From: Bacteroidales bacterium
GTDB lineage: Bacteria; Bacteroidota; Bacteroidia; Bacteroidales; WCHB1-69
Reading direction: 5' to 3'
DNA: 53,950 bases
NCBI GenBank assembly: GCA_016281255.1
Contig: JAEEIG010000170.1
Coordinates: 1 to 53,950 of the forward strand
The notes beneath the pieces are model-generated. The model was not told the origin of the DNA and made no database searches. It saw nothing but the letters and a program-made list of their open reading frames with translations. How positions within the stretch are numbered: position 1 is the stretch's first letter; each line of letters begins with the position of its first letter. The position numbers were made by a program, and so were the translations under genes. Below, one piece after another: positions 1 to 53,950 of the stretch.

Positions 1-222
1 AAGCCCCGGTTTATTTGGTCTTTCAACCCATAAGGTTTACCCCCGCCGGCATCACTGACGGCGGCGTGAGCTCTTACCTCACGTTTTCACCCTTACCCGA
101 CAAGCGGGCGGTATCCTTTCTGTTGCACTGTCTGTCACGCTCGCGCGCGCCTTCCCGTTAGGAAGTATGGTGCTCTGCGTTGCCCGGACTTTCCTCAGCC
201 TCGCGGCCGCGACAACTCGGTT
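1..222 (-). ncRNA. rnpB: RNase P RNA (partial, 3' end outside window)
   Basis: This is the catalytic RNA of ribonuclease P, which trims the 5' leader of tRNA precursors. On the minus strand the hallmark 5' core GAGGAAAGTCCGGGC lies within 181-200. It is followed by a segment of the form AGGGTGAAAACGTGAGGTAAGAGCTC (about 75-105), the conserved GGTAAGAGC region of bacterial type A RNase P RNA. The sequence is GC-rich and full of self-complementary stretches. The molecule runs off the left edge, so the last conserved core and 3' end are missing. The 5' end at about 222 is an estimate. It lies directly downstream of dnaN on the same strand. Confidence 0.9.
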
Positions 223-262
223 TTCCTTTTTTTTGCTGTTGGACGTTAGCTCAAAGCCGAGG

Positions 263-1390
263 TTAATTCAACATCACCGGCATAATCAGCATCAACACAT
301 CCTCGTTCTCGTCATGCTGGACCGTGGGAGATATCAAAGCGGCGCGCTGCGGCTTTGAGAACGACATCTGGATGGTGTCGGCGTCAATATTCTCGATCAT
401 CTCACGCAAGAAACGGGAATTGAAGCCGATCTCCATCGGATCGCCCTGATAGTCGCACTGGATGTTCTCGGCTCCTTTGTAGGAGTAATCCATATCCTCA
501 GCCGTCAGATTCAGACCAGTCTCGCCCAAAGAGAGACGAACCTGGAAGGTGGATTGGCTGGAGTAATTCCCCAAACGACGGATGGATTTCAGGAACTCAT
601 CACGGCCGATAACCAGCACGTTCGGATTCTCTTTCGGGATAACAGACTCATAATTGGGATATTTGCCTTCTTTCAAAGAGGAAAACAACTCGAAATTGTC
701 GAAGGCAAAACGGATATGATGCGTGTTTTCGGAATACGCAACCTGAACATTCTCAGAGCAATTCGACAGAATATTCTTGAGATGAGCGATAGGCTTCTTC
801 GGCAGGATGAGGGAGGAGAACTCCTCGGTCTTCACTTCGGTGTTGCGGTAGCGAACCAACTTGTGCGCATCTGTGGCCACAAATGTGACGCCTTCAGAAG
901 AGAGCTCGCACAGAACACCCATCATGTTGGGACGGAGCTCATCATTGCCGGTGGCGAAGATCGTCTTGCTGATAGCACGTTGCAGCACTGAAGCACGAAT
1001 GGAGAAAGTCTTGGGCTCCTCGATGGGCTTCACCGTCGGATATTCATCGCTGGGGAAACAAGGTGCGCCATATTCGCCGTTCGCGGAAGAGAACTTCAGG
1101 ATGTTGTTCTCACTGTCGATGGCGAAAACCAACGGCATGTCCGGCATCAACTTCAACGTCTCAAGCAGAATCTTGGCAGGGACCGCCACGGAGCCTTCCC
1201 CTTCCACATTGTCCAATTCAATTACGGATGTCATCGTGGACTCGAGATCCGAGGCCGTGAGTTTCAACTGGTTCCCTTCAATAGAGACTAAAAAATTGTC
1301 TAAGATGGGCATGGTGCTGTTCGTTCCCATCACGCCGCTGATGGCACTTAAATTGCGATACAACAGGTCGCTTGATACGATGAATTTCAT
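263..1390 (-). CDS. dnaN: DNA polymerase III beta subunit (sliding clamp)
   Basis: The beta clamp is a ring-shaped dimer that tethers DNA polymerase III and many repair proteins to DNA. The 375-residue product has the usual family length. It starts MKFIVSSDLLYRNLSAISGV and contains the phrase TMPILDNFLV, typical of clamp domain 1, and ends in the short hydrophobic LIMPVMLN tail typical of the clamp C-terminus (P-M/V-x-L). The ATG at 1388-1390 is preceded by a Bacteroidetes -7 box at 1418-1425. rnpB follows on the same strand, and the tnaA/DUF3109 pair lies upstream. Nothing is unusual except that dnaN is not next to dnaA or recF in this window. Confidence 0.97.
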   Translation of the reverse strand: MKFIVSSDLLYRNLSAISGVMGTNSTMPILDNFLVSIEGNQLKLTASDLESTMTSVIELDNVEGEGSVAVPAKILLETLKLMPDMPLVFAIDSENNILKFSSANGEYGAPCFPSDEYPTVKPIEEPKTFSIRASVLQRAISKTIFATGNDELRPNMMGVLCELSSEGVTFVATDAHKLVRYRNTEVKTEEFSSLILPKKPIAHLKNILSNCSENVQVAYSENTHHIRFAFDNFELFSSLKEGKYPNYESVIPKENPNVLVIGRDEFLKSIRRLGNYSSQSTFQVRLSLGETGLNLTAEDMDYSYKGAENIQCDYQGDPMEIGFNSRFLREMIENIDADTIQMSFSKPQRAALISPTVQHDENEDVLMLIMPVMLN

Positions 1391-1417
1391 ATTCTATTTC
1401 TATTTTATTTCAAACTG

Positions 1418-1425
1418 CAAAGATA
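1418..1425 (-). promoter_or_regulatory. Bacteroidetes -7 promoter box for dnaN
   Basis: The minus strand reads TATCTTTG, matching the Bacteroidetes sigma-ABfr -7 consensus TAnnTTTG. It lies 27 bp upstream of the dnaN ATG. Assignment is by pattern only. Confidence 0.6.
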
Positions 1426-1447
1426 CAAAAATATGGATATGGACGGA

Positions 1448-2032
1448 TCAGGAATTTTCATTCCGCAATCTGACCATCTCCTCCAATTCGGCATACCACT
1501 CCTCGCCGTACTTGTTGATAAGCGGTTCCTTCAAAAACCGATAGACCGGCAACTTCAGGCGGTTGCCATTCTCCACCGCGGTCTTGCAAATCGACCAGTG
1601 GTCGTAGTTCAACGCGTCGTAATCCCCCACCCTGCTGACCCTGACGGGATAGAGATAACAGGAGATGGGCTTCCTGAATGGGATCTCACCTCTGCGGAAA
1701 CACTTCTCAATCGCGCATTTCGCCACGCCATCTTCAAAGAAGGCATACGCACAGGCGTCATTGCTCTCCATCAAGGGAGTATCGAAAGAGTCGCCGCCAT
1801 TGAAAACGAAAGTGCCGCCGTTATCCACCACGGCGACACCTTCTTCGGTCATATATTTTTGATACTCAGGATAATATTCCTCAAGTTCAGCCACTTCGTC
1901 GGGGGCTATTGGCGCACCGCTGTCACCCTCCACACAACAAACACCCTTGCACTGTTCCAAATCACAGCAGAAGCATTTGTCGATAAGTTCCTCTGAAACG
2001 AGGACATTTCCCACAATTAACATCGTGTCCAA
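1448..2032 (-). CDS. DUF3109 family cysteine-rich protein
   Basis: The 194-residue cytoplasmic protein has a dense N-terminal cysteine cluster (CFCCDLEQCKGVCC, residues about 21-34) and further cysteines later (AKCAIEKC, SCYLYP). This matches the DUF3109 family common in Bacteroidetes, which resembles YkgJ-type zinc/iron-cluster proteins. No function is established; the cysteines suggest a bound metal or Fe-S cluster. The start is 3 bp from the tnaA stop, so the two are probably co-transcribed. No signal peptide or membrane segment is visible. Family assignment is from memory of its characteristic cysteine pattern. Confidence 0.8.
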   Translation of the reverse strand: MDTMLIVGNVLVSEELIDKCFCCDLEQCKGVCCVEGDSGAPIAPDEVAELEEYYPEYQKYMTEEGVAVVDNGGTFVFNGGDSFDTPLMESNDACAYAFFEDGVAKCAIEKCFRRGEIPFRKPISCYLYPVRVSRVGDYDALNYDHWSICKTAVENGNRLKLPVYRFLKEPLINKYGEEWYAELEEMVRLRNENS

Positions 2033-2035
2033 CTG

Positions 2036-3412
2036 TTAGCCAAGACGTTTGAACTGACAGGTGAAGTGACGCATCAGTTCAGCTTCCCAAGTGATTTCCA
2101 AACCGCGTTTGATGGAATCGCGACGGTCATAGACATTCTTGAGGGCAGCGGCGATCACGTCCATGTGGTTGTTCGTATAGACGCGGCGCGGGATGCACAG
2201 ACGCACGAAGTCGTTGCCGCCGAAGCGGTTCTCGCGGGTCACAGGGTCGCGGTCAGCCAGCACGTAACCGATCTCGCATGCCCGGATACCGGCTTCGAGA
2301 TAGAGCTCGCATGTCAGCGTTTGAGCCGGGAACTCCTCTTTCGGGATTTGCGTCAACACCTTGTCGGCATCCACGAAGATAGCGTGACCACCGGCAGGAC
2401 GTTGGTAAGGGATGCCGTATTCGTCGAGCTTTGCAGCAAGATAGTGAACCTGTTTGATACGGGTCTCGACCATCTCAAACTCGATGTTCTCCTTCAAACC
2501 GACAGCCAAAGCGTCCATGTCACGGCCGTTCATACCGCCGTAGGTCAGGAAGCCTTCGAACGGGATGCAGAAGAGTTTCGCACCCTCATACCAATCCTTG
2601 CGGTTGGTGGCGATGAAACCTCCCATGTTGACCAAACCGTCTTTCTTGGCACTCATGGTCATGCTGTCCGCATAGCTGAACATCTCCTTGCAAATCTCGC
2701 GCAGGGTCTTGTTTTCGTAGCCTTTTTCGCGGGTCTTGATGAAGTATGCGTTTTCGATGAAGCGGGCGCTATCGACATTGACAGGCACGCCATATTTGTG
2801 GCAGAGTTCGCAGGTTTCGCGGATATTCTGCATGCTAACCGGCTGACCACCAACGGTGTTGTTTGTCACTGTGAGGACCATAAACGGAACTTTGCCCTTG
2901 TTCTCTTGCAACACCTTCTCCAGTTTTTCCAAGCTGACATTACCTTTAAACGGCACCTCCAATTGTGTGTCGTATGCCTCGGGGACCGTCACGTCGATGG
3001 CGAAAGCCTTACGGCTCTCGATATGGCCCTTCGTGGTGTCGAAATGGGCGTTGCCGGGGACGACCATGCCGGGTTTCACCAAGTAGCTGAACAGCACGTT
3101 CTCGGCCGCACGACCTTGGTGGGTAGGAATCACATAGTCGAAACCTGTGAGTTCCGTAATCGTATCCTTCATGTGGTAGAAAGAGCGGGCACCGCCGTAG
3201 CTCTCGTCACCCATCATCATCGCGCTCCACTGGCGGTCGCTCATGGCACCTGTACCGGAATCGGTCAGAAGATCGATATAGACGTAGTCGCTCTTCAGCA
3301 TGAAAATGTTATTATGGGCTTCCAAAAGCCACTTTTCGCGTTGTTCACGTGTGGATTTTTTAATGGGTTCCACCATTTTGATTTTCCACGCTTCTGCAAA
3401 TGGTAATTCCAT
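2036..3412 (-). CDS. tnaA: Tryptophanase (tryptophan indole-lyase)
   Basis: This PLP enzyme splits L-tryptophan into indole, pyruvate and ammonia. The 458-residue protein is full length and opens MELPFAEAWKIKMVEPIKK. The PLP lysine lies in SAKKD (K257). Tryptophanase and tyrosine phenol-lyase are close relatives, so diagnostic residues matter. Here HFDTTKGH has Asp125 where the phenol-lyase has Thr, CEIG has Ile381 where it has Arg, and LMRHFT has His449 where it has Phe; all three are the tryptophanase state. It lies 3 bp before the DUF3109 gene. No tnaC-like leader peptide or tnaB permease is visible, so regulation by the enterobacterial attenuation mechanism is unlikely. Confidence 0.95.
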   Translation of the reverse strand: MELPFAEAWKIKMVEPIKKSTREQREKWLLEAHNNIFMLKSDYVYIDLLTDSGTGAMSDRQWSAMMMGDESYGGARSFYHMKDTITELTGFDYVIPTHQGRAAENVLFSYLVKPGMVVPGNAHFDTTKGHIESRKAFAIDVTVPEAYDTQLEVPFKGNVSLEKLEKVLQENKGKVPFMVLTVTNNTVGGQPVSMQNIRETCELCHKYGVPVNVDSARFIENAYFIKTREKGYENKTLREICKEMFSYADSMTMSAKKDGLVNMGGFIATNRKDWYEGAKLFCIPFEGFLTYGGMNGRDMDALAVGLKENIEFEMVETRIKQVHYLAAKLDEYGIPYQRPAGGHAIFVDADKVLTQIPKEEFPAQTLTCELYLEAGIRACEIGYVLADRDPVTRENRFGGNDFVRLCIPRRVYTNNHMDVIAAALKNVYDRRDSIKRGLEITWEAELMRHFTCQFKRLG

Positions 3413-3473
3413 AGTATCTTTTTATTTGATTAATAATATTTATTGTTGTTATTTCTTCTTATTCGGATGTAGG

Positions 3474-4046
3474 CTAATAGGTTTCGGTCCGGGACAATGT
3501 GCCGTCTTCGTTATAGAAGCGCCACTCCCCTACCTGACGACCTTGGTCATAAACACCTGTATATCTGACGTTTCCGTTAGAGTAATAGACGGTATAACGC
3601 CCTTGCTCCTTGCCGTTTTCGTAATATCCCATCGTCTGTACCGTGCCATCCGGGTAATAGGCGTACCAGAGTCCCTCCCGGGTGGCGCCGCCGCGGTTCC
3701 CGTCAATGTACTTCTGATGGTTCTGATAGTAATGGGTCTCGTGCGCAATCTCGGAAGTCGGGTTGCCCGCACTGTCTTTTACATAATAGACCTCGATCTG
3801 CGGAGTATCATCCTCGTAACTTTTGAGCGCGACCTTCGCATAGAGCGAGTCGGCAAATTCGATCGGCGGGAAAACATGCAGGCTGTCGATAAACGACTGC
3901 TCATCAGCCACCGCCTGCCGCTTCTGGTTGCGGTTAGACACTGCAAGAAACGCGAGCGCAGCGGCCAAAGCCCCGAAAGCAAGGCAAAGCAGCACCACAT
4001 GTTTTGTGCCAAAAGACCGGTCCTTTTTCATCTCCTGTTCTGACAT
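3474..4046 (-). CDS. Membrane-anchored MORN-type repeat protein
   Basis: The 190-residue protein has a short cytoplasmic N-terminus, one membrane segment at residues about 15-37 and an outward domain. Residues about 122-190 hold repeated motifs of the form G-x-W-x-x-Y-Y-P-D-G-T and G-x-Y-x-x-Y-Y-S-N-G-N, which are MORN_2/YwqK-type repeats. Such repeats are found in many Bacteroidetes envelope proteins of unknown function. It sits 14 bp downstream of the OmpH-like gene, suggesting co-transcription. It ends in TAG, showing that amber is a normal stop in this genome. No specific function can be given. Confidence 0.75.
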   Translation of the reverse strand: MSEQEMKKDRSFGTKHVVLLCLAFGALAAALAFLAVSNRNQKRQAVADEQSFIDSLHVFPPIEFADSLYAKVALKSYEDDTPQIEVYYVKDSAGNPTSEIAHETHYYQNHQKYIDGNRGGATREGLWYAYYPDGTVQTMGYYENGKEQGRYTVYYSNGNVRYTGVYDQGRQVGEWRFYNEDGTLSRTETY

Positions 4047-4060
4047 CGCTTCTATGGTTA

Positions 4061-4804
4061 TTATTTCTTCTTTTTGAAAGATTTGTTCAACTCGTCGAGC
4101 ACCTCCTGGGTGATGTCATGTGCGGGATCCGCATACAACAGTTGCCCTCCTGTCTGGTAGGTGAAGATGTAGGAGGCGTTGTAAGAAGCATTCACCCGGT
4201 CGGCGGCGGCCATCAAGGAGTCCGCGATCTGCGACAAAGCAGCCTGGTAGCGGGCCTCCAACGACTCCACTGCCTGCGAATAGTCGTTCTGCAGCCGAAG
4301 ACTCTCTTCCTGCAGACTCTGCTGCGCATACTGCGCTTGCTGCGCGTTCAGAGAACCGGAGCTGTAGTTTTTCTCGAAATTGGAGGCTTTCTGTTCCAAC
4401 GCTTTCTGGCGGTTCTGGAACACCACGGCCTGTTTCTGTTTCTCGGCATCGATACTGTCGGTCAAGATCTTAACCAACTCATAATTGGCATTAATCGAGT
4501 CTATATTGATATAAACGACCTCGCCGTTGCCTTTTTCCGCCGGTTTCTGAACCACGGCAGCCGGCTTTTTGCCGCCCGCGAAATGCAGGATAAACAGCGC
4601 TATCACAGCAGCTGCCAGCAAACCTTCGACTATCCAGTGCACCCTTCCGCACTTATTCTCGCACGCCGGCTTGACTTCCTCTTTCTGCGGTGAATCCATC
4701 GTGTCGTGTTCCACCACAAAACCTTTCTCGTCCACCACGGTTGCTTCGTTCTCCACAACCTCATTCTTCAACTCTTCGTTCTTCTCTTCGAAATTTTCTT
4801 CCAT
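4061..4804 (-). CDS. OmpH/Skp-like coiled-coil protein with N-terminal anchor
   Basis: The 247-residue protein has an acidic N-terminal 50 residues, a membrane segment at about 57-76 and then a region starting VVYINIDSINANYELV. That phrase is the typical opening of OmpH/Skp periplasmic chaperones (usually preceded by a signal peptide). A long charged and Gln-rich coiled-coil region follows (about 115-210), as in Skp tentacles. Skp-type proteins hold unfolded outer-membrane proteins in the periplasm. Unlike classic Skp it appears inner-membrane tethered with a cytoplasmic tail, which is seen in Bacteroidetes OmpH relatives. It is flanked by recQ upstream and the MORN protein downstream on the same strand. 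Confidence 0.75.
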   Translation of the reverse strand: MEENFEEKNEELKNEVVENEATVVDEKGFVVEHDTMDSPQKEEVKPACENKCGRVHWIVEGLLAAAVIALFILHFAGGKKPAAVVQKPAEKGNGEVVYINIDSINANYELVKILTDSIDAEKQKQAVVFQNRQKALEQKASNFEKNYSSGSLNAQQAQYAQQSLQEESLRLQNDYSQAVESLEARYQAALSQIADSLMAAADRVNASYNASYIFTYQTGGQLLYADPAHDITQEVLDELNKSFKKKK

Positions 4805-4832
4805 TACTGATTACAAATTACTAATTAAATGA

Positions 4833-7034
4833 TTAATTTCCGACGTCCGACAGGTACTTGATTCGCATGATGCGGATCTCGTCCAGCGTGTATTCGTCCT
4901 CGCCCAACACGCGCAACGCCTCCTCCGCGGAGTCGGTGTCGGCATTGGCGAAATAGTCGATAATGTCTTCCTGATGGTACGCCTCAATCTCCTCGTCGAT
5001 GTAGTAGGAGATGTCGATCTTCGCACCAGAGGCCACGATATGCTCGATTTCAGTGAGCAGCTCGTCCATGTCCAGTCCTTTCGCGATAGCTATGTCCTCG
5101 AAGCTGATCTTGTGGTCAATCCCTTGGATGATAAAGAGTTTGTTGGCGGATTTCTTCGCGACGGTCTTCAACACAAAATCTTGCGGACGATCGATTTCAT
5201 TCTCCTCCACATACTGCTTGATCAATTCGATGAAACGACGGCCGTATTTCTGCGCCTTTCCGGGACCGACCCCCACCACGCGGGTCATCTCCTCCATGGT
5301 GATCGGGTACTGGATGCACATATCCTCCAACGACGGGTCCTGGAAAATGATGAACGGCGGCAGGTTCTCCTCCTTGGAGATGGTCTTGCGCAGGTCTTTC
5401 AACAGGCTGAACAGCACGGTGTCGAAAGCCTCCTCGACATTGCCAGCGACCGCATCCACCGCATCGTCGTCGTCCTCATCCTCCTCCGTCACCGGCTTGA
5501 TGGCCATGATCGGATAGGGATTGGTCATGTACTTCTTGCCTTTGTCGGTGATTTTAAGCAAGCCGTAGTTCTCTATATCCTTGACAATCAGATTGTCGAA
5601 AATGGAGACGCGGACCACGTTGGACCAGAATTTCGCGTCATAGTCCATGCCTTCGCCGAACTGTTTCAGTTTCTCGTGATGGAACTTCAGGATGGAGGTC
5701 GTCTTGTTACCACAGATGATATCCACAATCTGATCCTCCTTGAACTGTTGCTTAACCGCCAGGATCACCTCCAAAAGCAGCTGAATCTGCTCGGAAGCGT
5801 CCATTTTGGGCTTCGGATGGTTGCAGTTGTCGCAATTGTGGCAGTTCTCCTCCGTGTAATTCTCACCGAAATAGTGGAGCAGGTGTTTTCTGCGGCAATT
5901 GGTGGACTCCGCGTAGGATGCTGTCTCTGCGAGGAGCTGTTTCACAATTTCCTGTTCCGAAACCGACTTTTTGGCGGAGAATTTCTCCAATTTGTTCAGG
6001 TCCTTCTGGTCATAGAAAGCGATACAGAGGCCCTCGCCGTCGTCGCGTCCGGCACGCCCTGTCTCCTGGTAGTATCCCTCCAGACTCTTGGGCATGTCGT
6101 AGTGGATGACAAAACGTACATCCGGTTTGTCGATACCCATACCGAACGCGATGGTCGCCACAATGATATCCGCCTTCTCCATCAGGAAGTCGTCCTGATT
6201 CTGCACGCGGGTCTTGGAGTCCAGGCCGGCGTGATACGGCAGGGCGCGGATGCCGTTCTCCTGCAGCAGCACGGCCAATTCCTCCACTTTTTTGCGGCTC
6301 AGGCAATAGATGATACCGGATTTCCCGGGGTGGTTCTTGATGAATTTCACCACTTCCTTGTCCACATCCTTGGTCTTCTCTCGGATTTCGTAATAGAGAT
6401 TCGGGCGGTTGAAGGAGGAGATGAAGACCTCCGCCTTGTCCATGCCGAGGTTCTTCTGGATATCGCTCTGCACTTTGGGCGTAGCGGTGGCCGTCAGCGC
6501 AATCACCGGCACATCTTTACCGATCTGCTGGATGATTTTGCGGATATTACGGTATTCAGGACGGAAATCGTGGCCCCATTCCGAGATACAGTGTGCCTCA
6601 TCAATGGCATAGAAGGAGATGTTGATATCCTGGAAAAAGTTCACATTCTCCTCCTTGGTCAAGGATTCGGGGGCGACATACAACAGTTTGGTCTTGCCGG
6701 AGATAAGGTCTTTCTTCACTTCGGCAATCTCAGCCTTGTTGAGGGAGGAATTCAGGAAATGCGCGATGCCGCGGTCGGTGCCGAACGTGCGGATGGCATC
6801 TACCTGGTTCTTCATCAGCGCGATCAGCGGCGAAATCACGATAGCCGTGCCGTCGCTCATCAACGCCGGAAGCTGATAGCACATGGATTTGCCGCCGCCG
6901 GTGGGCATAATCACAAAACAGTCCTTGCCTTTCAACAAAGTCTTGATGATTTTCAGCTGGTCGCCCTTGAATGTGTCGAAGCCGAAAACCGTTTTCAAAG
7001 TTTGATGGATGGCTTTATCCGTAATTCTCTTCAT
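4833..7034 (-). CDS. recQ: ATP-dependent DNA helicase RecQ
   Basis: RecQ is a 3'-5' superfamily 2 helicase that processes recombination and stalled-fork intermediates. The 733-residue protein has Walker A MPTGGGKS (43-50), the DEAH box IDEAH (144-148), the RecQ-specific loop after it ([13 protein letters not shown]) and the motif VI region [12 protein letters not shown]. The zinc-binding RQC cysteines are C380, C398, C401 and C404. An HRDC domain follows at about 540-640, and an extra C-terminal helical region (about 645-733) extends past the E. coli form, as in Bacteroidetes RecQ proteins. Its own -7 box lies at 7094-7101. The three following minus-strand genes may be partly read from the same transcript. 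Confidence 0.97.
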
Positions 7035-7093
7035 ATATAACTATATAGAAATACTCTAAATATCTGTATTTTAACCAAGTTCAAATTTAAGTA

Positions 7094-7101
7094 CAAAGAT
7101 A
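7094..7101 (-). promoter_or_regulatory. Bacteroidetes -7 promoter box for recQ
   Basis: TATCTTTG on the minus strand, 59 bp upstream of the recQ ATG, in an AT-rich gap. Confidence 0.55.
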
Positions 7102-7215
7102 TAAAATATTTGATATGGTATCACGCGGAAATAATTTTTCTTGAAATTATTTTTATCAACACATGTTAATGAAAAGCGGTTGGGCACGAAAAGGGCTTCC
7201 CGCAACTGTCCGGCA

Positions 7216-7250
7216 TAAAAAAAGCGGATGTCTTCCGACACCCGCTTTAG
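7216..7250 (-). terminator. Rho-independent terminator of the T9SS operon
   Basis: On the minus strand, AAAGCGGGTGTC pairs with GACATCCGCTTT around a GGAA tetraloop and is followed by a run of T. It lies about 27 bp after the gldN stop and marks the end of the porP-gldKLMN transcript. Confidence 0.9.
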
Positions 7251-7276
7251 CGTAATTATGAAAAAGTCTTGTTGGA

Positions 7277-8206
7277 TTAAAACTCCCAGAGGTCGTGCTC
7301 GAAATTACGCATCTTGTCAGTAATGCGCTCGGATTCGATACGCTGGTCGCGGGAATTGGCGATGTATTCCTCAATGTCACGATCATAGACATTCGATTCC
7401 TTGTAAATCAAGCTGGAAAAATCGCGCTTCCAAGTGATGAGGTCGTCAAAGGAGAGACGGGAGGCATTGTTCTTCACATTGAACACCTCCTGCTTGGCAA
7501 GGAAAGGACGGAGTTCATTGTAATAGATGTAGCCGATACGTTTCTGGGTTTTGTTGGCGGCCACAGCCTCTTGGTCCTCCTCTTCGTCGTAAGAGTTGCT
7601 GGTAGGACGGTCGTATTCGATAATAGGTTCAATCTCAAGGATTTGAACTCTGAATGTGGAATACTGTTTGTCGAAATACCAAACCTCTTTGAGACGATAG
7701 TTGATGATCTCCTTGGGCTCGAATTGGAGGATGAGTTCCTTCGTGCCGATTTCCTCACCGTCCTCGTCGATTTCGGGGATAGTCATCACCTGGGAGACCA
7801 GGGTTTGCAACTCGTCACGTGAATAAGGGAAGGTGCACATCTCGTCGGAATAGACCGGCAAAACGCCCTCGGACTTTTCAGGGTTGCTGATGTCGATAGC
7901 ATCGAAGATTGTCTGTCCAAGGCTTCTCCACGTGCCGCGGGTCTCCGTCGGGAAATAGAGCGGATGGTTGACCTTCTCGCGCAAATCGATGATACGCCAA
8001 ATCGTCCAATAGTAGGCCACATCGGCCTGGCGGACCGGCGGATATGCGATAGGATCGTTAAAGTCACCGATATTCACCTGTTCCCAGGGCATCTCGACGG
8101 GCTTGCGAACAGGCTGCTCCATTGTGCTGCCGTCAATTTCGTCGTCCTGCGCGAACGCGAAAGAGGCGGCCAGTAACATCATTGCGAATAATGCGAACTT
8201 TTTCAT
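7277..8206 (-). CDS. gldN: Type IX secretion system protein GldN/PorN
   Basis: GldN (PorN) is a periplasmic subunit that forms a ring with the lipoprotein GldK under the outer membrane in the T9SS. The 309-residue protein has a signal peptide (MKKFALFAMMLLAASFAFAQ), then a region with the family phrase RQADVAYYWTIWRIIDLREK and a central YYNELRPFLAKQEVFN. Its position as the last gene after gldK, gldL and gldM is the conserved order. It is 21 bp downstream of gldM and is followed by a strong terminator at 7216-7250. Confidence 0.95.
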   Translation of the reverse strand: MKKFALFAMMLLAASFAFAQDDEIDGSTMEQPVRKPVEMPWEQVNIGDFNDPIAYPPVRQADVAYYWTIWRIIDLREKVNHPLYFPTETRGTWRSLGQTIFDAIDISNPEKSEGVLPVYSDEMCTFPYSRDELQTLVSQVMTIPEIDEDGEEIGTKELILQFEPKEIINYRLKEVWYFDKQYSTFRVQILEIEPIIEYDRPTSNSYDEEEDQEAVAANKTQKRIGYIYYNELRPFLAKQEVFNVKNNASRLSFDDLITWKRDFSSLIYKESNVYDRDIEEYIANSRDQRIESERITDKMRNFEHDLWEF

Positions 8207-8227
8207 AATTGTATGTTTTTATTTTTG

Positions 8228-9859
8228 TTATCTGATACGGACAGAGAATTCATCCAACGTACGGGAGCCGGCTTCGGAGCTGACCTTGATGTCGCTGAAG
8301 TAGATAACCGTGTTGGAAGAAGCCTTCTGAATGGCGGACTTGGCCTTATCGCTCAAAGAGCCACCCTGACAAACGATGGCAGGTTCCTCCATACCCTTGC
8401 TCACGATAATCACGCGGAAAGAGTTGACGGACCACTTGAGGTCATAGACAAAGTCGTCGCCCATGGTGGCACGAATGACCGGGTTGGCCAGCAACTCGGC
8501 TTTCGCACGCTTGCCACCGCGGATGTTGGCACCCAAGACTGCCTTCGGGTCCGGAACACGTTTCACACGGAACGTAGTGGTACCCAAAGTCTTGGTACTC
8601 TCACCCACTTTGGCGGCAACCGTTGCCTGAACGGTCTTGCCAATCAAAGAGGTGGGAACGTTCACGTTGAACTTGCCGGCACCTTGTGAAGAAGCGTTAC
8701 AACCGGGGAAGGAGACGCTCAGCTTGTCGGGAGCCACAGGACCTGACACAGAGACGGGGTTGGCGATACCGGCATACAGCACGTTCATCTTGTCGGCTGC
8801 AATCGTCGCGGAAGGTGTCAGCACCGTGTACTTGTCGCTGAATCCGTAGTATTTGGGTTGACCACTCGGGTCCATGATCTTGATCAAGCCTGCATATTTC
8901 TGCTCACCCGTACCGCTGGTACCGATTTTCAGTTTCACAAGGCCGTTCTCGCCTTCCAGTTTGGTGGCACCGCCGAGACCTTCAACGGTCAGGGTGTCGG
9001 CACCCATCTTGTACCAAACCTCGGGGGTTGACTTGCTGTCGAAAGCAGCCACGATAATGTCAGCCTCGTAAGCGTCTCCGGCGAACACCATCTGTGATTT
9101 CGGGATGGAACGACCCGTGACCTGGTCGAACTTGAAGTCTTCAGCACTGATAGAGGCCTTCAGGTAGGCAAGCATCATGGACTCGGCATTGCGGACCTCG
9201 CCGATCTCCTTGTTCAAAAGGGTGATGGCAGCGGCAGCGATGATATGGTCGAAGTTGTGTTCGGCCCAAGACTGCACCGCACCTTCCTTGGTGAACTTCT
9301 GATCGACATCCAGACCGATACCGGCGGAGAGACGCTCACGGTCGGAGGCCTTGGCCAATTTCAGGATGTTCTTCTTGTAGTCTCTGATCTTATCGGCAAG
9401 CTCGAAAGCGTGCTTTTTGTTAATCATATAGTCGGTGGGCTTGTCGAAGTTCTCCTTGGCCTTCATGTTGGCCACCGTCGTGGTGACCTTCTCCTTCTTG
9501 CCTTTGTCGTTCTTCACCTCAACCAGTGTGTCACCGTCAACGTAGAATATCAGATCCTGACGCATGTTCTCAATGTATTTCACCATTTGGTTGGTCTCCT
9601 TGCGGAGTGTCTGTGCATTGACGTATGCATCGTGAATCTTCGCCTCGCCCAGAATGGTCTTCTGCTGCTCGAACCAGTTGTAGTCCGAGTAGTTCTGTTG
9701 CGTGGCGTTGCGCGTAGATATAGCAAGCGTGTCATCCACAACGATGAAGGCGTTCAAAATTTCCGCAGAAACGTTCAATGCCAACATTGCGGTGTACACC
9801 AAGTACATCATCTGAATCATTTTCTGTCTCGGGGTTTCCGGACAATTTGTTGCACCCAT
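8228..9859 (-). CDS. gldM: Type IX secretion system motor protein GldM/PorM
   Basis: GldM (PorM) has one inner-membrane helix and a long periplasmic arm. With GldL it forms the proton-driven motor of the T9SS and of gliding. The 543-residue protein has a membrane segment at about 15-33 (MIQMMYLVYTAMLALNVSAE, a very conserved GldM signature) and then four periplasmic domains; the GldM C-terminal region is recognisable near DPKAVLGANIRGG. The length is close to that of known members (about 515-540). It lies 46 bp after gldL and 21 bp before gldN, within one operon. Confidence 0.97.
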   Translation of the reverse strand: MGATNCPETPRQKMIQMMYLVYTAMLALNVSAEILNAFIVVDDTLAISTRNATQQNYSDYNWFEQQKTILGEAKIHDAYVNAQTLRKETNQMVKYIENMRQDLIFYVDGDTLVEVKNDKGKKEKVTTTVANMKAKENFDKPTDYMINKKHAFELADKIRDYKKNILKLAKASDRERLSAGIGLDVDQKFTKEGAVQSWAEHNFDHIIAAAAITLLNKEIGEVRNAESMMLAYLKASISAEDFKFDQVTGRSIPKSQMVFAGDAYEADIIVAAFDSKSTPEVWYKMGADTLTVEGLGGATKLEGENGLVKLKIGTSGTGEQKYAGLIKIMDPSGQPKYYGFSDKYTVLTPSATIAADKMNVLYAGIANPVSVSGPVAPDKLSVSFPGCNASSQGAGKFNVNVPTSLIGKTVQATVAAKVGESTKTLGTTTFRVKRVPDPKAVLGANIRGGKRAKAELLANPVIRATMGDDFVYDLKWSVNSFRVIIVSKGMEEPAIVCQGGSLSDKAKSAIQKASSNTVIYFSDIKVSSEAGSRTLDEFSVRIR

Positions 9860-9905
9860 ATCTCAATTAAATTTAGTTAGTGATTTTGGTAATGAACTAA
9901 ACGAA

Positions 9906-10652
9906 TTACTTCATAGCGGCAAGCATATTGCCGTAAACGTTACTTAATTTGGAGATATTGGTGGTTAATTTATCCAATTCGGCTTTGAAACTGTCGGTTT
10001 GAGCTAAGGACTTAGCTGTTTGTTCGTAAGCGGTAGCCAGTTGTGTGACAGCGGTGGTGGCGCGTTTCACACTCTCGTTGTAGGCTGCGGAGACACCGCC
10101 GTCCACCTCGAGGCTCTGGGCGACCTTATCATATTTCAGAGTGAGGTTACGCACAGACTCGGAAGCCTTCTGCAAATTGCTGGTGTAGTTGTCGGTAGAG
10201 ACAACAGCGTCGGAAACGCCAGCCAGTTTGTGGGCGTTGTCGCTCAAGTTGCGCATACCGGACGCAAGGCTTTCCATCAGTTCGGGACCAATCTTCGCCT
10301 CTTCCAGCATCTTGTCCAGAGCCTGGGTCGTGGAGAGCGTGTCAGTCTTCACCTGCTGTTTCTTCTCGCGACGGGACTTCTTTTCGCCCTCCTCAATCTC
10401 GATGTCGGAACCAGTGGCCAACTCGGGGTAAACCAAAGCCCAGTTGTACTCCACGTGAAGCGGCTCGAAAGCGGAGAAGAAGAAGATGACGGACTCCGTG
10501 AACATACCTGCCATAAGCATGATGTTAGCGCCCGGCCAGTGCAGAATTTTGAACAACGCACCTAAAATGACGACTGCAGCGCCCCAGCCATACAGCTTGG
10601 CCATGAAGTTCTTGTAACCTTTCGATCTGACTAATTGATCAATTTTACTCAT
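9906..10652 (-). CDS. gldL: Type IX secretion system motor protein GldL/PorL
   Basis: GldL (PorL) is the inner-membrane stator-like partner of GldM and forms a pentamer around two GldM helices. The 248-residue protein has two N-terminal helices (about 20-36 and 42-62) with the conserved phrase KILHWPGANIMLMAG between and within them. E63 after the second helix sits in AFEPLHVEYNW, a strongly conserved GldL stretch. The rest is a cytoplasmic, helical and Ser/Ala-rich domain. It is third in the porP-gldK-gldL-gldM-gldN order. Confidence 0.97.
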   Translation of the reverse strand: MSKIDQLVRSKGYKNFMAKLYGWGAAVVILGALFKILHWPGANIMLMAGMFTESVIFFFSAFEPLHVEYNWALVYPELATGSDIEIEEGEKKSRREKKQQVKTDTLSTTQALDKMLEEAKIGPELMESLASGMRNLSDNAHKLAGVSDAVVSTDNYTSNLQKASESVRNLTLKYDKVAQSLEVDGGVSAAYNESVKRATTAVTQLATAYEQTAKSLAQTDSFKAELDKLTTNISKLSNVYGNMLAAMK

Positions 10653-10705
10653 TTTGTTTAATTTTTTAAGTTAATGATTTATTTTTATTGATTTTGATTT
10701 ATTGT

Positions 10706-12136
10706 CTAGTAAACGTGGGAAGCGCTCTTGCTGTTGTTGTCGCCTCTCTGACGGCCCATGTAGGACTGCACGTTACGGAAACCGACGTAGGACTTACAGG
10801 TATCCTGATACTCGTATGTGCGTGCATACACGGTGGTGTAGTAGCTGACATCCTTCCAGGAACCGCCGCGAATCACTTTTCTCTTCTTCACAGGGGAATC
10901 GTCCTTGGTGGCATAATAGACATACGTCGGGTTCATGTCGTGAGTGAAGTTGGTGGCAGCCTCGTCGTAGGCATCCTCACACCACTCAGCCACGTTGCCG
11001 CTCATGTCGAACAAACCCCAGTCGTTGGGATGGTAGTGGGCCACAATGCCGGGATAGAAGTTGTCATCGGCGATATAGTTACCGCGTTGCGGTTTGAAGT
11101 TGCTCAGGAAACAGCCGTTGCGGTTGGTGGTGTAAGGACCGCCCCAAGGATAGGAGACCAGCGCGTTACCGCCGCGTGCACCCCATTCCCATTCCGCCTC
11201 GGTGGGCAAACGGAACTCGTGTTCGAAAGCGTATTCCTTGCCAGACAGCCAGGACATGCGCAGTTGGGTTCTCCAGAACGAGAAAGCCTTAGCCTGACGC
11301 CAGCTCACACCGACAACCGGGTAATTGTCGTATTGCGGGTTGTTGAAGTAATTCAGGATCATGGGCTCGTTGTAGGAATAGACAAAATCGTGCGCCCAGC
11401 AGAGCGTGTCAGGGTAGATGTTCACCACCTCATGCTTGATGAAGCGCTGATAACCATTGCCCATGCTGCTCGGACGGTTGGCGTAGATACCGCCCAAGTC
11501 GTTGCCCTCCTTGTCGAACTCTTTGGTTGCAGCTCCGAAATTGTCAGGATTCTTGGGATCCCGGTAATTGCGGTAGTCGAACCACCAATACTCATAATTG
11601 AGCATGGAGACGTTCATGCGTTTCGAGCTGTAGTGGTAGAAGCGGGTGTTCAGTTTGCTGAACAAGGGTGACAAGGCGGCCTGCACCTCCTCATTTTCAG
11701 AGTCCCACGGAATCTTCTCCTTCCAGTTGATCAATTTGGGCTCGATGATTTCGCCCTCGTTCTCGCCCTTCTGATACTTCTGATAGTGGCCGTACTTCTC
11801 CTCGTCCGTGATTTCGGCGTCACCGAGAAGCGTGTGGGCGATGGAGTCACGCACCCAATACACAAACTGACGGTATTCGTTGTTGGTGATCTCCGTCTCA
11901 TCCATCCAAATGGCCGCAACCGTCACATTCTTGGACTGTTGGGTCAGGGCGAACGGAACGTCCTGGTCACCGCCACCCATGACGTAGTGGCCGGTGGGGA
12001 TATAGACCATACCGTAAGGCTCCATGTCGGAGAATTCCGGACGGTCCTTTACGCCGACGAGCTGTCCGTCGCCGCCGTTCTTACACGACACCATTAACAA
12101 GAATGCCGCTGCTACAAAAATGATTACCCGTTTCAT
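10706..12136 (-). CDS. gldK: Type IX secretion system lipoprotein GldK/PorK
   Basis: GldK (PorK) is an outer-membrane lipoprotein that builds a large periplasmic ring with GldN. The ATG at 12134-12136 is preferred over one 24 bp upstream because it gives a clean lipoprotein signal, MKRVIIFVAAAFLLMVSC, with the lipobox cysteine at residue 18. The body is a formylglycine-generating-enzyme-like (SUMF1) fold: WMDETEITNNEYRQF near the start of the domain and FDMSGNVAEWCED plus VIRGGSWKD near the end. The fold is structural here, not catalytic, as in other GldK proteins. Product length is 476 residues. The stop is TAG. Confidence 0.96.
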   Translation of the reverse strand: MKRVIIFVAAAFLLMVSCKNGGDGQLVGVKDRPEFSDMEPYGMVYIPTGHYVMGGGDQDVPFALTQQSKNVTVAAIWMDETEITNNEYRQFVYWVRDSIAHTLLGDAEITDEEKYGHYQKYQKGENEGEIIEPKLINWKEKIPWDSENEEVQAALSPLFSKLNTRFYHYSSKRMNVSMLNYEYWWFDYRNYRDPKNPDNFGAATKEFDKEGNDLGGIYANRPSSMGNGYQRFIKHEVVNIYPDTLCWAHDFVYSYNEPMILNYFNNPQYDNYPVVGVSWRQAKAFSFWRTQLRMSWLSGKEYAFEHEFRLPTEAEWEWGARGGNALVSYPWGGPYTTNRNGCFLSNFKPQRGNYIADDNFYPGIVAHYHPNDWGLFDMSGNVAEWCEDAYDEAATNFTHDMNPTYVYYATKDDSPVKKRKVIRGGSWKDVSYYTTVYARTYEYQDTCKSYVGFRNVQSYMGRQRGDNNSKSASHVY

Positions 12137-12189
12137 ATTGTTCAATTTTATTAATTTCAAATATGGTTATTAACGTTACTTTGTTAATT

Positions 12190-13245
12190 TTAGTATCTGT
12201 TCTTGTAAATATATCTGGAGTTGCCGTATCCAGAGAAGACCTCAGGCTTGTAAATGTCGAAGCAATAGCGCACCACCACCTCCACGTCACCGAAGCTGCG
12301 GTGAGGCTTGTAAGCCAAACTGTTGGCGGTGAACCCGTATGAGACACCCACATCCAAACCTTTCAGGTAGATGTTGGAGGAGTTGTGGAACGGACGCGCA
12401 CCGAAGGCCAACGTGACAGCATCTTGGAAACGGTAGCCGACACCGCCCCAGAAGACCCCGTTATAACGAGCCAATGCCAATATCTCCCATTGGAATGAAT
12501 GGAGATCCGTCTTCACCAAGGCCTGCGGCATAATCTCCCAATTCGGGTTGAACGGCACCACCCACGTGTAGCCGCCATGCAGGTAGAGCTGGGAAGAACG
12601 GTGCGTCCCTCTGTCGCCCGACAGTCTGATAATCGATTGGGTTGTGTCAAACATGGCCAACATCTGCGTCCATCCCAAACCCACATACCATTGGTCAGTC
12701 TTGTATAACACACCTAAGTTGAAATCCAAATCCAGCGTTGATTCAGACAAAGCGGCCAAAGTCGGGTCATTCGGGTCTGTCGGGTTAAGACCACTGGCAT
12801 CAATGGCCTGATTATACAACGAAACCTGCGCGCCGATGCCCAAATTCCCGCCTCCGACACGCAGTTTATAGGCGTAACCAATCTTTACGCCTGTGTTCTT
12901 ATAATAACCTATCTGGTCGTGCACCAAAGTCACACCGATGGAACCATGCAATTTCTTCAAATAGGATTCGATACTGAAAAGGAAGTCCTGCGGCGCTGTC
13001 TTCGCAGCAGTATCATTGTTGATGGCCGTCGTGGAAAGGTCTCCCCAGCCCAGATACTTGTTGCTGTAATCAGCCGTGAAGCACAATGTGTTACTTTGCT
13101 CCCCTATTCCGCCGGCGTTGTAATAGGACGTCACCCACGGAAAAAAGGTGAATTGTGCATCGTCTTGGGCAAAACCTGACATCGTCACAGTGATTGCCAA
13201 GAGCACTAACAGACCAACTTTTTGTATACCTTTACTCATATTCAA
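12190..13245 (-). CDS. porP: PorP/SprF family T9SS outer-membrane protein
   Basis: PorP/SprF proteins are outer-membrane barrels that work with the T9SS, in some cases anchoring cargo or motor parts. The 351-residue protein has a signal peptide (ending SGFAQD) and then DAQFTFFPWVTSYYNAG, close to the family's Q-F-x-x-x-P-x-x-x-N-P-A-x-x-G opening. Many aromatic alternating strands follow. It is the first gene of the operon, in the place porP holds in Porphyromonas gingivalis. A -7 box at 13392-13399 gives a leader of roughly 140 nt. The gap to gldK is 53 bp. Confidence 0.93.
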   Translation of the reverse strand: MNMSKGIQKVGLLVLLAITVTMSGFAQDDAQFTFFPWVTSYYNAGGIGEQSNTLCFTADYSNKYLGWGDLSTTAINNDTAAKTAPQDFLFSIESYLKKLHGSIGVTLVHDQIGYYKNTGVKIGYAYKLRVGGGNLGIGAQVSLYNQAIDASGLNPTDPNDPTLAALSESTLDLDFNLGVLYKTDQWYVGLGWTQMLAMFDTTQSIIRLSGDRGTHRSSQLYLHGGYTWVVPFNPNWEIMPQALVKTDLHSFQWEILALARYNGVFWGGVGYRFQDAVTLAFGARPFHNSSNIYLKGLDVGVSYGFTANSLAYKPHRSFGDVEVVVRYCFDIYKPEVFSGYGNSRYIYKNRY

Positions 13246-13391
13246 TTATGAATTGTTTTATACATTAACTAATTAACTATTAATGTATTACGCAATCTTA
13301 TTGACCTTTGAAAAATCGTTTTTCCTTTCATATACGATACTTCATTTCAAAAAGTTACACAATACATTTACAGTCTAATTTTTTGAAGTGA

Positions 13392-13399
13392 CAAAAATA
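13392..13399 (-). promoter_or_regulatory. Candidate -7 promoter box of the porP-gldKLMN operon
   Basis: TATTTTTG on the minus strand inside the very AT-rich 285-bp gap upstream of porP. It is the best TAnnTTTG match in that gap; no gene is visible there. Confidence 0.5.
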
Positions 13400-13530
13400 G
13401 CATATTTTTTGATTTGTTTAACCAAAACCATCAATTTTGAAAAAAAAGAACTCAACTTATAAACAATACTCTATGAATCAGTTATTTACACCGAACTATC
13501 TTTATAATTCACTAAAACAGAATATTTTAA

Positions 13531-16500
13531 CTAAAACAAAGCATTCAATGTAATGTTCCCCGTATGGATGACGGCATGGTTCTGCATTGCCCGCCCCTGG
13601 TATTGCACTGCGATCTGAAGGAACTGTGTGACAGAGATTTGCCCCGACAACGTCCAAAGCAGGTTGCGGCCGAGCTGGAGACCGTCCAGCATGAAATACG
13701 AAACCGAGGAATTCTGCCCTATATTGCCTTTCAAATAGACATATTCCGCTGATAACGAAACAGTTCCTCTATTCAACATCCGATAAAGGAACGAGAACTC
13801 GGCGTTATACCGTTGAACATATTCATCCCCTTCCGTATTGTCTTTATAGGAATACAACCCCTTCAGGGAGGCGGTAAACCGATTGACGAACTGCAACCGG
13901 AACTCCTGTTCCACGGAACAGTCGCTCACCCGGTATTGGCGGGATGCAAAAGAGCTGGAGCTGTTGCGGGTCATCTTTCTCCGAAACGCGGTCTGGATGT
14001 AAAGGGGGGCTACCGGGGTGCTTTTCAGTATAAGTTCCATCAAATCAACCTTGTTTGTCTCAAGTCCGTAGTACAAACACTGTGTGTTGGCGTTGGTTTG
14101 CGTGATGAAATCGAAGGCGAAATACGAGCTGCTGTTGTTGAAGGAGAAGGTATTGGTGAGATTCAGACGGTTGGCCACAAGATTCGAATCCTCCCCCGCC
14201 TTCGGGAACGGATTGAACATGCGGGTCTTATGCTTCAGCATGGTATTCAGTGTCAACACATTGGAAAACCTGGACAGGAATTTCCGGAAGCCCTTGCTGT
14301 TGGACCAAACCGCCGCGGGACGCAACTGCACACTTTGTGTCCACTGACTCTGCCACACGTTGACGTAGTCGGTGCCGGCAATCCACACCTTCACATACTC
14401 CGCCTCGTCGGGGAACGCCGCCACCTCGAACTCGTCCAACTCCTCAATGCCATTACCGTTGTAGTCATTCCAGACATGGGTTCCCTGCCCTTTCGCCACT
14501 TTGATATAGGTGAAGGTTTTCTTGAGTTCCATCCCGCTTCCTGTTTCATAGTAAGTATTGACTACCAATGCGTTCCGGAAGAAACGGCCGGTATATTGAA
14601 GATTGCCGACGAAGTAATGCTCCGCATGGGAATGCTTCAACGAATCAAAGACCGATTGGTGGCGATAGGTGGCGTTCAAGGAGAAACTCTGGTTGCGGAT
14701 CTGCGAAAAACGGTACTGCGCCCGCACTTCGTGAATCATCAGATGGTGACGGAGCCGCATTGAATCGGGGGTGAATTCGATGCGGTTCTTATATCCTGCC
14801 AAGAACTGATGTTTCATCTCTTCCGTACTCTGGAGCATGGCATTCAACTCGTTGAAGGCAAAGCTGTTGGCGCGCAACGAGTCGGTCGAAACTCCTTTGA
14901 AGACATTATGTTCCAGCAAGTTGTCTATCCCTAAAGAGAGGGTCCGGAACTTTTTGGCCACCCGCATCCGCGAAACAAGATATCGGCTTCGCTGCACAGA
15001 ATCGCGGGTGAGCAGATAGCTTGTACCCGTCTGCAAATGCCAAGTCAGCCAACGGTCGTCGCTGCGGAACTCGTTACGGAGCGCATTCACCTCGCCCGTG
15101 CGGTTGAAATAGTTGAAATCATACATCAGCAGGTGGTCCTTCGGCTTGGAAAGCACGAATTCCGCCTGTGCCATCCACTCATGCCGGTTCGTTGCATAAT
15201 CCGTCTTCAGATTGTACTGGCGGGCGAACTCCACCTCCCTGAAGGACTCGAAGGGGGTGAAATTCTTATGGAGAAACTGCAGTTGAACTTGACTCTTGAA
15301 GAGCCACGGTACCGTGTCCTTGCGAGAAGAGAACCGTTCCAAATCGCTGATATTCAAAAAATAAGCAAAACCGACATCGTCATTCCTGTCTTTTTTGGAG
15401 AAGGTGTTCTTGTCATAATGCGAAAGAGCCACCTCCGTTTTGACACGGGTGTTCTCGCGCAGGTCCATATCCATACCGAATGTCGCCATTTGCTGGGAAA
15501 TGGGGGCGGTGAGCACCTGTACCGGTTCATATTCCCCCTGCGGAACCCCCTCTTCAGGAGCCACCCAGGCGAAGACCCGTCCATTGGCTGTACTACTGGT
15601 CAACTTGTAGTTTCCCGCATTCGCGCCCATATAGGTGAAATCCGGGGCATACATTTCCGCATTGGGATCGGTGGAATATTTATAAATAGTATATATATCA
15701 TTTTTGTATAACGTATCTGTTTTTTCGTATTGAATGCGGTCTGGAGAGTATGCGACGGTATCGAAATAGGGAAAATAGGCGGTTCCGCCCGCATCCCCGA
15801 GCGCGGCAAGGAAGCGCATATTCTCCATTGTCAGCTCAGGCTGGATAGACTGGTTTTTCAAATCCTGCTCATGGAAAACATTCAGGTAAAGCTTGACAGG
15901 GAGCTTCCGGGAAAGTTGAAACTCATTACGGGAAAACAAGTTATATCTCGAATAGTGCCGATTGGTGTATTCGAATTCCACGATCACCCTCTTTTCTGCA
16001 GAGACCAGCATTTTAGGGGTGAACGTGATTTCAGCCGTGTTGTAGTCCACCGTGTAATCATTATCCGACCCGCGTGTAATCTGCTGACCGTCAACATATA
16101 CGCGTTCCGATCCCGACACGATGGTGATGGAGACCTCGCCATCGGCGCCGTAGAGTTTGTACGGACCTTGCACTCCGTTCCAGACGGCAATGCTCTGGCG
16201 GACGAACTTGCCTTTGGCCACACCGCCGCCCGCCTCGTTCATCATCTTCGTCTTCTCCGCCGGGGCATACCTCACCGCGGCATCCAGTCCCAACACATTG
16301 CGGGAGACGCGCAAGAAACAATCTTCCGATTCTCTCCAGGTCACGTCACCGGCACGGACGGTCGCCACCTCTTTGATTTTCAACGCGATGAAGATACTGC
16401 TGATATCTTGCAGCACTTGGGTGTTGCCTTCAGGCTGTATAGGGATGTTCTTGTCGGAAACAGAAGCCATAATCTCCACATCCTCCGAAAGTTTTCCGGA

Positions 16501-16980
16501 GATCTGCAGATTCAGGGAGGAGTTGAGGACCAAATCCTGATTATTACCGACAGAAACGCCACGCGAGATGGCACCGTTAGTATATAACTCACTGCTATTC
16601 AATATATTCTGAATCGGAGTAATGGAATAATCCGCCATGGCGTGCTGAGAGCGTCCGGGCTCGATGGAGGAGAGCGACTTGTGTGACACGGGGCGAGACA
16701 GATCGGACGGGAAGACTTCATATTGAAGAAAAATCCTTTGTCCAAGCAGTGCGGAGTCGAGGATGGTGAGGGTTGCCGTCAAAGGATCGAGGCGATATTG
16801 GCCATTATTAACCCCTTGTATTTGAAACGTTTGCGGGACAATCGAGCAACTATCCAGCCGGAGTGCGATTGAATCAACCCGCCGGTGTTTCACACGCCAC
16901 GTGCCATCGCTCTGGGCGGACATGCGGGCGGTCCAAAGCGAGAGAAGCAGCGGCAGCAGAAGGAGTCGTTTTTTTCTCAT
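13531..16980 (-). CDS. Large outer-membrane protein with SprA-like motifs
   Basis: The open frame extends far upstream but antisense to the transketolase gene. The ATG at 16978-16980 gives a proper signal peptide (MRKKRLLLLPLLLSLWTARM, cleavage near SAQ23) and lies just after a -7 box, so the product is 1149 residues. Residues about 155-200 contain ISGKLSEDVEIMASVSDKN and NIPIQPEGNTQ, and residues about 287-340 hold a strand-rich unit (SERVYVDGQQ, DYTVDYNTAEITF, RVIVEFEY) resembling units in SprA/Sov, the T9SS translocon barrel. It is half the length of SprA, so it is not SprA itself. From about residue 400 on it looks like a large beta-barrel. Next to porP on the same strand; a T9SS-associated role is inferred only. 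Confidence 0.75.
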   Translation of the reverse strand: MRKKRLLLLPLLLSLWTARMSAQSDGTWRVKHRRVDSIALRLDSCSIVPQTFQIQGVNNGQYRLDPLTATLTILDSALLGQRIFLQYEVFPSDLSRPVSHKSLSSIEPGRSQHAMADYSITPIQNILNSSELYTNGAISRGVSVGNNQDLVLNSSLNLQISGKLSEDVEIMASVSDKNIPIQPEGNTQVLQDISSIFIALKIKEVATVRAGDVTWRESEDCFLRVSRNVLGLDAAVRYAPAEKTKMMNEAGGGVAKGKFVRQSIAVWNGVQGPYKLYGADGEVSITIVSGSERVYVDGQQITRGSDNDYTVDYNTAEITFTPKMLVSAEKRVIVEFEYTNRHYSRYNLFSRNEFQLSRKLPVKLYLNVFHEQDLKNQSIQPELTMENMRFLAALGDAGGTAYFPYFDTVAYSPDRIQYEKTDTLYKNDIYTIYKYSTDPNAEMYAPDFTYMGANAGNYKLTSSTANGRVFAWVAPEEGVPQGEYEPVQVLTAPISQQMATFGMDMDLRENTRVKTEVALSHYDKNTFSKKDRNDDVGFAYFLNISDLERFSSRKDTVPWLFKSQVQLQFLHKNFTPFESFREVEFARQYNLKTDYATNRHEWMAQAEFVLSKPKDHLLMYDFNYFNRTGEVNALRNEFRSDDRWLTWHLQTGTSYLLTRDSVQRSRYLVSRMRVAKKFRTLSLGIDNLLEHNVFKGVSTDSLRANSFAFNELNAMLQSTEEMKHQFLAGYKNRIEFTPDSMRLRHHLMIHEVRAQYRFSQIRNQSFSLNATYRHQSVFDSLKHSHAEHYFVGNLQYTGRFFRNALVVNTYYETGSGMELKKTFTYIKVAKGQGTHVWNDYNGNGIEELDEFEVAAFPDEAEYVKVWIAGTDYVNVWQSQWTQSVQLRPAAVWSNSKGFRKFLSRFSNVLTLNTMLKHKTRMFNPFPKAGEDSNLVANRLNLTNTFSFNNSSSYFAFDFITQTNANTQCLYYGLETNKVDLMELILKSTPVAPLYIQTAFRRKMTRNSSSSFASRQYRVSDCSVEQEFRLQFVNRFTASLKGLYSYKDNTEGDEYVQRYNAEFSFLYRMLNRGTVSLSAEYVYLKGNIGQNSSVSYFMLDGLQLGRNLLWTLSGQISVTQFLQIAVQYQGRAMQNHAVIHTGNITLNALF

Positions 16981-17005
16981 TAAAAATATCCGCAAAATTT
17001 GGTGG

Positions 17006-17013
17006 CAAAGATA
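17006..17013 (-). promoter_or_regulatory. -7 promoter box of the 1149-residue outer-membrane protein gene
   Basis: TATCTTTG on the minus strand, 25 bp upstream of the ATG at 16980. It supports this start over the longer frame. Confidence 0.6.
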
Positions 17014-17034
17014 ACTCTCTTTTGGCAAATTTCG

Positions 17035-17042
17035 TATTTTTG
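17035..17042 (+). promoter_or_regulatory. -7 promoter box of the transketolase-half gene
   Basis: TATTTTTG on the plus strand, 25 bp upstream of the ATG at 17068. It is arranged divergently with the box at 17006-17013, so two promoters share an 87-bp gap. Confidence 0.55.
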
Positions 17043-17067
17043 CCGGAAATTTTTTGACAATAGGAAA

Positions 17068-18012
17068 ATGGAGAATTACACAATGAAAGACACCCGTTCC
17101 GGGTTTGGCGCCGGGCTGATGGAAGCCGCGCAGAACAATGAAAAAATCTTCGCACTGACCGCCGATGTCACGGGAAGCGTGAAAATGGGCGACTTCAAGG
17201 CCGCATATCCCGACCGTTTCATCCAATGCGGCATTGCGGAGGCCAACATGATCGGCATTTCCGCGGGGTTGGCATTGAGCGGCAAGATCCCGTTCGCCAG
17301 TGCATTCGCGGGCTTCATCTCGGGTCGCGTTTACGACCAGATCCGCATGACAGTGGCCTACTCCAACCTGAACGTCAAGATCGGCGCGTCCCACTCCGGC
17401 ATCACCGTGGGCGAAGACGGTGCCACCCATCAGATGATGGAGGACCTCGGGTTGATGCGCATGCTCCCTAACATGGTGGTACTCAACCCCTGCGACTACA
17501 ACCAGACTAAAATGGCGACCATCGCGGCAGCGGAGCACAACGGTCCCGTCTATCTTCGTTTCGGTCGTCCGGCCGTCCCCAACTTCACCGAAGAGAACAA
17601 GCCGTTTGTCATCGGGAAGGCCGACGTGATGCGCGAAGGCGCCGACGTCACCATCATCGCCACCGGCCATTTAGTCTTCCCCGCCCTGGAAGCTGCCGAG
17701 ATGCTCGACGAGCAGGGAATCCATGCCGAAGTCATCAACATGGCCACCATCAAGCCGTTGGACGAGGAAGCCATCCTGAACAGCGTTCGCAAGACCGGTT
17801 GTGCCGTCACTGCGGAGGAGCATTTCCTGAACGGCGGACTCTGCGACGCTGTCTGCCAATGTTTGAGCCGCAACCTGCCAGCGCCCGTGGAGACCATCGG
17901 CGTGAACGACCATTTCGGCGAGAGCGGCACCCCCGAAGAACTGATGGCGCATTTCGGGCTTGACAAAGAGCACATTGTGGAGGCCTGCAAGAAAGCAATC
18001 AGTCGCAAGTAA
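17068..18012 (+). CDS. Transketolase, C-terminal half (split enzyme subunit)
   Basis: Transketolase moves two-carbon units between sugar phosphates in the pentose phosphate pathway. The 314-residue product matches only the pyrimidine-binding and C-terminal domains: GLMEAAQNNEKIFALTADVTGS at the start, the catalytic-Glu region FIQCGIAEANMIGISAGLAL (the Glu contacts thiamine diphosphate), and the C-terminal ATGHLVFPALEAAEML. Split transketolases are known, usually with the N-terminal half immediately upstream; here the upstream neighbour is a divergent outer-membrane protein gene, so the partner must be elsewhere. The start was set at 17068 because the upstream extension crosses the promoter box. 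A 1-deoxyxylulose-5-phosphate synthase fragment is less likely. Confidence 0.9.
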   Translation: MENYTMKDTRSGFGAGLMEAAQNNEKIFALTADVTGSVKMGDFKAAYPDRFIQCGIAEANMIGISAGLALSGKIPFASAFAGFISGRVYDQIRMTVAYSNLNVKIGASHSGITVGEDGATHQMMEDLGLMRMLPNMVVLNPCDYNQTKMATIAAAEHNGPVYLRFGRPAVPNFTEENKPFVIGKADVMREGADVTIIATGHLVFPALEAAEMLDEQGIHAEVINMATIKPLDEEAILNSVRKTGCAVTAEEHFLNGGLCDAVCQCLSRNLPAPVETIGVNDHFGESGTPEELMAHFGLDKEHIVEACKKAISRK

Positions 18013-18027
18013 CCAATAATCAATAGA

Positions 18028-18585
18028 ATGCCTGAAATCACAGACGAATTCATCCTGTCGCTTTTCAGCAACGAGAAGACCAAGGAGAAGGCTTTTGAGA
18101 TGCTGCTGAAGAAGTATCAGAAGCACATCTACTACAGCGCCCGCAGAATCACCACGATTCATGAGGATGCGGATGACGTGACGCAGAACGTGTGCATCAA
18201 AATCTGGAAAAATCTCGACAAATTCAGAAGTGAATCCAGCTTGAAAACCTGGATCACAAGAATTTGCGTAAACGAAGCACTCACCTACATCGAAAAAAAG
18301 AAACGGCTTCTGAATCTGGACGACGACAATTACACGGACTTCCTGCTGGTCAGTCAAGCGGACACCAGCACCGTCACAGCAAGTCAGATCGAGCAGTTCC
18401 TGCAGGAGGAGATCGTCAAGCTGCCGCCGAAACAGCGCGCGGTGTTCACCATGCGCTATTACGACGAGACGCCCTACGCGGAGATGTCGAAGATTTTCGA
18501 CACCTCGGAAAGTGCATTGAAGGCTTCTTACCATTTCGCCGCTGAAAAAATCAAAAAAAATATTTCAGAGCGTTTAACCTTTTAG
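18028..18585 (+). CDS. ECF-type RNA polymerase sigma factor
   Basis: The 185-residue protein has sigma region 2 at about residues 25-95 (DADDVTQNVCIKIWKNLDKF, with the typical D-x-x-Q-x-x-x-x-x-W core) and region 4 at about 125-180 (LPPKQRAVFTMRYYDETPYAEMS, a helix-turn-helix). Region 3 is absent, which makes it an extracytoplasmic-function sigma. It starts 15 bp after the transketolase stop. The next gene encodes a small single-helix protein in the position of an anti-sigma factor. Candidate regulon: envelope genes, possibly the T9SS genes next door, by analogy with SigP of P. gingivalis; this is inference. Confidence 0.93.
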   Translation: MPEITDEFILSLFSNEKTKEKAFEMLLKKYQKHIYYSARRITTIHEDADDVTQNVCIKIWKNLDKFRSESSLKTWITRICVNEALTYIEKKKRLLNLDDDNYTDFLLVSQADTSTVTASQIEQFLQEEIVKLPPKQRAVFTMRYYDETPYAEMSKIFDTSESALKASYHFAAEKIKKNISERLTF

Positions 18586-18622
18586 AATATCCAAAGTCAT
18601 TATATCGTAATTTCATTTAGTT

Positions 18623-18943
18623 ATGTTTGATTTAGACAATATAGAAAAGACAGAGCATTATCAGATTCCTGAGAACTATTTCGAGGAGCTGCCCGGCAGG
18701 GTCATGCAGAAGATTCAGTCTGAGCAAGTCAGGCGCAAACGGTTTATCATGTCGGCCGTGGCGGCCGTCGCCTTGTTAGTCGTGGCGGTCGGGCTGTTCT
18801 TCACCTACAACACCCCTGACGAGGGTGCGGCCATCACGCAAGCCCCGCAGATCACCGAAGAGGAGGTCCTGGAATCTGTCGCCTCCGATTACTACAGCGA
18901 AGAGCTGGCCATGATGGATTATTACGATTATTTGCAATATTAA
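18623..18943 (+). CDS. Small single-helix membrane protein, candidate anti-sigma
   Basis: The 106-residue protein has a cytoplasmic part (residues 1-40), a membrane helix at about 41-61 (FIMSAVAAVALLVVAVGLFF) and an acidic outer tail ending DYYDYLQY. The N-terminal phrase YQIPENYFEELPGRVMQKI resembles short proteins encoded next to ECF sigma genes in Bacteroidetes. Position and topology suggest a minimal anti-sigma or sigma-linked sensor, but no ZAS zinc motif is present. The spacing of 37 bp to the sigma gene and 17 bp to the next gene indicates one transcript. Confidence 0.7.
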   Translation: MFDLDNIEKTEHYQIPENYFEELPGRVMQKIQSEQVRRKRFIMSAVAAVALLVVAVGLFFTYNTPDEGAAITQAPQITEEEVLESVASDYYSEELAMMDYYDYLQY

Positions 18944-18960
18944 CCTAAAATGTGGATATT

Positions 18961-19476
18961 ATGAAAAGACTTTGGATTTTATTGATTATCGCCGTTTTTT
19001 GCACCTCGGGCAACCTCTTCGCACAGGAAAAGGGCCCGAAGCAGAAAATCATGGATCGCCTTACCTATATGAAGGAGCATTTGACGGTCAGCGAGAAAGC
19101 AAGTGCGAATTTCTGGAAGTCCTACGAGCAATACCTGAAAGACGAGAGGGCCATCATGGACAATTACCGCAAAAACCTGGAAAAGCAGGGCATCAAGCTC
19201 GGCGCCCCGGGAACCAACAAGGAGATGATAGAAAAACTGAGCGACAAGCAACTCACCTATCTGCAAGACCAGAAATTCGACATGCGCAAGAAAATGCTCG
19301 ACTTGGAATACAGTTATTACAAAAAATTCAAAACGATGTTGCCACCTCAGACGCTGCAGAAACTCTACAACCTGGAATATAAATACAAGAGGACGATGAC
19401 GGCCAAAATGAAAGATGAGAAAAAGAAAAAGAATGACGAGATCGGGCCTGTCAACACGGGTAAGAAAAAACGTTAA
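18961..19476 (+). CDS. Periplasmic Spy/CpxP-like helical protein
   Basis: The product (171 residues from the ATG at 18961; a GTG 9 bp upstream is less likely because it precedes the signal peptide) has a signal peptide ending NLFAQ. A helical, Lys/Glu/Met-rich body follows with MDRLTYMKEHLTVSEKASANFW, resembling the helix-plus-L-T-x-x-Q units of Spy/CpxP-type periplasmic stress proteins. Such proteins often sit behind ECF sigma and anti-sigma genes. It ends in a basic tail (NTGKKKR). A terminator follows at once (19475-19505). Function not established; third gene of the sigma operon. Confidence 0.7.
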   Translation: MKRLWILLIIAVFCTSGNLFAQEKGPKQKIMDRLTYMKEHLTVSEKASANFWKSYEQYLKDERAIMDNYRKNLEKQGIKLGAPGTNKEMIEKLSDKQLTYLQDQKFDMRKKMLDLEYSYYKKFKTMLPPQTLQKLYNLEYKYKRTMTAKMKDEKKKKNDEIGPVNTGKKKR

Positions 19477-19505
19477 AAAAAGAGTGCCAAACGGCACTTT
19501 TTTTT
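19475..19505 (+). terminator. Hairpin terminator of the sigma-factor operon
   Basis: AGTGCC at 19483-19488 pairs with GGCACT at 19493-19498, preceded by an A-run and followed by eight T. It overlaps the stop codon of the Spy-like gene and its T-run leads straight into the -7 box of the next gene. Confidence 0.9.
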
Positions 19506-19506
19506 G

Positions 19507-19514
19507 TATCTTTG
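19507..19514 (+). promoter_or_regulatory. -7 promoter box of crt-hbd
   Basis: TATCTTTG, 21 bp upstream of the ATG at 19536. A possible TTG start at 19512 lies inside this box and is therefore rejected. Confidence 0.65.
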
Positions 19515-19535
19515 CCCCTCGAAAAAATCAAAAAT

Positions 19536-20315
19536 ATGAAGGAATACCAATACCTGAAAATAGAGAACTCCGAGTCGGTTTGCACACTGACCATTTCCGC
19601 GCCCAAGTCGCTTAACGCATTAAATTCCAATCTTTTGAAAGAAATGGACGATTTCCTTTCCAACCTCGACAGCCACATCCGCGTGCTGATCATCACCGGT
19701 GACGGCGAGAAGTCGTTTGTGGCGGGCGCCGACATCTCCGAAATGCAGTCGCTCAATGCGGAGGAGGGCGAACGTTTCGGCGCCTGCGGTGCGAAAGTGT
19801 TCCGCAAGATCGAGACGCTGCCGATACCCGTCATCGCGGCGGTGAACGGCTTTGCCCTCGGCGGCGGTTGCGAGTTAGCGCTGGCCTGCGACATCCGATT
19901 GGCAGCCAACACCGCGAAGTTCGGACAACCCGAGGTCGGTCTGGGCATCATCCCCGGCTTCTCCGGCACCTACCGCCTCACCAAGATCGTCGGCATGGGC
20001 ATGGCCAAGGAACTGATCTTCTCCGCCCGCGCCATCAAGGCGGACGAAGCCCTGCGCATCGGACTGGTCAACGCCGTTCACGAACCCCAGGATCTGATGA
20101 AAGAGGCGATGAGACTTGCCCACAGAATCGTGAAAAACGCACCCATCGCCGTGAGATACGCCAAAGAGTGCATCAACGAGGAGTACGACCTCCCCGCTGA
20201 CGAGGCCATCGCTTTCGAGAGCCGCATGTTCGGCAAATGCTTCGCCACCAAGGACCAAAAGGAGGGCATGACCGCGTTCCTCACCAAACAGGACGCCCAC
20301 TTCACCAACGAATAA
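19536..20315 (+). CDS. crt: Crotonase (3-hydroxybutyryl-CoA dehydratase)
   Basis: Crotonase dehydrates (S)-3-hydroxybutyryl-CoA to crotonyl-CoA in butyrate/crotonate fermentation. The 259-residue protein closely follows clostridial Crt: SFVAGADISEMQ (residues 60-71) and AAVNGFALGGGCELALACDI contain the oxyanion-hole segments, with catalytic glutamates E113 (GGGCE) and E133 (FGQPE). The C-terminal FATKDQKEGMTAFLTK is also typical. The ATG at 19536 fits the promoter box just upstream. hbd follows 30 bp later, giving two consecutive steps of the pathway in one operon. The thiolase and butyryl-CoA dehydrogenase genes are not in this window. Confidence 0.93.
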   Translation: MKEYQYLKIENSESVCTLTISAPKSLNALNSNLLKEMDDFLSNLDSHIRVLIITGDGEKSFVAGADISEMQSLNAEEGERFGACGAKVFRKIETLPIPVIAAVNGFALGGGCELALACDIRLAANTAKFGQPEVGLGIIPGFSGTYRLTKIVGMGMAKELIFSARAIKADEALRIGLVNAVHEPQDLMKEAMRLAHRIVKNAPIAVRYAKECINEEYDLPADEAIAFESRMFGKCFATKDQKEGMTAFLTKQDAHFTNE

Positions 20316-20345
20316 ACATTTTTAATCCTAAAAAAATACATTGTT

Positions 20346-21182
20346 ATGAAAATTTGCGTTATCGGTACAGGTACCATGGCCAAAGGTATTGTAAAGGCTT
20401 TCGCCGCCAAGATGCCCGTGGTCATGAAGAGCAGAACCCAAGCCAGCCTCGACAAGGCAATGGGTTCTATTTCAAAAGGTTATAGCAAACTGGTGGAAAA
20501 AGGCAAGATGACCCAAGAGGCTGTCGATGCTTTGTTGAAGAATATCACCACCACCACGGACTACGCCACATTTGCAGATGCAGACCTCGTGATTGAAGCC
20601 GCTGTAGAGGAAATGCAGCTCAAAAAGGACGTCTTCATGGAATTAGACAAAATCTGCAAACCGGAGACGATTTTCGCCACCAACTCCTCTTCTTTGTCCA
20701 TCACGGAGATTGCCGCCTGCACGAGCCGTCCCACGAAATTCATTGGCTGCCACTTCTTTAACCCCGCCGACAGAATGGCATTGGTGGAGGTCATCAAGGG
20801 TCAGCTCACCTCGGACGAGACGGCCAAATGCATCGTGGATCTGACCACCGAGATTGGCAAGACCCCCGTTCCCGTGAACGAAGCACCCGGTTTCGTGGTG
20901 AACCGCATCCTCATCCCGATGATCAACGAGGCTGTGGGCATTCTGGCCGACGGCATCGCAAGCGCCGAGGACATCGACAAGTGCATGATGTTGGGTGCCA
21001 ACCACCCCATGGGCCCGCTCGCTTTGGCCGACCTCATCGGCAACGACGTGAACCTGGCCATCATGGAGGTGCTCTACAAAGAGTTCGGTGACCCGAAGTA
21101 TCGTCCTCACCCGCTGTTGCGCAAGATGGTCCGCGCCGGACTGCTTGGCCGCAAGACTGGCGAAGGATTCTACAAATACTAA
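20346..21182 (+). CDS. hbd: 3-hydroxybutyryl-CoA dehydrogenase
   Basis: The enzyme interconverts acetoacetyl-CoA and 3-hydroxybutyryl-CoA with NAD(P)H. The 278-residue protein has an N-terminal Rossmann motif ([11 protein letters not shown], residues 5-15), the catalytic regions TNSSSLSIT (about 112-120), GCHFFNP with His136 and the paired Glu in LVEVIKG (E148), then the hinge phrase [13 protein letters not shown], and the C-terminal dimerisation domain ending [10 protein letters not shown]. The length matches Hbd of butyrate producers. The third Rossmann glycine region reads TMAKG rather than the more usual TMGxG, a small departure. A terminator follows at 21196-21232. Confidence 0.94.
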
Positions 21183-21195
21183 AATCGAACGAAAA

Positions 21196-21232
21196 CAAAA
21201 ACACCCTCGGAGTTATCCGGGGGTGTTTTCTT
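21196..21232 (+). terminator. Hairpin terminator after hbd
   Basis: ACACCCTCGGA pairs with TCCGGGGGTGT around a short loop, flanked by an A-rich run and TTTTC. It directly abuts one of two inverted 17-bp repeats (21233-21249). Confidence 0.85.
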
Positions 21233-21249
21233 TTGGGTTTACAGGCTTA
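21233..21249 (-). repeat. Inverted 17-bp repeat, left copy
   Basis: The minus strand reads TAAGCCTGTAAACCCAA, identical to the plus strand at 22731-22747. Each copy is followed outward by a terminator-like hairpin, so the two copies enclose the WG-repeat gene region. Confidence 0.8.
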
Positions 21250-21489
21250 CTTGTCGTTTTTTGGTTTCCACCTACTCGCTTCAGCATTATTTGAACTTAC
21301 TTCGATGGTGATAGAATCTCCAACTTGACGGTCACCATAGAATGATGCTATTCCTTGTATCGTTTGATTTTTGGGCGACTGCCTTTTTATGTTTCTTTTT
21401 ATGTTTATGTTTCTTTTTCATATGATATTATTATGGTGCAGAGGCGAGTCGTGATGTGCAATGTAGTGTCGTACTTGTTCGATGTTCAT
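21247..21489 (-). pseudogene. Possible decayed small gene (81 codons with one internal TGA)
   Basis: Within the 350-bp gap after hbd, one minus-strand frame runs from an ATG at 21487-21489 to TAA at 21247-21249, broken by a single TGA after 23 codons. The second part contains a protein-like stretch, IQGIASFYGDRQVGDSITIE, followed by VSSNNAEASRWKPKNDK. No family is recognised. It lies 44 bp downstream of the WG gene on the same strand and inside the inverted-repeat boundary. It may be the eroded end of a lost gene or chance. Nothing else is seen in this gap apart from the terminator. Confidence 0.35.
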
Positions 21490-21532
21490 TTATATGCTCC
21501 TACGCCTGCGAAAACTCGCATTTTGCCGGTTA

Positions 21533-22444
21533 TCACCAGCGAAGCCAATCCTTGCGGCCACGCAATTTGTCTATCAGGGTCGGTTTGGTCACGGGCTTTT
21601 GGAATTCGAAGTTGCCGGAGTAATTGATGTAGCCATGCGTGTCACCGATTCTGGCGTAAGCAAGCCCTTCGGAAAATATGTTCAGATTGTCGAACTTTGC
21701 ATCTACCAACAAGTTACCCTCTTTGTCGATGATTCCATATTTCCCGTCCATCTCCACTCTAGAGTATCCCTCGTAGAGCGGCATGACATAATCGAATCGG
21801 TCGCCAAGCCGAGTCACTTCAGCCCCATTTTTGTCAATAAAACTCCAAACGCCATCTTTATTGACTGGAGCCACCCCTTCGGAAAAGGACTCCGCTTCAT
21901 CGAATTGAGGTTGGATGACAAAACGCCCTGTGGTGTCGATGAAGCCGCTTTTGCCATCCTCGGTCAAAGTCACCAATGCCAATCCATCGATAAACGGAAA
22001 CGCCATGAAGAATTTCGGTTCAATCACCATCTTTCCCGAACGATCAATAAAGCCGTTGTTGTTGAAACCAACTTCGGCAGTAGCCAGTCCGCAAGAAAAC
22101 AGTCCCACATCCGTGTATTCCTCACCGAAATCAACGACCACGTTTCCAGCCTTGTCGATGATTTGGAGTTGGTTTTCGATTTGAACCGTCGCAAGCCCCT
22201 CGGAAAAAGCAAGGGCAAAGTCATATTTCGGCTCCAACACCATCGTACCGTATCGGTCGATGAATCCGTATTTATTCTTAACGGCCACTGCGGCCAAACC
22301 TTCTGAGAAACCGTCTGCTCCCGTAAACTTCGGCTCAATTTCAACATTTCCATTACGATTGATAAACCCCATGTGGTTTTTGATAACCACGGCAGCCATT
22401 CCTTCGGAGAAAACCCACGGACTGCCAATAATAGCACTATTCAT
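21533..22444 (-). CDS. WG-repeat protein
   Basis: The 303-residue cytoplasmic protein has no signal peptide. It is built of about eight copies of a 35-40-residue unit of the form F-S-E-G-L-A-x-V-x-x-x-x-x-x-G-F-I-D-x-x-G-x-x-V-I-x-P-x-F-D, which is the WG (beta-propeller-like) repeat. Proteins of this kind are common and often duplicated in Bacteroidetes; their function is unknown, although some are linked to surface or defence loci. The C-terminus ends basic (KLRGRKDWLRW). A -7 box within a palindrome at 22521-22537 is its likely promoter. The gene stands alone between inverted repeats. Confidence 0.85.
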   Translation of the reverse strand: MNSAIIGSPWVFSEGMAAVVIKNHMGFINRNGNVEIEPKFTGADGFSEGLAAVAVKNKYGFIDRYGTMVLEPKYDFALAFSEGLATVQIENQLQIIDKAGNVVVDFGEEYTDVGLFSCGLATAEVGFNNNGFIDRSGKMVIEPKFFMAFPFIDGLALVTLTEDGKSGFIDTTGRFVIQPQFDEAESFSEGVAPVNKDGVWSFIDKNGAEVTRLGDRFDYVMPLYEGYSRVEMDGKYGIIDKEGNLLVDAKFDNLNIFSEGLAYARIGDTHGYINYSGNFEFQKPVTKPTLIDKLRGRKDWLRW

Positions 22445-22520
22445 GATACAAAATTTTGAAATTTCTGTTTTTTTATTTCCTCAAAAGCGTTCATCACATT
22501 TGTTCACCCACCTTGGGTCG

Positions 22521-22537
22521 CAAAGATACTATCTTTG
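22521..22537. promoter_or_regulatory. 17-bp palindrome made of two back-to-back -7 boxes
   Basis: The sequence CAAAGATACTATCTTTG is its own reverse complement apart from the centre base. Each half is a TATCTTTG box, one per strand. The minus-strand box is the likely promoter of the WG gene, 77 bp away. Confidence 0.6.
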
Positions 22538-22681
22538 TTTATTGGTATGGATACAAAAAAGTCAAAAGGTTGCAGTTTGTTGAAAAATATTTATTTCGAG
22601 AACTCCGCAAGCGGAATGCTAATGTTGACCGGGGATTCCCTTTAACCTTCTAACCTTTTAACCCTTTAACCGCCTAACCGT

Positions 22682-22746
22682 GTAAACCTGTAAACCCGTA
22701 AACCTGTAAGCCTGTAAACCTGTAAACCCCTAAGCCTGTAAACCCA
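22682..22746 (+). repeat. Octamer tandem repeat (GTAAACCT type)
   Basis: About eight copies of an 8-bp unit, GTAAACCT with variants GTAAACCC and GTAAGCCT. Looser CCTTTTAACC-like units precede it from about 22641. Confidence 0.9.
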
Positions 22747-22747
22747 A
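22731..22747 (+). repeat. Inverted 17-bp repeat, right copy
   Basis: TAAGCCTGTAAACCCAA, the inverse partner of 21233-21249. It overlaps the end of the octamer array. Confidence 0.8.
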
Positions 22748-22748
22748 G

Positions 22749-22785
22749 ACGCCCTCGGAGAATTTTCCGAAGGCGTTTTGTTTTT
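22749..22785 (+). terminator. Terminator-like hairpin
   Basis: ACGCCCTCGGA pairs with TCCGAAGGCGT and is followed by TTTTGTTTTT on the plus strand. No plus-strand gene precedes it closely. It mirrors the hairpin after hbd. Confidence 0.65.
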
Positions 22786-22913
22786 CCACCAGCATCTGGT
22801 ATCCGGTATCCGGTCTCCTGCAAATGTTTTGCGATTTTTGGGGTTAGTCTGCGGAAATCTGCGAGGTCTGTGAGCAATATGGTCGGTGGTGGGTCATTGG
22901 CAGAGGCAAACTG

Positions 22914-23999
22914 TTATCGTTTCACCACTCGCTTGGTGACAGTGCCTTGTTCGGTGATCACACGTACGAAGTAGATGCCGGAAGCACGGGAAGATAAGTT
23001 GATATCTATTTGATAATCATCTACTTGAATAATGTCCAGTTCTTTTCCGAAAACATCAAACACCTCTACTTGATCAATGAGAAATTCTTCGCTGCGGATG
23101 GTGCATTTGCCAGTTGTGGGGTTGGGGAGAACATTGATCGACATGTCAAGCTGATGTGGCGCAATACCAACAGAATCAGTGTCGGAAGGATGTATATACG
23201 ATATTACTATATTGTCCATCCACATGAACCAATTGTAGTTTTGTGGGTAATACCGGAATGCGATGTGATTTCCCGTTCCGGAAATATTTGTTAAGTCGAA
23301 ATCTACCACTTCGTCAGTCCAGCTTCCAGTGATTTCTCCTGCTTCAATGGTACGAACAAGTTCGAAACTGTTTTCATCGGCAGTACTATTCAGCACACCT
23401 ACTTCAAGACGGCCTGAATTTCCCGATTCAGCAAGCATTTGGAAAGAGGCCCGTACATCATGCAGTTCCACATCTAATCGGGGCATCACGGCCATCAGCA
23501 TATCCCCTGCATTATCTGTCCTGAGCCAGAGTGAATGCGAGCCGCCCACATAGTTATGAGTTACTTGGATGCTAGCATTTTCAGGGAAGAAAATATCCGG
23601 GTAAGCCCATGAGGTATACGGGAAAGACCAGCAACGGGGACGAGCGAATTCGTTGTAATACCAAGGTTGGAAGTAGTTTTCGAAGTCTTCCACGTAAGGC
23701 AGGTGAGTTATTGTGGTACATGTTGTAGTAAAAGCTACGGGCACGCTCCACCCACTTGTTTCACCATTGTCACAGTTGGCTTTGACATACACATCGTACC
23801 ATTTCCCAAACTCTAGATTGTTTATATGATACGGTTTTGATGTTACGGTGGTAATCATGGCTTGGGACATAGGTGCTTCATGTAACTTCACTGCGACTTG
23901 CCAAGAGGTTACCTCGCTTTCGGAGATCCAGTCTATATCGGCTGATTGATCCGTGATATTGGTGACGCTAATGTCGTGTGGCAGTGGGCATGTTGAGTG
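22914..23999 (-). pseudogene. C-terminal part of the split giant adhesin, with T9SS sorting domain
   Basis: These 361 codons continue, in the same frame and without a gap, the 2554-residue product that stops at the TAG at 24000-24002. They encode the end of a fibronectin-III-like unit, a further jelly-roll domain (HLPYVEDFEN onward, to MWMDNIVISY) and a type A T9SS sorting domain of about 75 residues (INVLPNPTTGKCTIRSEEF onward, ending TVTKRVVKR). An internal ATG at 23891 could start a 325-residue product, but that would have no signal peptide, so it would not be exported. Together with the upstream part the ancestral protein had 2916 residues or so. It is read as the stranded 3' end of a single gene. 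Confidence 0.85.
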
Positions 24000-26900
24000 C
24001 TAAAGCAGCACATTGTCAAGGTACCCATAACCACGTAGTGCTATGTAATGACCGTTGCCAGTGTAGTTGTGCAGATGCACTTTTTTTTCTGCCCAATGCT
24101 CCACTTGGTGGTACTCTAATTGCATGGTGTCCACTGGAGTGAAAGTGGTTGCATCTTCTGGATCATCCATTACACCTACGATAAGCATGGCTGCGGGGTC
24201 GTAGGTTTTGTATTGGAAGGAAATTTGTAGTTCGTTGATAGGTGTTGCTGGATCTATTTCAGGCAGGATTGCAAAGCTGTTGTATCCGGATGGGAAGACC
24301 ATCATGCCAGGAGTACTGTAGGTGTGGTCGTAATGACCTGGAGTGTACAGATCAATATAAGGGTAATTGCTTGATGTGGTACTTAATCGTTGCCAGCACC
24401 GTGGGAAACTTGCAGTTTCATACGTATCAAAATTGTCAGAATAGGGGAATGATGAAATGTAACCGCAGTCGGTTCGCTGAGAAATGGGTTGAGACCAATA
24501 ACTGTACTCGCTATTGTTGCACAAAGCGCGAATATAAAGGTCGTATGAGTAATCATTTATCAGATTTTGGAATGTGAATATCGTATCCGTCAGGGTGATC
24601 AATTGTGATGGATTAATGGCGGACCCAGTAGGGACGAGAGCCGCTTCCCAAACACTGTCTAAAGGTGAAGATGGGGTAAAGTGAATTGTGATGGTGTGTG
24701 CAGTCACGGAATCCACCGTGATGTGCGTTGGAACGCCACAAAGACAACCTTGTATGGACACGTTGTCCACTGCGGCAGGTGGGTTGGAAACGTTGTATTC
24801 AGTATTGGTCCACAAGAAGTAGAGGCGCTTCACCCCTTGGAACGTGGTGTCAGCTGTAAAGGTGAAATGACTCCAGCTGGGTTGTCCGTAGAAATCGTTT
24901 CCAATTTGCACCGCGCCCGTGGGAACAGCATAAGATATTGAGCCTCCGGGACCTGCATAATCCACAGGGGTCACGGGTGGCCCTATGAACACCTTCATCC
25001 ATGCAAAATCGGCATTCCCTTGCACCCGATAATCAAAAGAAATCTCATATCCTGAATACGAAGGATCAAAATAAAAATCCCGAAATGCCCAGCATCGATA
25101 GATGTTAGTAGTGAAACAGGCATTGGAAACACCATTGTCGTTGGAAATGTATAAAGCTGAATCCCCTGACTGATAAGCAGCATGACCAATGAACCAGCCA
25201 GTGGGCCAGGTGGAATTGGTATAGGTCAACGATGTCCAGTGACTATTTTCTTCTGCATCTTCGAAACCATGAGCGTATGGAATCCTGCCCAATATCGAAT
25301 GTGTCTGATAAGTTTCCTGATTGCTCCAAAAACTTGTCTCACCATCAGAGCAGAGGGATTTCACTTTCCAAGTATAGAAAGAGGAAGGCTCAAGATTCGT
25401 CATTTGATAGGATGTCTCTGTAGTGAGCACTTCTGTAAAAGCACTGTCTGTCAATGCTTTGAATGCTACGATAAATGTATCCGCGTCAGAATGCCATGTT
25501 AGAGTGGCAGCATCATCAAGAATGTTGACTGTGGCTAACTGCATGGGAATGGGGCAACTAGAGGTGCTGATTTGGATATTGTCCACGGCGCCTGGCGGAT
25601 TCGTACCTTCAACATAATCGTTTTTCCACAAGAAGAAAAGGCGTTGTATGCCTGCATGAGTGGAGTCTACGGTGAAAGTAACAGTGTTCCATATAGAATC
25701 GTTTACATAATCACCACCTAATTGCGTGGAGCCTTGAGGTGCTATATTAAAGTAAGAATTACTTTGATAAGCGGGAGGCGTAACAGGCGGTCCAAGATAA
25801 ACATTGAGTCTATCGTAAGGCAAATTACTAAATACCTCCCCAAAACTGCGAACATCAAACGTAATATGATACTCAGGATGTCCTGGGGTGAAATAAAAAT
25901 CTCGGTAAGCCCATACATGGGAAGTAGAATTGACACTGTAGGCATTGGTGGCACCATTATCGTTGGAAACATACAGCGAGTTGCTGCCTCCATTATTCGT
26001 TGCATTGCCTATGTGCCAAATATTCGTGTAGGTTCCGTTTACAAATGTCCATTGATTGTTCTCAACAGTGTCCTCAAAATCGCAAATATAGGGTAATCGT
26101 GCGGTGTTTTCAGATGTTTGGAAGGAGGATTCTGCAGACCAGAAGCTATGGTCAGTGGCAGTGCAGTTGGTCCGCACTTTCCAAACGTATGTGGTCAGTG
26201 GGGCGAGATTGCCAACGGTGACATACTGATCAGGAACTGTTAGATAAGTATATGCTGAATCGTTTGGAAGTTTATAAGCAACAGTATAGGAATCGGCACT
26301 CCCGTTAGCCAACGTCCACGACAAATTAGCAAGTGTGTCCATTACTTGTGCGGTCAATGCAGTAGGAACATGGGCACAATAGAATCCAGTAATAGAGATG
26401 TTGTCAATATAAGCAGGAGAAGAAACGTTGTTGTTGTAACCATAATATTGAAAATATAATCGTTGTAATCCTTTGTGGGTAGAGTCAATCACCATTGTTT
26501 TTGTTTGCCAAATGCAAGTGTCTTGGAATATTGTTGTAAGTTCGGTAGCTCCTGAGACAGTTGTGCCACCAGGAATCGTAGGTGTTCCGATGAAAACTCG
26601 TACATATTCATTGTTTGCAGCATTGCTCAAGCCATAGAAATCAAAAGTTAGGGCGTAGCCGTTATATGTGGAATCAAAGAAAATGTCGCGATAAGCCCAA
26701 TAGACGTGGCTGACCGGATTGTTGTCGTTAACGTAAAGAGCATGTTCACCGTCTCCGCTGATAGAATTTCCTATTTGCCAATTCACGTAACCAGTAGAGA
26801 TTGTGCTGGTGCGAAATGTCCAAGCTGCATTTTCTGTTGCATCCTCAAAATCACAGAAATAGGGCGTTTGAGTGGGAGTCTCGAATGTCTGCTCAGTACT

Positions 26901-29900
26901 CCACTCGCTCTGTCCATCCTCGCCGCATGAGCTTCGTACCTTCCATACGTACTTGGTAAACGGGGTGAGAGTGTTGAGGGTGCAAAATGTGTCAGCAACC
27001 GTGATTTCTTGATATTCCTGAACGTCATAGGGACGGTAGGCCACAATGTAGGAAGTGGCATCACCGGTCCAGGACAAAGTTTGCGCGTTGCCGCTGACCA
27101 TTGATGAAGTTAAATTTTGAGGCAAGGAACAATGAGAACCCACAATCGAGAGGTTATCCAAAGCGGCGGGCGGCTGAATGCCATTGGAGTTGTTGTTAAC
27201 CCACAAGAAATAGATGCGTTGCACGCCAGCGTAGGTGGAATCCAGCTCGTAAGCGTAATGTGCCCAATCGTTCACCTCCGAGAGTTTGCTAACCAACGGC
27301 ACCGCACCTTCCGGCGTAGCAGTGCCAGATGGAGCAGATGGTGTACCCACAAACACTTTCATGTAGTCAGCCGTATTTTGTCCCATGCCCTTGTAATCGA
27401 AAGATAATTGATAAACTAAATGGTTTTCGTCGAAATAGACATCGCGGTACGCCCACACGGACGAGGTTGAGGTGATGGTATAGGCATTGGTCGTACCACT
27501 GTCGTTGGAGATATAGAGGGCGTTGTTATCACCGTAGCCAGTGGCATTGCCTATCACCCATTGGTTCACGGCATTGCCGTTCGCTAATGTCCAATGGCTG
27601 TTTTCGGTCGGGCTGTCGAAGGGACAGAGGTATGGTAAGTGTGTCGGCGTTTGCGTAGTGGTGAAGAATGCATCGCTGCTCCATTCGCTGGTGTCAGAAG
27701 TGCTGCAAATAGAACGTACATGCCATATATAATCGCTACTCGGAATAAGTCCTGGAACCGTGATGGTCGTGTCCTGTGTGGTTAATTCCGTATAAACCGA
27801 ATCGCTCAACACCTTGTAAGCCAATATGAAAGAAGATACGATACCGGCACTTCCAGACGACCAAGCAAACGTGGAAGTAGTGTCTTGCGGATTAGAGGTC
27901 AAGTTGCTGGGCACTCCGCAAGTCACCCCATTGATGGAGATATTGTCAATAGCAGCAGGAGGGTTGGCACCCGTCCACAGGTTGTTGGTCCATAAAATAT
28001 AAAGACGTTGCGCACCCGCATGGGTGGAGTCTATTGTGAAACTTTTATGCGTCCATTGGCTTATAAGATTAAGATCTTCCCCTATTTGAACTAAAGGAAC
28101 AGGAAGATCGCTTTGTAGAGGAGGAAACAAAGGAGTGTCTAAGAACAGTCTCACATAATCATTTCCTTCCTCACCCATTCCTTTGAAGTCTAACGAAAGC
28201 TGATATTCAGGATATCCAGGGTCAAAATAAATGTCACGATATGCCCAGACGTATGCGGGGGGACCATACTCGTAACTATTGGTAACCCCGTTGTCGGATG
28301 ATATGTACAGCATTTTATTGTTGTCGACGATTTCGGAAGGGGTTCCAATATACCACTTGTTGGTATGGTTTGAGTAGTATCCGGAGCTACCATTACTATA
28401 GTCTCCGATGCGGATGGTCCAGTGCTGATTTTCTAGTTCATTATCAAAATCACAGAAATAGGGAAGCTGCGCCAATGTCTTGAAAGCCATCTCGCCACTC
28501 CAGTCGCTCCATTCGTTGTCTGAATATAATGCTTGTACTTTCCAAACATACCATGAAGAGGTTCCTAAGTTGGCGAGAGTGTATGTTGTGTCGGAGGCAG
28601 ACAAAAGTACCTCTGTATAAGTTGAATCAGACTGGGAGCGCCATGCCAGACGATAGGAAAGCGGAGTCTCGGAAGAGTCGGATGTCCAGGATAACTGCGC
28701 AGAATGATAGGTGATATCGGTAGTTGTCAAATCAACAGGGGGCTCGTGAAAAATACCTTTGATGGAAATATTGTCAAAAGCGCCAGCGGGATTCCAAGTG
28801 GTGTTGTATTCAAACCGAAGACGCAATTGATGGTAACCAGAAATGGATGAATCTACGATGATGCTTTGACGAGTCCAGAACCCGGCATTACTTAGATGAT
28901 TACTCAAGAGTGTTTCATCCAGGAATATCTGCATAACTCCCGTTTCGTCGCCTCCTCCTTTACAGTCAAAGGAGATTAGGTATTTCGGATACTCAGGAGT
29001 GAAACAAATGTTGCGTAAGGCCTCAGGATTAGTCGAATTCGGTGTGTAACTATTGGTAACACCGTTGTCTTTTGAGATATACAATGAGTGCCCCTCGTTA
29101 TACGCAACTGCATTGCCGATATATGTTTTATTACTACCACTATTGGGAGTGAGCTGCCAGATAGCGTTCTCCACCGAATCTTCAAAATCACAGAAATAGG
29201 GTAGAATAGCTATCGGAAGTTTAGTCGTGAATGATAGGGGATCACTCCAATAACTACCGGTCGAATCTGAACAATGCGAACGCACACTCCATACGTAGGA
29301 TGTTGTAGAATTCAGACTGCCAATCCGGAGCACCGTGTCGTTGGTTTGAACTTCCGTATAGGCAGTGTCGCCAGTGGATTTGTATGCCACCGTATAGCTG
29401 TCGGCTCCAACGGGTTCCCAAGCAATGAGTGCGAAGGTGTCTTGCACGCTAATGTTTTGCAAATTGTGAACGCGCGGACAGGCGTTTCCTACAATGGAGA
29501 GATTGTCAATGGCTGATGCTGGGTTACGCGACCACATAGCGCGACAGCTGCCGAAATAGATGCGTTGAACTCCTGCAAAGGTTGAATCCACCAGGAAAGT
29601 GTAATGCTTCCAGATAGTGTCTGAATCAAAATAAGTGAGGAGGATGCTTCCAGGTGGTGTCTCTGTATCGACGGTTAGCGATTCGTAAGGCGGTCCGATC
29701 ATTACCTTTGGAGTTGTCCACGTATCCACAATTCCCTTGTAATCAAAGGAGATTTGATAATCAGCATAGCCAGGAGGAAGTTGGATGTCGCGATAAGCCC
29801 AAATGGTCTTTAGACTATTACTATAACTTACCCCGCTTATCGCATTTGTGATGCCTCCATCATTGGAAACGTACAGCGCTTGGTCTCCAGATTGTGCGGT

Positions 29901-31664
29901 AGCAGAACCAATGTACCATCCGTTTATCTCCATGTTTACCATCCGCCAATAGTGGTTCTCTAACGAGTCTTCAAAATCGCAGAAGTACGGGAACTCGGCG
30001 ATGGGGGGCTCGGTCTTGAACTGTATCGTCTCACTCCAGTCGCTTTGGTCGGTGGATGAGCAGTGGGCTCTTACTTTCCATTCGTACTGGGTGTAAATAT
30101 CTAATCCCGTTAATGTGAATGATGTGTCTGTCAACGTGATTGTTGTGAAATCGGAATCGTCTAAGGTTCTATATGCCAGTGTGTAATAGCTTGCGGCTCC
30201 GATTAAGGGCGTATGCCAAGTGAGAACAGCCGAACCCGTGTCAATGTTTGTGGTGGTCAGTTGTTCAGGCATGGCACAGGTGAAACTCTCAATGGTGATG
30301 TCGTCAATGGCACCTGGTGGGTTAGAAATATGAGTGTTGTTATTACTCCAGCAGAAATAGAGCCGATAGACTCCCTGATAAGTTGAATCCAGCAGGAAAG
30401 AATAGGTTTTCCAATTGCTTTGATTGAAAATGTCGCTGCCTAACTTCACTGCTCCGGTGGGCGCATTAGTGGTGTTATTTCCGGGGGTGGCAGGCGGACC
30501 GAGATAGACTTTCATCAATCCGTGATTCATGTTGTTGTAATAACTGTGGTTTTTGGCCACAAAAGATAACCTATGACCGGCATATATGGAGTCGAAGTCA
30601 ATATCTCGGTAAGCCCAAATGTAGGTCACCCCAGATGTGTAACCATAGGAAACACCTTGGTTGTAAGAAACATACATTGAATGGGTTCCGCTGTATTGGG
30701 TCGCCGTACCTACCCACCATTTGTTCGGACCATTGCCGTTGAGGAAAGTCCATTGAGAAGATTCCTCTGCATCTTCAAAGTTACAAACATAAGGTACATG
30801 AGCGATAAATGGAGGTAAGGATACCGATACACCGCTTTTCCAATTGCTGGTATCACCATCATTACAGACGGAACAAACTCTCCATTGTAGAGTGGAATTG
30901 TACGCTATATTATTGACAGTAAAGAAAGTGTCGGTCAATGTGACGTTCGTAAAAATAGTATCAGTAGCAGTTTTGTATTCCAAAACATAATGCTGAGAAG
31001 TAATGTAAGGGCTTGGAGACCAAGTCAGGAGTGCTGAAGTGCCGTTTAATTCAGCATGAGTATTTATGGGTCTAAAACAACCATTGCTGACGTAGTTGAA
31101 AGTCAATATCGGGAGAGAGGACGAAGCGTAGTTAAGACCCGAAGAGAGGTAAGTAAGGTAGGACACCTGTTGAGGTTGACTCATTCCTTTGATCGTTGCC
31201 TCTTTCCAATTAGCCGCAACTGGATTCTCGAACTCTATCAGTAAGTTGCCGCCCATATAGAGGAAGGGATCGTCTAACGTAATGTGCATCTGATTGTTAG
31301 AGATGTTCGATGAGAGTGTGCCAGTCCATACTAACGCGGAGGGTGAGTCAAGGAGACCATTCTGCAAGTCAGTGGCGTTGGTGGTACCGATTCTCACGAG
31401 TTGCGTGCCTCCCCACGAACCATTTGGGGGTGTCTCGAAATAGTAAGTGAGCTCCGTGATATAGTTCCCAATCATGTCTGTCAACAGTGAATCTGGATAG
31501 ATACTTTGCGAACGCTGAACGAAATTCATACGAATTCCATAGACAGGGAAATGACTTTCGGCAATATCCGAACTGTCTGGGCTACAGGGAACAGTAAGGG
31601 TCTGTGCATTCAATCCTGCCATCAGGATCATCGCAATTGCTAATGTCGTAATATGTTTTTTCAT
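24000..31664 (-). CDS. Giant modular surface adhesin, truncated by amber stop
   Basis: The 2554-residue product has a signal peptide (MKKHITTLAIAMILMAGLNA), a unique N-terminal region and then a chain of units. Each has a MAM/jelly-roll-like domain (P-Y-F-C-D-F-E-D ... W-A-Y-R-D ... P-P-A-A-I-D-N-I-S-I) followed by a fibronectin-III-like domain (L-T-W ... Y-x-V-A-Y-K ... Y-V-W-K-V-R). Unit starts lie near 30785, 29978, 29188, 28450, 27625, 26850, 26083, 25265 and 24436, with a tenth near 23690 beyond the stop. The translation stops at TAG (24000-24002) before the T9SS sorting domain, so the secreted form would not be anchored by that system. Codon use is clearly more AT-rich than in neighbours such as the gene at 38530. 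Likely role: surface adhesion or glycan/protein binding. Confidence 0.9.
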   Translation of the reverse strand: MKKHITTLAIAMILMAGLNAQTLTVPCSPDSSDIAESHFPVYGIRMNFVQRSQSIYPDSLLTDMIGNYITELTYYFETPPNGSWGGTQLVRIGTTNATDLQNGLLDSPSALVWTGTLSSNISNNQMHITLDDPFLYMGGNLLIEFENPVAANWKEATIKGMSQPQQVSYLTYLSSGLNYASSSLPILTFNYVSNGCFRPINTHAELNGTSALLTWSPSPYITSQHYVLEYKTATDTIFTNVTLTDTFFTVNNIAYNSTLQWRVCSVCNDGDTSNWKSGVSVSLPPFIAHVPYVCNFEDAEESSQWTFLNGNGPNKWWVGTATQYSGTHSMYVSYNQGVSYGYTSGVTYIWAYRDIDFDSIYAGHRLSFVAKNHSYYNNMNHGLMKVYLGPPATPGNNTTNAPTGAVKLGSDIFNQSNWKTYSFLLDSTYQGVYRLYFCWSNNNTHISNPPGAIDDITIESFTCAMPEQLTTTNIDTGSAVLTWHTPLIGAASYYTLAYRTLDDSDFTTITLTDTSFTLTGLDIYTQYEWKVRAHCSSTDQSDWSETIQFKTEPPIAEFPYFCDFEDSLENHYWRMVNMEINGWYIGSATAQSGDQALYVSNDGGITNAISGVSYSNSLKTIWAYRDIQLPPGYADYQISFDYKGIVDTWTTPKVMIGPPYESLTVDTETPPGSILLTYFDSDTIWKHYTFLVDSTFAGVQRIYFGSCRAMWSRNPASAIDNLSIVGNACPRVHNLQNISVQDTFALIAWEPVGADSYTVAYKSTGDTAYTEVQTNDTVLRIGSLNSTTSYVWSVRSHCSDSTGSYWSDPLSFTTKLPIAILPYFCDFEDSVENAIWQLTPNSGSNKTYIGNAVAYNEGHSLYISKDNGVTNSYTPNSTNPEALRNICFTPEYPKYLISFDCKGGGDETGVMQIFLDETLLSNHLSNAGFWTRQSIIVDSSISGYHQLRLRFEYNTTWNPAGAFDNISIKGIFHEPPVDLTTTDITYHSAQLSWTSDSSETPLSYRLAWRSQSDSTYTEVLLSASDTTYTLANLGTSSWYVWKVQALYSDNEWSDWSGEMAFKTLAQLPYFCDFDNELENQHWTIRIGDYSNGSSGYYSNHTNKWYIGTPSEIVDNNKMLYISSDNGVTNSYEYGPPAYVWAYRDIYFDPGYPEYQLSLDFKGMGEEGNDYVRLFLDTPLFPPLQSDLPVPLVQIGEDLNLISQWTHKSFTIDSTHAGAQRLYILWTNNLWTGANPPAAIDNISINGVTCGVPSNLTSNPQDTTSTFAWSSGSAGIVSSFILAYKVLSDSVYTELTTQDTTITVPGLIPSSDYIWHVRSICSTSDTSEWSSDAFFTTTQTPTHLPYLCPFDSPTENSHWTLANGNAVNQWVIGNATGYGDNNALYISNDSGTTNAYTITSTSSVWAYRDVYFDENHLVYQLSFDYKGMGQNTADYMKVFVGTPSAPSGTATPEGAVPLVSKLSEVNDWAHYAYELDSTYAGVQRIYFLWVNNNSNGIQPPAALDNLSIVGSHCSLPQNLTSSMVSGNAQTLSWTGDATSYIVAYRPYDVQEYQEITVADTFCTLNTLTPFTKYVWKVRSSCGEDGQSEWSTEQTFETPTQTPYFCDFEDATENAAWTFRTSTISTGYVNWQIGNSISGDGEHALYVNDNNPVSHVYWAYRDIFFDSTYNGYALTFDFYGLSNAANNEYVRVFIGTPTIPGGTTVSGATELTTIFQDTCIWQTKTMVIDSTHKGLQRLYFQYYGYNNNVSSPAYIDNISITGFYCAHVPTALTAQVMDTLANLSWTLANGSADSYTVAYKLPNDSAYTYLTVPDQYVTVGNLAPLTTYVWKVRTNCTATDHSFWSAESSFQTSENTARLPYICDFEDTVENNQWTFVNGTYTNIWHIGNATNNGGSNSLYVSNDNGATNAYSVNSTSHVWAYRDFYFTPGHPEYHITFDVRSFGEVFSNLPYDRLNVYLGPPVTPPAYQSNSYFNIAPQGSTQLGGDYVNDSIWNTVTFTVDSTHAGIQRLFFLWKNDYVEGTNPPGAVDNIQISTSSCPIPMQLATVNILDDAATLTWHSDADTFIVAFKALTDSAFTEVLTTETSYQMTNLEPSSFYTWKVKSLCSDGETSFWSNQETYQTHSILGRIPYAHGFEDAEENSHWTSLTYTNSTWPTGWFIGHAAYQSGDSALYISNDNGVSNACFTTNIYRCWAFRDFYFDPSYSGYEISFDYRVQGNADFAWMKVFIGPPVTPVDYAGPGGSISYAVPTGAVQIGNDFYGQPSWSHFTFTADTTFQGVKRLYFLWTNTEYNVSNPPAAVDNVSIQGCLCGVPTHITVDSVTAHTITIHFTPSSPLDSVWEAALVPTGSAINPSQLITLTDTIFTFQNLINDYSYDLYIRALCNNSEYSYWSQPISQRTDCGYISSFPYSDNFDTYETASFPRCWQRLSTTSSNYPYIDLYTPGHYDHTYSTPGMMVFPSGYNSFAILPEIDPATPINELQISFQYKTYDPAAMLIVGVMDDPEDATTFTPVDTMQLEYHQVEHWAEKKVHLHNYTGNGHYIALRGYGYLDNVLL

Positions 31665-31733
31665 AACTATATAAATTTCTCTATGTTTTTCCTAACCAAC
31701 CTTTTAAGGCGTTATTGCTCTGTTTTCTCTCGG

Positions 31734-31741
31734 CAAAAATA
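31734..31741 (-). promoter_or_regulatory. -7 promoter box of the giant adhesin gene
   Basis: TATTTTTG on the minus strand, 69 bp upstream of the ATG at 31664. The IS remnant begins 38 bp further upstream. Confidence 0.55.
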
Positions 31742-31778
31742 CATTATTTTTCGAGAATTATGAATTTTGAATCACTAC

Positions 31779-32345
31779 TGTCCCGTTAAAGTGGACTAAT
31801 CGTTATTTGAAATCGCTGAAATAAAGTCTTTTACGAGTGGTTTTAAGAGCGCGACGATTTGAATTTGTAATTTTGCAGTCAAACAGATTGACTGCAAAAT
31901 GAATAAAGACAAATATGTATTCGCCCAATTGATAGAGTTTCTGAACAATGACAAGTTCCGTCGCCTTGTTGACAAGTATGATGGGAACCGTTATGTCAAG
32001 CATCTCACCTGCTGGAACCAGCTTCTTGCACTGATGTTCGGGCAACTCAGCAACCAGACTTGATAGTGGCCTTCGAAGCCCATCAGTCAAAGTGTTTCCA
32101 CCTCGGTTTAGGTAGTTAGTGCAGCCATCACTGCCTACTGCCTCGTGGCGATTGTACAGCATGATATGCAGTTGAAGCGCTCGACCTATGAAGTCTTGCA
32201 AATCCTCAGCATATCACTCACGGACAAGACACCGCTTAGAGAACTGTTCGATAAGACTTATTCCAATGATGTCAAAGAGCAATTAGATCCCCTTATTCCG
32301 GGGTTGTTTGATTAATAATTAACTCGTCCCGATTTTAACGGGACA
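31779..32345 (+). mobile_element. Degraded IS4-family insertion sequence remnant
   Basis: Terminal inverted repeats of TGTCCCGTTAAA are seen at 31779-31790 and, as TTTAACGGGACA (one extra T before), ending at 32345. Both flanks carry ACTA, a possible short target duplication. Inside are the two ends of an IS4-type transposase with most of the middle deleted. At 567 bp it is far shorter than a whole element (about 1.3-1.5 kb) and cannot encode an active transposase. Confidence 0.85.
31899..32315 (+). pseudogene. IS4-type transposase, internally deleted and frameshifted
   Basis: The intact 5' part (31899-32063) encodes 54 residues starting MNKDKYVFAQLIEFLNN and including KHLTCWNQLLALMFGQLS, the N-terminal DUF4372-type domain of Bacteroidetes IS4 transposases. 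A small deletion after the QLSN stretch shifts the frame: DLIVAFEAHQSKCFHLGLG then continues in another frame to a stop. A large deletion removes the catalytic DDE core. The last part (to TAA at 32313-32315) reads ITAYCLVAIVQHDMQLKRST and ends LIPGLFD, the typical IS4 C-terminus. Clearly inactive. Confidence 0.88.
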
Positions 32346-32723
32346 CTAATGATGTACACACAATCATAAAACTTAATAAAACCTTTTTCGTCATAAATAT
32401 TTTTTTTTGTTAGGCAAATATAATCACGAAAACACTTATCTTTCACAAAAAAAACGCGATTTCGTCCCTTGGGACGTAATTGTGACAAAAAAACAATTAT
32501 TAAATAATGAGAATATAGGAAATATTTGATTGTCAATCCCTTATTCACTTTGAGCTCTTGTTTATATATTCGTTTTTGAATCTATATTTATTACACTATT
32601 TTTCAAAAATCATACAATAACAGCATCGAAAAGAGGCAGTATACACTCCAAAATGACAATATAACTTTCCTTGTTTTGCAAATTTTAGTAATTTTGCCGC
32701 AGAACGGTAAAAATCAATAAACT
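32346..32723. other. AT-rich gap upstream of the LytTR regulator
   Basis: The 378 bp hold no gene that can be supported. Features seen are a short inverted repeat CGTCCC-TT-GGGACG at 32463-32476 and a -7 box at 32689-32696. The inverted repeat could be an operator or a small hairpin. Confidence 0.7.
32689..32696 (+). promoter_or_regulatory. -7 promoter box of the LytTR regulator gene
   Basis: TAATTTTG, 27 bp upstream of the ATG at 32724. Confidence 0.55.
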
Positions 32724-33806
32724 ATGCAATCTTTCAAAAAAACAATTCCCTTGATCACAGGACAGGTAGTGTTCTTTGCGCTCTTCTTTTGGTATTTTCT
32801 TCAGTATAATTTTTTACGTCCATATACAGGTACTTGGGTGGAATGCCTCATAGCCTCAATATTGATAGTGATAATGACCACCAATTTTTGGATTGTATAT
32901 CCCTACATCATTAAGAAGCACACTTACTTCGTTTATTTGTTCGTTTCGCTTTTTGAATCCTTAGTCATCAACGTCATAGAGTATTTGGTAACATATCAAT
33001 CTTCCTTGGCAATTTATGGAGATATTATCCAGCAGGTGGAACATTCAACGATGTTCTTGTTGCCTATGTATTTCAACACCTTTTTGCGAGATTTTGCACT
33101 TTTGGTTTTTGTAGGATTGGTCGCTGACAACATACAACTCTCTGAGAGACAAATCGAAAATGACCAAGAACTGCTTCGTTCTAAAAACCAACTCATGGTC
33201 AGGGATGAAGGGAAGACATGCGTGATTGACATGGCCCCCATATATCTATGCCGTCAGGAAAAAAACTATGCAATACTCTATTCTATTAACGGTCGGAGAT
33301 ATAAAAAAAGAATTTCGCTTAAAAATTTGGAGGATTTATTGAAAGCTCAACAGTTCATCAGAATATCCAAAAGCGATATCATACGTCTTTCATCCATCAA
33401 AAAATGCGAAAACAATTTGCTGATACTCAAAGACACGGTGGTTACCAACACAAAAGCTATTGCTATCAGCAAGTCATTCGTGGAAAATGTTGTTCCTACC
33501 ATTCTGCAATTCCTTCAAAACGAGTTAGAATCGGAGCCAGTTCGGGATAGTCCATTGGAGGAAGAACAGCAGCAGGCAGCCGTTGCCGAACCAGATAGCC
33601 CAATGCTTAATCCAAAGGCCACAAAAATCAAAAGGTACGTTTCGTCCCACCGAGACTGCAAACTGGATGATATCGTTTCTGCTACCAAAATCCCGAAAAG
33701 CACTGTAACCCGCTACCTGAAGGAGCTACAGCAGGACGGCCTCATCGAGTACGTCGGCAGCAAGAAGACAGGCGGCTACAGGGCGGTAGAGAAAAGGGAA
33801 ATGTAA
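32724..33806 (+). CDS. Membrane-bound LytTR transcription regulator with C-terminal winged helix
   Basis: The 360-residue protein has four predicted membrane helices in residues about 10-135, a short coiled linker (SERQIENDQELLRSKNQL), a LytTR DNA-binding domain at about 162-262 (VIDMAPIYLCRQEKNYAILY, then FIRISKSDIIRLSSIKKC) and an acidic linker. It closes with a winged-helix domain at about 297-357 (DDIVSATKIPKSTVTRYLKE, then GLIEYVGSKKTGGYR). Classic LytTR regulators are cytoplasmic response regulators; membrane-bound LytTR proteins are known, but a second DNA-binding domain on the same chain is unusual. It faces away from the giant adhesin gene across the IS remnant and may control it. 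The 3' end is 2 bp from the convergent priA. Confidence 0.85.
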   Translation: MQSFKKTIPLITGQVVFFALFFWYFLQYNFLRPYTGTWVECLIASILIVIMTTNFWIVYPYIIKKHTYFVYLFVSLFESLVINVIEYLVTYQSSLAIYGDIIQQVEHSTMFLLPMYFNTFLRDFALLVFVGLVADNIQLSERQIENDQELLRSKNQLMVRDEGKTCVIDMAPIYLCRQEKNYAILYSINGRRYKKRISLKNLEDLLKAQQFIRISKSDIIRLSSIKKCENNLLILKDTVVTNTKAIAISKSFVENVVPTILQFLQNELESEPVRDSPLEEEQQQAAVAEPDSPMLNPKATKIKRYVSSHRDCKLDDIVSATKIPKSTVTRYLKELQQDGLIEYVGSKKTGGYRAVEKREM

Positions 33807-33808
33807 CC

Positions 33809-36301
33809 TCACGCATCAACATTCACCACGCAGCGGACTTGCTTGAACTGCGGGTTCTGCTTGAACTGGCGCAACACCTCACGAAGCTGCTGTTTCTTGG
33901 TGGCCAGCGTGTTGTCACGGGACATCTTGATCCAGAAATCCTGCAAGAAGTAGTTCTGGATGCGGGAGACCAACGGGGCGGCAGGCCCCATGACATTGCC
34001 GGCGAACACTTCGCGCAACATGCCCTGCAGCTGCTGGGCAGCCGCCATAACGGTCTGCTCCTCAGTGTGTTTCAACGTGATTTTCACCATGCGGGTGATG
34101 GGCGGCAAACGGAACTGCTGGCGTTCGGCAATCTGACTGGTGTACATCGCCATAAAGTCGTTGGACTCCACATAGCGCAACGCCGGATGGTGCGGCTGGA
34201 AGGTCTGGATGACCACCTTTCCCGGCACCTCCTTGCGCCCCGCGCGACCACTCACCTGCGACAACAGCTGGAACGCCCGCTCGAAAGCCCGGAAGTCGGG
34301 GAAGGAGATCAGCGCGTCGGCATTGAGGATGCCGACCACACTCACGCGGTCGAAATCCAACCCCTTGGTCACCATCTGCGTACCGACCAAAATATCCGTT
34401 TTGTGTTGCTCGAAATCGGTGATAATCTGCTGGTAGGCGTTCTTCGAGCGCGTGGTGTCCGTGTCCATGCGGGCAATGCGGGCCTCAGGGAATATCGCAG
34501 CCAATGTGTCTTCAACCTGTTCTGTACCAAACCCTTTCATCTCAATATCCGTACTGTGGCATGTGGGGCACTCGTGCGGCACCTCAATGGCATAACCACA
34601 ATAGTGGCACTTCAGCAGGTTGGTCTTCTTATGGTAGGTCAGCGTCACGTCGCAATACTGGCACTTGGGCATCGACTCGCAGGTGTGGCAGATCATGCGC
34701 ACCGCGTATCCGCGCCTGTTCTGGAAGAGGATAATCTGCTCCTGGCGTTCCAACGCCTGCGCCATCTGCTCAATCAGGAAGTGGGAGAACAGCCCCTGCA
34801 CCTCATGGCGCTTGGTGGCCAAACTCATGTTAACGGTGTAGATATCAGGAAGATGACTGTCGGCATAGCGCTGCATCAGCTCCACCAAACCGAACTTGCG
34901 GAGCTGTACGTTGTAATAGCTCTCCAACGACGGGGTGGCCGTACCCAAAAGCGTTTTCGCCCCATGAATCTGCGCCAACATCACGGCGGCATCGCGGGCG
35001 TGGTAACGAGGAGCGGGATCCATCTGCTTGTAAGATCCGTCATGTTCCTCGTCCACGATCACCAGTCCCAACTCTTTGTAAGGCAGCAACAAAGCCGACC
35101 TTGCTCCGAGAATCAACTGGTATTTGGAGGTGTCGTCCTGCTCGCCGCCGCTCAGCACGCGGTTCCAGATTTCCACCCGTTCGTATTCGTTGAAGCGGGA
35201 GTGATACACCCCTACCCTATCCCCGAAATATTTCCGCAACCGATTGACTATCTGAGAAGTGAGCGCGATTTCGGGCAACAAGTACAACACCTGTCTCCCC
35301 TGTTTCAGCACCTCGTCAATCAGCTTGATATAGATTTCCGTCTTGCCGCTGCCGGTAACGCCATGCAGCAACGTAACGGGATAATGTTCGAAACTCTGCT
35401 TGATTTGCCGGAAGGCAGTCTCTTGCGGAGCCGAAAGCGCCACTTCCGCCGTCTGGTCCGTGGCAAATTCGGCCAATCGGGAAATCACCCGTTCTTCCGA
35501 CTGCAAAACACCCTTTTTGAGCAACGTCTGCAGACTGCTCTGGCTGGCATGCTCCCCTTTCAACAGTTCCGCTTTGGGGACAGCGGCATCGAAATGGTAG
35601 CGGTTGTTTTGGCGGGTCTGCATCATAAAGCCCAGCAGTGTGTCGGCCTGCGAGGAGGTTTGGGGCTTCGCATTGAGCCGGTCGAGCAGCGCCATGAACT
35701 CGGCTTCCTGATCATAGGGCGGTGCCAACTTTACAACCGTCTCCTTCTTGGGTTTATAAGGATTCCGAATCTCCTCATCGGTGATAATCGCCCGTTTGTC
35801 CACCAGCGACTTGATGATGGGCATCACCTTGGCCACCTGCAGGTTCTTCGCGACATCGGCCACGGTCATGGTCTCGCGATGGATCAGCAACTCCACAACG
35901 TTGAGTTCGTAGGGAGTGAGCACGGAGACGTCGCCGTCGAATTCGGGATGGATTTTGACCTTGGTTTCGCTGGCGAGCCGCAAGGCGGAGGGCAGCGCGG
36001 CGGCCATCACCTCGCCTATGGTACACATGTAGTAGTCGGCAATCCACTGCCAGAGGCGGTATTGTGCCTCGGAGACCACGGGGCGGTCGTCGATGACATC
36101 CAGCACATACTTGACGGTGAACTGTTTGGGCGCGTTTTCATGCACTTTCTCCACAATGGCAGCATAAAGCTTGTTGTTGCCGAAGGGGACGATGACTCTC
36201 ATGCCAAATGCCAATTTGCCATTCAGCACCTGCGGCACGCGGTAGGTGAAACGCGCCTCGATGGGCAACGGCAAAATCACATCCACAAAGAAAGTCTGCA
36301 T
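33809..36301 (-). CDS. priA: Primosomal protein N' (PriA helicase)
   Basis: PriA binds abandoned replication forks and reloads the replicative helicase. The 830-residue protein has the N-terminal 3'-end-binding domain (ADVILPLPIE-like opening FFVDVILPLP), Walker A GVTGSGKT (314-321), the DEEH box (417-420) and eight zinc-binding cysteines at 538, 541, 547, 550, 565, 568, 578 and 581. Helicase motifs V and VI follow (GTQMVTKGLDFDRV and QVSGRAGR). The length is slightly greater than that of E. coli PriA (732). It lies 8 bp downstream of the periplasmic-binding-protein gene, so both may share a transcript. Confidence 0.97.
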   Translation of the reverse strand: MQTFFVDVILPLPIEARFTYRVPQVLNGKLAFGMRVIVPFGNNKLYAAIVEKVHENAPKQFTVKYVLDVIDDRPVVSEAQYRLWQWIADYYMCTIGEVMAAALPSALRLASETKVKIHPEFDGDVSVLTPYELNVVELLIHRETMTVADVAKNLQVAKVMPIIKSLVDKRAIITDEEIRNPYKPKKETVVKLAPPYDQEAEFMALLDRLNAKPQTSSQADTLLGFMMQTRQNNRYHFDAAVPKAELLKGEHASQSSLQTLLKKGVLQSEERVISRLAEFATDQTAEVALSAPQETAFRQIKQSFEHYPVTLLHGVTGSGKTEIYIKLIDEVLKQGRQVLYLLPEIALTSQIVNRLRKYFGDRVGVYHSRFNEYERVEIWNRVLSGGEQDDTSKYQLILGARSALLLPYKELGLVIVDEEHDGSYKQMDPAPRYHARDAAVMLAQIHGAKTLLGTATPSLESYYNVQLRKFGLVELMQRYADSHLPDIYTVNMSLATKRHEVQGLFSHFLIEQMAQALERQEQIILFQNRRGYAVRMICHTCESMPKCQYCDVTLTYHKKTNLLKCHYCGYAIEVPHECPTCHSTDIEMKGFGTEQVEDTLAAIFPEARIARMDTDTTRSKNAYQQIITDFEQHKTDILVGTQMVTKGLDFDRVSVVGILNADALISFPDFRAFERAFQLLSQVSGRAGRKEVPGKVVIQTFQPHHPALRYVESNDFMAMYTSQIAERQQFRLPPITRMVKITLKHTEEQTVMAAAQQLQGMLREVFAGNVMGPAAPLVSRIQNYFLQDFWIKMSRDNTLATKKQQLREVLRQFKQNPQFKQVRCVVNVDA

Positions 36302-36309
36302 GGGAGCGG

Positions 36310-37422
36310 TTAATATTGGCTTGGGACTATCTCATTGTCTTTTACTTCCAGGAACTGCACATTCACATTCTCGAAGCCGCCGTCAGGGGATTTGTCGAAG
36401 GAGAGCGGACAGGCAATCGCCTCGGTCTTCACGAGATCGATATCCTTGCCATGGCGCAGGAATTCCACGAAAAAGCGGGTGATGTCGTACCCCTGGAATG
36501 CGAAATTCTTCAACGAGGGGGGAGTTCCGAAGCGTTGGATATAGTCATAGACGAACGTTTTGACCTTTTCGCCTTCGAAATCAATGTAATAATCCGAGAA
36601 AAAGTGCAGATTAAGCTTCGAATAGTACTCTATATCGTAGGTTTTGGACTCCAGCCAAGTTTCGGGCACCACGAAGGTGAGGTTATCCGTCTTATCGCTC
36701 ATCACCAACGTCCTGGAAATAATCAGGTTTTGGGCGGGATTGTCGTAAAAGGTGACCACAAACCGAGGCTTCGTCTTCTGAAGGCGGTCCACCACCGTGG
36801 AGGCGTTGGGCGTGATCATGTAGGGGATGCTGTTCTTGCGGAAATAGGCGCAGTAGGCGTTCATCTCCTTGTCAGAGAGGGTGGAATCACCGTAGATGAT
36901 GATCGGGAAGGCATTGGTTTGTTGCGCCAGAAAAGCAAGCATGGCAGGACGCGCCTCCAACGAAGGGATCAGTTTGTACACATACTCGTTCGACTCTATG
37001 AAATCCCGGCGGCGGCTAAAAGGATTCACTATCGGGATCCCATACTGTTTGGCATATTGCGCCGCAATGGCGAACAATTTGCCGAAAAAGGGGCCGACAA
37101 TAAGGTCAACCTCCCCCATCAACCCCTGATCCTCCATCAAACGGCGCAATTTGGATTCGTCATTCGTGATATCGCGCACAATGACATTCAGCGGGACACC
37201 CTGGGCGTCATATTCGTCCAATGCCATCTGCGCCCCGTTCCAAAAGCCCATCAGCTGATAGGAGCGAACCGCTTCCACATCCTCGCACTCTTTAATGTTC
37301 GGTGTCTCATAACTCCCTGATTCAAAAGGAATCAAGTACAAAATGGTAAACGACTCCACCTCAGCAAACGCGGAGGAGAGCCCCATCATAACAACCATTG
37401 CGACAAATAACAATTTCTTCAT
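36310..37422 (-). CDS. Periplasmic-binding protein (type 1 fold), orphan
   Basis: The 370-residue protein has a signal peptide (MKKLLFVAMVVMMGLSSAFA) and a two-lobed type 1 binding-protein fold. Visible markers are ILYLIPFESGSYET at the start, MDLIVGPFFGKL-like VDLIVGPFFGKLFAIA at about residue 105, then GIPIVNPFSRR, and FAFQGYDITRFFVEFL near the end. These match the branched-chain amino-acid/receptor-family binding proteins. No ABC permease or ATPase gene lies nearby, so it may instead be a sensor or an envelope scaffold; Bacteroidetes have such stand-alone proteins, some with LysM domains, absent here. Ligand unknown. Confidence 0.8.
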   Translation of the reverse strand: MKKLLFVAMVVMMGLSSAFAEVESFTILYLIPFESGSYETPNIKECEDVEAVRSYQLMGFWNGAQMALDEYDAQGVPLNVIVRDITNDESKLRRLMEDQGLMGEVDLIVGPFFGKLFAIAAQYAKQYGIPIVNPFSRRRDFIESNEYVYKLIPSLEARPAMLAFLAQQTNAFPIIIYGDSTLSDKEMNAYCAYFRKNSIPYMITPNASTVVDRLQKTKPRFVVTFYDNPAQNLIISRTLVMSDKTDNLTFVVPETWLESKTYDIEYYSKLNLHFFSDYYIDFEGEKVKTFVYDYIQRFGTPPSLKNFAFQGYDITRFFVEFLRHGKDIDLVKTEAIACPLSFDKSPDGGFENVNVQFLEVKDNEIVPSQY

Positions 37423-37473
37423 CGTTTTATCTTATTTTATTAGAGATGGCTAACACCAATCCCTCAAAGTGGC

Positions 37474-37510
37474 ACATCATCGCATCATCCCATCATCCCA
37501 TCATCGTCAT
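37474..37510 (+). repeat. Short CATCATCC tandem repeat
   Basis: About four imperfect copies of the octamer CATCATCC, lying just after and overlapping the stop codon of the nucleoside phosphorylase gene. Confidence 0.7.
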
Positions 37511-38373
37511 ATCCGTTCCAGCACCGTATGGCACAACTGCTCCATACGGTCGTGGTAATCATCGCAAAACTCGCCTGTCACGCGGTTGGCGATAATCAGG
37601 CAGACGGTCAGCGGATGGTGTCCCAGCAGGGCGCCCAGACCATAGACAGCCGAGCATTCCATCTCCATATTGGTAACAAAGTTCCCCTGATACTCGAAAG
37701 TTTGAATACGGCTATTGAGTCCTGGATATTTCAGTTTGGCACGCACTTTTCGTCCTTGCGGTCCGAAAAAGCCGGGCGCACTGATGGTGATCCCCCGCGT
37801 CATGTCGTGGGCGATGCGTTCCATCAGAAGCGGCGAGCACGGGGTGCAATAGGGGTACGGCAGCGCATTGTCCCAGCCCGTATGGCGGACAAAGGCCTCC
37901 ACCAAGTCTTCCCGGACCAGGTCGCAGGTGTCGTAGTAGCGCAACATGCCGTCAATGCCGAGCCCGAAAGCCGACGCGAGAAAGGTACCGCACTCGATAT
38001 CGGGGTTGAGGGCGCCGGAAGTGCCAATGCGCACGAGATTGAGGGAACGGTGGTTCTCCTTGACGACTCGCGTTGTCAAATCGACGTTGAGCAATGCGTC
38101 CAGTTCGGTAAGCACAATATCGACATTGTCGGTTCCCATTCCCGTGGAAATCACGGAGATACGTTTTCCGTTAATAGTTCCGGTATGGGTAATCATCTCG
38201 CGGTTCTGTTTTCGCACCTCCACCGTGTCCAACATGGCGGAAATCACCGGCACACGACCGGGATCGCCCACCAGGATGACGTTGTCGGCCAGTTCCTCCG
38301 GATGCAGATTGAGGTGATAGACGGCACCGTCGGAACGAAGGGGCAGTTCGGATGCGGGTATCTGTTTGTACAT
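37507..38373 (-). CDS. Nucleoside phosphorylase (uridine phosphorylase-like)
   Basis: The enzyme splits nucleosides with phosphate to a free base and ribose-1-phosphate. From the ATG at 38373 the product has 288 residues. An ATG 27 bp upstream is rejected because it falls in the -7 box. Family marks are VILVGDPGRVPVISAML (phosphate-binding G-D-P-G-R near residue 40), VRIGTSGALNPDIECGT (about 118) and VTNMEMECSAVYGLGALLG (about 240), the ribose/base-binding M-E-x-E region. The PNP/UDP phosphorylase family is certain; the substrate (uridine versus purine) is not. It has its own promoter and is divergent from the giant gene at 38530. Confidence 0.9.
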   Translation of the reverse strand: MYKQIPASELPLRSDGAVYHLNLHPEELADNVILVGDPGRVPVISAMLDTVEVRKQNREMITHTGTINGKRISVISTGMGTDNVDIVLTELDALLNVDLTTRVVKENHRSLNLVRIGTSGALNPDIECGTFLASAFGLGIDGMLRYYDTCDLVREDLVEAFVRHTGWDNALPYPYCTPCSPLLMERIAHDMTRGITISAPGFFGPQGRKVRAKLKYPGLNSRIQTFEYQGNFVTNMEMECSAVYGLGALLGHHPLTVCLIIANRVTGEFCDDYHDRMEQLCHTVLERI

Positions 38374-38397
38374 ATTGTTCGGATTTTTATGAAAAGG

Positions 38398-38405
38398 CAA
38401 AAATA
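38398..38405 (-). promoter_or_regulatory. -7 promoter box of the nucleoside phosphorylase gene
   Basis: TATTTTTG on the minus strand, 24 bp upstream of the chosen ATG; decides the start. Confidence 0.6.
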
Positions 38406-38475
38406 CAAAATAATTGAAAATGGATCATGGCTGAATCATTATTATTTCACCATGGCTTTTTTTAATAAAAAATAT

Positions 38476-38483
38476 TATTTTTG
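38476..38483 (+). promoter_or_regulatory. -7 promoter box of the second giant surface-protein gene
   Basis: TATTTTTG on the plus strand, 46 bp upstream of the ATG at 38530, in the 156-bp divergent gap. Confidence 0.55.
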
Positions 38484-38529
38484 TAGCTTGATTTTTTCAA
38501 CGGATTTATTCACGAAAAGCATAGGTACT

Positions 38530-41500
38530 ATGAGAAAACATTTGACAATCATCACACTGATATTATGGGCATTCTGCGGATTCGCGCAGAATTTCTCCCC
38601 GCTTTCCGAATCTTTCGAGGGGATTTTCCCACCTCAGGGGTGGACCAACCTGCATGTTTCAGGCACTCCGCAGTGGTCCCAAACCAACACCTTGGAGTAC
38701 TGTGCCGGCGCCCAGGAGGGGGCGAATTACGTCATGGTGGGCTTCGGCCAGAACGACAACTACCTGATCACGCCGAAGTTATACCCGCAGATCGGCGACT
38801 CCATCGTCTTTTACATGGGCATCGAAAGTCCCAACTACAACATCGACAACTTCACCACTGTGGAGGTTTCCACCACAGGCACCGCGCCGGCGGACTTCAC
38901 CACCGTCAGGAATCTCACGGTCGCGGATTTCACCATGGGGGACAACTGGTACCGTTTTGCCGTGAATCTTGGCGGCTACGCGGGTCAAGGCATCTACGTG
39001 GCCTTCCACAACAAAGTCACGGCCTCGGGGATGCTCGCCGGCGGCAACGTCTATCTCGACAATGTGAGCGGGCCTGACATGGCGGTGGCGGGCTGCACGA
39101 CGCCGTTGAATTTAGCGGCCACGAACATCAGCACCTCATCGGCCGATTTGACCTGGCAATCGGACGCCAACGAATACATCGTCTATATCCGCGCATTCGG
39201 GGAGACGGAATACAGCGAGCAGACCAACGCCACGCTGAACCCCTACGACAGCACATTCCAAGTCAACGGGCTGGTTCCCGGCACCACCTACCAGTGGTAT
39301 GTCGCAGCCATCTGCAACGACACGTTCAACAGTCCGGTGGCCGCCTTCACCACCTCGTGCGTGCCCTACGAAGCCGACATTCTCCCCTACTCCACCACCT
39401 TCGCCGAGTGCACGTCGTTCGGCGATTTGCCGAACTGCTGGATCCGCGTAGAGGGCAGCGAATTCAACAACTCCGGGATCTACTTCCCCGGGGCCCACTC
39501 CAACTCGTTCTACGGTTACGACTGGTACACTGGCGACACCATCCTCCGGTTCACCCCCGAGGACTCCATACGTCACTGGGTGGCCATGCCGGCGGTGAAC
39601 ACCGACATCCACCTGCTGCGGGTGCGGTTCCTAGCGACGCCTTACGAGAACATCGCCTCTTACGGCCGAATGGAAATCGGGCTGCTCCCGGACATCAACG
39701 ACACCGCGAACTTCGAGATTGTGAGCACGATAGAGGCGGTCAACCTGCCGTCAACAGACTACGTCCAATACACTGTGCCCTTCCTCAACACCACCCTTTC
39801 GGGCAACAACCGGCTGGTCTGTTTCCGCTGCATCGGGCAATCCGGCAGCGTTTGGTACCTGGACAATGTCACTTTGGAATACATCCCCCTTTGCGAGGAG
39901 CCGTATGATTTACAAGCCTACAGTACTTCCGCCACCACCGCGGACCTCTCCTGGGTTCCCGGCGACAGCACGCAAGTCCACTTCACCATCCACTACAAAC
40001 CGCAAAACACTCCCGTTTGGATGACCGAGACCGTCACCATCACCGACTCCGCCCACCACCAGCTGACCGATCTGCAACACAGCACCCTTTACGAAGCCTA
40101 CGTGACGGCGCCGTGCGCCCCCGACCAGCAGAGCAATCTCGTGACCTTCACCACCGACTGCATGCCCTTCGAGGCCGACAGCCTGCCTTACTATATGGAT
40201 TTCGAAAACGTGGCCGAATATGAGCTGCCCCTTTGCTGGACACGGCTGGCGGGACACACGGAATACAGCCACAGCTATCCTTGCGCCATCGAAGGATCGT
40301 CGGCGCATGAAGGCGGCATTTGCATCCGCTTCAGCGGGAACCAGTCCGACCCCAACTTGCTGGCCTTACCCGCGATGGAGGAGAACATCCAGCAACTCCG
40401 AATCCGGTTCTGGATGAAGCCCGGCGGCAACATGACCCCCTACGGCAGTATGGAGATCGGGGTGATGCCGGATCTCAACGACACCTCCGCTTTCGAGGCC
40501 GTGAGCATCATAACCGCCTCTCAGTTAAGCAATAGCGACTATCAACTTTACAAAGTGTCCTTCCAGAACACCACACTCCCCGGCAGTGGCAACCATATCG
40601 TGTTCCGTTATGCCAACCCGATGAACACCGCCTCGGGGTACGCTTGGTATATCGACGACGTGACGGTGGAGTACATCCCCGACTGTTACGAACCTGAGGG
40701 GCTGGCCATCACGGGGGTGACGGCGACCACCGCCACGCTCACATGGAGTTCGGAGGACAACGTACCGGTAGCCAGCACTGTCCATTACGCCGTTGCAGGC
40801 GACACCGCGTGGGTTCACCAAGCCGTCCCCGCCACCGCCAACTTCAGCGCGGCACTCGCCGGTCTGACCCCAAACACGACCTACACGGCCTACGTCACCG
40901 CCGATTGCGCCGCCGACATGCCCTCTCTGCCGGTCACCTTCACCACCGAATGTGCCGGTATCACCATGTCATCCATCCCGACGACCTGGGATTTCGAGAA
41001 TGAAAATCCCTCCGGCACCCTCTCGCACCCGCTGCCCGCCTGCTGGAAACGATTCGCCACCACCAGCGCCGAGGCTCCCTACGTGTACTCCAACGCCCTG
41101 TATGCCCACCAAGGGGTCAAAATGCTGAACTTCAACAGCACAGAGGGTTACGCCATTCTTCCTCCGCTGGACGACAGTGTGCCCGTCAACGCTTTGCAGC
41201 TCTCCTTCTTTGCCCGCAGCAGCACCGACGAAAACGGCACCCCATTCACCTCCCAGTTCCAGGCGGGTGTGATGACCGACCCCTATGACACCGCCACATT
41301 CACAAACGTACAGTCGTTTTCGGTGACCGGCGGGACCTACTTCCCGGTGGAGATTTCCTTCGCCGGCTATGCGGGACAAGGCCGTTATCTGGCTCTCCGT
41401 CAACTGGACAACGGAAACGTGAACGGCTATGGCTTCATCGACCAAGTGACCTTGGAATACATCTCCGATTGCGAGCGCCCGTATGATTTGTATGCGGACG

Positions 41501-43551
41501 ACCTCTCGGTCTCATCCGCCCGGCTGCACTGGAGTTCAAACGCCCCGCAATTCTCCGTCTATTTCAAAGAAGAAGGCACGGACAATTACACCCTTTCCGG
41601 CACCACAACGGACACCTTCATGGTGATATCCGCCAATTCGGGGAGCTCCTACGACTGGTATGTCTCCGCGAACTGTGCCGACACCATCCTGGCCTCCATC
41701 CCTTCGGGGTTCAGCACCTTGTGCGCCCCGGTATCCGTCTCGTCCCTGTCTCCCTGGACAGAGAACTTTGACGCTCCCGGCACAGCCCACCAAGTCCCTT
41801 ACTGCTGGATACGGCTTTCCTCTTTCGTATGGAATGCGACGGAGACTTATCCTGCCATTGATGATTATTATGAGGAGAACTCCCAGAACCTGTTGATGGC
41901 CGGCGCCAATGCCACGAATCTCATTGCGTTGCCTCTATTCGCGCAAGACCTCAACACTTTGAGGCTCTATTTCAGCGCGAAAGCCGCCACTGTCACCTCC
42001 AACAATCTGGAAGTCGGCGTGCTAAGTTCCCTTTCCGACACTTCCGGTTTCCAGGTCATTTCCACCCTGCACCCTCAAGACTATCTTGCGGAATTGGACC
42101 CCCTCACGCCTTACATCCCCTTTGTCATGGACCTCGACACGGTTCCGGATCTCACGGGATGGATTGCCCTCCGCCTGCGTTGCAACGACACCGTCATGAG
42201 CCAATGGCACTTGGACGACTTCAAAGTGAAGCCCATCCCCGAATGTTCCGAGCCGCTGAATCTGACCGTCAGCGACATCACCTCCTCCAGCGTGGATTTG
42301 TCCTGGGAAAGCGATGCTGACACGTTCGACGTCTATTACCAAAGCGTCAACGAAGCCACCCCTCATCTTCTCCCTGGCGTCACGCTGACCAACGGTGTGT
42401 TCACGCTCTCCGGGCTCAACACGGGGACTCATTATATTTGGTATGTGGTCGCTCATTGTCCCGGCAATGACAACAGCGATGCGTCGCATACGGGAGGGTT
42501 CTTCACCGCCTGTGGCGATATCGCGACATTCCCCCATCTTGAGGATTTCGAGTACGGCATGGAATGTTGGACCACGGAGTCCGTCACCGGCGACAACGGC
42601 TGGATGGTCGTCAGCGACCCCCAATACGCCGCAGGCGGCAACAGTTGTGCGGTGTTTCTCTATTATTCCGGAAACTCCGCGCGCCTGACTTCCCCTGTTT
42701 TCGATTTCTCCGGTTACGAAAACATCACCTTGGATTACGATTTATACATACGTCCTTACAACAACGTTTACGATTCCGTAGGGGTCTATTATCGCACCTC
42801 TTCCGATGCCCCGTGGACCTATCTGCGCTCCCACACGGACAACATGGGGACCAACACCTACATCTCCTACAGCACTCCTTTGCCCAACACCGGCAACGAA
42901 TACCAAGTGATGTTCCTTGGCGAAGGTCTTGACGGGAACTCCATCTTCCTCGACAACATTTCGGTGTCGGGGGATAGCATCCACGACACACCGGACACCT
43001 GTCCCGTCCCGACAAATCTGGAGCAACAGATTGCATTACGGGATGCGGCCAACATCACGGTCTGTTGGGTCGATCATGCCGGCGTTTCGCAATGGAACCT
43101 GCAATATCGCAGAGAGAACAGCGGTGAGGAGTGGACCACGGTAACCGTGACAGGGACGCCATGTCACGAAATCGTCGGGTTAATCAACGGCACCGTGTAT
43201 GAGATTCGGGTGCAGGCGATCTGCGACGAGGAGAGGCTCAGCGAATGGTCGGTGATTCTTTCGGCCATTGCGAGCGACAACGGCATTGAGAATCATCCGG
43301 ACGGTCACATCCTTCTCTTCCCGAATCCGGCCAGCGATTATGTGGAAATCCGCGCGAACGGGAACGAGCTCGACATCACAGGAATAGAGGTTTATGATGT
43401 GTACGGGAAATTAATCCGCACCGTTGTCGTGGCAGACAATAACAATTCCCGACAGACCCGGATCAACGTGGCCGGTTTGGCGGCCGGCACCTATTTCGCA
43501 CGTCTCCACACCCACCAAGGGGTGGTCACGAAGCCATTCGTAAAACGGTAA
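38530..43551 (+). CDS. Giant modular T9SS surface protein (cleaved-adhesin/fibronectin-III type)
   Basis: The frame is open further upstream but antisense to another gene. The ATG at 38530 gives a signal peptide (MRKHLTIITLILWAFCGFAQ) behind a -7 box, so the product has 1673 residues. It starts with a cleaved-adhesin-like jelly-roll domain (FSPLSESFEGIFPPQGWTN). Five further jelly-roll modules follow, opening with phrases such as LPYSTTFAEC, LPYYMDFENV, IPTTWDFENE, LSPWTENFDA and FPHLEDFEYG, interleaved with fibronectin-III-like domains (A-D-L-T-W ... Y-x-W-Y-V). A type A T9SS sorting domain closes the protein (LLFPNPASDYVEIRANG onward, ending VVTKPFVKR). It is GC-rich, unlike the adhesin at 24000-31664. 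Likely exported by the T9SS and attached to the cell surface. Confidence 0.92.
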   Translation: MRKHLTIITLILWAFCGFAQNFSPLSESFEGIFPPQGWTNLHVSGTPQWSQTNTLEYCAGAQEGANYVMVGFGQNDNYLITPKLYPQIGDSIVFYMGIESPNYNIDNFTTVEVSTTGTAPADFTTVRNLTVADFTMGDNWYRFAVNLGGYAGQGIYVAFHNKVTASGMLAGGNVYLDNVSGPDMAVAGCTTPLNLAATNISTSSADLTWQSDANEYIVYIRAFGETEYSEQTNATLNPYDSTFQVNGLVPGTTYQWYVAAICNDTFNSPVAAFTTSCVPYEADILPYSTTFAECTSFGDLPNCWIRVEGSEFNNSGIYFPGAHSNSFYGYDWYTGDTILRFTPEDSIRHWVAMPAVNTDIHLLRVRFLATPYENIASYGRMEIGLLPDINDTANFEIVSTIEAVNLPSTDYVQYTVPFLNTTLSGNNRLVCFRCIGQSGSVWYLDNVTLEYIPLCEEPYDLQAYSTSATTADLSWVPGDSTQVHFTIHYKPQNTPVWMTETVTITDSAHHQLTDLQHSTLYEAYVTAPCAPDQQSNLVTFTTDCMPFEADSLPYYMDFENVAEYELPLCWTRLAGHTEYSHSYPCAIEGSSAHEGGICIRFSGNQSDPNLLALPAMEENIQQLRIRFWMKPGGNMTPYGSMEIGVMPDLNDTSAFEAVSIITASQLSNSDYQLYKVSFQNTTLPGSGNHIVFRYANPMNTASGYAWYIDDVTVEYIPDCYEPEGLAITGVTATTATLTWSSEDNVPVASTVHYAVAGDTAWVHQAVPATANFSAALAGLTPNTTYTAYVTADCAADMPSLPVTFTTECAGITMSSIPTTWDFENENPSGTLSHPLPACWKRFATTSAEAPYVYSNALYAHQGVKMLNFNSTEGYAILPPLDDSVPVNALQLSFFARSSTDENGTPFTSQFQAGVMTDPYDTATFTNVQSFSVTGGTYFPVEISFAGYAGQGRYLALRQLDNGNVNGYGFIDQVTLEYISDCERPYDLYADDLSVSSARLHWSSNAPQFSVYFKEEGTDNYTLSGTTTDTFMVISANSGSSYDWYVSANCADTILASIPSGFSTLCAPVSVSSLSPWTENFDAPGTAHQVPYCWIRLSSFVWNATETYPAIDDYYEENSQNLLMAGANATNLIALPLFAQDLNTLRLYFSAKAATVTSNNLEVGVLSSLSDTSGFQVISTLHPQDYLAELDPLTPYIPFVMDLDTVPDLTGWIALRLRCNDTVMSQWHLDDFKVKPIPECSEPLNLTVSDITSSSVDLSWESDADTFDVYYQSVNEATPHLLPGVTLTNGVFTLSGLNTGTHYIWYVVAHCPGNDNSDASHTGGFFTACGDIATFPHLEDFEYGMECWTTESVTGDNGWMVVSDPQYAAGGNSCAVFLYYSGNSARLTSPVFDFSGYENITLDYDLYIRPYNNVYDSVGVYYRTSSDAPWTYLRSHTDNMGTNTYISYSTPLPNTGNEYQVMFLGEGLDGNSIFLDNISVSGDSIHDTPDTCPVPTNLEQQIALRDAANITVCWVDHAGVSQWNLQYRRENSGEEWTTVTVTGTPCHEIVGLINGTVYEIRVQAICDEERLSEWSVILSAIASDNGIENHPDGHILLFPNPASDYVEIRANGNELDITGIEVYDVYGKLIRTVVVADNNNSRQTRINVAGLAAGTYFARLHTHQGVVTKPFVKR

Positions 43552-43558
43552 AACGGCA

Positions 43559-44368
43559 CTATAAATCGACAGAGCGCAAACTCACCTCGTAGTAATGCTT
43601 CGGCGTCGCGTGCGGGGTGAGTTTTCCGGTCTGGAAGGATTCGGGGATATAAACGGCGCACATGGTGTTGGCCACTTGGTAGAGATATTGGCGTTTCGCC
43701 CCGGGCGTGCCCTCCCAGATGGCATTCAGCACGCTCCAGCGGATGGTCTCGGGATCGTAGCCGTAGTCGTGCCACACAATCACCGACTTTTCGTCACGTA
43801 ACAGCCTGAAAGCGGTCTGCGTGTCCTTTTTCACCGCCTCCGAATGATGGTCGCCATCGATGAAGACCATGTCGTACCGACGCAGATGGGGCGTGAAGTC
43901 GAAGGTTTGAGAGTTGCCCTGCAGATGGGTCACATTGTGCAAAGACTTGGAAAAACGGGCATGGGCATCGGCGTAGGTTTCATCGCCGGTGAGGGCGACA
44001 ATCTCTTCCCGGGAGAGGTTCAGGGTGACGCAATCAGGCACCACAGCGGCCACATTCGCGACGCTCTCGCCGCGCCATGTGCCGATTTCGAAGTAACTTC
44101 GGGCGTTCTGCCGACGGGCCAGCGACTTCAGCAAAGCGATGTCGATGGGCATGGTGGCACCCGAGAGGTAGGCATAGGGAGAAACCGTTTCCTGAAAACC
44201 GGGGAAGAGCGTCTCCAAGTGCAACAGCGGCAACCCGTCCTCGAGCCCGTAATTCTCCGACACTTTCTGTTTATAGACATCCTCGCTTTCCAGCACCAAA
44301 TTGAGCAGATACGGACGCTTGAAGATGAGTTTCAAAGCACGACAAGCTTTTTCGATTTTATTATTCAT
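43559..44368 (-). CDS. Class I SAM-dependent methyltransferase
   Basis: The 269-residue protein has the SAM-binding glycine-loop equivalent YFEIGTWRGESVANVAAVV (residues about 93-111) and FIDGDHHSEAVKKDTQ followed by VIVWHDYG, a pattern of the Methyltransf_24 family. Members often modify sugars or polysaccharides. It lies 8 bp downstream of a polysaccharide flippase gene and converges on the giant gene at 38530 with only 7 bp between stops. A role in modifying a surface glycan is inferred from context. Acceptor unknown. Confidence 0.82.
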   Translation of the reverse strand: MNNKIEKACRALKLIFKRPYLLNLVLESEDVYKQKVSENYGLEDGLPLLHLETLFPGFQETVSPYAYLSGATMPIDIALLKSLARRQNARSYFEIGTWRGESVANVAAVVPDCVTLNLSREEIVALTGDETYADAHARFSKSLHNVTHLQGNSQTFDFTPHLRRYDMVFIDGDHHSEAVKKDTQTAFRLLRDEKSVIVWHDYGYDPETIRWSVLNAIWEGTPGAKRQYLYQVANTMCAVYIPESFQTGKLTPHATPKHYYEVSLRSVDL

Positions 44369-44376
44369 TGCGCAAT

Positions 44377-45654
44377 TTATTTCAGGTAATGATTCTTGAT
44401 CTCAGCAATATATTCCTTTAATTCAGAAGGCGTCAAGACCAGATCCCGGATCCGGAAACGCGATTCCCGGAGGAAACAGGCCAGCAGGAAAGCGGCGTTG
44501 AGGGCGTAGGCCACCGATGCCGTGACGGCGGCGCCGTTGGTGGCGAAACGCGGCACCAGGAGGAAACCTCCCGCCAGCGTGGCCGCCAAGCCGCACAGGG
44601 CGGCCAAAGTGTTCATGAAGTAGCGGCCGGAACCGGAATAATAGTGCCCGAGAATCAGGAAGATGCTGTAGCAGAGCACTCCGGGAGACAAAATGCGGAT
44701 TATTCGCGACATTTCCCCGAATTCCGGACCGAAGATGAACTGATAGAGCGACGAAGGCAGCAATGCCAGCACCACCACCGCACCCAAAGAGACCACAAAG
44801 CAGATTTTCCCCAAGTTCAGGGTCAGCGTCTGGTTGTAAGTCTTGTCGGTGCTGTTCGATATGCGGGCGTACTGCACCAGCGCGATGCTGTTGGAAATGA
44901 TCCAGATTGACTCGGCCAAAGACACCGCGTTGGAATAGACCCCCACGTGTCCGGTATCGACATAGGCGTTCAGCAGATAGTAGCTCAACCGCAGATTGAA
45001 AAACTGCACAAAATGGCCGGTCTGGTTCAGGAATCCGTATTTGAAGAGATCCGTCAACGCCTCTTTGTACTCGCCAAGTGGGTAGCAGCGCAGCGTTTTA
45101 TACTCCTCGCGCAGCTGAAAGACGCCTAACACCGAGGAGCTCAGATAGGCGACATAGAGCGCGATGATGTATCCGTAGATGTCGCTCTTGCCCAACATCA
45201 GGTAATAGACCACCAGCGTCAGCAGCAGCATGGCGGGCTGCAGCAACGTGTTGACATTCGCCTTCTTCACCTCCTCTTTCCCGATCAAGACACGGAAATG
45301 GATGTTGGCGAATGAGGAGACAAACGAAAGGATGGCGGTATGTATCGCCAAGCCTCGGTCAAGGCCAGGGGTGAAGAGACTGATCGCCATGCCCATCACC
45401 GCACCCATGAGCAACGACCACAGCAACGATGGTGCCCACAGTTTGGAAAACTCGTGGCGGGAGGTGAGATAGACCAGGCTGGCGCCGCAGACGATTTCGG
45501 AGAAGATGAGGATGAAGCTGATGTTCGTCAGCACCAGCGACTGCACGCCTTTGCCGCTGTCGCCCAACACCTGTGAAATGACGATGGCAATCGTCAGGTT
45601 GAGGAGAGCCACCAGGATTTTCGTGCCAAAAGTGTTTAGAATCTTCCCGAACAT
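44377..45654 (-). CDS. Polysaccharide flippase (Wzx/MATE-like)
   Basis: The open frame begins further upstream but that part crosses the promoter boxes. The ATG at 45654 gives MFGKILNTFGTKILVALLNL, the usual opening of O-antigen/lipid-linked sugar flippases, and a 425-residue product. About twelve hydrophobic segments are visible along its length. The family moves lipid-linked oligosaccharides across the inner membrane. It is followed 8 bp later by the methyltransferase gene and is divergent from a family 4 glycosyltransferase, a typical surface-polysaccharide neighbourhood. Confidence 0.9.
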   Translation of the reverse strand: MFGKILNTFGTKILVALLNLTIAIVISQVLGDSGKGVQSLVLTNISFILIFSEIVCGASLVYLTSRHEFSKLWAPSLLWSLLMGAVMGMAISLFTPGLDRGLAIHTAILSFVSSFANIHFRVLIGKEEVKKANVNTLLQPAMLLLTLVVYYLMLGKSDIYGYIIALYVAYLSSSVLGVFQLREEYKTLRCYPLGEYKEALTDLFKYGFLNQTGHFVQFFNLRLSYYLLNAYVDTGHVGVYSNAVSLAESIWIISNSIALVQYARISNSTDKTYNQTLTLNLGKICFVVSLGAVVVLALLPSSLYQFIFGPEFGEMSRIIRILSPGVLCYSIFLILGHYYSGSGRYFMNTLAALCGLAATLAGGFLLVPRFATNGAAVTASVAYALNAAFLLACFLRESRFRIRDLVLTPSELKEYIAEIKNHYLK

Positions 45655-45671
45655 ATTTGCAAATTCGGCGG

Positions 45672-45679
45672 CAAAGGTA
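45672..45679 (-). promoter_or_regulatory. -7 promoter box of the flippase gene
   Basis: TACCTTTG on the minus strand, 17 bp upstream of the chosen ATG at 45654; decides the start. Confidence 0.55.
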
Positions 45680-45716
45680 CACAAATTACAGACATGCTTC
45701 CAATGAGAAAAAAAAC

Positions 45717-45724
45717 TATCTTTG
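45717..45724 (+). promoter_or_regulatory. -7 promoter box of the family 4 glycosyltransferase gene
   Basis: TATCTTTG on the plus strand, 18 bp upstream of the ATG at 45743. Confidence 0.6.
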
Positions 45725-45742
45725 CCGTTCAAATAAGAAAAC

Positions 45743-46861
45743 ATGCTGGTTGTACATATACCCTCTTGGTTCCCCATTCCTGAAAAGCCGCTGAACGGCA
45801 ATTTCATCTCGCGCCACATTGAATCGCTGGGCGAAAAGGTCCAGTCGGTCATCCTGCATCATGTACGCGAGAATTTCACTCCCGTGTTGCCCAAAAACGC
45901 CACGCTTTTCCCCTTGCACGTCATCCATGCCAACAAATTGGGACTTTTCCACGCATACATCACCGCTTTCGAGCAGCTGATCAAGACATACGGGCATCCC
46001 GACCTCATCCACCTTCACGTGGCGATTCCCATGGGGATCATGGCGGCCAAGCTGAGCCGGAAATTCCGAGTCCCGATGATTGTCAGCGAGCACTGGACCG
46101 GCTACCTGCCCATGAACCGGCCGAAGCTCACCCTCCCCGAGCGTCTGATCCTGCGCCGCACCTTCCGGCACGCCGACTACATCACCGCTGTGTCGCAGAA
46201 CCTTCTCGACAACATCTGCGCCACTGTTCCCGCCGCTGTCGGGAAACCGCAGTCGGTGGTCGGCAATGTGGTTGACACGGAACTCTTCTCCCTCAAGACG
46301 GGCCCTGTTTCCGAAGGGAAACGGAAGATCCTGCACGTCTCCACCATCGACAACAACGCGAAAAACATCATGGGGATTCTGCGGGCGGTAAGGGCGCTTT
46401 CCACGCGGCGCACAGATTTCGAGTTGAACATCGTCCACGATTTCCGGAACGAAGAGGCCGAAACCTTTGTCAAGGGCAACGGATTGTCCGAGGCCGTGCA
46501 TTTCCTCGGCCGGAAAACCTCCGCTGAAATCGCCGGTTTGCTGCACCAGTCGGACTTCTTCCTGCTCTTCTCCAACTATGAGAACCAGCCATGCGTGCTG
46601 TTGGAGTCCTTCTGCACCGGCACACCCGTGGTCACCACCCCGGTGGGCGGCATCCTTGAAATCGCCAATGCCGACAACGCGGTCATCGTCGCGCCCGAAG
46701 ACGAGACGCAACTCATTGAAAAACTGAACGAAATGTTAGACAACAAACACCCATTCGACCCGGCATCCATTCGGAAACAGGCGTTGGAGATTTGCTCTGC
46801 CGACATCATCGGACAAAAATGGCTGGAAATTTATGAGATCTGCACCAGCTCCACCTTTTGA
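45743..46861 (+). CDS. Family 4 glycosyltransferase
   Basis: The 372-residue protein has the GT-B fold of GT4 enzymes, which transfer a sugar from a nucleotide donor with retention of configuration. Visible marks are the N-terminal WFPIPEKPLNGNFISRH, then HLHVAIPMGIMAAKLSRKF, a central AVSQNLLDNI, and the donor-site E-x7-E region in SNYENQPCVLLESFCTGTPVV (residues about 277-297). It is divergent from the flippase gene, with the two promoters facing away in an 88-bp gap. Its last 31 bp overlap the 3' end of the convergent mgtC-like gene. A role in surface polysaccharide or LPS synthesis is inferred. Confidence 0.93.
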   Translation: MLVVHIPSWFPIPEKPLNGNFISRHIESLGEKVQSVILHHVRENFTPVLPKNATLFPLHVIHANKLGLFHAYITAFEQLIKTYGHPDLIHLHVAIPMGIMAAKLSRKFRVPMIVSEHWTGYLPMNRPKLTLPERLILRRTFRHADYITAVSQNLLDNICATVPAAVGKPQSVVGNVVDTELFSLKTGPVSEGKRKILHVSTIDNNAKNIMGILRAVRALSTRRTDFELNIVHDFRNEEAETFVKGNGLSEAVHFLGRKTSAEIAGLLHQSDFFLLFSNYENQPCVLLESFCTGTPVVTTPVGGILEIANADNAVIVAPEDETQLIEKLNEMLDNKHPFDPASIRKQALEICSADIIGQKWLEIYEICTSSTF

Positions 46862-47493
46862 AAGTTGCGGAGGATAGAGGCTATCGACTTGATATTATCA
46901 TAACGTTGCATCCGGACTTCCAGGGAGACCAACATTTTCCCGTTGTTTTCCTCTGCATCCTTGTGCATTTCATAGTTCAGGACGGTGATTTTCTCGCGGC
47001 GAAGGTTTTCCATGACCTCGGTCAGCACCATATAATCCTCCACCAGAAAGGTAATCCGGCGATCGCATTGGGAGACGTAAGGCAGGAAGACGTTGATCAG
47101 CCCGAGGGAGGCGATGACAATCACGGTGGCGACGGCTGCGATCAGATACATCCCGATACCGCAAGCCAGACCGATGGCGGCCGTAACCCACACGCCTGCA
47201 GCGGTAGTCAGTCCGCGCACCACCTGTTTTTGCAGAATGATGGTACCCGCACCGAGAAAACCGATACCCGTAACCACCTGAGCGGCAATACGCGAAGGGT
47301 CGAAGCTGACATGATCCTGATCCAAGAAAGCGTCGAAGCCGTAAGCGGAAAGAATCATGAAGAGGCACGAGCCCACCGCCACCAACAGATGGGTACGCAC
47401 GCCCGCCTCTTTCGCGTGATATTCGCGTTCAACGCCGATCAGAGCGCCCAGAGCCGTGGCCATCAAGAGCCGTATGACCATCGTCCAGATCAT
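46831..47493 (-). CDS. MgtC/SapB family membrane protein
   Basis: The 220-residue protein has about five hydrophobic helices. The conserved opening is RLLMATALGALIGVEREYHAKEAGVRTHLLVAVGS, with the family's G-x-E-R and A-G-x-R-T-H signature, followed by VVTGIGFLGAGTIILQ. A cytoplasmic domain of about 70 residues follows. In pathogens MgtC helps growth at low magnesium and within macrophages, by acting on the F-type ATPase; the role here is unknown. Its ATG overlaps the stop of the lipoprotein gene by 4 bp (ATGA), so the two are translationally coupled. The 3' end overlaps the convergent glycosyltransferase by 31 bp. Confidence 0.93.
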   Translation of the reverse strand: MIWTMVIRLLMATALGALIGVEREYHAKEAGVRTHLLVAVGSCLFMILSAYGFDAFLDQDHVSFDPSRIAAQVVTGIGFLGAGTIILQKQVVRGLTTAAGVWVTAAIGLACGIGMYLIAAVATVIVIASLGLINVFLPYVSQCDRRITFLVEDYMVLTEVMENLRREKITVLNYEMHKDAEENNGKMLVSLEVRMQRYDNIKSIASILRNFQKVELVQIS

Positions 47494-48554
47494 TGATCCA
47501 CTTCAACGAATTCGGGTGAATTGCGATAATAGTCAAAATTCAGGCGACGGGTGCGCGCGCTCTTCACCAACGTGTCCTCGTTGTGCCCGAAGGTGTAATC
47601 CATCATCAAATCGACGTAGGAATAGTTTCTCGAAGCCATCAAGCCGTAGGCCGACTCGTTCTCGGAGACAAAGTTGGTGTATTCCTGGTTGTTTTGCACT
47701 ATGCTGCTGTTCGGCGTGGCCACCTCTCTGTAAGTCAAATAGTTTTTATCACCAGCCCAAACCGTCAGGCGCATGCAGTAATAAGGCTGGTTGTCCACGG
47801 CATCGATATAGCGCGTCACGGCGGGATTGGTCTCGATACGCTGGACGAAAGTATTGAAAAACGACTCGGGCGTAAACCCTGAATAGACGACATCGCTGCC
47901 GGATGAAGCCCGGATATAGTCGCCATTAAGCTTGCGGGTCAGCTGCTTGTGTTCGATCTCTCCGGTGCTGTTGTTCACCTCTATGTAATAGAAAGTGAGG
48001 AAGACATCATACATGGCGGCATTCTCCGCAGAATAAAACTGGATTTTGTAAGGCTGGTTGAGGTTCATGTTCCATGAAACTTTCGGACGGGTGATGGTGA
48101 AGTTATGCACCATCAGGGTTTCGGCATACACCTCCTCGCCCGTGCTGTTCCGGCGGATCACCAGACGATAGGTACAGTCGTCAAAGAGCTGCCATTGGGA
48201 ATAATAAAGCAGCTGCTTGGGGCTGGGGAAATAGCCCTCATCCTTCAGCACGGCAGTGGTGGTGTCGAGCACCGCACTGCGCGTGAGCTGTCCGTTGCGA
48301 TACTCTTCCAGCCGCACCTCGATGGAATCCACAGGATAATAGACATTATCCCACTCGCCAGCGGCCTCAAGGGAATTCCCGTCAGTCAGAAAGCCGTGAT
48401 AGACCTTGAAATAATGGATCTGGTCTTGGATATTCACTATGCCGTAAGAGACGGTGATATCCTTGTAATCGGCAGTCAAATCCAAAGGTTTGCACTGATG
48501 GAACAAGATGGCCGCGACCGCTGCCAGGAGAACGGGGATCAATGTTTTTTTCAT
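47490..48554 (-). CDS. Lipoprotein of unknown function (DUF4249-like?)
   Basis: The 354-residue protein has a signal peptide with a lipobox-like FHQC (cysteine at residue 21 or so) and a beta-rich body without a motif I can assign firmly. The general layout (acidic linker, YKDITVSYGIVN and a large strand-rich domain) recalls the DUF4249 lipoproteins of Bacteroidetes, but I am not sure. It starts 2 bp after the PorT-like gene stop and overlaps mgtC by 4 bp, so it lies in the middle of a three-gene operon. A surface or outer-membrane location is likely from the lipobox. Confidence 0.65.
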   Translation of the reverse strand: MKKTLIPVLLAAVAAILFHQCKPLDLTADYKDITVSYGIVNIQDQIHYFKVYHGFLTDGNSLEAAGEWDNVYYPVDSIEVRLEEYRNGQLTRSAVLDTTTAVLKDEGYFPSPKQLLYYSQWQLFDDCTYRLVIRRNSTGEEVYAETLMVHNFTITRPKVSWNMNLNQPYKIQFYSAENAAMYDVFLTFYYIEVNNSTGEIEHKQLTRKLNGDYIRASSGSDVVYSGFTPESFFNTFVQRIETNPAVTRYIDAVDNQPYYCMRLTVWAGDKNYLTYREVATPNSSIVQNNQEYTNFVSENESAYGLMASRNYSYVDLMMDYTFGHNEDTLVKSARTRRLNFDYYRNSPEFVEVDQ

Positions 48555-48556
48555 AA

Positions 48557-49357
48557 TCAGTTGTTATAATCGGGGATTTCACGCAACCATTTCGTGCCCA
48601 TTCTCTGGCCGTATTTGTTGACGCGGGTGTTCAAGTAAAATTTTTCGTTGATAAAGTAAACCAACCGGGCGGAAATCATGTGGTTGTAGTACTTGTGGGT
48701 TTCGATGAGGGAGGAGCCGTCGTTACGCAGGTACTCGAACTGCGTAACGCGGATGGGAACGAGCGAGTATTCATAGCGGAAATTGAGATTCAAGTTCTTA
48801 TAGAGACGGATATTGACATCGGCGATAATCGACCAGTCGTTTTTCTTGTATGTGCCGCTCCTGACATTGGTGGTGCGCAGGTAGCCGTTGTAGATTTCCT
48901 TGGCGCGGACGAGCCGGCTCCATGCGAAGCCCAACGCGAAAGAGCATCCGGAATAGGGCTCCTCATAGCGCATCATCACCGGAATCTGCACATAGTCGAG
49001 GGAGATGTTGCATTTGACGGTGGAGTCGATCGGCACAGACCAATCCACATCCTGGAACATCGACTCGCCGTAGTTACTGGTAAGGAAATAACCAGGCTGG
49101 CAAGTTTTTTTGGCGCCCTTCATTGAATAGAGCAATTCAACAGAGACCTGCCACGTCTGCTTCGGGTTGACGGGGAGCGTCAGTCCCAAACCGCCGTTGA
49201 AGCCGACTTTATAGAAACCGTGCACGTCATCGCCTTCTATCTGGGCGAAGTTACAGCCTGCGACGACCGAGCCGATAAACCGCTGGGCATCAACATGCTG
49301 CACAGCAAAGATGCAGACTGCCACTCCTAAGAGAATCCGTAAAACAATATTTTTCAT
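48557..49357 (-). CDS. PorT-family outer-membrane beta-barrel protein
   Basis: The ATG at 49357 is chosen because it gives a signal peptide (MKNIVLRILLGVAVCIFAVQ then VDAQ); the longer frame is unsupported. The 266-residue product shows many alternating amphipathic strands (SFALGFAWSRLVR, NLNFRYEYSLVPIRV) and the RFIGSVVAGCNFAQIEGDD opening that resembles the PorT/OMP_b-brl_2 family. PorT is a T9SS component in P. gingivalis, but this family has many members, so the T9SS link is only suggestive. A variant -7 box (TATCTTCG at 49380-49387) precedes it. It leads an operon with the lipoprotein and mgtC. Confidence 0.75.
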   Translation of the reverse strand: MKNIVLRILLGVAVCIFAVQHVDAQRFIGSVVAGCNFAQIEGDDVHGFYKVGFNGGLGLTLPVNPKQTWQVSVELLYSMKGAKKTCQPGYFLTSNYGESMFQDVDWSVPIDSTVKCNISLDYVQIPVMMRYEEPYSGCSFALGFAWSRLVRAKEIYNGYLRTTNVRSGTYKKNDWSIIADVNIRLYKNLNLNFRYEYSLVPIRVTQFEYLRNDGSSLIETHKYYNHMISARLVYFINEKFYLNTRVNKYGQRMGTKWLREIPDYNN

Positions 49358-49411
49358 CGTTCCAATTATTTTTGCGCCGCGAAGATACAAAAATGTTTCA
49401 AAACGCAACGG

Positions 49412-50752
49412 TTATCTTCTTCCACGAGCTTTCATCGCGCGAATCATGCCTTTGGTTTTGCCGGACCCGTTGTTCACGGCCTTCATCACCTTGCGGATGT
49501 CGTCGAACTGTTTGATGAGGCGGTTCACATCCTGGATGTCACGGCCGGAGCCGCGCGCGATGCGTTTGCGGCGAGAGCCGTTGATAATGTCGGGATTGGC
49601 ACGCTCTTCGGGGGTCATCGACTGGATCATCACCTCCACACTCTTGAAAACGTCGTCGTCGATGTCCATATTGCGCACGAGTTTGCCCATACCGGGAATC
49701 ATGCCCATCAGATCCTTCACGTTGCCCATCTTTTTGATTTGCTGGATCTGCTGGTTGAAATCGTTGAAGTCGAACTGGTTCTTCGCCAGCTTCTTGGAGA
49801 GTTTGGCGGCCTCCTCGTCGTCGAACTGCTCTTGCGCACGCTCCACGAAGGAACGGATGTCGCCCATGCCGAGAATACGCTCCGCCATGCGGTCGGGATG
49901 GAACACGTCGAGAGCTTCCATCTTCTCGCCCATACCGACGAACTTGATCGGCTTCTCGGTGACCTTGCGGATGGTGAGCGCGGCACCGCCACGGGTGTCG
50001 CCATCCAACTTGGTGAGGATCACACCGTCGAAGTTGAGCTTGTCGTTGAACGCTTTGGCGGTATTCACGGCATCCTGACCGGTCATGGCATCCACCACGA
50101 AGAGGATTTCCTGCGGGTTGACCGCCTCCTTGATGTTGCCGATCTCGTTCATCATCTCCTCATCGACGGCCAGACGGCCGGCGGTATCGATAATGACCAC
50201 GTCATAGCCGTAGTCCTTGGCATGGCGCACCGCGTTCTTGGCGATCTCCACCGGTTTCTTGTTCTCGGGTTCGGAATAGACCTCCACGCCGATTTGCTGG
50301 CCGAGCACCTGCAACTGGTCGATAGCAGCAGGACGATAAACGTCGCAGGCCGCCAACAACGGTTTTTTGCCGCGCTTGGTTTTCAGGAGGTTGGCGAGTT
50401 TCGCACTGTGGGTGGTCTTACCGGAGCCCTGCAGACCGGCCATCAGGATGATGGCGGGAGAACCCTTGATGTTGATGTCCACCGCTTGGCTGCCCATGAG
50501 GGCGATCAACTCGTCGTAGGTGATCTTCACCATCAACTGGTTGGGCGACACGGCGTTGATGACATTCATGCCGATGGCCTTCTCCTTCACGCTGTTGGTA
50601 AACTCCTTGGCGATATTATAGCTCACGTCGGCGTCAATCAACGCCTTGCGGATCTCTTTGGTGGTTTCGGCCACGTTGATCTCGGTGATCTTGCCCTGGC
50701 CTTTCAGTATCTTAAACGAACGTTCTAACCTATCTGATAAGCTTTCAAACAT
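49412..50752 (-). CDS. ffh: Signal recognition particle GTPase Ffh
   Basis: Ffh binds signal sequences as they leave the ribosome and takes the complex to FtsY at the membrane. The 446-residue protein has the N-helical domain, GTPase motif G1 GLQGSGKTT (106-114), G3 DTAGR (189-193), G4 TKLD (247-250) followed by GDTRGGAAL, and the C-terminal M domain ending in a basic tail (KGMIRAMKARGRR). The SRP-RNA-binding region reads GSRRKRIARGSGRDIQDVN, the typical Ser-Arg-Arg motif. No SRP RNA is seen in the neighbouring gaps. A weak -7-like box (TATTTTCG) lies at 50805-50812. Confidence 0.97.
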   Translation of the reverse strand: MFESLSDRLERSFKILKGQGKITEINVAETTKEIRKALIDADVSYNIAKEFTNSVKEKAIGMNVINAVSPNQLMVKITYDELIALMGSQAVDINIKGSPAIILMAGLQGSGKTTHSAKLANLLKTKRGKKPLLAACDVYRPAAIDQLQVLGQQIGVEVYSEPENKKPVEIAKNAVRHAKDYGYDVVIIDTAGRLAVDEEMMNEIGNIKEAVNPQEILFVVDAMTGQDAVNTAKAFNDKLNFDGVILTKLDGDTRGGAALTIRKVTEKPIKFVGMGEKMEALDVFHPDRMAERILGMGDIRSFVERAQEQFDDEEAAKLSKKLAKNQFDFNDFNQQIQQIKKMGNVKDLMGMIPGMGKLVRNMDIDDDVFKSVEVMIQSMTPEERANPDIINGSRRKRIARGSGRDIQDVNRLIKQFDDIRKVMKAVNNGSGKTKGMIRAMKARGRR

Positions 50753-50914
50753 ATTTCAAAATTTCAAATTTCTAAGAAAAAGTAACTGCGCACAATTGCG
50801 GCCGCGAAAATACAATTTTTTTAGTTAGAAGTCGGTCGTCAATCGTCAGAAGTTTTAGAAACTCCATACCTATCGACCCTATAATGCCCTACTCCCCTCA
50901 TTATCAACCATCCA

Positions 50915-51700
50915 TTACCAGACCGATTCCCAATCTTCCGCCTCCCTCACGGACTTATCCCGCTGGAACTCCAACAGTTTCGCATATTTCAGAAAGCTGT
51001 TGTGGGCGACAGCACGGGAGAGCACATAGCCGTCGAGACCGCCGAGAATGCCGCCCCGGAAGAAGTAGTTGCTGACGAACGCCGCCAGTCCGTGCAGGAA
51101 TGGCGAGAAGGCGTTGGCCTTTTTCCCTTGCAGATAGAGGATTTTCGCGCCGCGGGAACTGTAGTTGCGCTCGGGCTTCGCAAACAGACTGTCGTAGTTC
51201 TTGTAACGGTAATGGATAATGTCGGCCTTGAGCCGTTGCGTGTTCTTCTCGGGCACGAACGCGTGCTGCTTTCGGTCGAGGAAGCGCAGCTTGTCCTTGC
51301 GATAGAGCCGCACGAGCCAGTCGGGGTACCAGTTGCAGGCCTTCACCCACCGGTCTCCGATGTAGTTGCGCCGACGGATAGCAAAACCGTCGTATGGAGT
51401 ATGCTCCAAATCAAGCTGTTGGATGGCCGCCACGAGCTCGTCAGTGAGCCGCTCGTCGGCATCGAGACTGAGCACCCAATCGTTCTTGGCGTGCTCCAAT
51501 GGCAGGTTCTTCTGCGGGCCGTCGCCGATGTAAGGGTGCACGAAGACGCGCGCGCCGGCTTTTTCCGCTAACGCCACGGTGTCATCCTTGCTGCAGGAGT
51601 CGGTGACGATGACCTCGTCGCACACGCGCTGCAACGAGCGGATGCAGGCTTCGATGTTTTTCGATTCGTTAAGGGTGGTGATGATGCCGGTGATCTCCAT
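50915..51700 (-). CDS. Family 2 glycosyltransferase (WaaE/KdtX-like)
   Basis: The ATG at 51700 is preferred over a GTG 12 bp upstream. The 261-residue protein has the GT-A fold opening ITGIITTLNESKNIEACI, the metal-binding region LSLDADERLTDEL (D-x-D near residue 86) and RRRNYIGDRWVKACNWYPDWLVRLYRK, a stretch characteristic of the LPS-core glycosyltransferases related to WaaE/KdtX. A heptamer tandem array and -7 box lie upstream (51727-51781). The role is probably in LPS core assembly. No other LPS genes adjoin it. Confidence 0.9.
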   Translation of the reverse strand: MEITGIITTLNESKNIEACIRSLQRVCDEVIVTDSCSKDDTVALAEKAGARVFVHPYIGDGPQKNLPLEHAKNDWVLSLDADERLTDELVAAIQQLDLEHTPYDGFAIRRRNYIGDRWVKACNWYPDWLVRLYRKDKLRFLDRKQHAFVPEKNTQRLKADIIHYRYKNYDSLFAKPERNYSSRGAKILYLQGKKANAFSPFLHGLAAFVSNYFFRGGILGGLDGYVLSRAVAHNSFLKYAKLLEFQRDKSVREAEDWESVW

Positions 51701-51726
51701 TTCAAACTGCACTTGGGTTTCCGCGG

Positions 51727-51734
51727 CAAAAATA
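51727..51734 (-). promoter_or_regulatory. -7 promoter box of the family 2 glycosyltransferase gene
   Basis: TATTTTTG on the minus strand, 26 bp upstream of the ATG at 51700. A heptamer array (51747-51781) starts 12 bp further upstream. Confidence 0.55.
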
Positions 51735-51746
51735 CAAAAAATTAGT

Positions 51747-51781
51747 TTCAGGATTCAGGATTCAAGATTCAGGATTCAGGA
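51747..51781 (+). repeat. Heptamer tandem array (TTCAGGA)
   Basis: Five copies of TTCAGGA in a row, one copy with a single change. It lies immediately upstream of the minus-strand glycosyltransferase promoter. Confidence 0.9.
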
Positions 51782-51901
51782 CAGGGCTTTCGCATCCATG
51801 TTTTTATTTGGGCGAGCCGGCGCGGCGGGAGCCGATGCGATGTGGCCGAAACCGCGTCTCTCAGGTGTTTGGGCAAGTTGGTACGCAAGCCCTATAACTC
51901 C

Positions 51902-51936
51902 ATTCACTATTCACTATTCACTATTCACTATTCACT
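51902..51936 (+). repeat. Heptamer tandem array (ATTCACT)
   Basis: Five perfect copies of ATTCACT. It ends 8 bp before the -7 box at 51945-51952, so it covers the region where a -33 element would lie. Confidence 0.92.
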
Positions 51937-51944
51937 AAAAATCG

Positions 51945-51952
51945 TATTTTTG
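51945..51952 (+). promoter_or_regulatory. -7 promoter box of the small lipoprotein gene
   Basis: TATTTTTG, 24 bp upstream of the ATG at 51977, just after the ATTCACT array. Confidence 0.6.
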
Positions 51953-51976
51953 CCGCTTGATAAAATCATCCTAAAT

Positions 51977-52291
51977 ATGAAAAAAATCATTGCCTCCGCC
52001 TTTGTCGTGACCATTCTCGCCCTCTTTGCGGCGGGCTGCACCAACTATGTAAATTGTACCTGCGCCTACGATCTCGAGAACGAAGTGGTAGATTCCGTGC
52101 TGTGGAACGCGGCTGGACAACCCATCTACCTCAAGTCTGACCCCATTCTCCCACAGGAGAAAACCTATATCCGTGACACAGTCTCCGCCACAGGAGACTG
52201 CTCTTCATTAAACTATTACGATCCTATCGGCACCGAATATCCGAATGTCGGTCTCCGGCTTCACGCCATCGTGAACTGCTGGGAGAAGTAA
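51977..52291 (+). CDS. Small cysteine-containing lipoprotein, unknown function
   Basis: The ATG at 51977 gives a lipoprotein signal (MKKIIASAFVVTILALFAAGC, lipobox cysteine at residue 21), so the mature protein is about 84 residues. It has further cysteines (VNCTCAYD, TGDCSSLNYYD and NCWEK). A longer frame upstream is rejected because it runs through the heptamer array. No family is recognised. A possible long hairpin, AGTAACGC paired with GCGTTACT (52287-52334), overlaps its stop codon and may be a terminator. Confidence 0.72.
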   Translation: MKKIIASAFVVTILALFAAGCTNYVNCTCAYDLENEVVDSVLWNAAGQPIYLKSDPILPQEKTYIRDTVSATGDCSSLNYYDPIGTEYPNVGLRLHAIVNCWEK

Positions 52292-52334
52292 CGCCAATCC
52301 CGCCACTTCGATCTGGTGACTGGTTCGCGTTACT
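52287..52334 (+). terminator. Possible hairpin after the small lipoprotein gene
   Basis: AGTAACGC (52287-52294) is complementary to GCGTTACT (52327-52334), with partial pairing inside and a T-rich stretch after. It overlaps the stop codon. Not a textbook terminator because the stem is interrupted. Confidence 0.4.
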
Positions 52335-52472
52335 GTTTGTCGATTTTCTGCGAAATTTATTAAATTATTTTAATTAATTTCAAATCAATTAGTTAAAATA
52401 ATTTTATAACACATTGTTATTCAAGACAAAACAAAAAATTTCAAAACCCTTGACAAAGCTGTTTTTTCATTG

Positions 52473-52480
52473 TATATTTG
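52473..52480 (+). promoter_or_regulatory. -7 promoter box of the coiled-coil nuclease-like gene
   Basis: TATATTTG on the plus strand, 26 bp upstream of the ATG at 52507, with TTGAC about 20 bp upstream. Confidence 0.55.
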
Positions 52481-52506
52481 CCGTACAATTTTTAACCTTT
52501 GAAAGT

Positions 52507-53397
52507 ATGGAAAATATTACACAAACAGCCGTCCCGGAATGGGACACCTTGATTAAAACCGCACAAGACACCAACCTGGTGGTCAAGGAGACGAATCAAT
52601 TAACCCGAATGCTCCGCGAAGAGCAACGCAAAGAATTCACTGCGATGAAAGAGGACCAGCGACAGCAGAAGGATGACTTCCGGAAAGAGATGAATGACAT
52701 AACAGAAGCGCAGGAGAGTAGAATCCAGAGACTTCGCGATTATGACCAATTCCTTACTCGTTGGAGGGAAGATTCCCGCCGTGACATGGCAGAACATCGA
52801 GAACGGATGAAAGAGATAGACAAGCGGTTGGACAGAATCAGCAAGATGCAGGTAGAGGATAGAATGCAACAACAGGAGAATGGCAGATTGCAAAAGGAAA
52901 CGGAAAGGCTGCAAAAGGAAACTTTCGCCCAGATGAAGGAGACCGACAAGAAAATCAAAGAATTGGCCACACGGTTTTCAACCACTACTGGCAACATTAT
53001 TGAGGGGCTGATGAGTTCTTCAGCCACCGAAATGTTCCAAAGAGCCGGCTACGACATGCACAGCAAAGCCAAAAACGTGTCCCGGAAGTCCAAGAACCCC
53101 AACGAAGGCATGGAGGTTGACGTGATCCTGCACAATGACACCTCCGCAATCGCCATTGAGGTCAAAGCAAGTTGCGGGAAAGGCGACATCGACCGTTTCC
53201 TGCACCAGATGGAAAAGTTTAAAAGATTATTCCCTCTTTATGCGGACAAAGAGGTATTGGTGGCCATCGCCGCCATCAACTATGAAAACGATGCTGACAA
53301 CTACGCACACAGGTGCGGCCTCATTGTGGTACGCACCGACAGTTACAACTTTTTCAGCGTTGACCCTTGCGAAAAGGGGAAATTACTGAGATTCTGA
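52507..53397 (+). CDS. Coiled-coil protein with PD-(D/E)XK-like nuclease domain
   Basis: The ATG at 52507 lies after the promoter box; the longer frame crosses it. The 296-residue product has an N-terminal Glu/Lys/Gln-rich coiled coil of about 150 residues (QRQQKDDFRKEMNDITEA and similar) and a C-terminal domain of about 140 residues. That domain shows GMEVDVILHNDTSAIAIEVKAS: Asp and then E-x-K on a following strand, the core of PD-(D/E)XK nucleases, as in DUF3782-type proteins. No signal peptide. The function is unknown; related proteins are scattered, often in accessory regions. The stop is 3 bp from the convergent nitroreductase. Confidence 0.8.
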   Translation: MENITQTAVPEWDTLIKTAQDTNLVVKETNQLTRMLREEQRKEFTAMKEDQRQQKDDFRKEMNDITEAQESRIQRLRDYDQFLTRWREDSRRDMAEHRERMKEIDKRLDRISKMQVEDRMQQQENGRLQKETERLQKETFAQMKETDKKIKELATRFSTTTGNIIEGLMSSSATEMFQRAGYDMHSKAKNVSRKSKNPNEGMEVDVILHNDTSAIAIEVKASCGKGDIDRFLHQMEKFKRLFPLYADKEVLVAIAAINYENDADNYAHRCGLIVVRTDSYNFFSVDPCEKGKLLRF

Positions 53398-53400
53398 GCC

Positions 53401-53950
53401 TTAGAAGAACTGGGCAATCTCCTCCAATGGACGGTGTGTGGGCTGTCTCGGCTCGCCGGCCCTGTAACCTAAGGAGATGACTGCCATGACGGCTTCGTTT
53501 TCGGGGATATTGAAAAGTTCCCGCAGCTTTTCGGAGTCACGCATGCCCATGATGAGAGTGTCGAAACCCTTGGCTCGAGCCACAAGGATGAAATAAGCAT
53601 TGCTCAGACCGTTGTCGTAGGCGCCCCAGCCATCACCCACCTCGTTGGTCTGGTTGCCGTTGAAGAAGCCCGACTTGCCCTTCTCGTAGGTGGAGACGAT
53701 CAATACGGGGGCTCCGGCGATGTTCTGCTTGTTGCGCTCGCCTACCAATTCCTGCACGGCCGCCACCTTTTCAGGGCTCATGGCCACATAGTATTTCGAG
53801 GGTTGTTGGTTTGCCCAATAGGGTGCCTCTTGCGTGGCGATGAGTAGCTCGCGCACCTCAGCCTCGCTGATGGTCTTGGTGGAGTCGTAGTGACGCACAC
53901 TCCTGCGGTTTTTCAGCACCTCCTCGAAAGAAACAGCAGCGCAGGTCTCT
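53401..53950 (-). CDS. Nitroreductase family protein (partial, 5' end outside window)
   Basis: Nitroreductase-fold enzymes are FMN-dependent and reduce nitro compounds, quinones or flavin. The readable part ends in a stop at 53401. Its N-terminal region reads FEEVLKNRRSVRHYDSTK with the family's N-R-R-S-V-R motif, followed by ATQEAPYWANQQPSKYYV and, further on, ARAKGFDTLIMGMRDSEKL. The frame stays open to the right edge, and a GTG at 53919 is inside the conserved start region, so the true start is beyond the window. The enzyme is at the short end of the family (about 180 residues). Substrate unknown. Confidence 0.9.
   Translation of the reverse strand, partial: ETCAAVSFEEVLKNRRSVRHYDSTKTISEAEVRELLIATQEAPYWANQQPSKYYVAMSPEKVAAVQELVGERNKQNIAGAPVLIVSTYEKGKSGFFNGNQTNEVGDGWGAYDNGLSNAYFILVARAKGFDTLIMGMRDSEKLRELFNIPENEAVMAVISLGYRAGEPRQPTHRPLEEIAQFF

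Follow-up and report, generated by a model that had tools for sequence, protein, structure and literature searches.

The regulator locus

The window, the whole 53,950-nucleotide stretch of Bacteroidales DNA that was analysed, contains an intact gene for a membrane-bound LytTR regulator within a cassette that is otherwise degraded. The features that make up the locus are as follows.

22,914–23,999, minus strand: in-frame continuation of the surface protein below, with a type IX sorting domain (Por_Secre_tail, E = 6.5e-11)
24,003–31,664, minus strand: giant fibronectin-III surface protein, the likely regulatory target (fn3, E = 2.9e-55, nine stretches)
31,899–32,312, plus strand: decayed IS4-type transposase remnant with several stops, in the place of the lipoprotein body (DUF4372, PF14294)
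32,356–32,394, minus strand: remnant of a lipoprotein gene, the first ~13 codons (tblastn with the relatives' lipoproteins, E = 6e-4)
32,463–32,476, no strand: palindrome CGTCCC-TT-GGGACG, candidate operator in the divergent control region (conserved in relatives)
32,689–32,696, plus strand: probable −7 box of the regulator promoter, TAATTTTG (conserved in the window's sub-group)
32,724–33,806, plus strand: membrane LytTR-winged-helix regulator gene, 360 residues (open reading frame, Pfam, AlphaFold2 model, 82 further full-length homologues)
33,809–36,301, minus strand: downstream core gene on the docking side of the window's cassette (open reading frame; its genus orthologues have other genes here and no cassette)

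An in-frame TAG at 24,000–24,002 cuts the fibronectin-III gene short, and the frame continues beyond it for 361 codons. The IS4-type remnant matches DUF4372 over its first 52 residues (E = 3e-19); a 132-residue open reading frame at 31,803–32,201 on the minus strand was rejected as a gene because it overlaps this remnant on the other strand. The core gene downstream of the regulator presumably encodes a PriA-like primosomal helicase. As the relatives' priA genes that we examined lack an adjoining cassette, the place of the window's cassette appears to be specific to this species or to a few, and the idea of a conserved regulator beside priA was dropped. The window also encodes a second fibronectin-III-like surface protein of 1,673 residues with a C-terminal sorting-like end (38,530–43,551, plus strand), with no regulator of the LytTR-winged-helix family alongside.

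Domain architecture of the regulator

The 360-residue chain divides into four parts, and the family's exchange junction lies within the last of them.

32,733–33,185, plus strand: four transmembrane helices, residues 4–154 (AlphaFold2 helices; family profile matches the relatives' PF06580 histidine kinases)
33,189–33,530, plus strand: LytTR DNA-binding domain and following helix, residues 156–269 (PF04397, E = 1.2e-9; Foldseek to the AgrA/ComE LytTR domains)
33,534–33,611, plus strand: disordered linker, residues 271–296 (pLDDT below 50 over residues 271–292)
33,612–33,785, plus strand: C-terminal winged helix, residues 297–354 (HTH_IclR and MarR_2 matches, AlphaFold2; resembles the C-terminal winged helix of SLFN_AlbA_2 proteins)
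33,756–33,779, plus strand: 24 nt encoding GSKKTGGY, the family's exchange junction (homology ends of pairs with the same regulator at different sites; codon preference)

In Pfam searches, LytTR matches residues 164–255 at 38.6 bits (E = 1.2e-9), against a curated cut-off of 22.6. The winged helix (residues ~305–348) scores above the HTH_IclR cut-off within the whole protein (E = 8.3e-6) and again as an isolated C-terminal piece (E = 8.9e-7), for which MarR_2, HTH_5 and HTH_24 also pass. Only the helix-turn-helix part of the IclR/MarR domain set is matched, with no effector-domain match in Pfam or NCBIfam. The AlphaFold2 model, built on an alignment of 30 family members, has a mean pLDDT of 85.8. 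It places N-terminal helices at residues 4–27, 37–65, 68–105 and 108–154, LytTR strands at 156–247, and a winged helix of three helices (297–308, 314–321, 325–337) and two strands (341–346, 350–354); residues 271–292 are disordered. Foldseek against the PDB ranks solved LytTR domains first (3d6w and AgrA, 4xqj; E down to 5e-5), while MarR/IclR-type winged helices (TtgV, 2xrn; ZitR) rank lower (E ~ 0.03). The initial annotation had proposed four membrane helices, a LytTR domain at 162–262 and a winged helix at 297–357, and these borders proved accurate: both DNA-binding domains exceed their profile cut-offs and every part is modelled with confidence apart from the disordered linker.

The architecture is stable across the family. 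All 30 aligned members match the LytTR profile (E ≤ 0.01) and 26 of the 30 match MarR_2. Profile searches gave no match to the receiver domain of LytTR response regulators, the N-terminus being taken up by the four transmembrane helices, and in place of the separate membrane inhibitor gene beside a soluble LytTR gene that marks LytTR regulatory systems (LRS), transmembrane and LytTR parts form one chain in 30 of 30 aligned members. The transmembrane part is related to known sensors: the family profile matches residues 6–150 of LytS-type histidine kinases (PF06580) in relatives (E = 1e-23). With transmembrane helices and DNA-binding domains on a single chain in the predicted topology, the regulator is best read as a membrane-embedded one-component transcription factor, and we infer that its winged helix binds DNA as well.

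A multi-copy family centred on one genus

We gathered 83 full-length copies of the regulator, 82 from one Bacteroidales genus (a count that includes public contigs closest to the genus) and one from another Bacteroidales family. Family matches occur in 52 of 60 relatives, with up to eight per genome, and most genus members carry full-length copies with unchanged domain order. The source genome itself has a second full-length copy, 26% identical overall and 57% identical in the winged helix. On one contig (G004:C26), two regulator matches of equal score and identity (L141 and L142) lie ~10 kb apart, an apparent duplication. The large paralogous family rules out a one-off protein.

Outside the genus, the full layout was seen in only one of 393 Bacteroidales genomes, among the best few candidates scored per genome. 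The one full-layout homologue seen beyond the genus (L131, in G156) has 412 residues, and its gene and a lipoprotein-like gene diverge from each other. In 89 Bacteroidota genomes from other orders no match reached E ≤ 1e-12, so that a wide distribution in the phylum was not seen in this sample, and a plasmid-borne gene was rejected, with no match among 72,556 plasmids.

Membrane LytTR proteins are already known; the combination of LytTR domain and winged helix is undescribed in the literature that we found. Pfam and NCBIfam hold no family covering the whole regulator, and in the open-access literature we found no LytTR domain joined to a second DNA-binding domain on one membrane chain. The suggestion that no family with this layout had been described thus held up, and the count of homologues with the same domain order adds that the family is a multi-copy one.

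Divergent operons and candidate operators

The nearest upstream open reading frame lies on the opposite strand in 76 of the 83 loci (P of about 5e-16 relative to a 50:50 split, taking each copy as independent). The divergent operons typically encode secreted or surface proteins. A conserved lipoprotein family of ~165 residues, with no Pfam match, is the nearest upstream frame or lies close by in 41 of the 83 loci; it is a candidate co-sensor, although its presence in just 41 loci means that it is not obligatory. The C-terminus of this family (L069:6991–7488 and relatives) is very conserved. The exported products encoded behind it are varied; among the scanned ones are an SpvB/Tc-like repeat protein, proteins carrying type IX sorting or Fib_succ_major domains, and a group of radical-SAM protein, outer-membrane barrel and exporter, which looks like a modified-peptide cluster. 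Such a group (exporter, barrel protein, radical SAM, GG-leader-like peptide, lipoprotein and regulator) occurs as a block of ~9 kb at 99.4–99.7% identity in three species (L085/L086/L087; G014, G008, G006), ending +36 to +357 after the regulator. We read the block as a recent transfer of a probable modified-peptide cluster.

The aligned divergent regions of several sub-groups show direct-repeat pairs beside each promoter. Direct repeats matching at 8/9 positions with a pitch of 21 occur in 13 of 32 non-redundant control regions (0.8 expected) and with a pitch of 22 in seven of the 32 (1.2 expected); apart from a mild excess at 19, the counts at all other pitches come close to those expected. 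An AgrA-type LytTR operator consists of two 9-bp repeats about 12 bp apart, and the 9-bp direct repeats at a 21–22 bp pitch are likely LytTR sites. This is a result at the level of the family, the window's own control region having a palindrome instead of clear 21/22-bp repeats. The palindrome is kept in three relatives (L033/L059/L034) and largely in a fourth (L060). The −7 box of the window's regulator promoter can be compared with the Bacteroidetes consensus, TAnnTTTG. In three loci (L092, L097, L146) the ~200-bp control region is repeated upstream in an array next to other genes, as if promoter regions had been left behind by displaced earlier regulators; a widespread 200-bp repeat array serving as exchange sequence was rejected, the repeats being found in a few loci only.

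Together, the retained divergence and the LytTR-type repeats in the intergenic regions favour the initial proposal that the adjoining adhesin is the regulator's plausible target. The further proposal of a grip on two DNA sites is borne out as far as the two-domain layout goes; simultaneous binding is hypothetical. Across the family, no second conserved operator turned up that could be assigned to the winged helix, and a palindromic one shared by all members was likewise rejected, inverted-repeat enrichment being weak and spread over spacings.

These operators bear on whether the winged helix binds DNA at all. The protein might be a plain membrane LytTR regulator whose winged helix serves dimerisation or partner binding, and the finding of family-wide operators of LytTR type only, with weak enrichment of inverted repeats, would fit this. 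So would the transmembrane-LytTR forms of about 261–267 residues without a winged helix in the same genus, and the similar winged helices that the regulator's matches at the C-terminus of SLFN_AlbA_2 proteins, a domain for which we know of no assigned function there. However, the recognition-helix and wing residues (T327, R330, S346, K347 and GGY) are among the most conserved of the protein and the helix matches MarR/IclR DNA-binding profiles, so that we consider a winged helix without DNA contact rather unlikely.

Exchange at the 3′ end of the regulator gene

Downstream of the regulator, the loci differ in which core genes they adjoin; from their sequences we take these to include priA, mutS, rlmN, nspC, ispE, xerD, ftsX, dnaG and others. 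Five regulators from five species (L092/L093/L097/L146/L168) are 87–97% identical in their transmembrane and LytTR parts and are followed by unrelated genes. The regulators L067 (G006) and L147 (G020) are 22% identical and sit at the same downstream site, where the DNA that starts with the first base of their GSKKTGGY codons is 99% identical. Among 32 different-site pairs (at least 85% identity; partly non-independent), homology ends +23 to +40 nt from the start of the GSKKTGGY codons in 22 and extends further in the rest. The junctions cluster in this interval, spread over several bases rather than falling on one crossover base. Toward the 5′ side, homology stops near −220 to −310, at the divergent promoter's −7 box, or where the lipoprotein gene has its 3′ end, and the stops cluster near that −7 box. 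Because the homology is bounded at both these ends, the travelling piece comprises the regulator and the whole control region. At the level of sequence, the comparisons show that regulator and control region have been exchanged together among sites on the chromosome and that the 3′ junction lies within the GSKKTGGY codons.

The data are assemblies, mostly metagenome-assembled genomes of unstated origin. Many of the relatives' contigs end or start within the winged-helix coding region, and since many end at the GSKKTGGY motif, single joins could be wrong. In the same-genome contig pairs L038/L039, L041/L053, L044/L055 and L049/L050, ~140 nt of winged-helix coding sequence are shared before the contigs diverge; such pairs represent either mixed strains or genomes with two or more regulator copies that are nearly identical and differ in their 3′ flanks.

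A docking site between msbA and ftsX

In the region before ftsX, a regulator tail is lacking in 28 of 30 genus genomes and present, at equal distance (−91), in two, G006 and G020. Where the site is empty, as in G013 and G025, the divergent starts of an msbA-like gene and of ftsX are separated by the sequence ..GGTACGATATTTTTGTTTCCC... The occupied site of G006 and G020 has ..GATATTTTTTTCGG.. on the left and ..GGTAGTGCTTTTTGTTTCCC.. on the right, with TTTTT on both sides; its left end carries what we take to be the last part, at the 3′ end, of a sequence encoding a type IX sorting domain. The two genomes have identical outer junctions and different contents, msbA–ftsX being the one site at which the left junction is resolved. 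We interpret this site as the product of a single old insertion whose contents were later replaced in place. At a TonB-receptor site, the cassette is absent in five relatives, a comparison of presence and absence rather than of junction bases.

Changed flanks could also arise from ordinary large inversions or translocations at dispersed repeats. An inversion between inverted copies would likewise join a regulator to a new downstream flank, and the genes beside priA differ between most species, so gene order is generally fluid. Rearrangement of this kind is nevertheless unlikely to account for the data, as the homology blocks are bounded on both sides with different genes beyond each, and msbA–ftsX keeps both outer junctions while the inside differs.

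The codon for Ser346 is AGC in 75% of cases (background 14–17%) and that for Lys347 is AAG in 80% (background 37–45%), and third-position GC climbs from 0.53 to 0.71 toward the GSKKTGGY motif. These preferences above the gene background would be expected if the winged helix were kept mainly as a docking sequence for cassette recombination and not for its function as a protein. They fit recent exchange, though recent common ancestry could also explain them, and the codon bias may itself reflect recent shared ancestry by way of exchange. As the entire winged helix, including its recognition-helix residues, is conserved as protein, and not the 3′ end alone, a role mainly as docking sequence is very doubtful. 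That the joins to different flanks are assembly artefacts at a multi-copy sequence, as the contig ends and the shared ~140 nt might suggest, is highly improbable, since the junctions fall within about 24–40 nt, much shorter than assembly read or k-mer lengths, are seen again and again in independent assemblies, among them on long contigs of G020 (99% complete, 20 contigs), and are exact in the comparison with the empty site.

Proposed mechanism

Our preferred reading, to which we assign a probability of about 0.65, is that the protein is a membrane one-component regulator of its divergent surface- or exported-protein operon, carried in cassettes that are exchanged by recombination at the 3′ end of its own gene. 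The four-helix bundle, a putative descendant of a LytS-like sensor, would receive an envelope signal, possibly together with the conserved lipoprotein. The signal would alter the LytTR domain, which would occupy the repeats next to the divergent promoter, and the flexible linker may let the winged helix reach another site or another protomer and so stabilise the complex. Exchange would proceed by homologous recombination where genes have conserved 3′ ends, on one side in the winged helix's wing and on the other, judging from the one site studied, in the type IX sorting domain. Cassettes would thereby be replaced in place at docking sites, giving new combinations of regulator, surface protein and site, and an incoming module, carrying its own promoter region, would take control of the operon where it lands.

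A more specific version, which we put forward tentatively, is a dedicated cassette-exchange system serving surface and antagonism genes, in which docking sites keep the regulator's 3′ end while modules are replaced there within populations, perhaps by a specific recombinase. The module would consist of the surface operon, lipoprotein, promoters, and the sensor and LytTR part of the regulator, and the winged helix would serve as DNA-binder and docking sequence alike. Among the neighbour genes listed for the loci, no integrase was recognised and no recombinase was identified as belonging to the cassette.

The regulator adds an undescribed layout to the known membrane-bound regulators, and because the LytTR-type repeats name likely binding sites, it is linked to a testable target. 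If the exchange reading is true, swapping of regulator-operon modules at fixed sites lets these bacteria change both the surface proteins that they make and the sensors that govern them, and one could predict from sequence how surface and competition genes turn over in uncultured Bacteroidales of gut and rumen.

Comparison with known systems

In the FCT region of Streptococcus pyogenes, adhesin operons and their own regulators form a recombination mosaic at a fixed chromosomal site. There, in contrast to the Bacteroidales cassettes, a single site is involved, the regulators belong to other families, and the junction is not known to fall inside the regulator's DNA-binding domain.

The individual parts of the regulator have counterparts elsewhere. 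SLFN_AlbA_2 proteins (L057, L135, L137) have at their C-terminus a winged helix much like the regulator's, one that ends in GSKKTGGY or a sequence resembling it; they have no transmembrane or LytTR part, and the regulator has no AlbA_2 or HATPase part. LytS-type histidine kinases (PF06580) of LytSR-type two-component systems have a homologous four-helix sensor part, whereas in the regulator the kinase and receiver parts are missing and the transmembrane helices are joined directly to LytTR.

LytTR regulatory systems (LRS; Zou et al. 2018, cited in PMC13384398) share with the regulator a LytTR output, a membrane partner of 3–4 transmembrane helices, and a role in controlling products that are exported or antagonistic, for instance bacteriocins. 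Their membrane protein is a separate inhibitor gene, while in the Bacteroidales regulator it forms one chain with LytTR, which bears a winged helix in addition. CoxC, an MHYT-LytTR protein (PMC11347149), is likewise a one-component regulator with membrane-bound LytTR output, but it senses through its MHYT domain and has a single DNA-binding domain. Transmembrane transcription regulators are common according to a survey (PMC10269533), whose searched passages do not mention a LytTR and winged-helix layout.

HigX of Caulobacter crescentus, a LytTR factor with four transmembrane helices that has been discussed as a 'fused LRS' (PMC13384398), resembles the regulator in its four N-terminal transmembrane helices without an apparent periplasmic domain, its linker and LytTR domain, and its one-component organisation. 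HigX lacks the C-terminal winged helix and controls higBA and SOS-linked genes; the Bacteroidales family, in contrast, is multi-copy and associated with exchanged surface cassettes.
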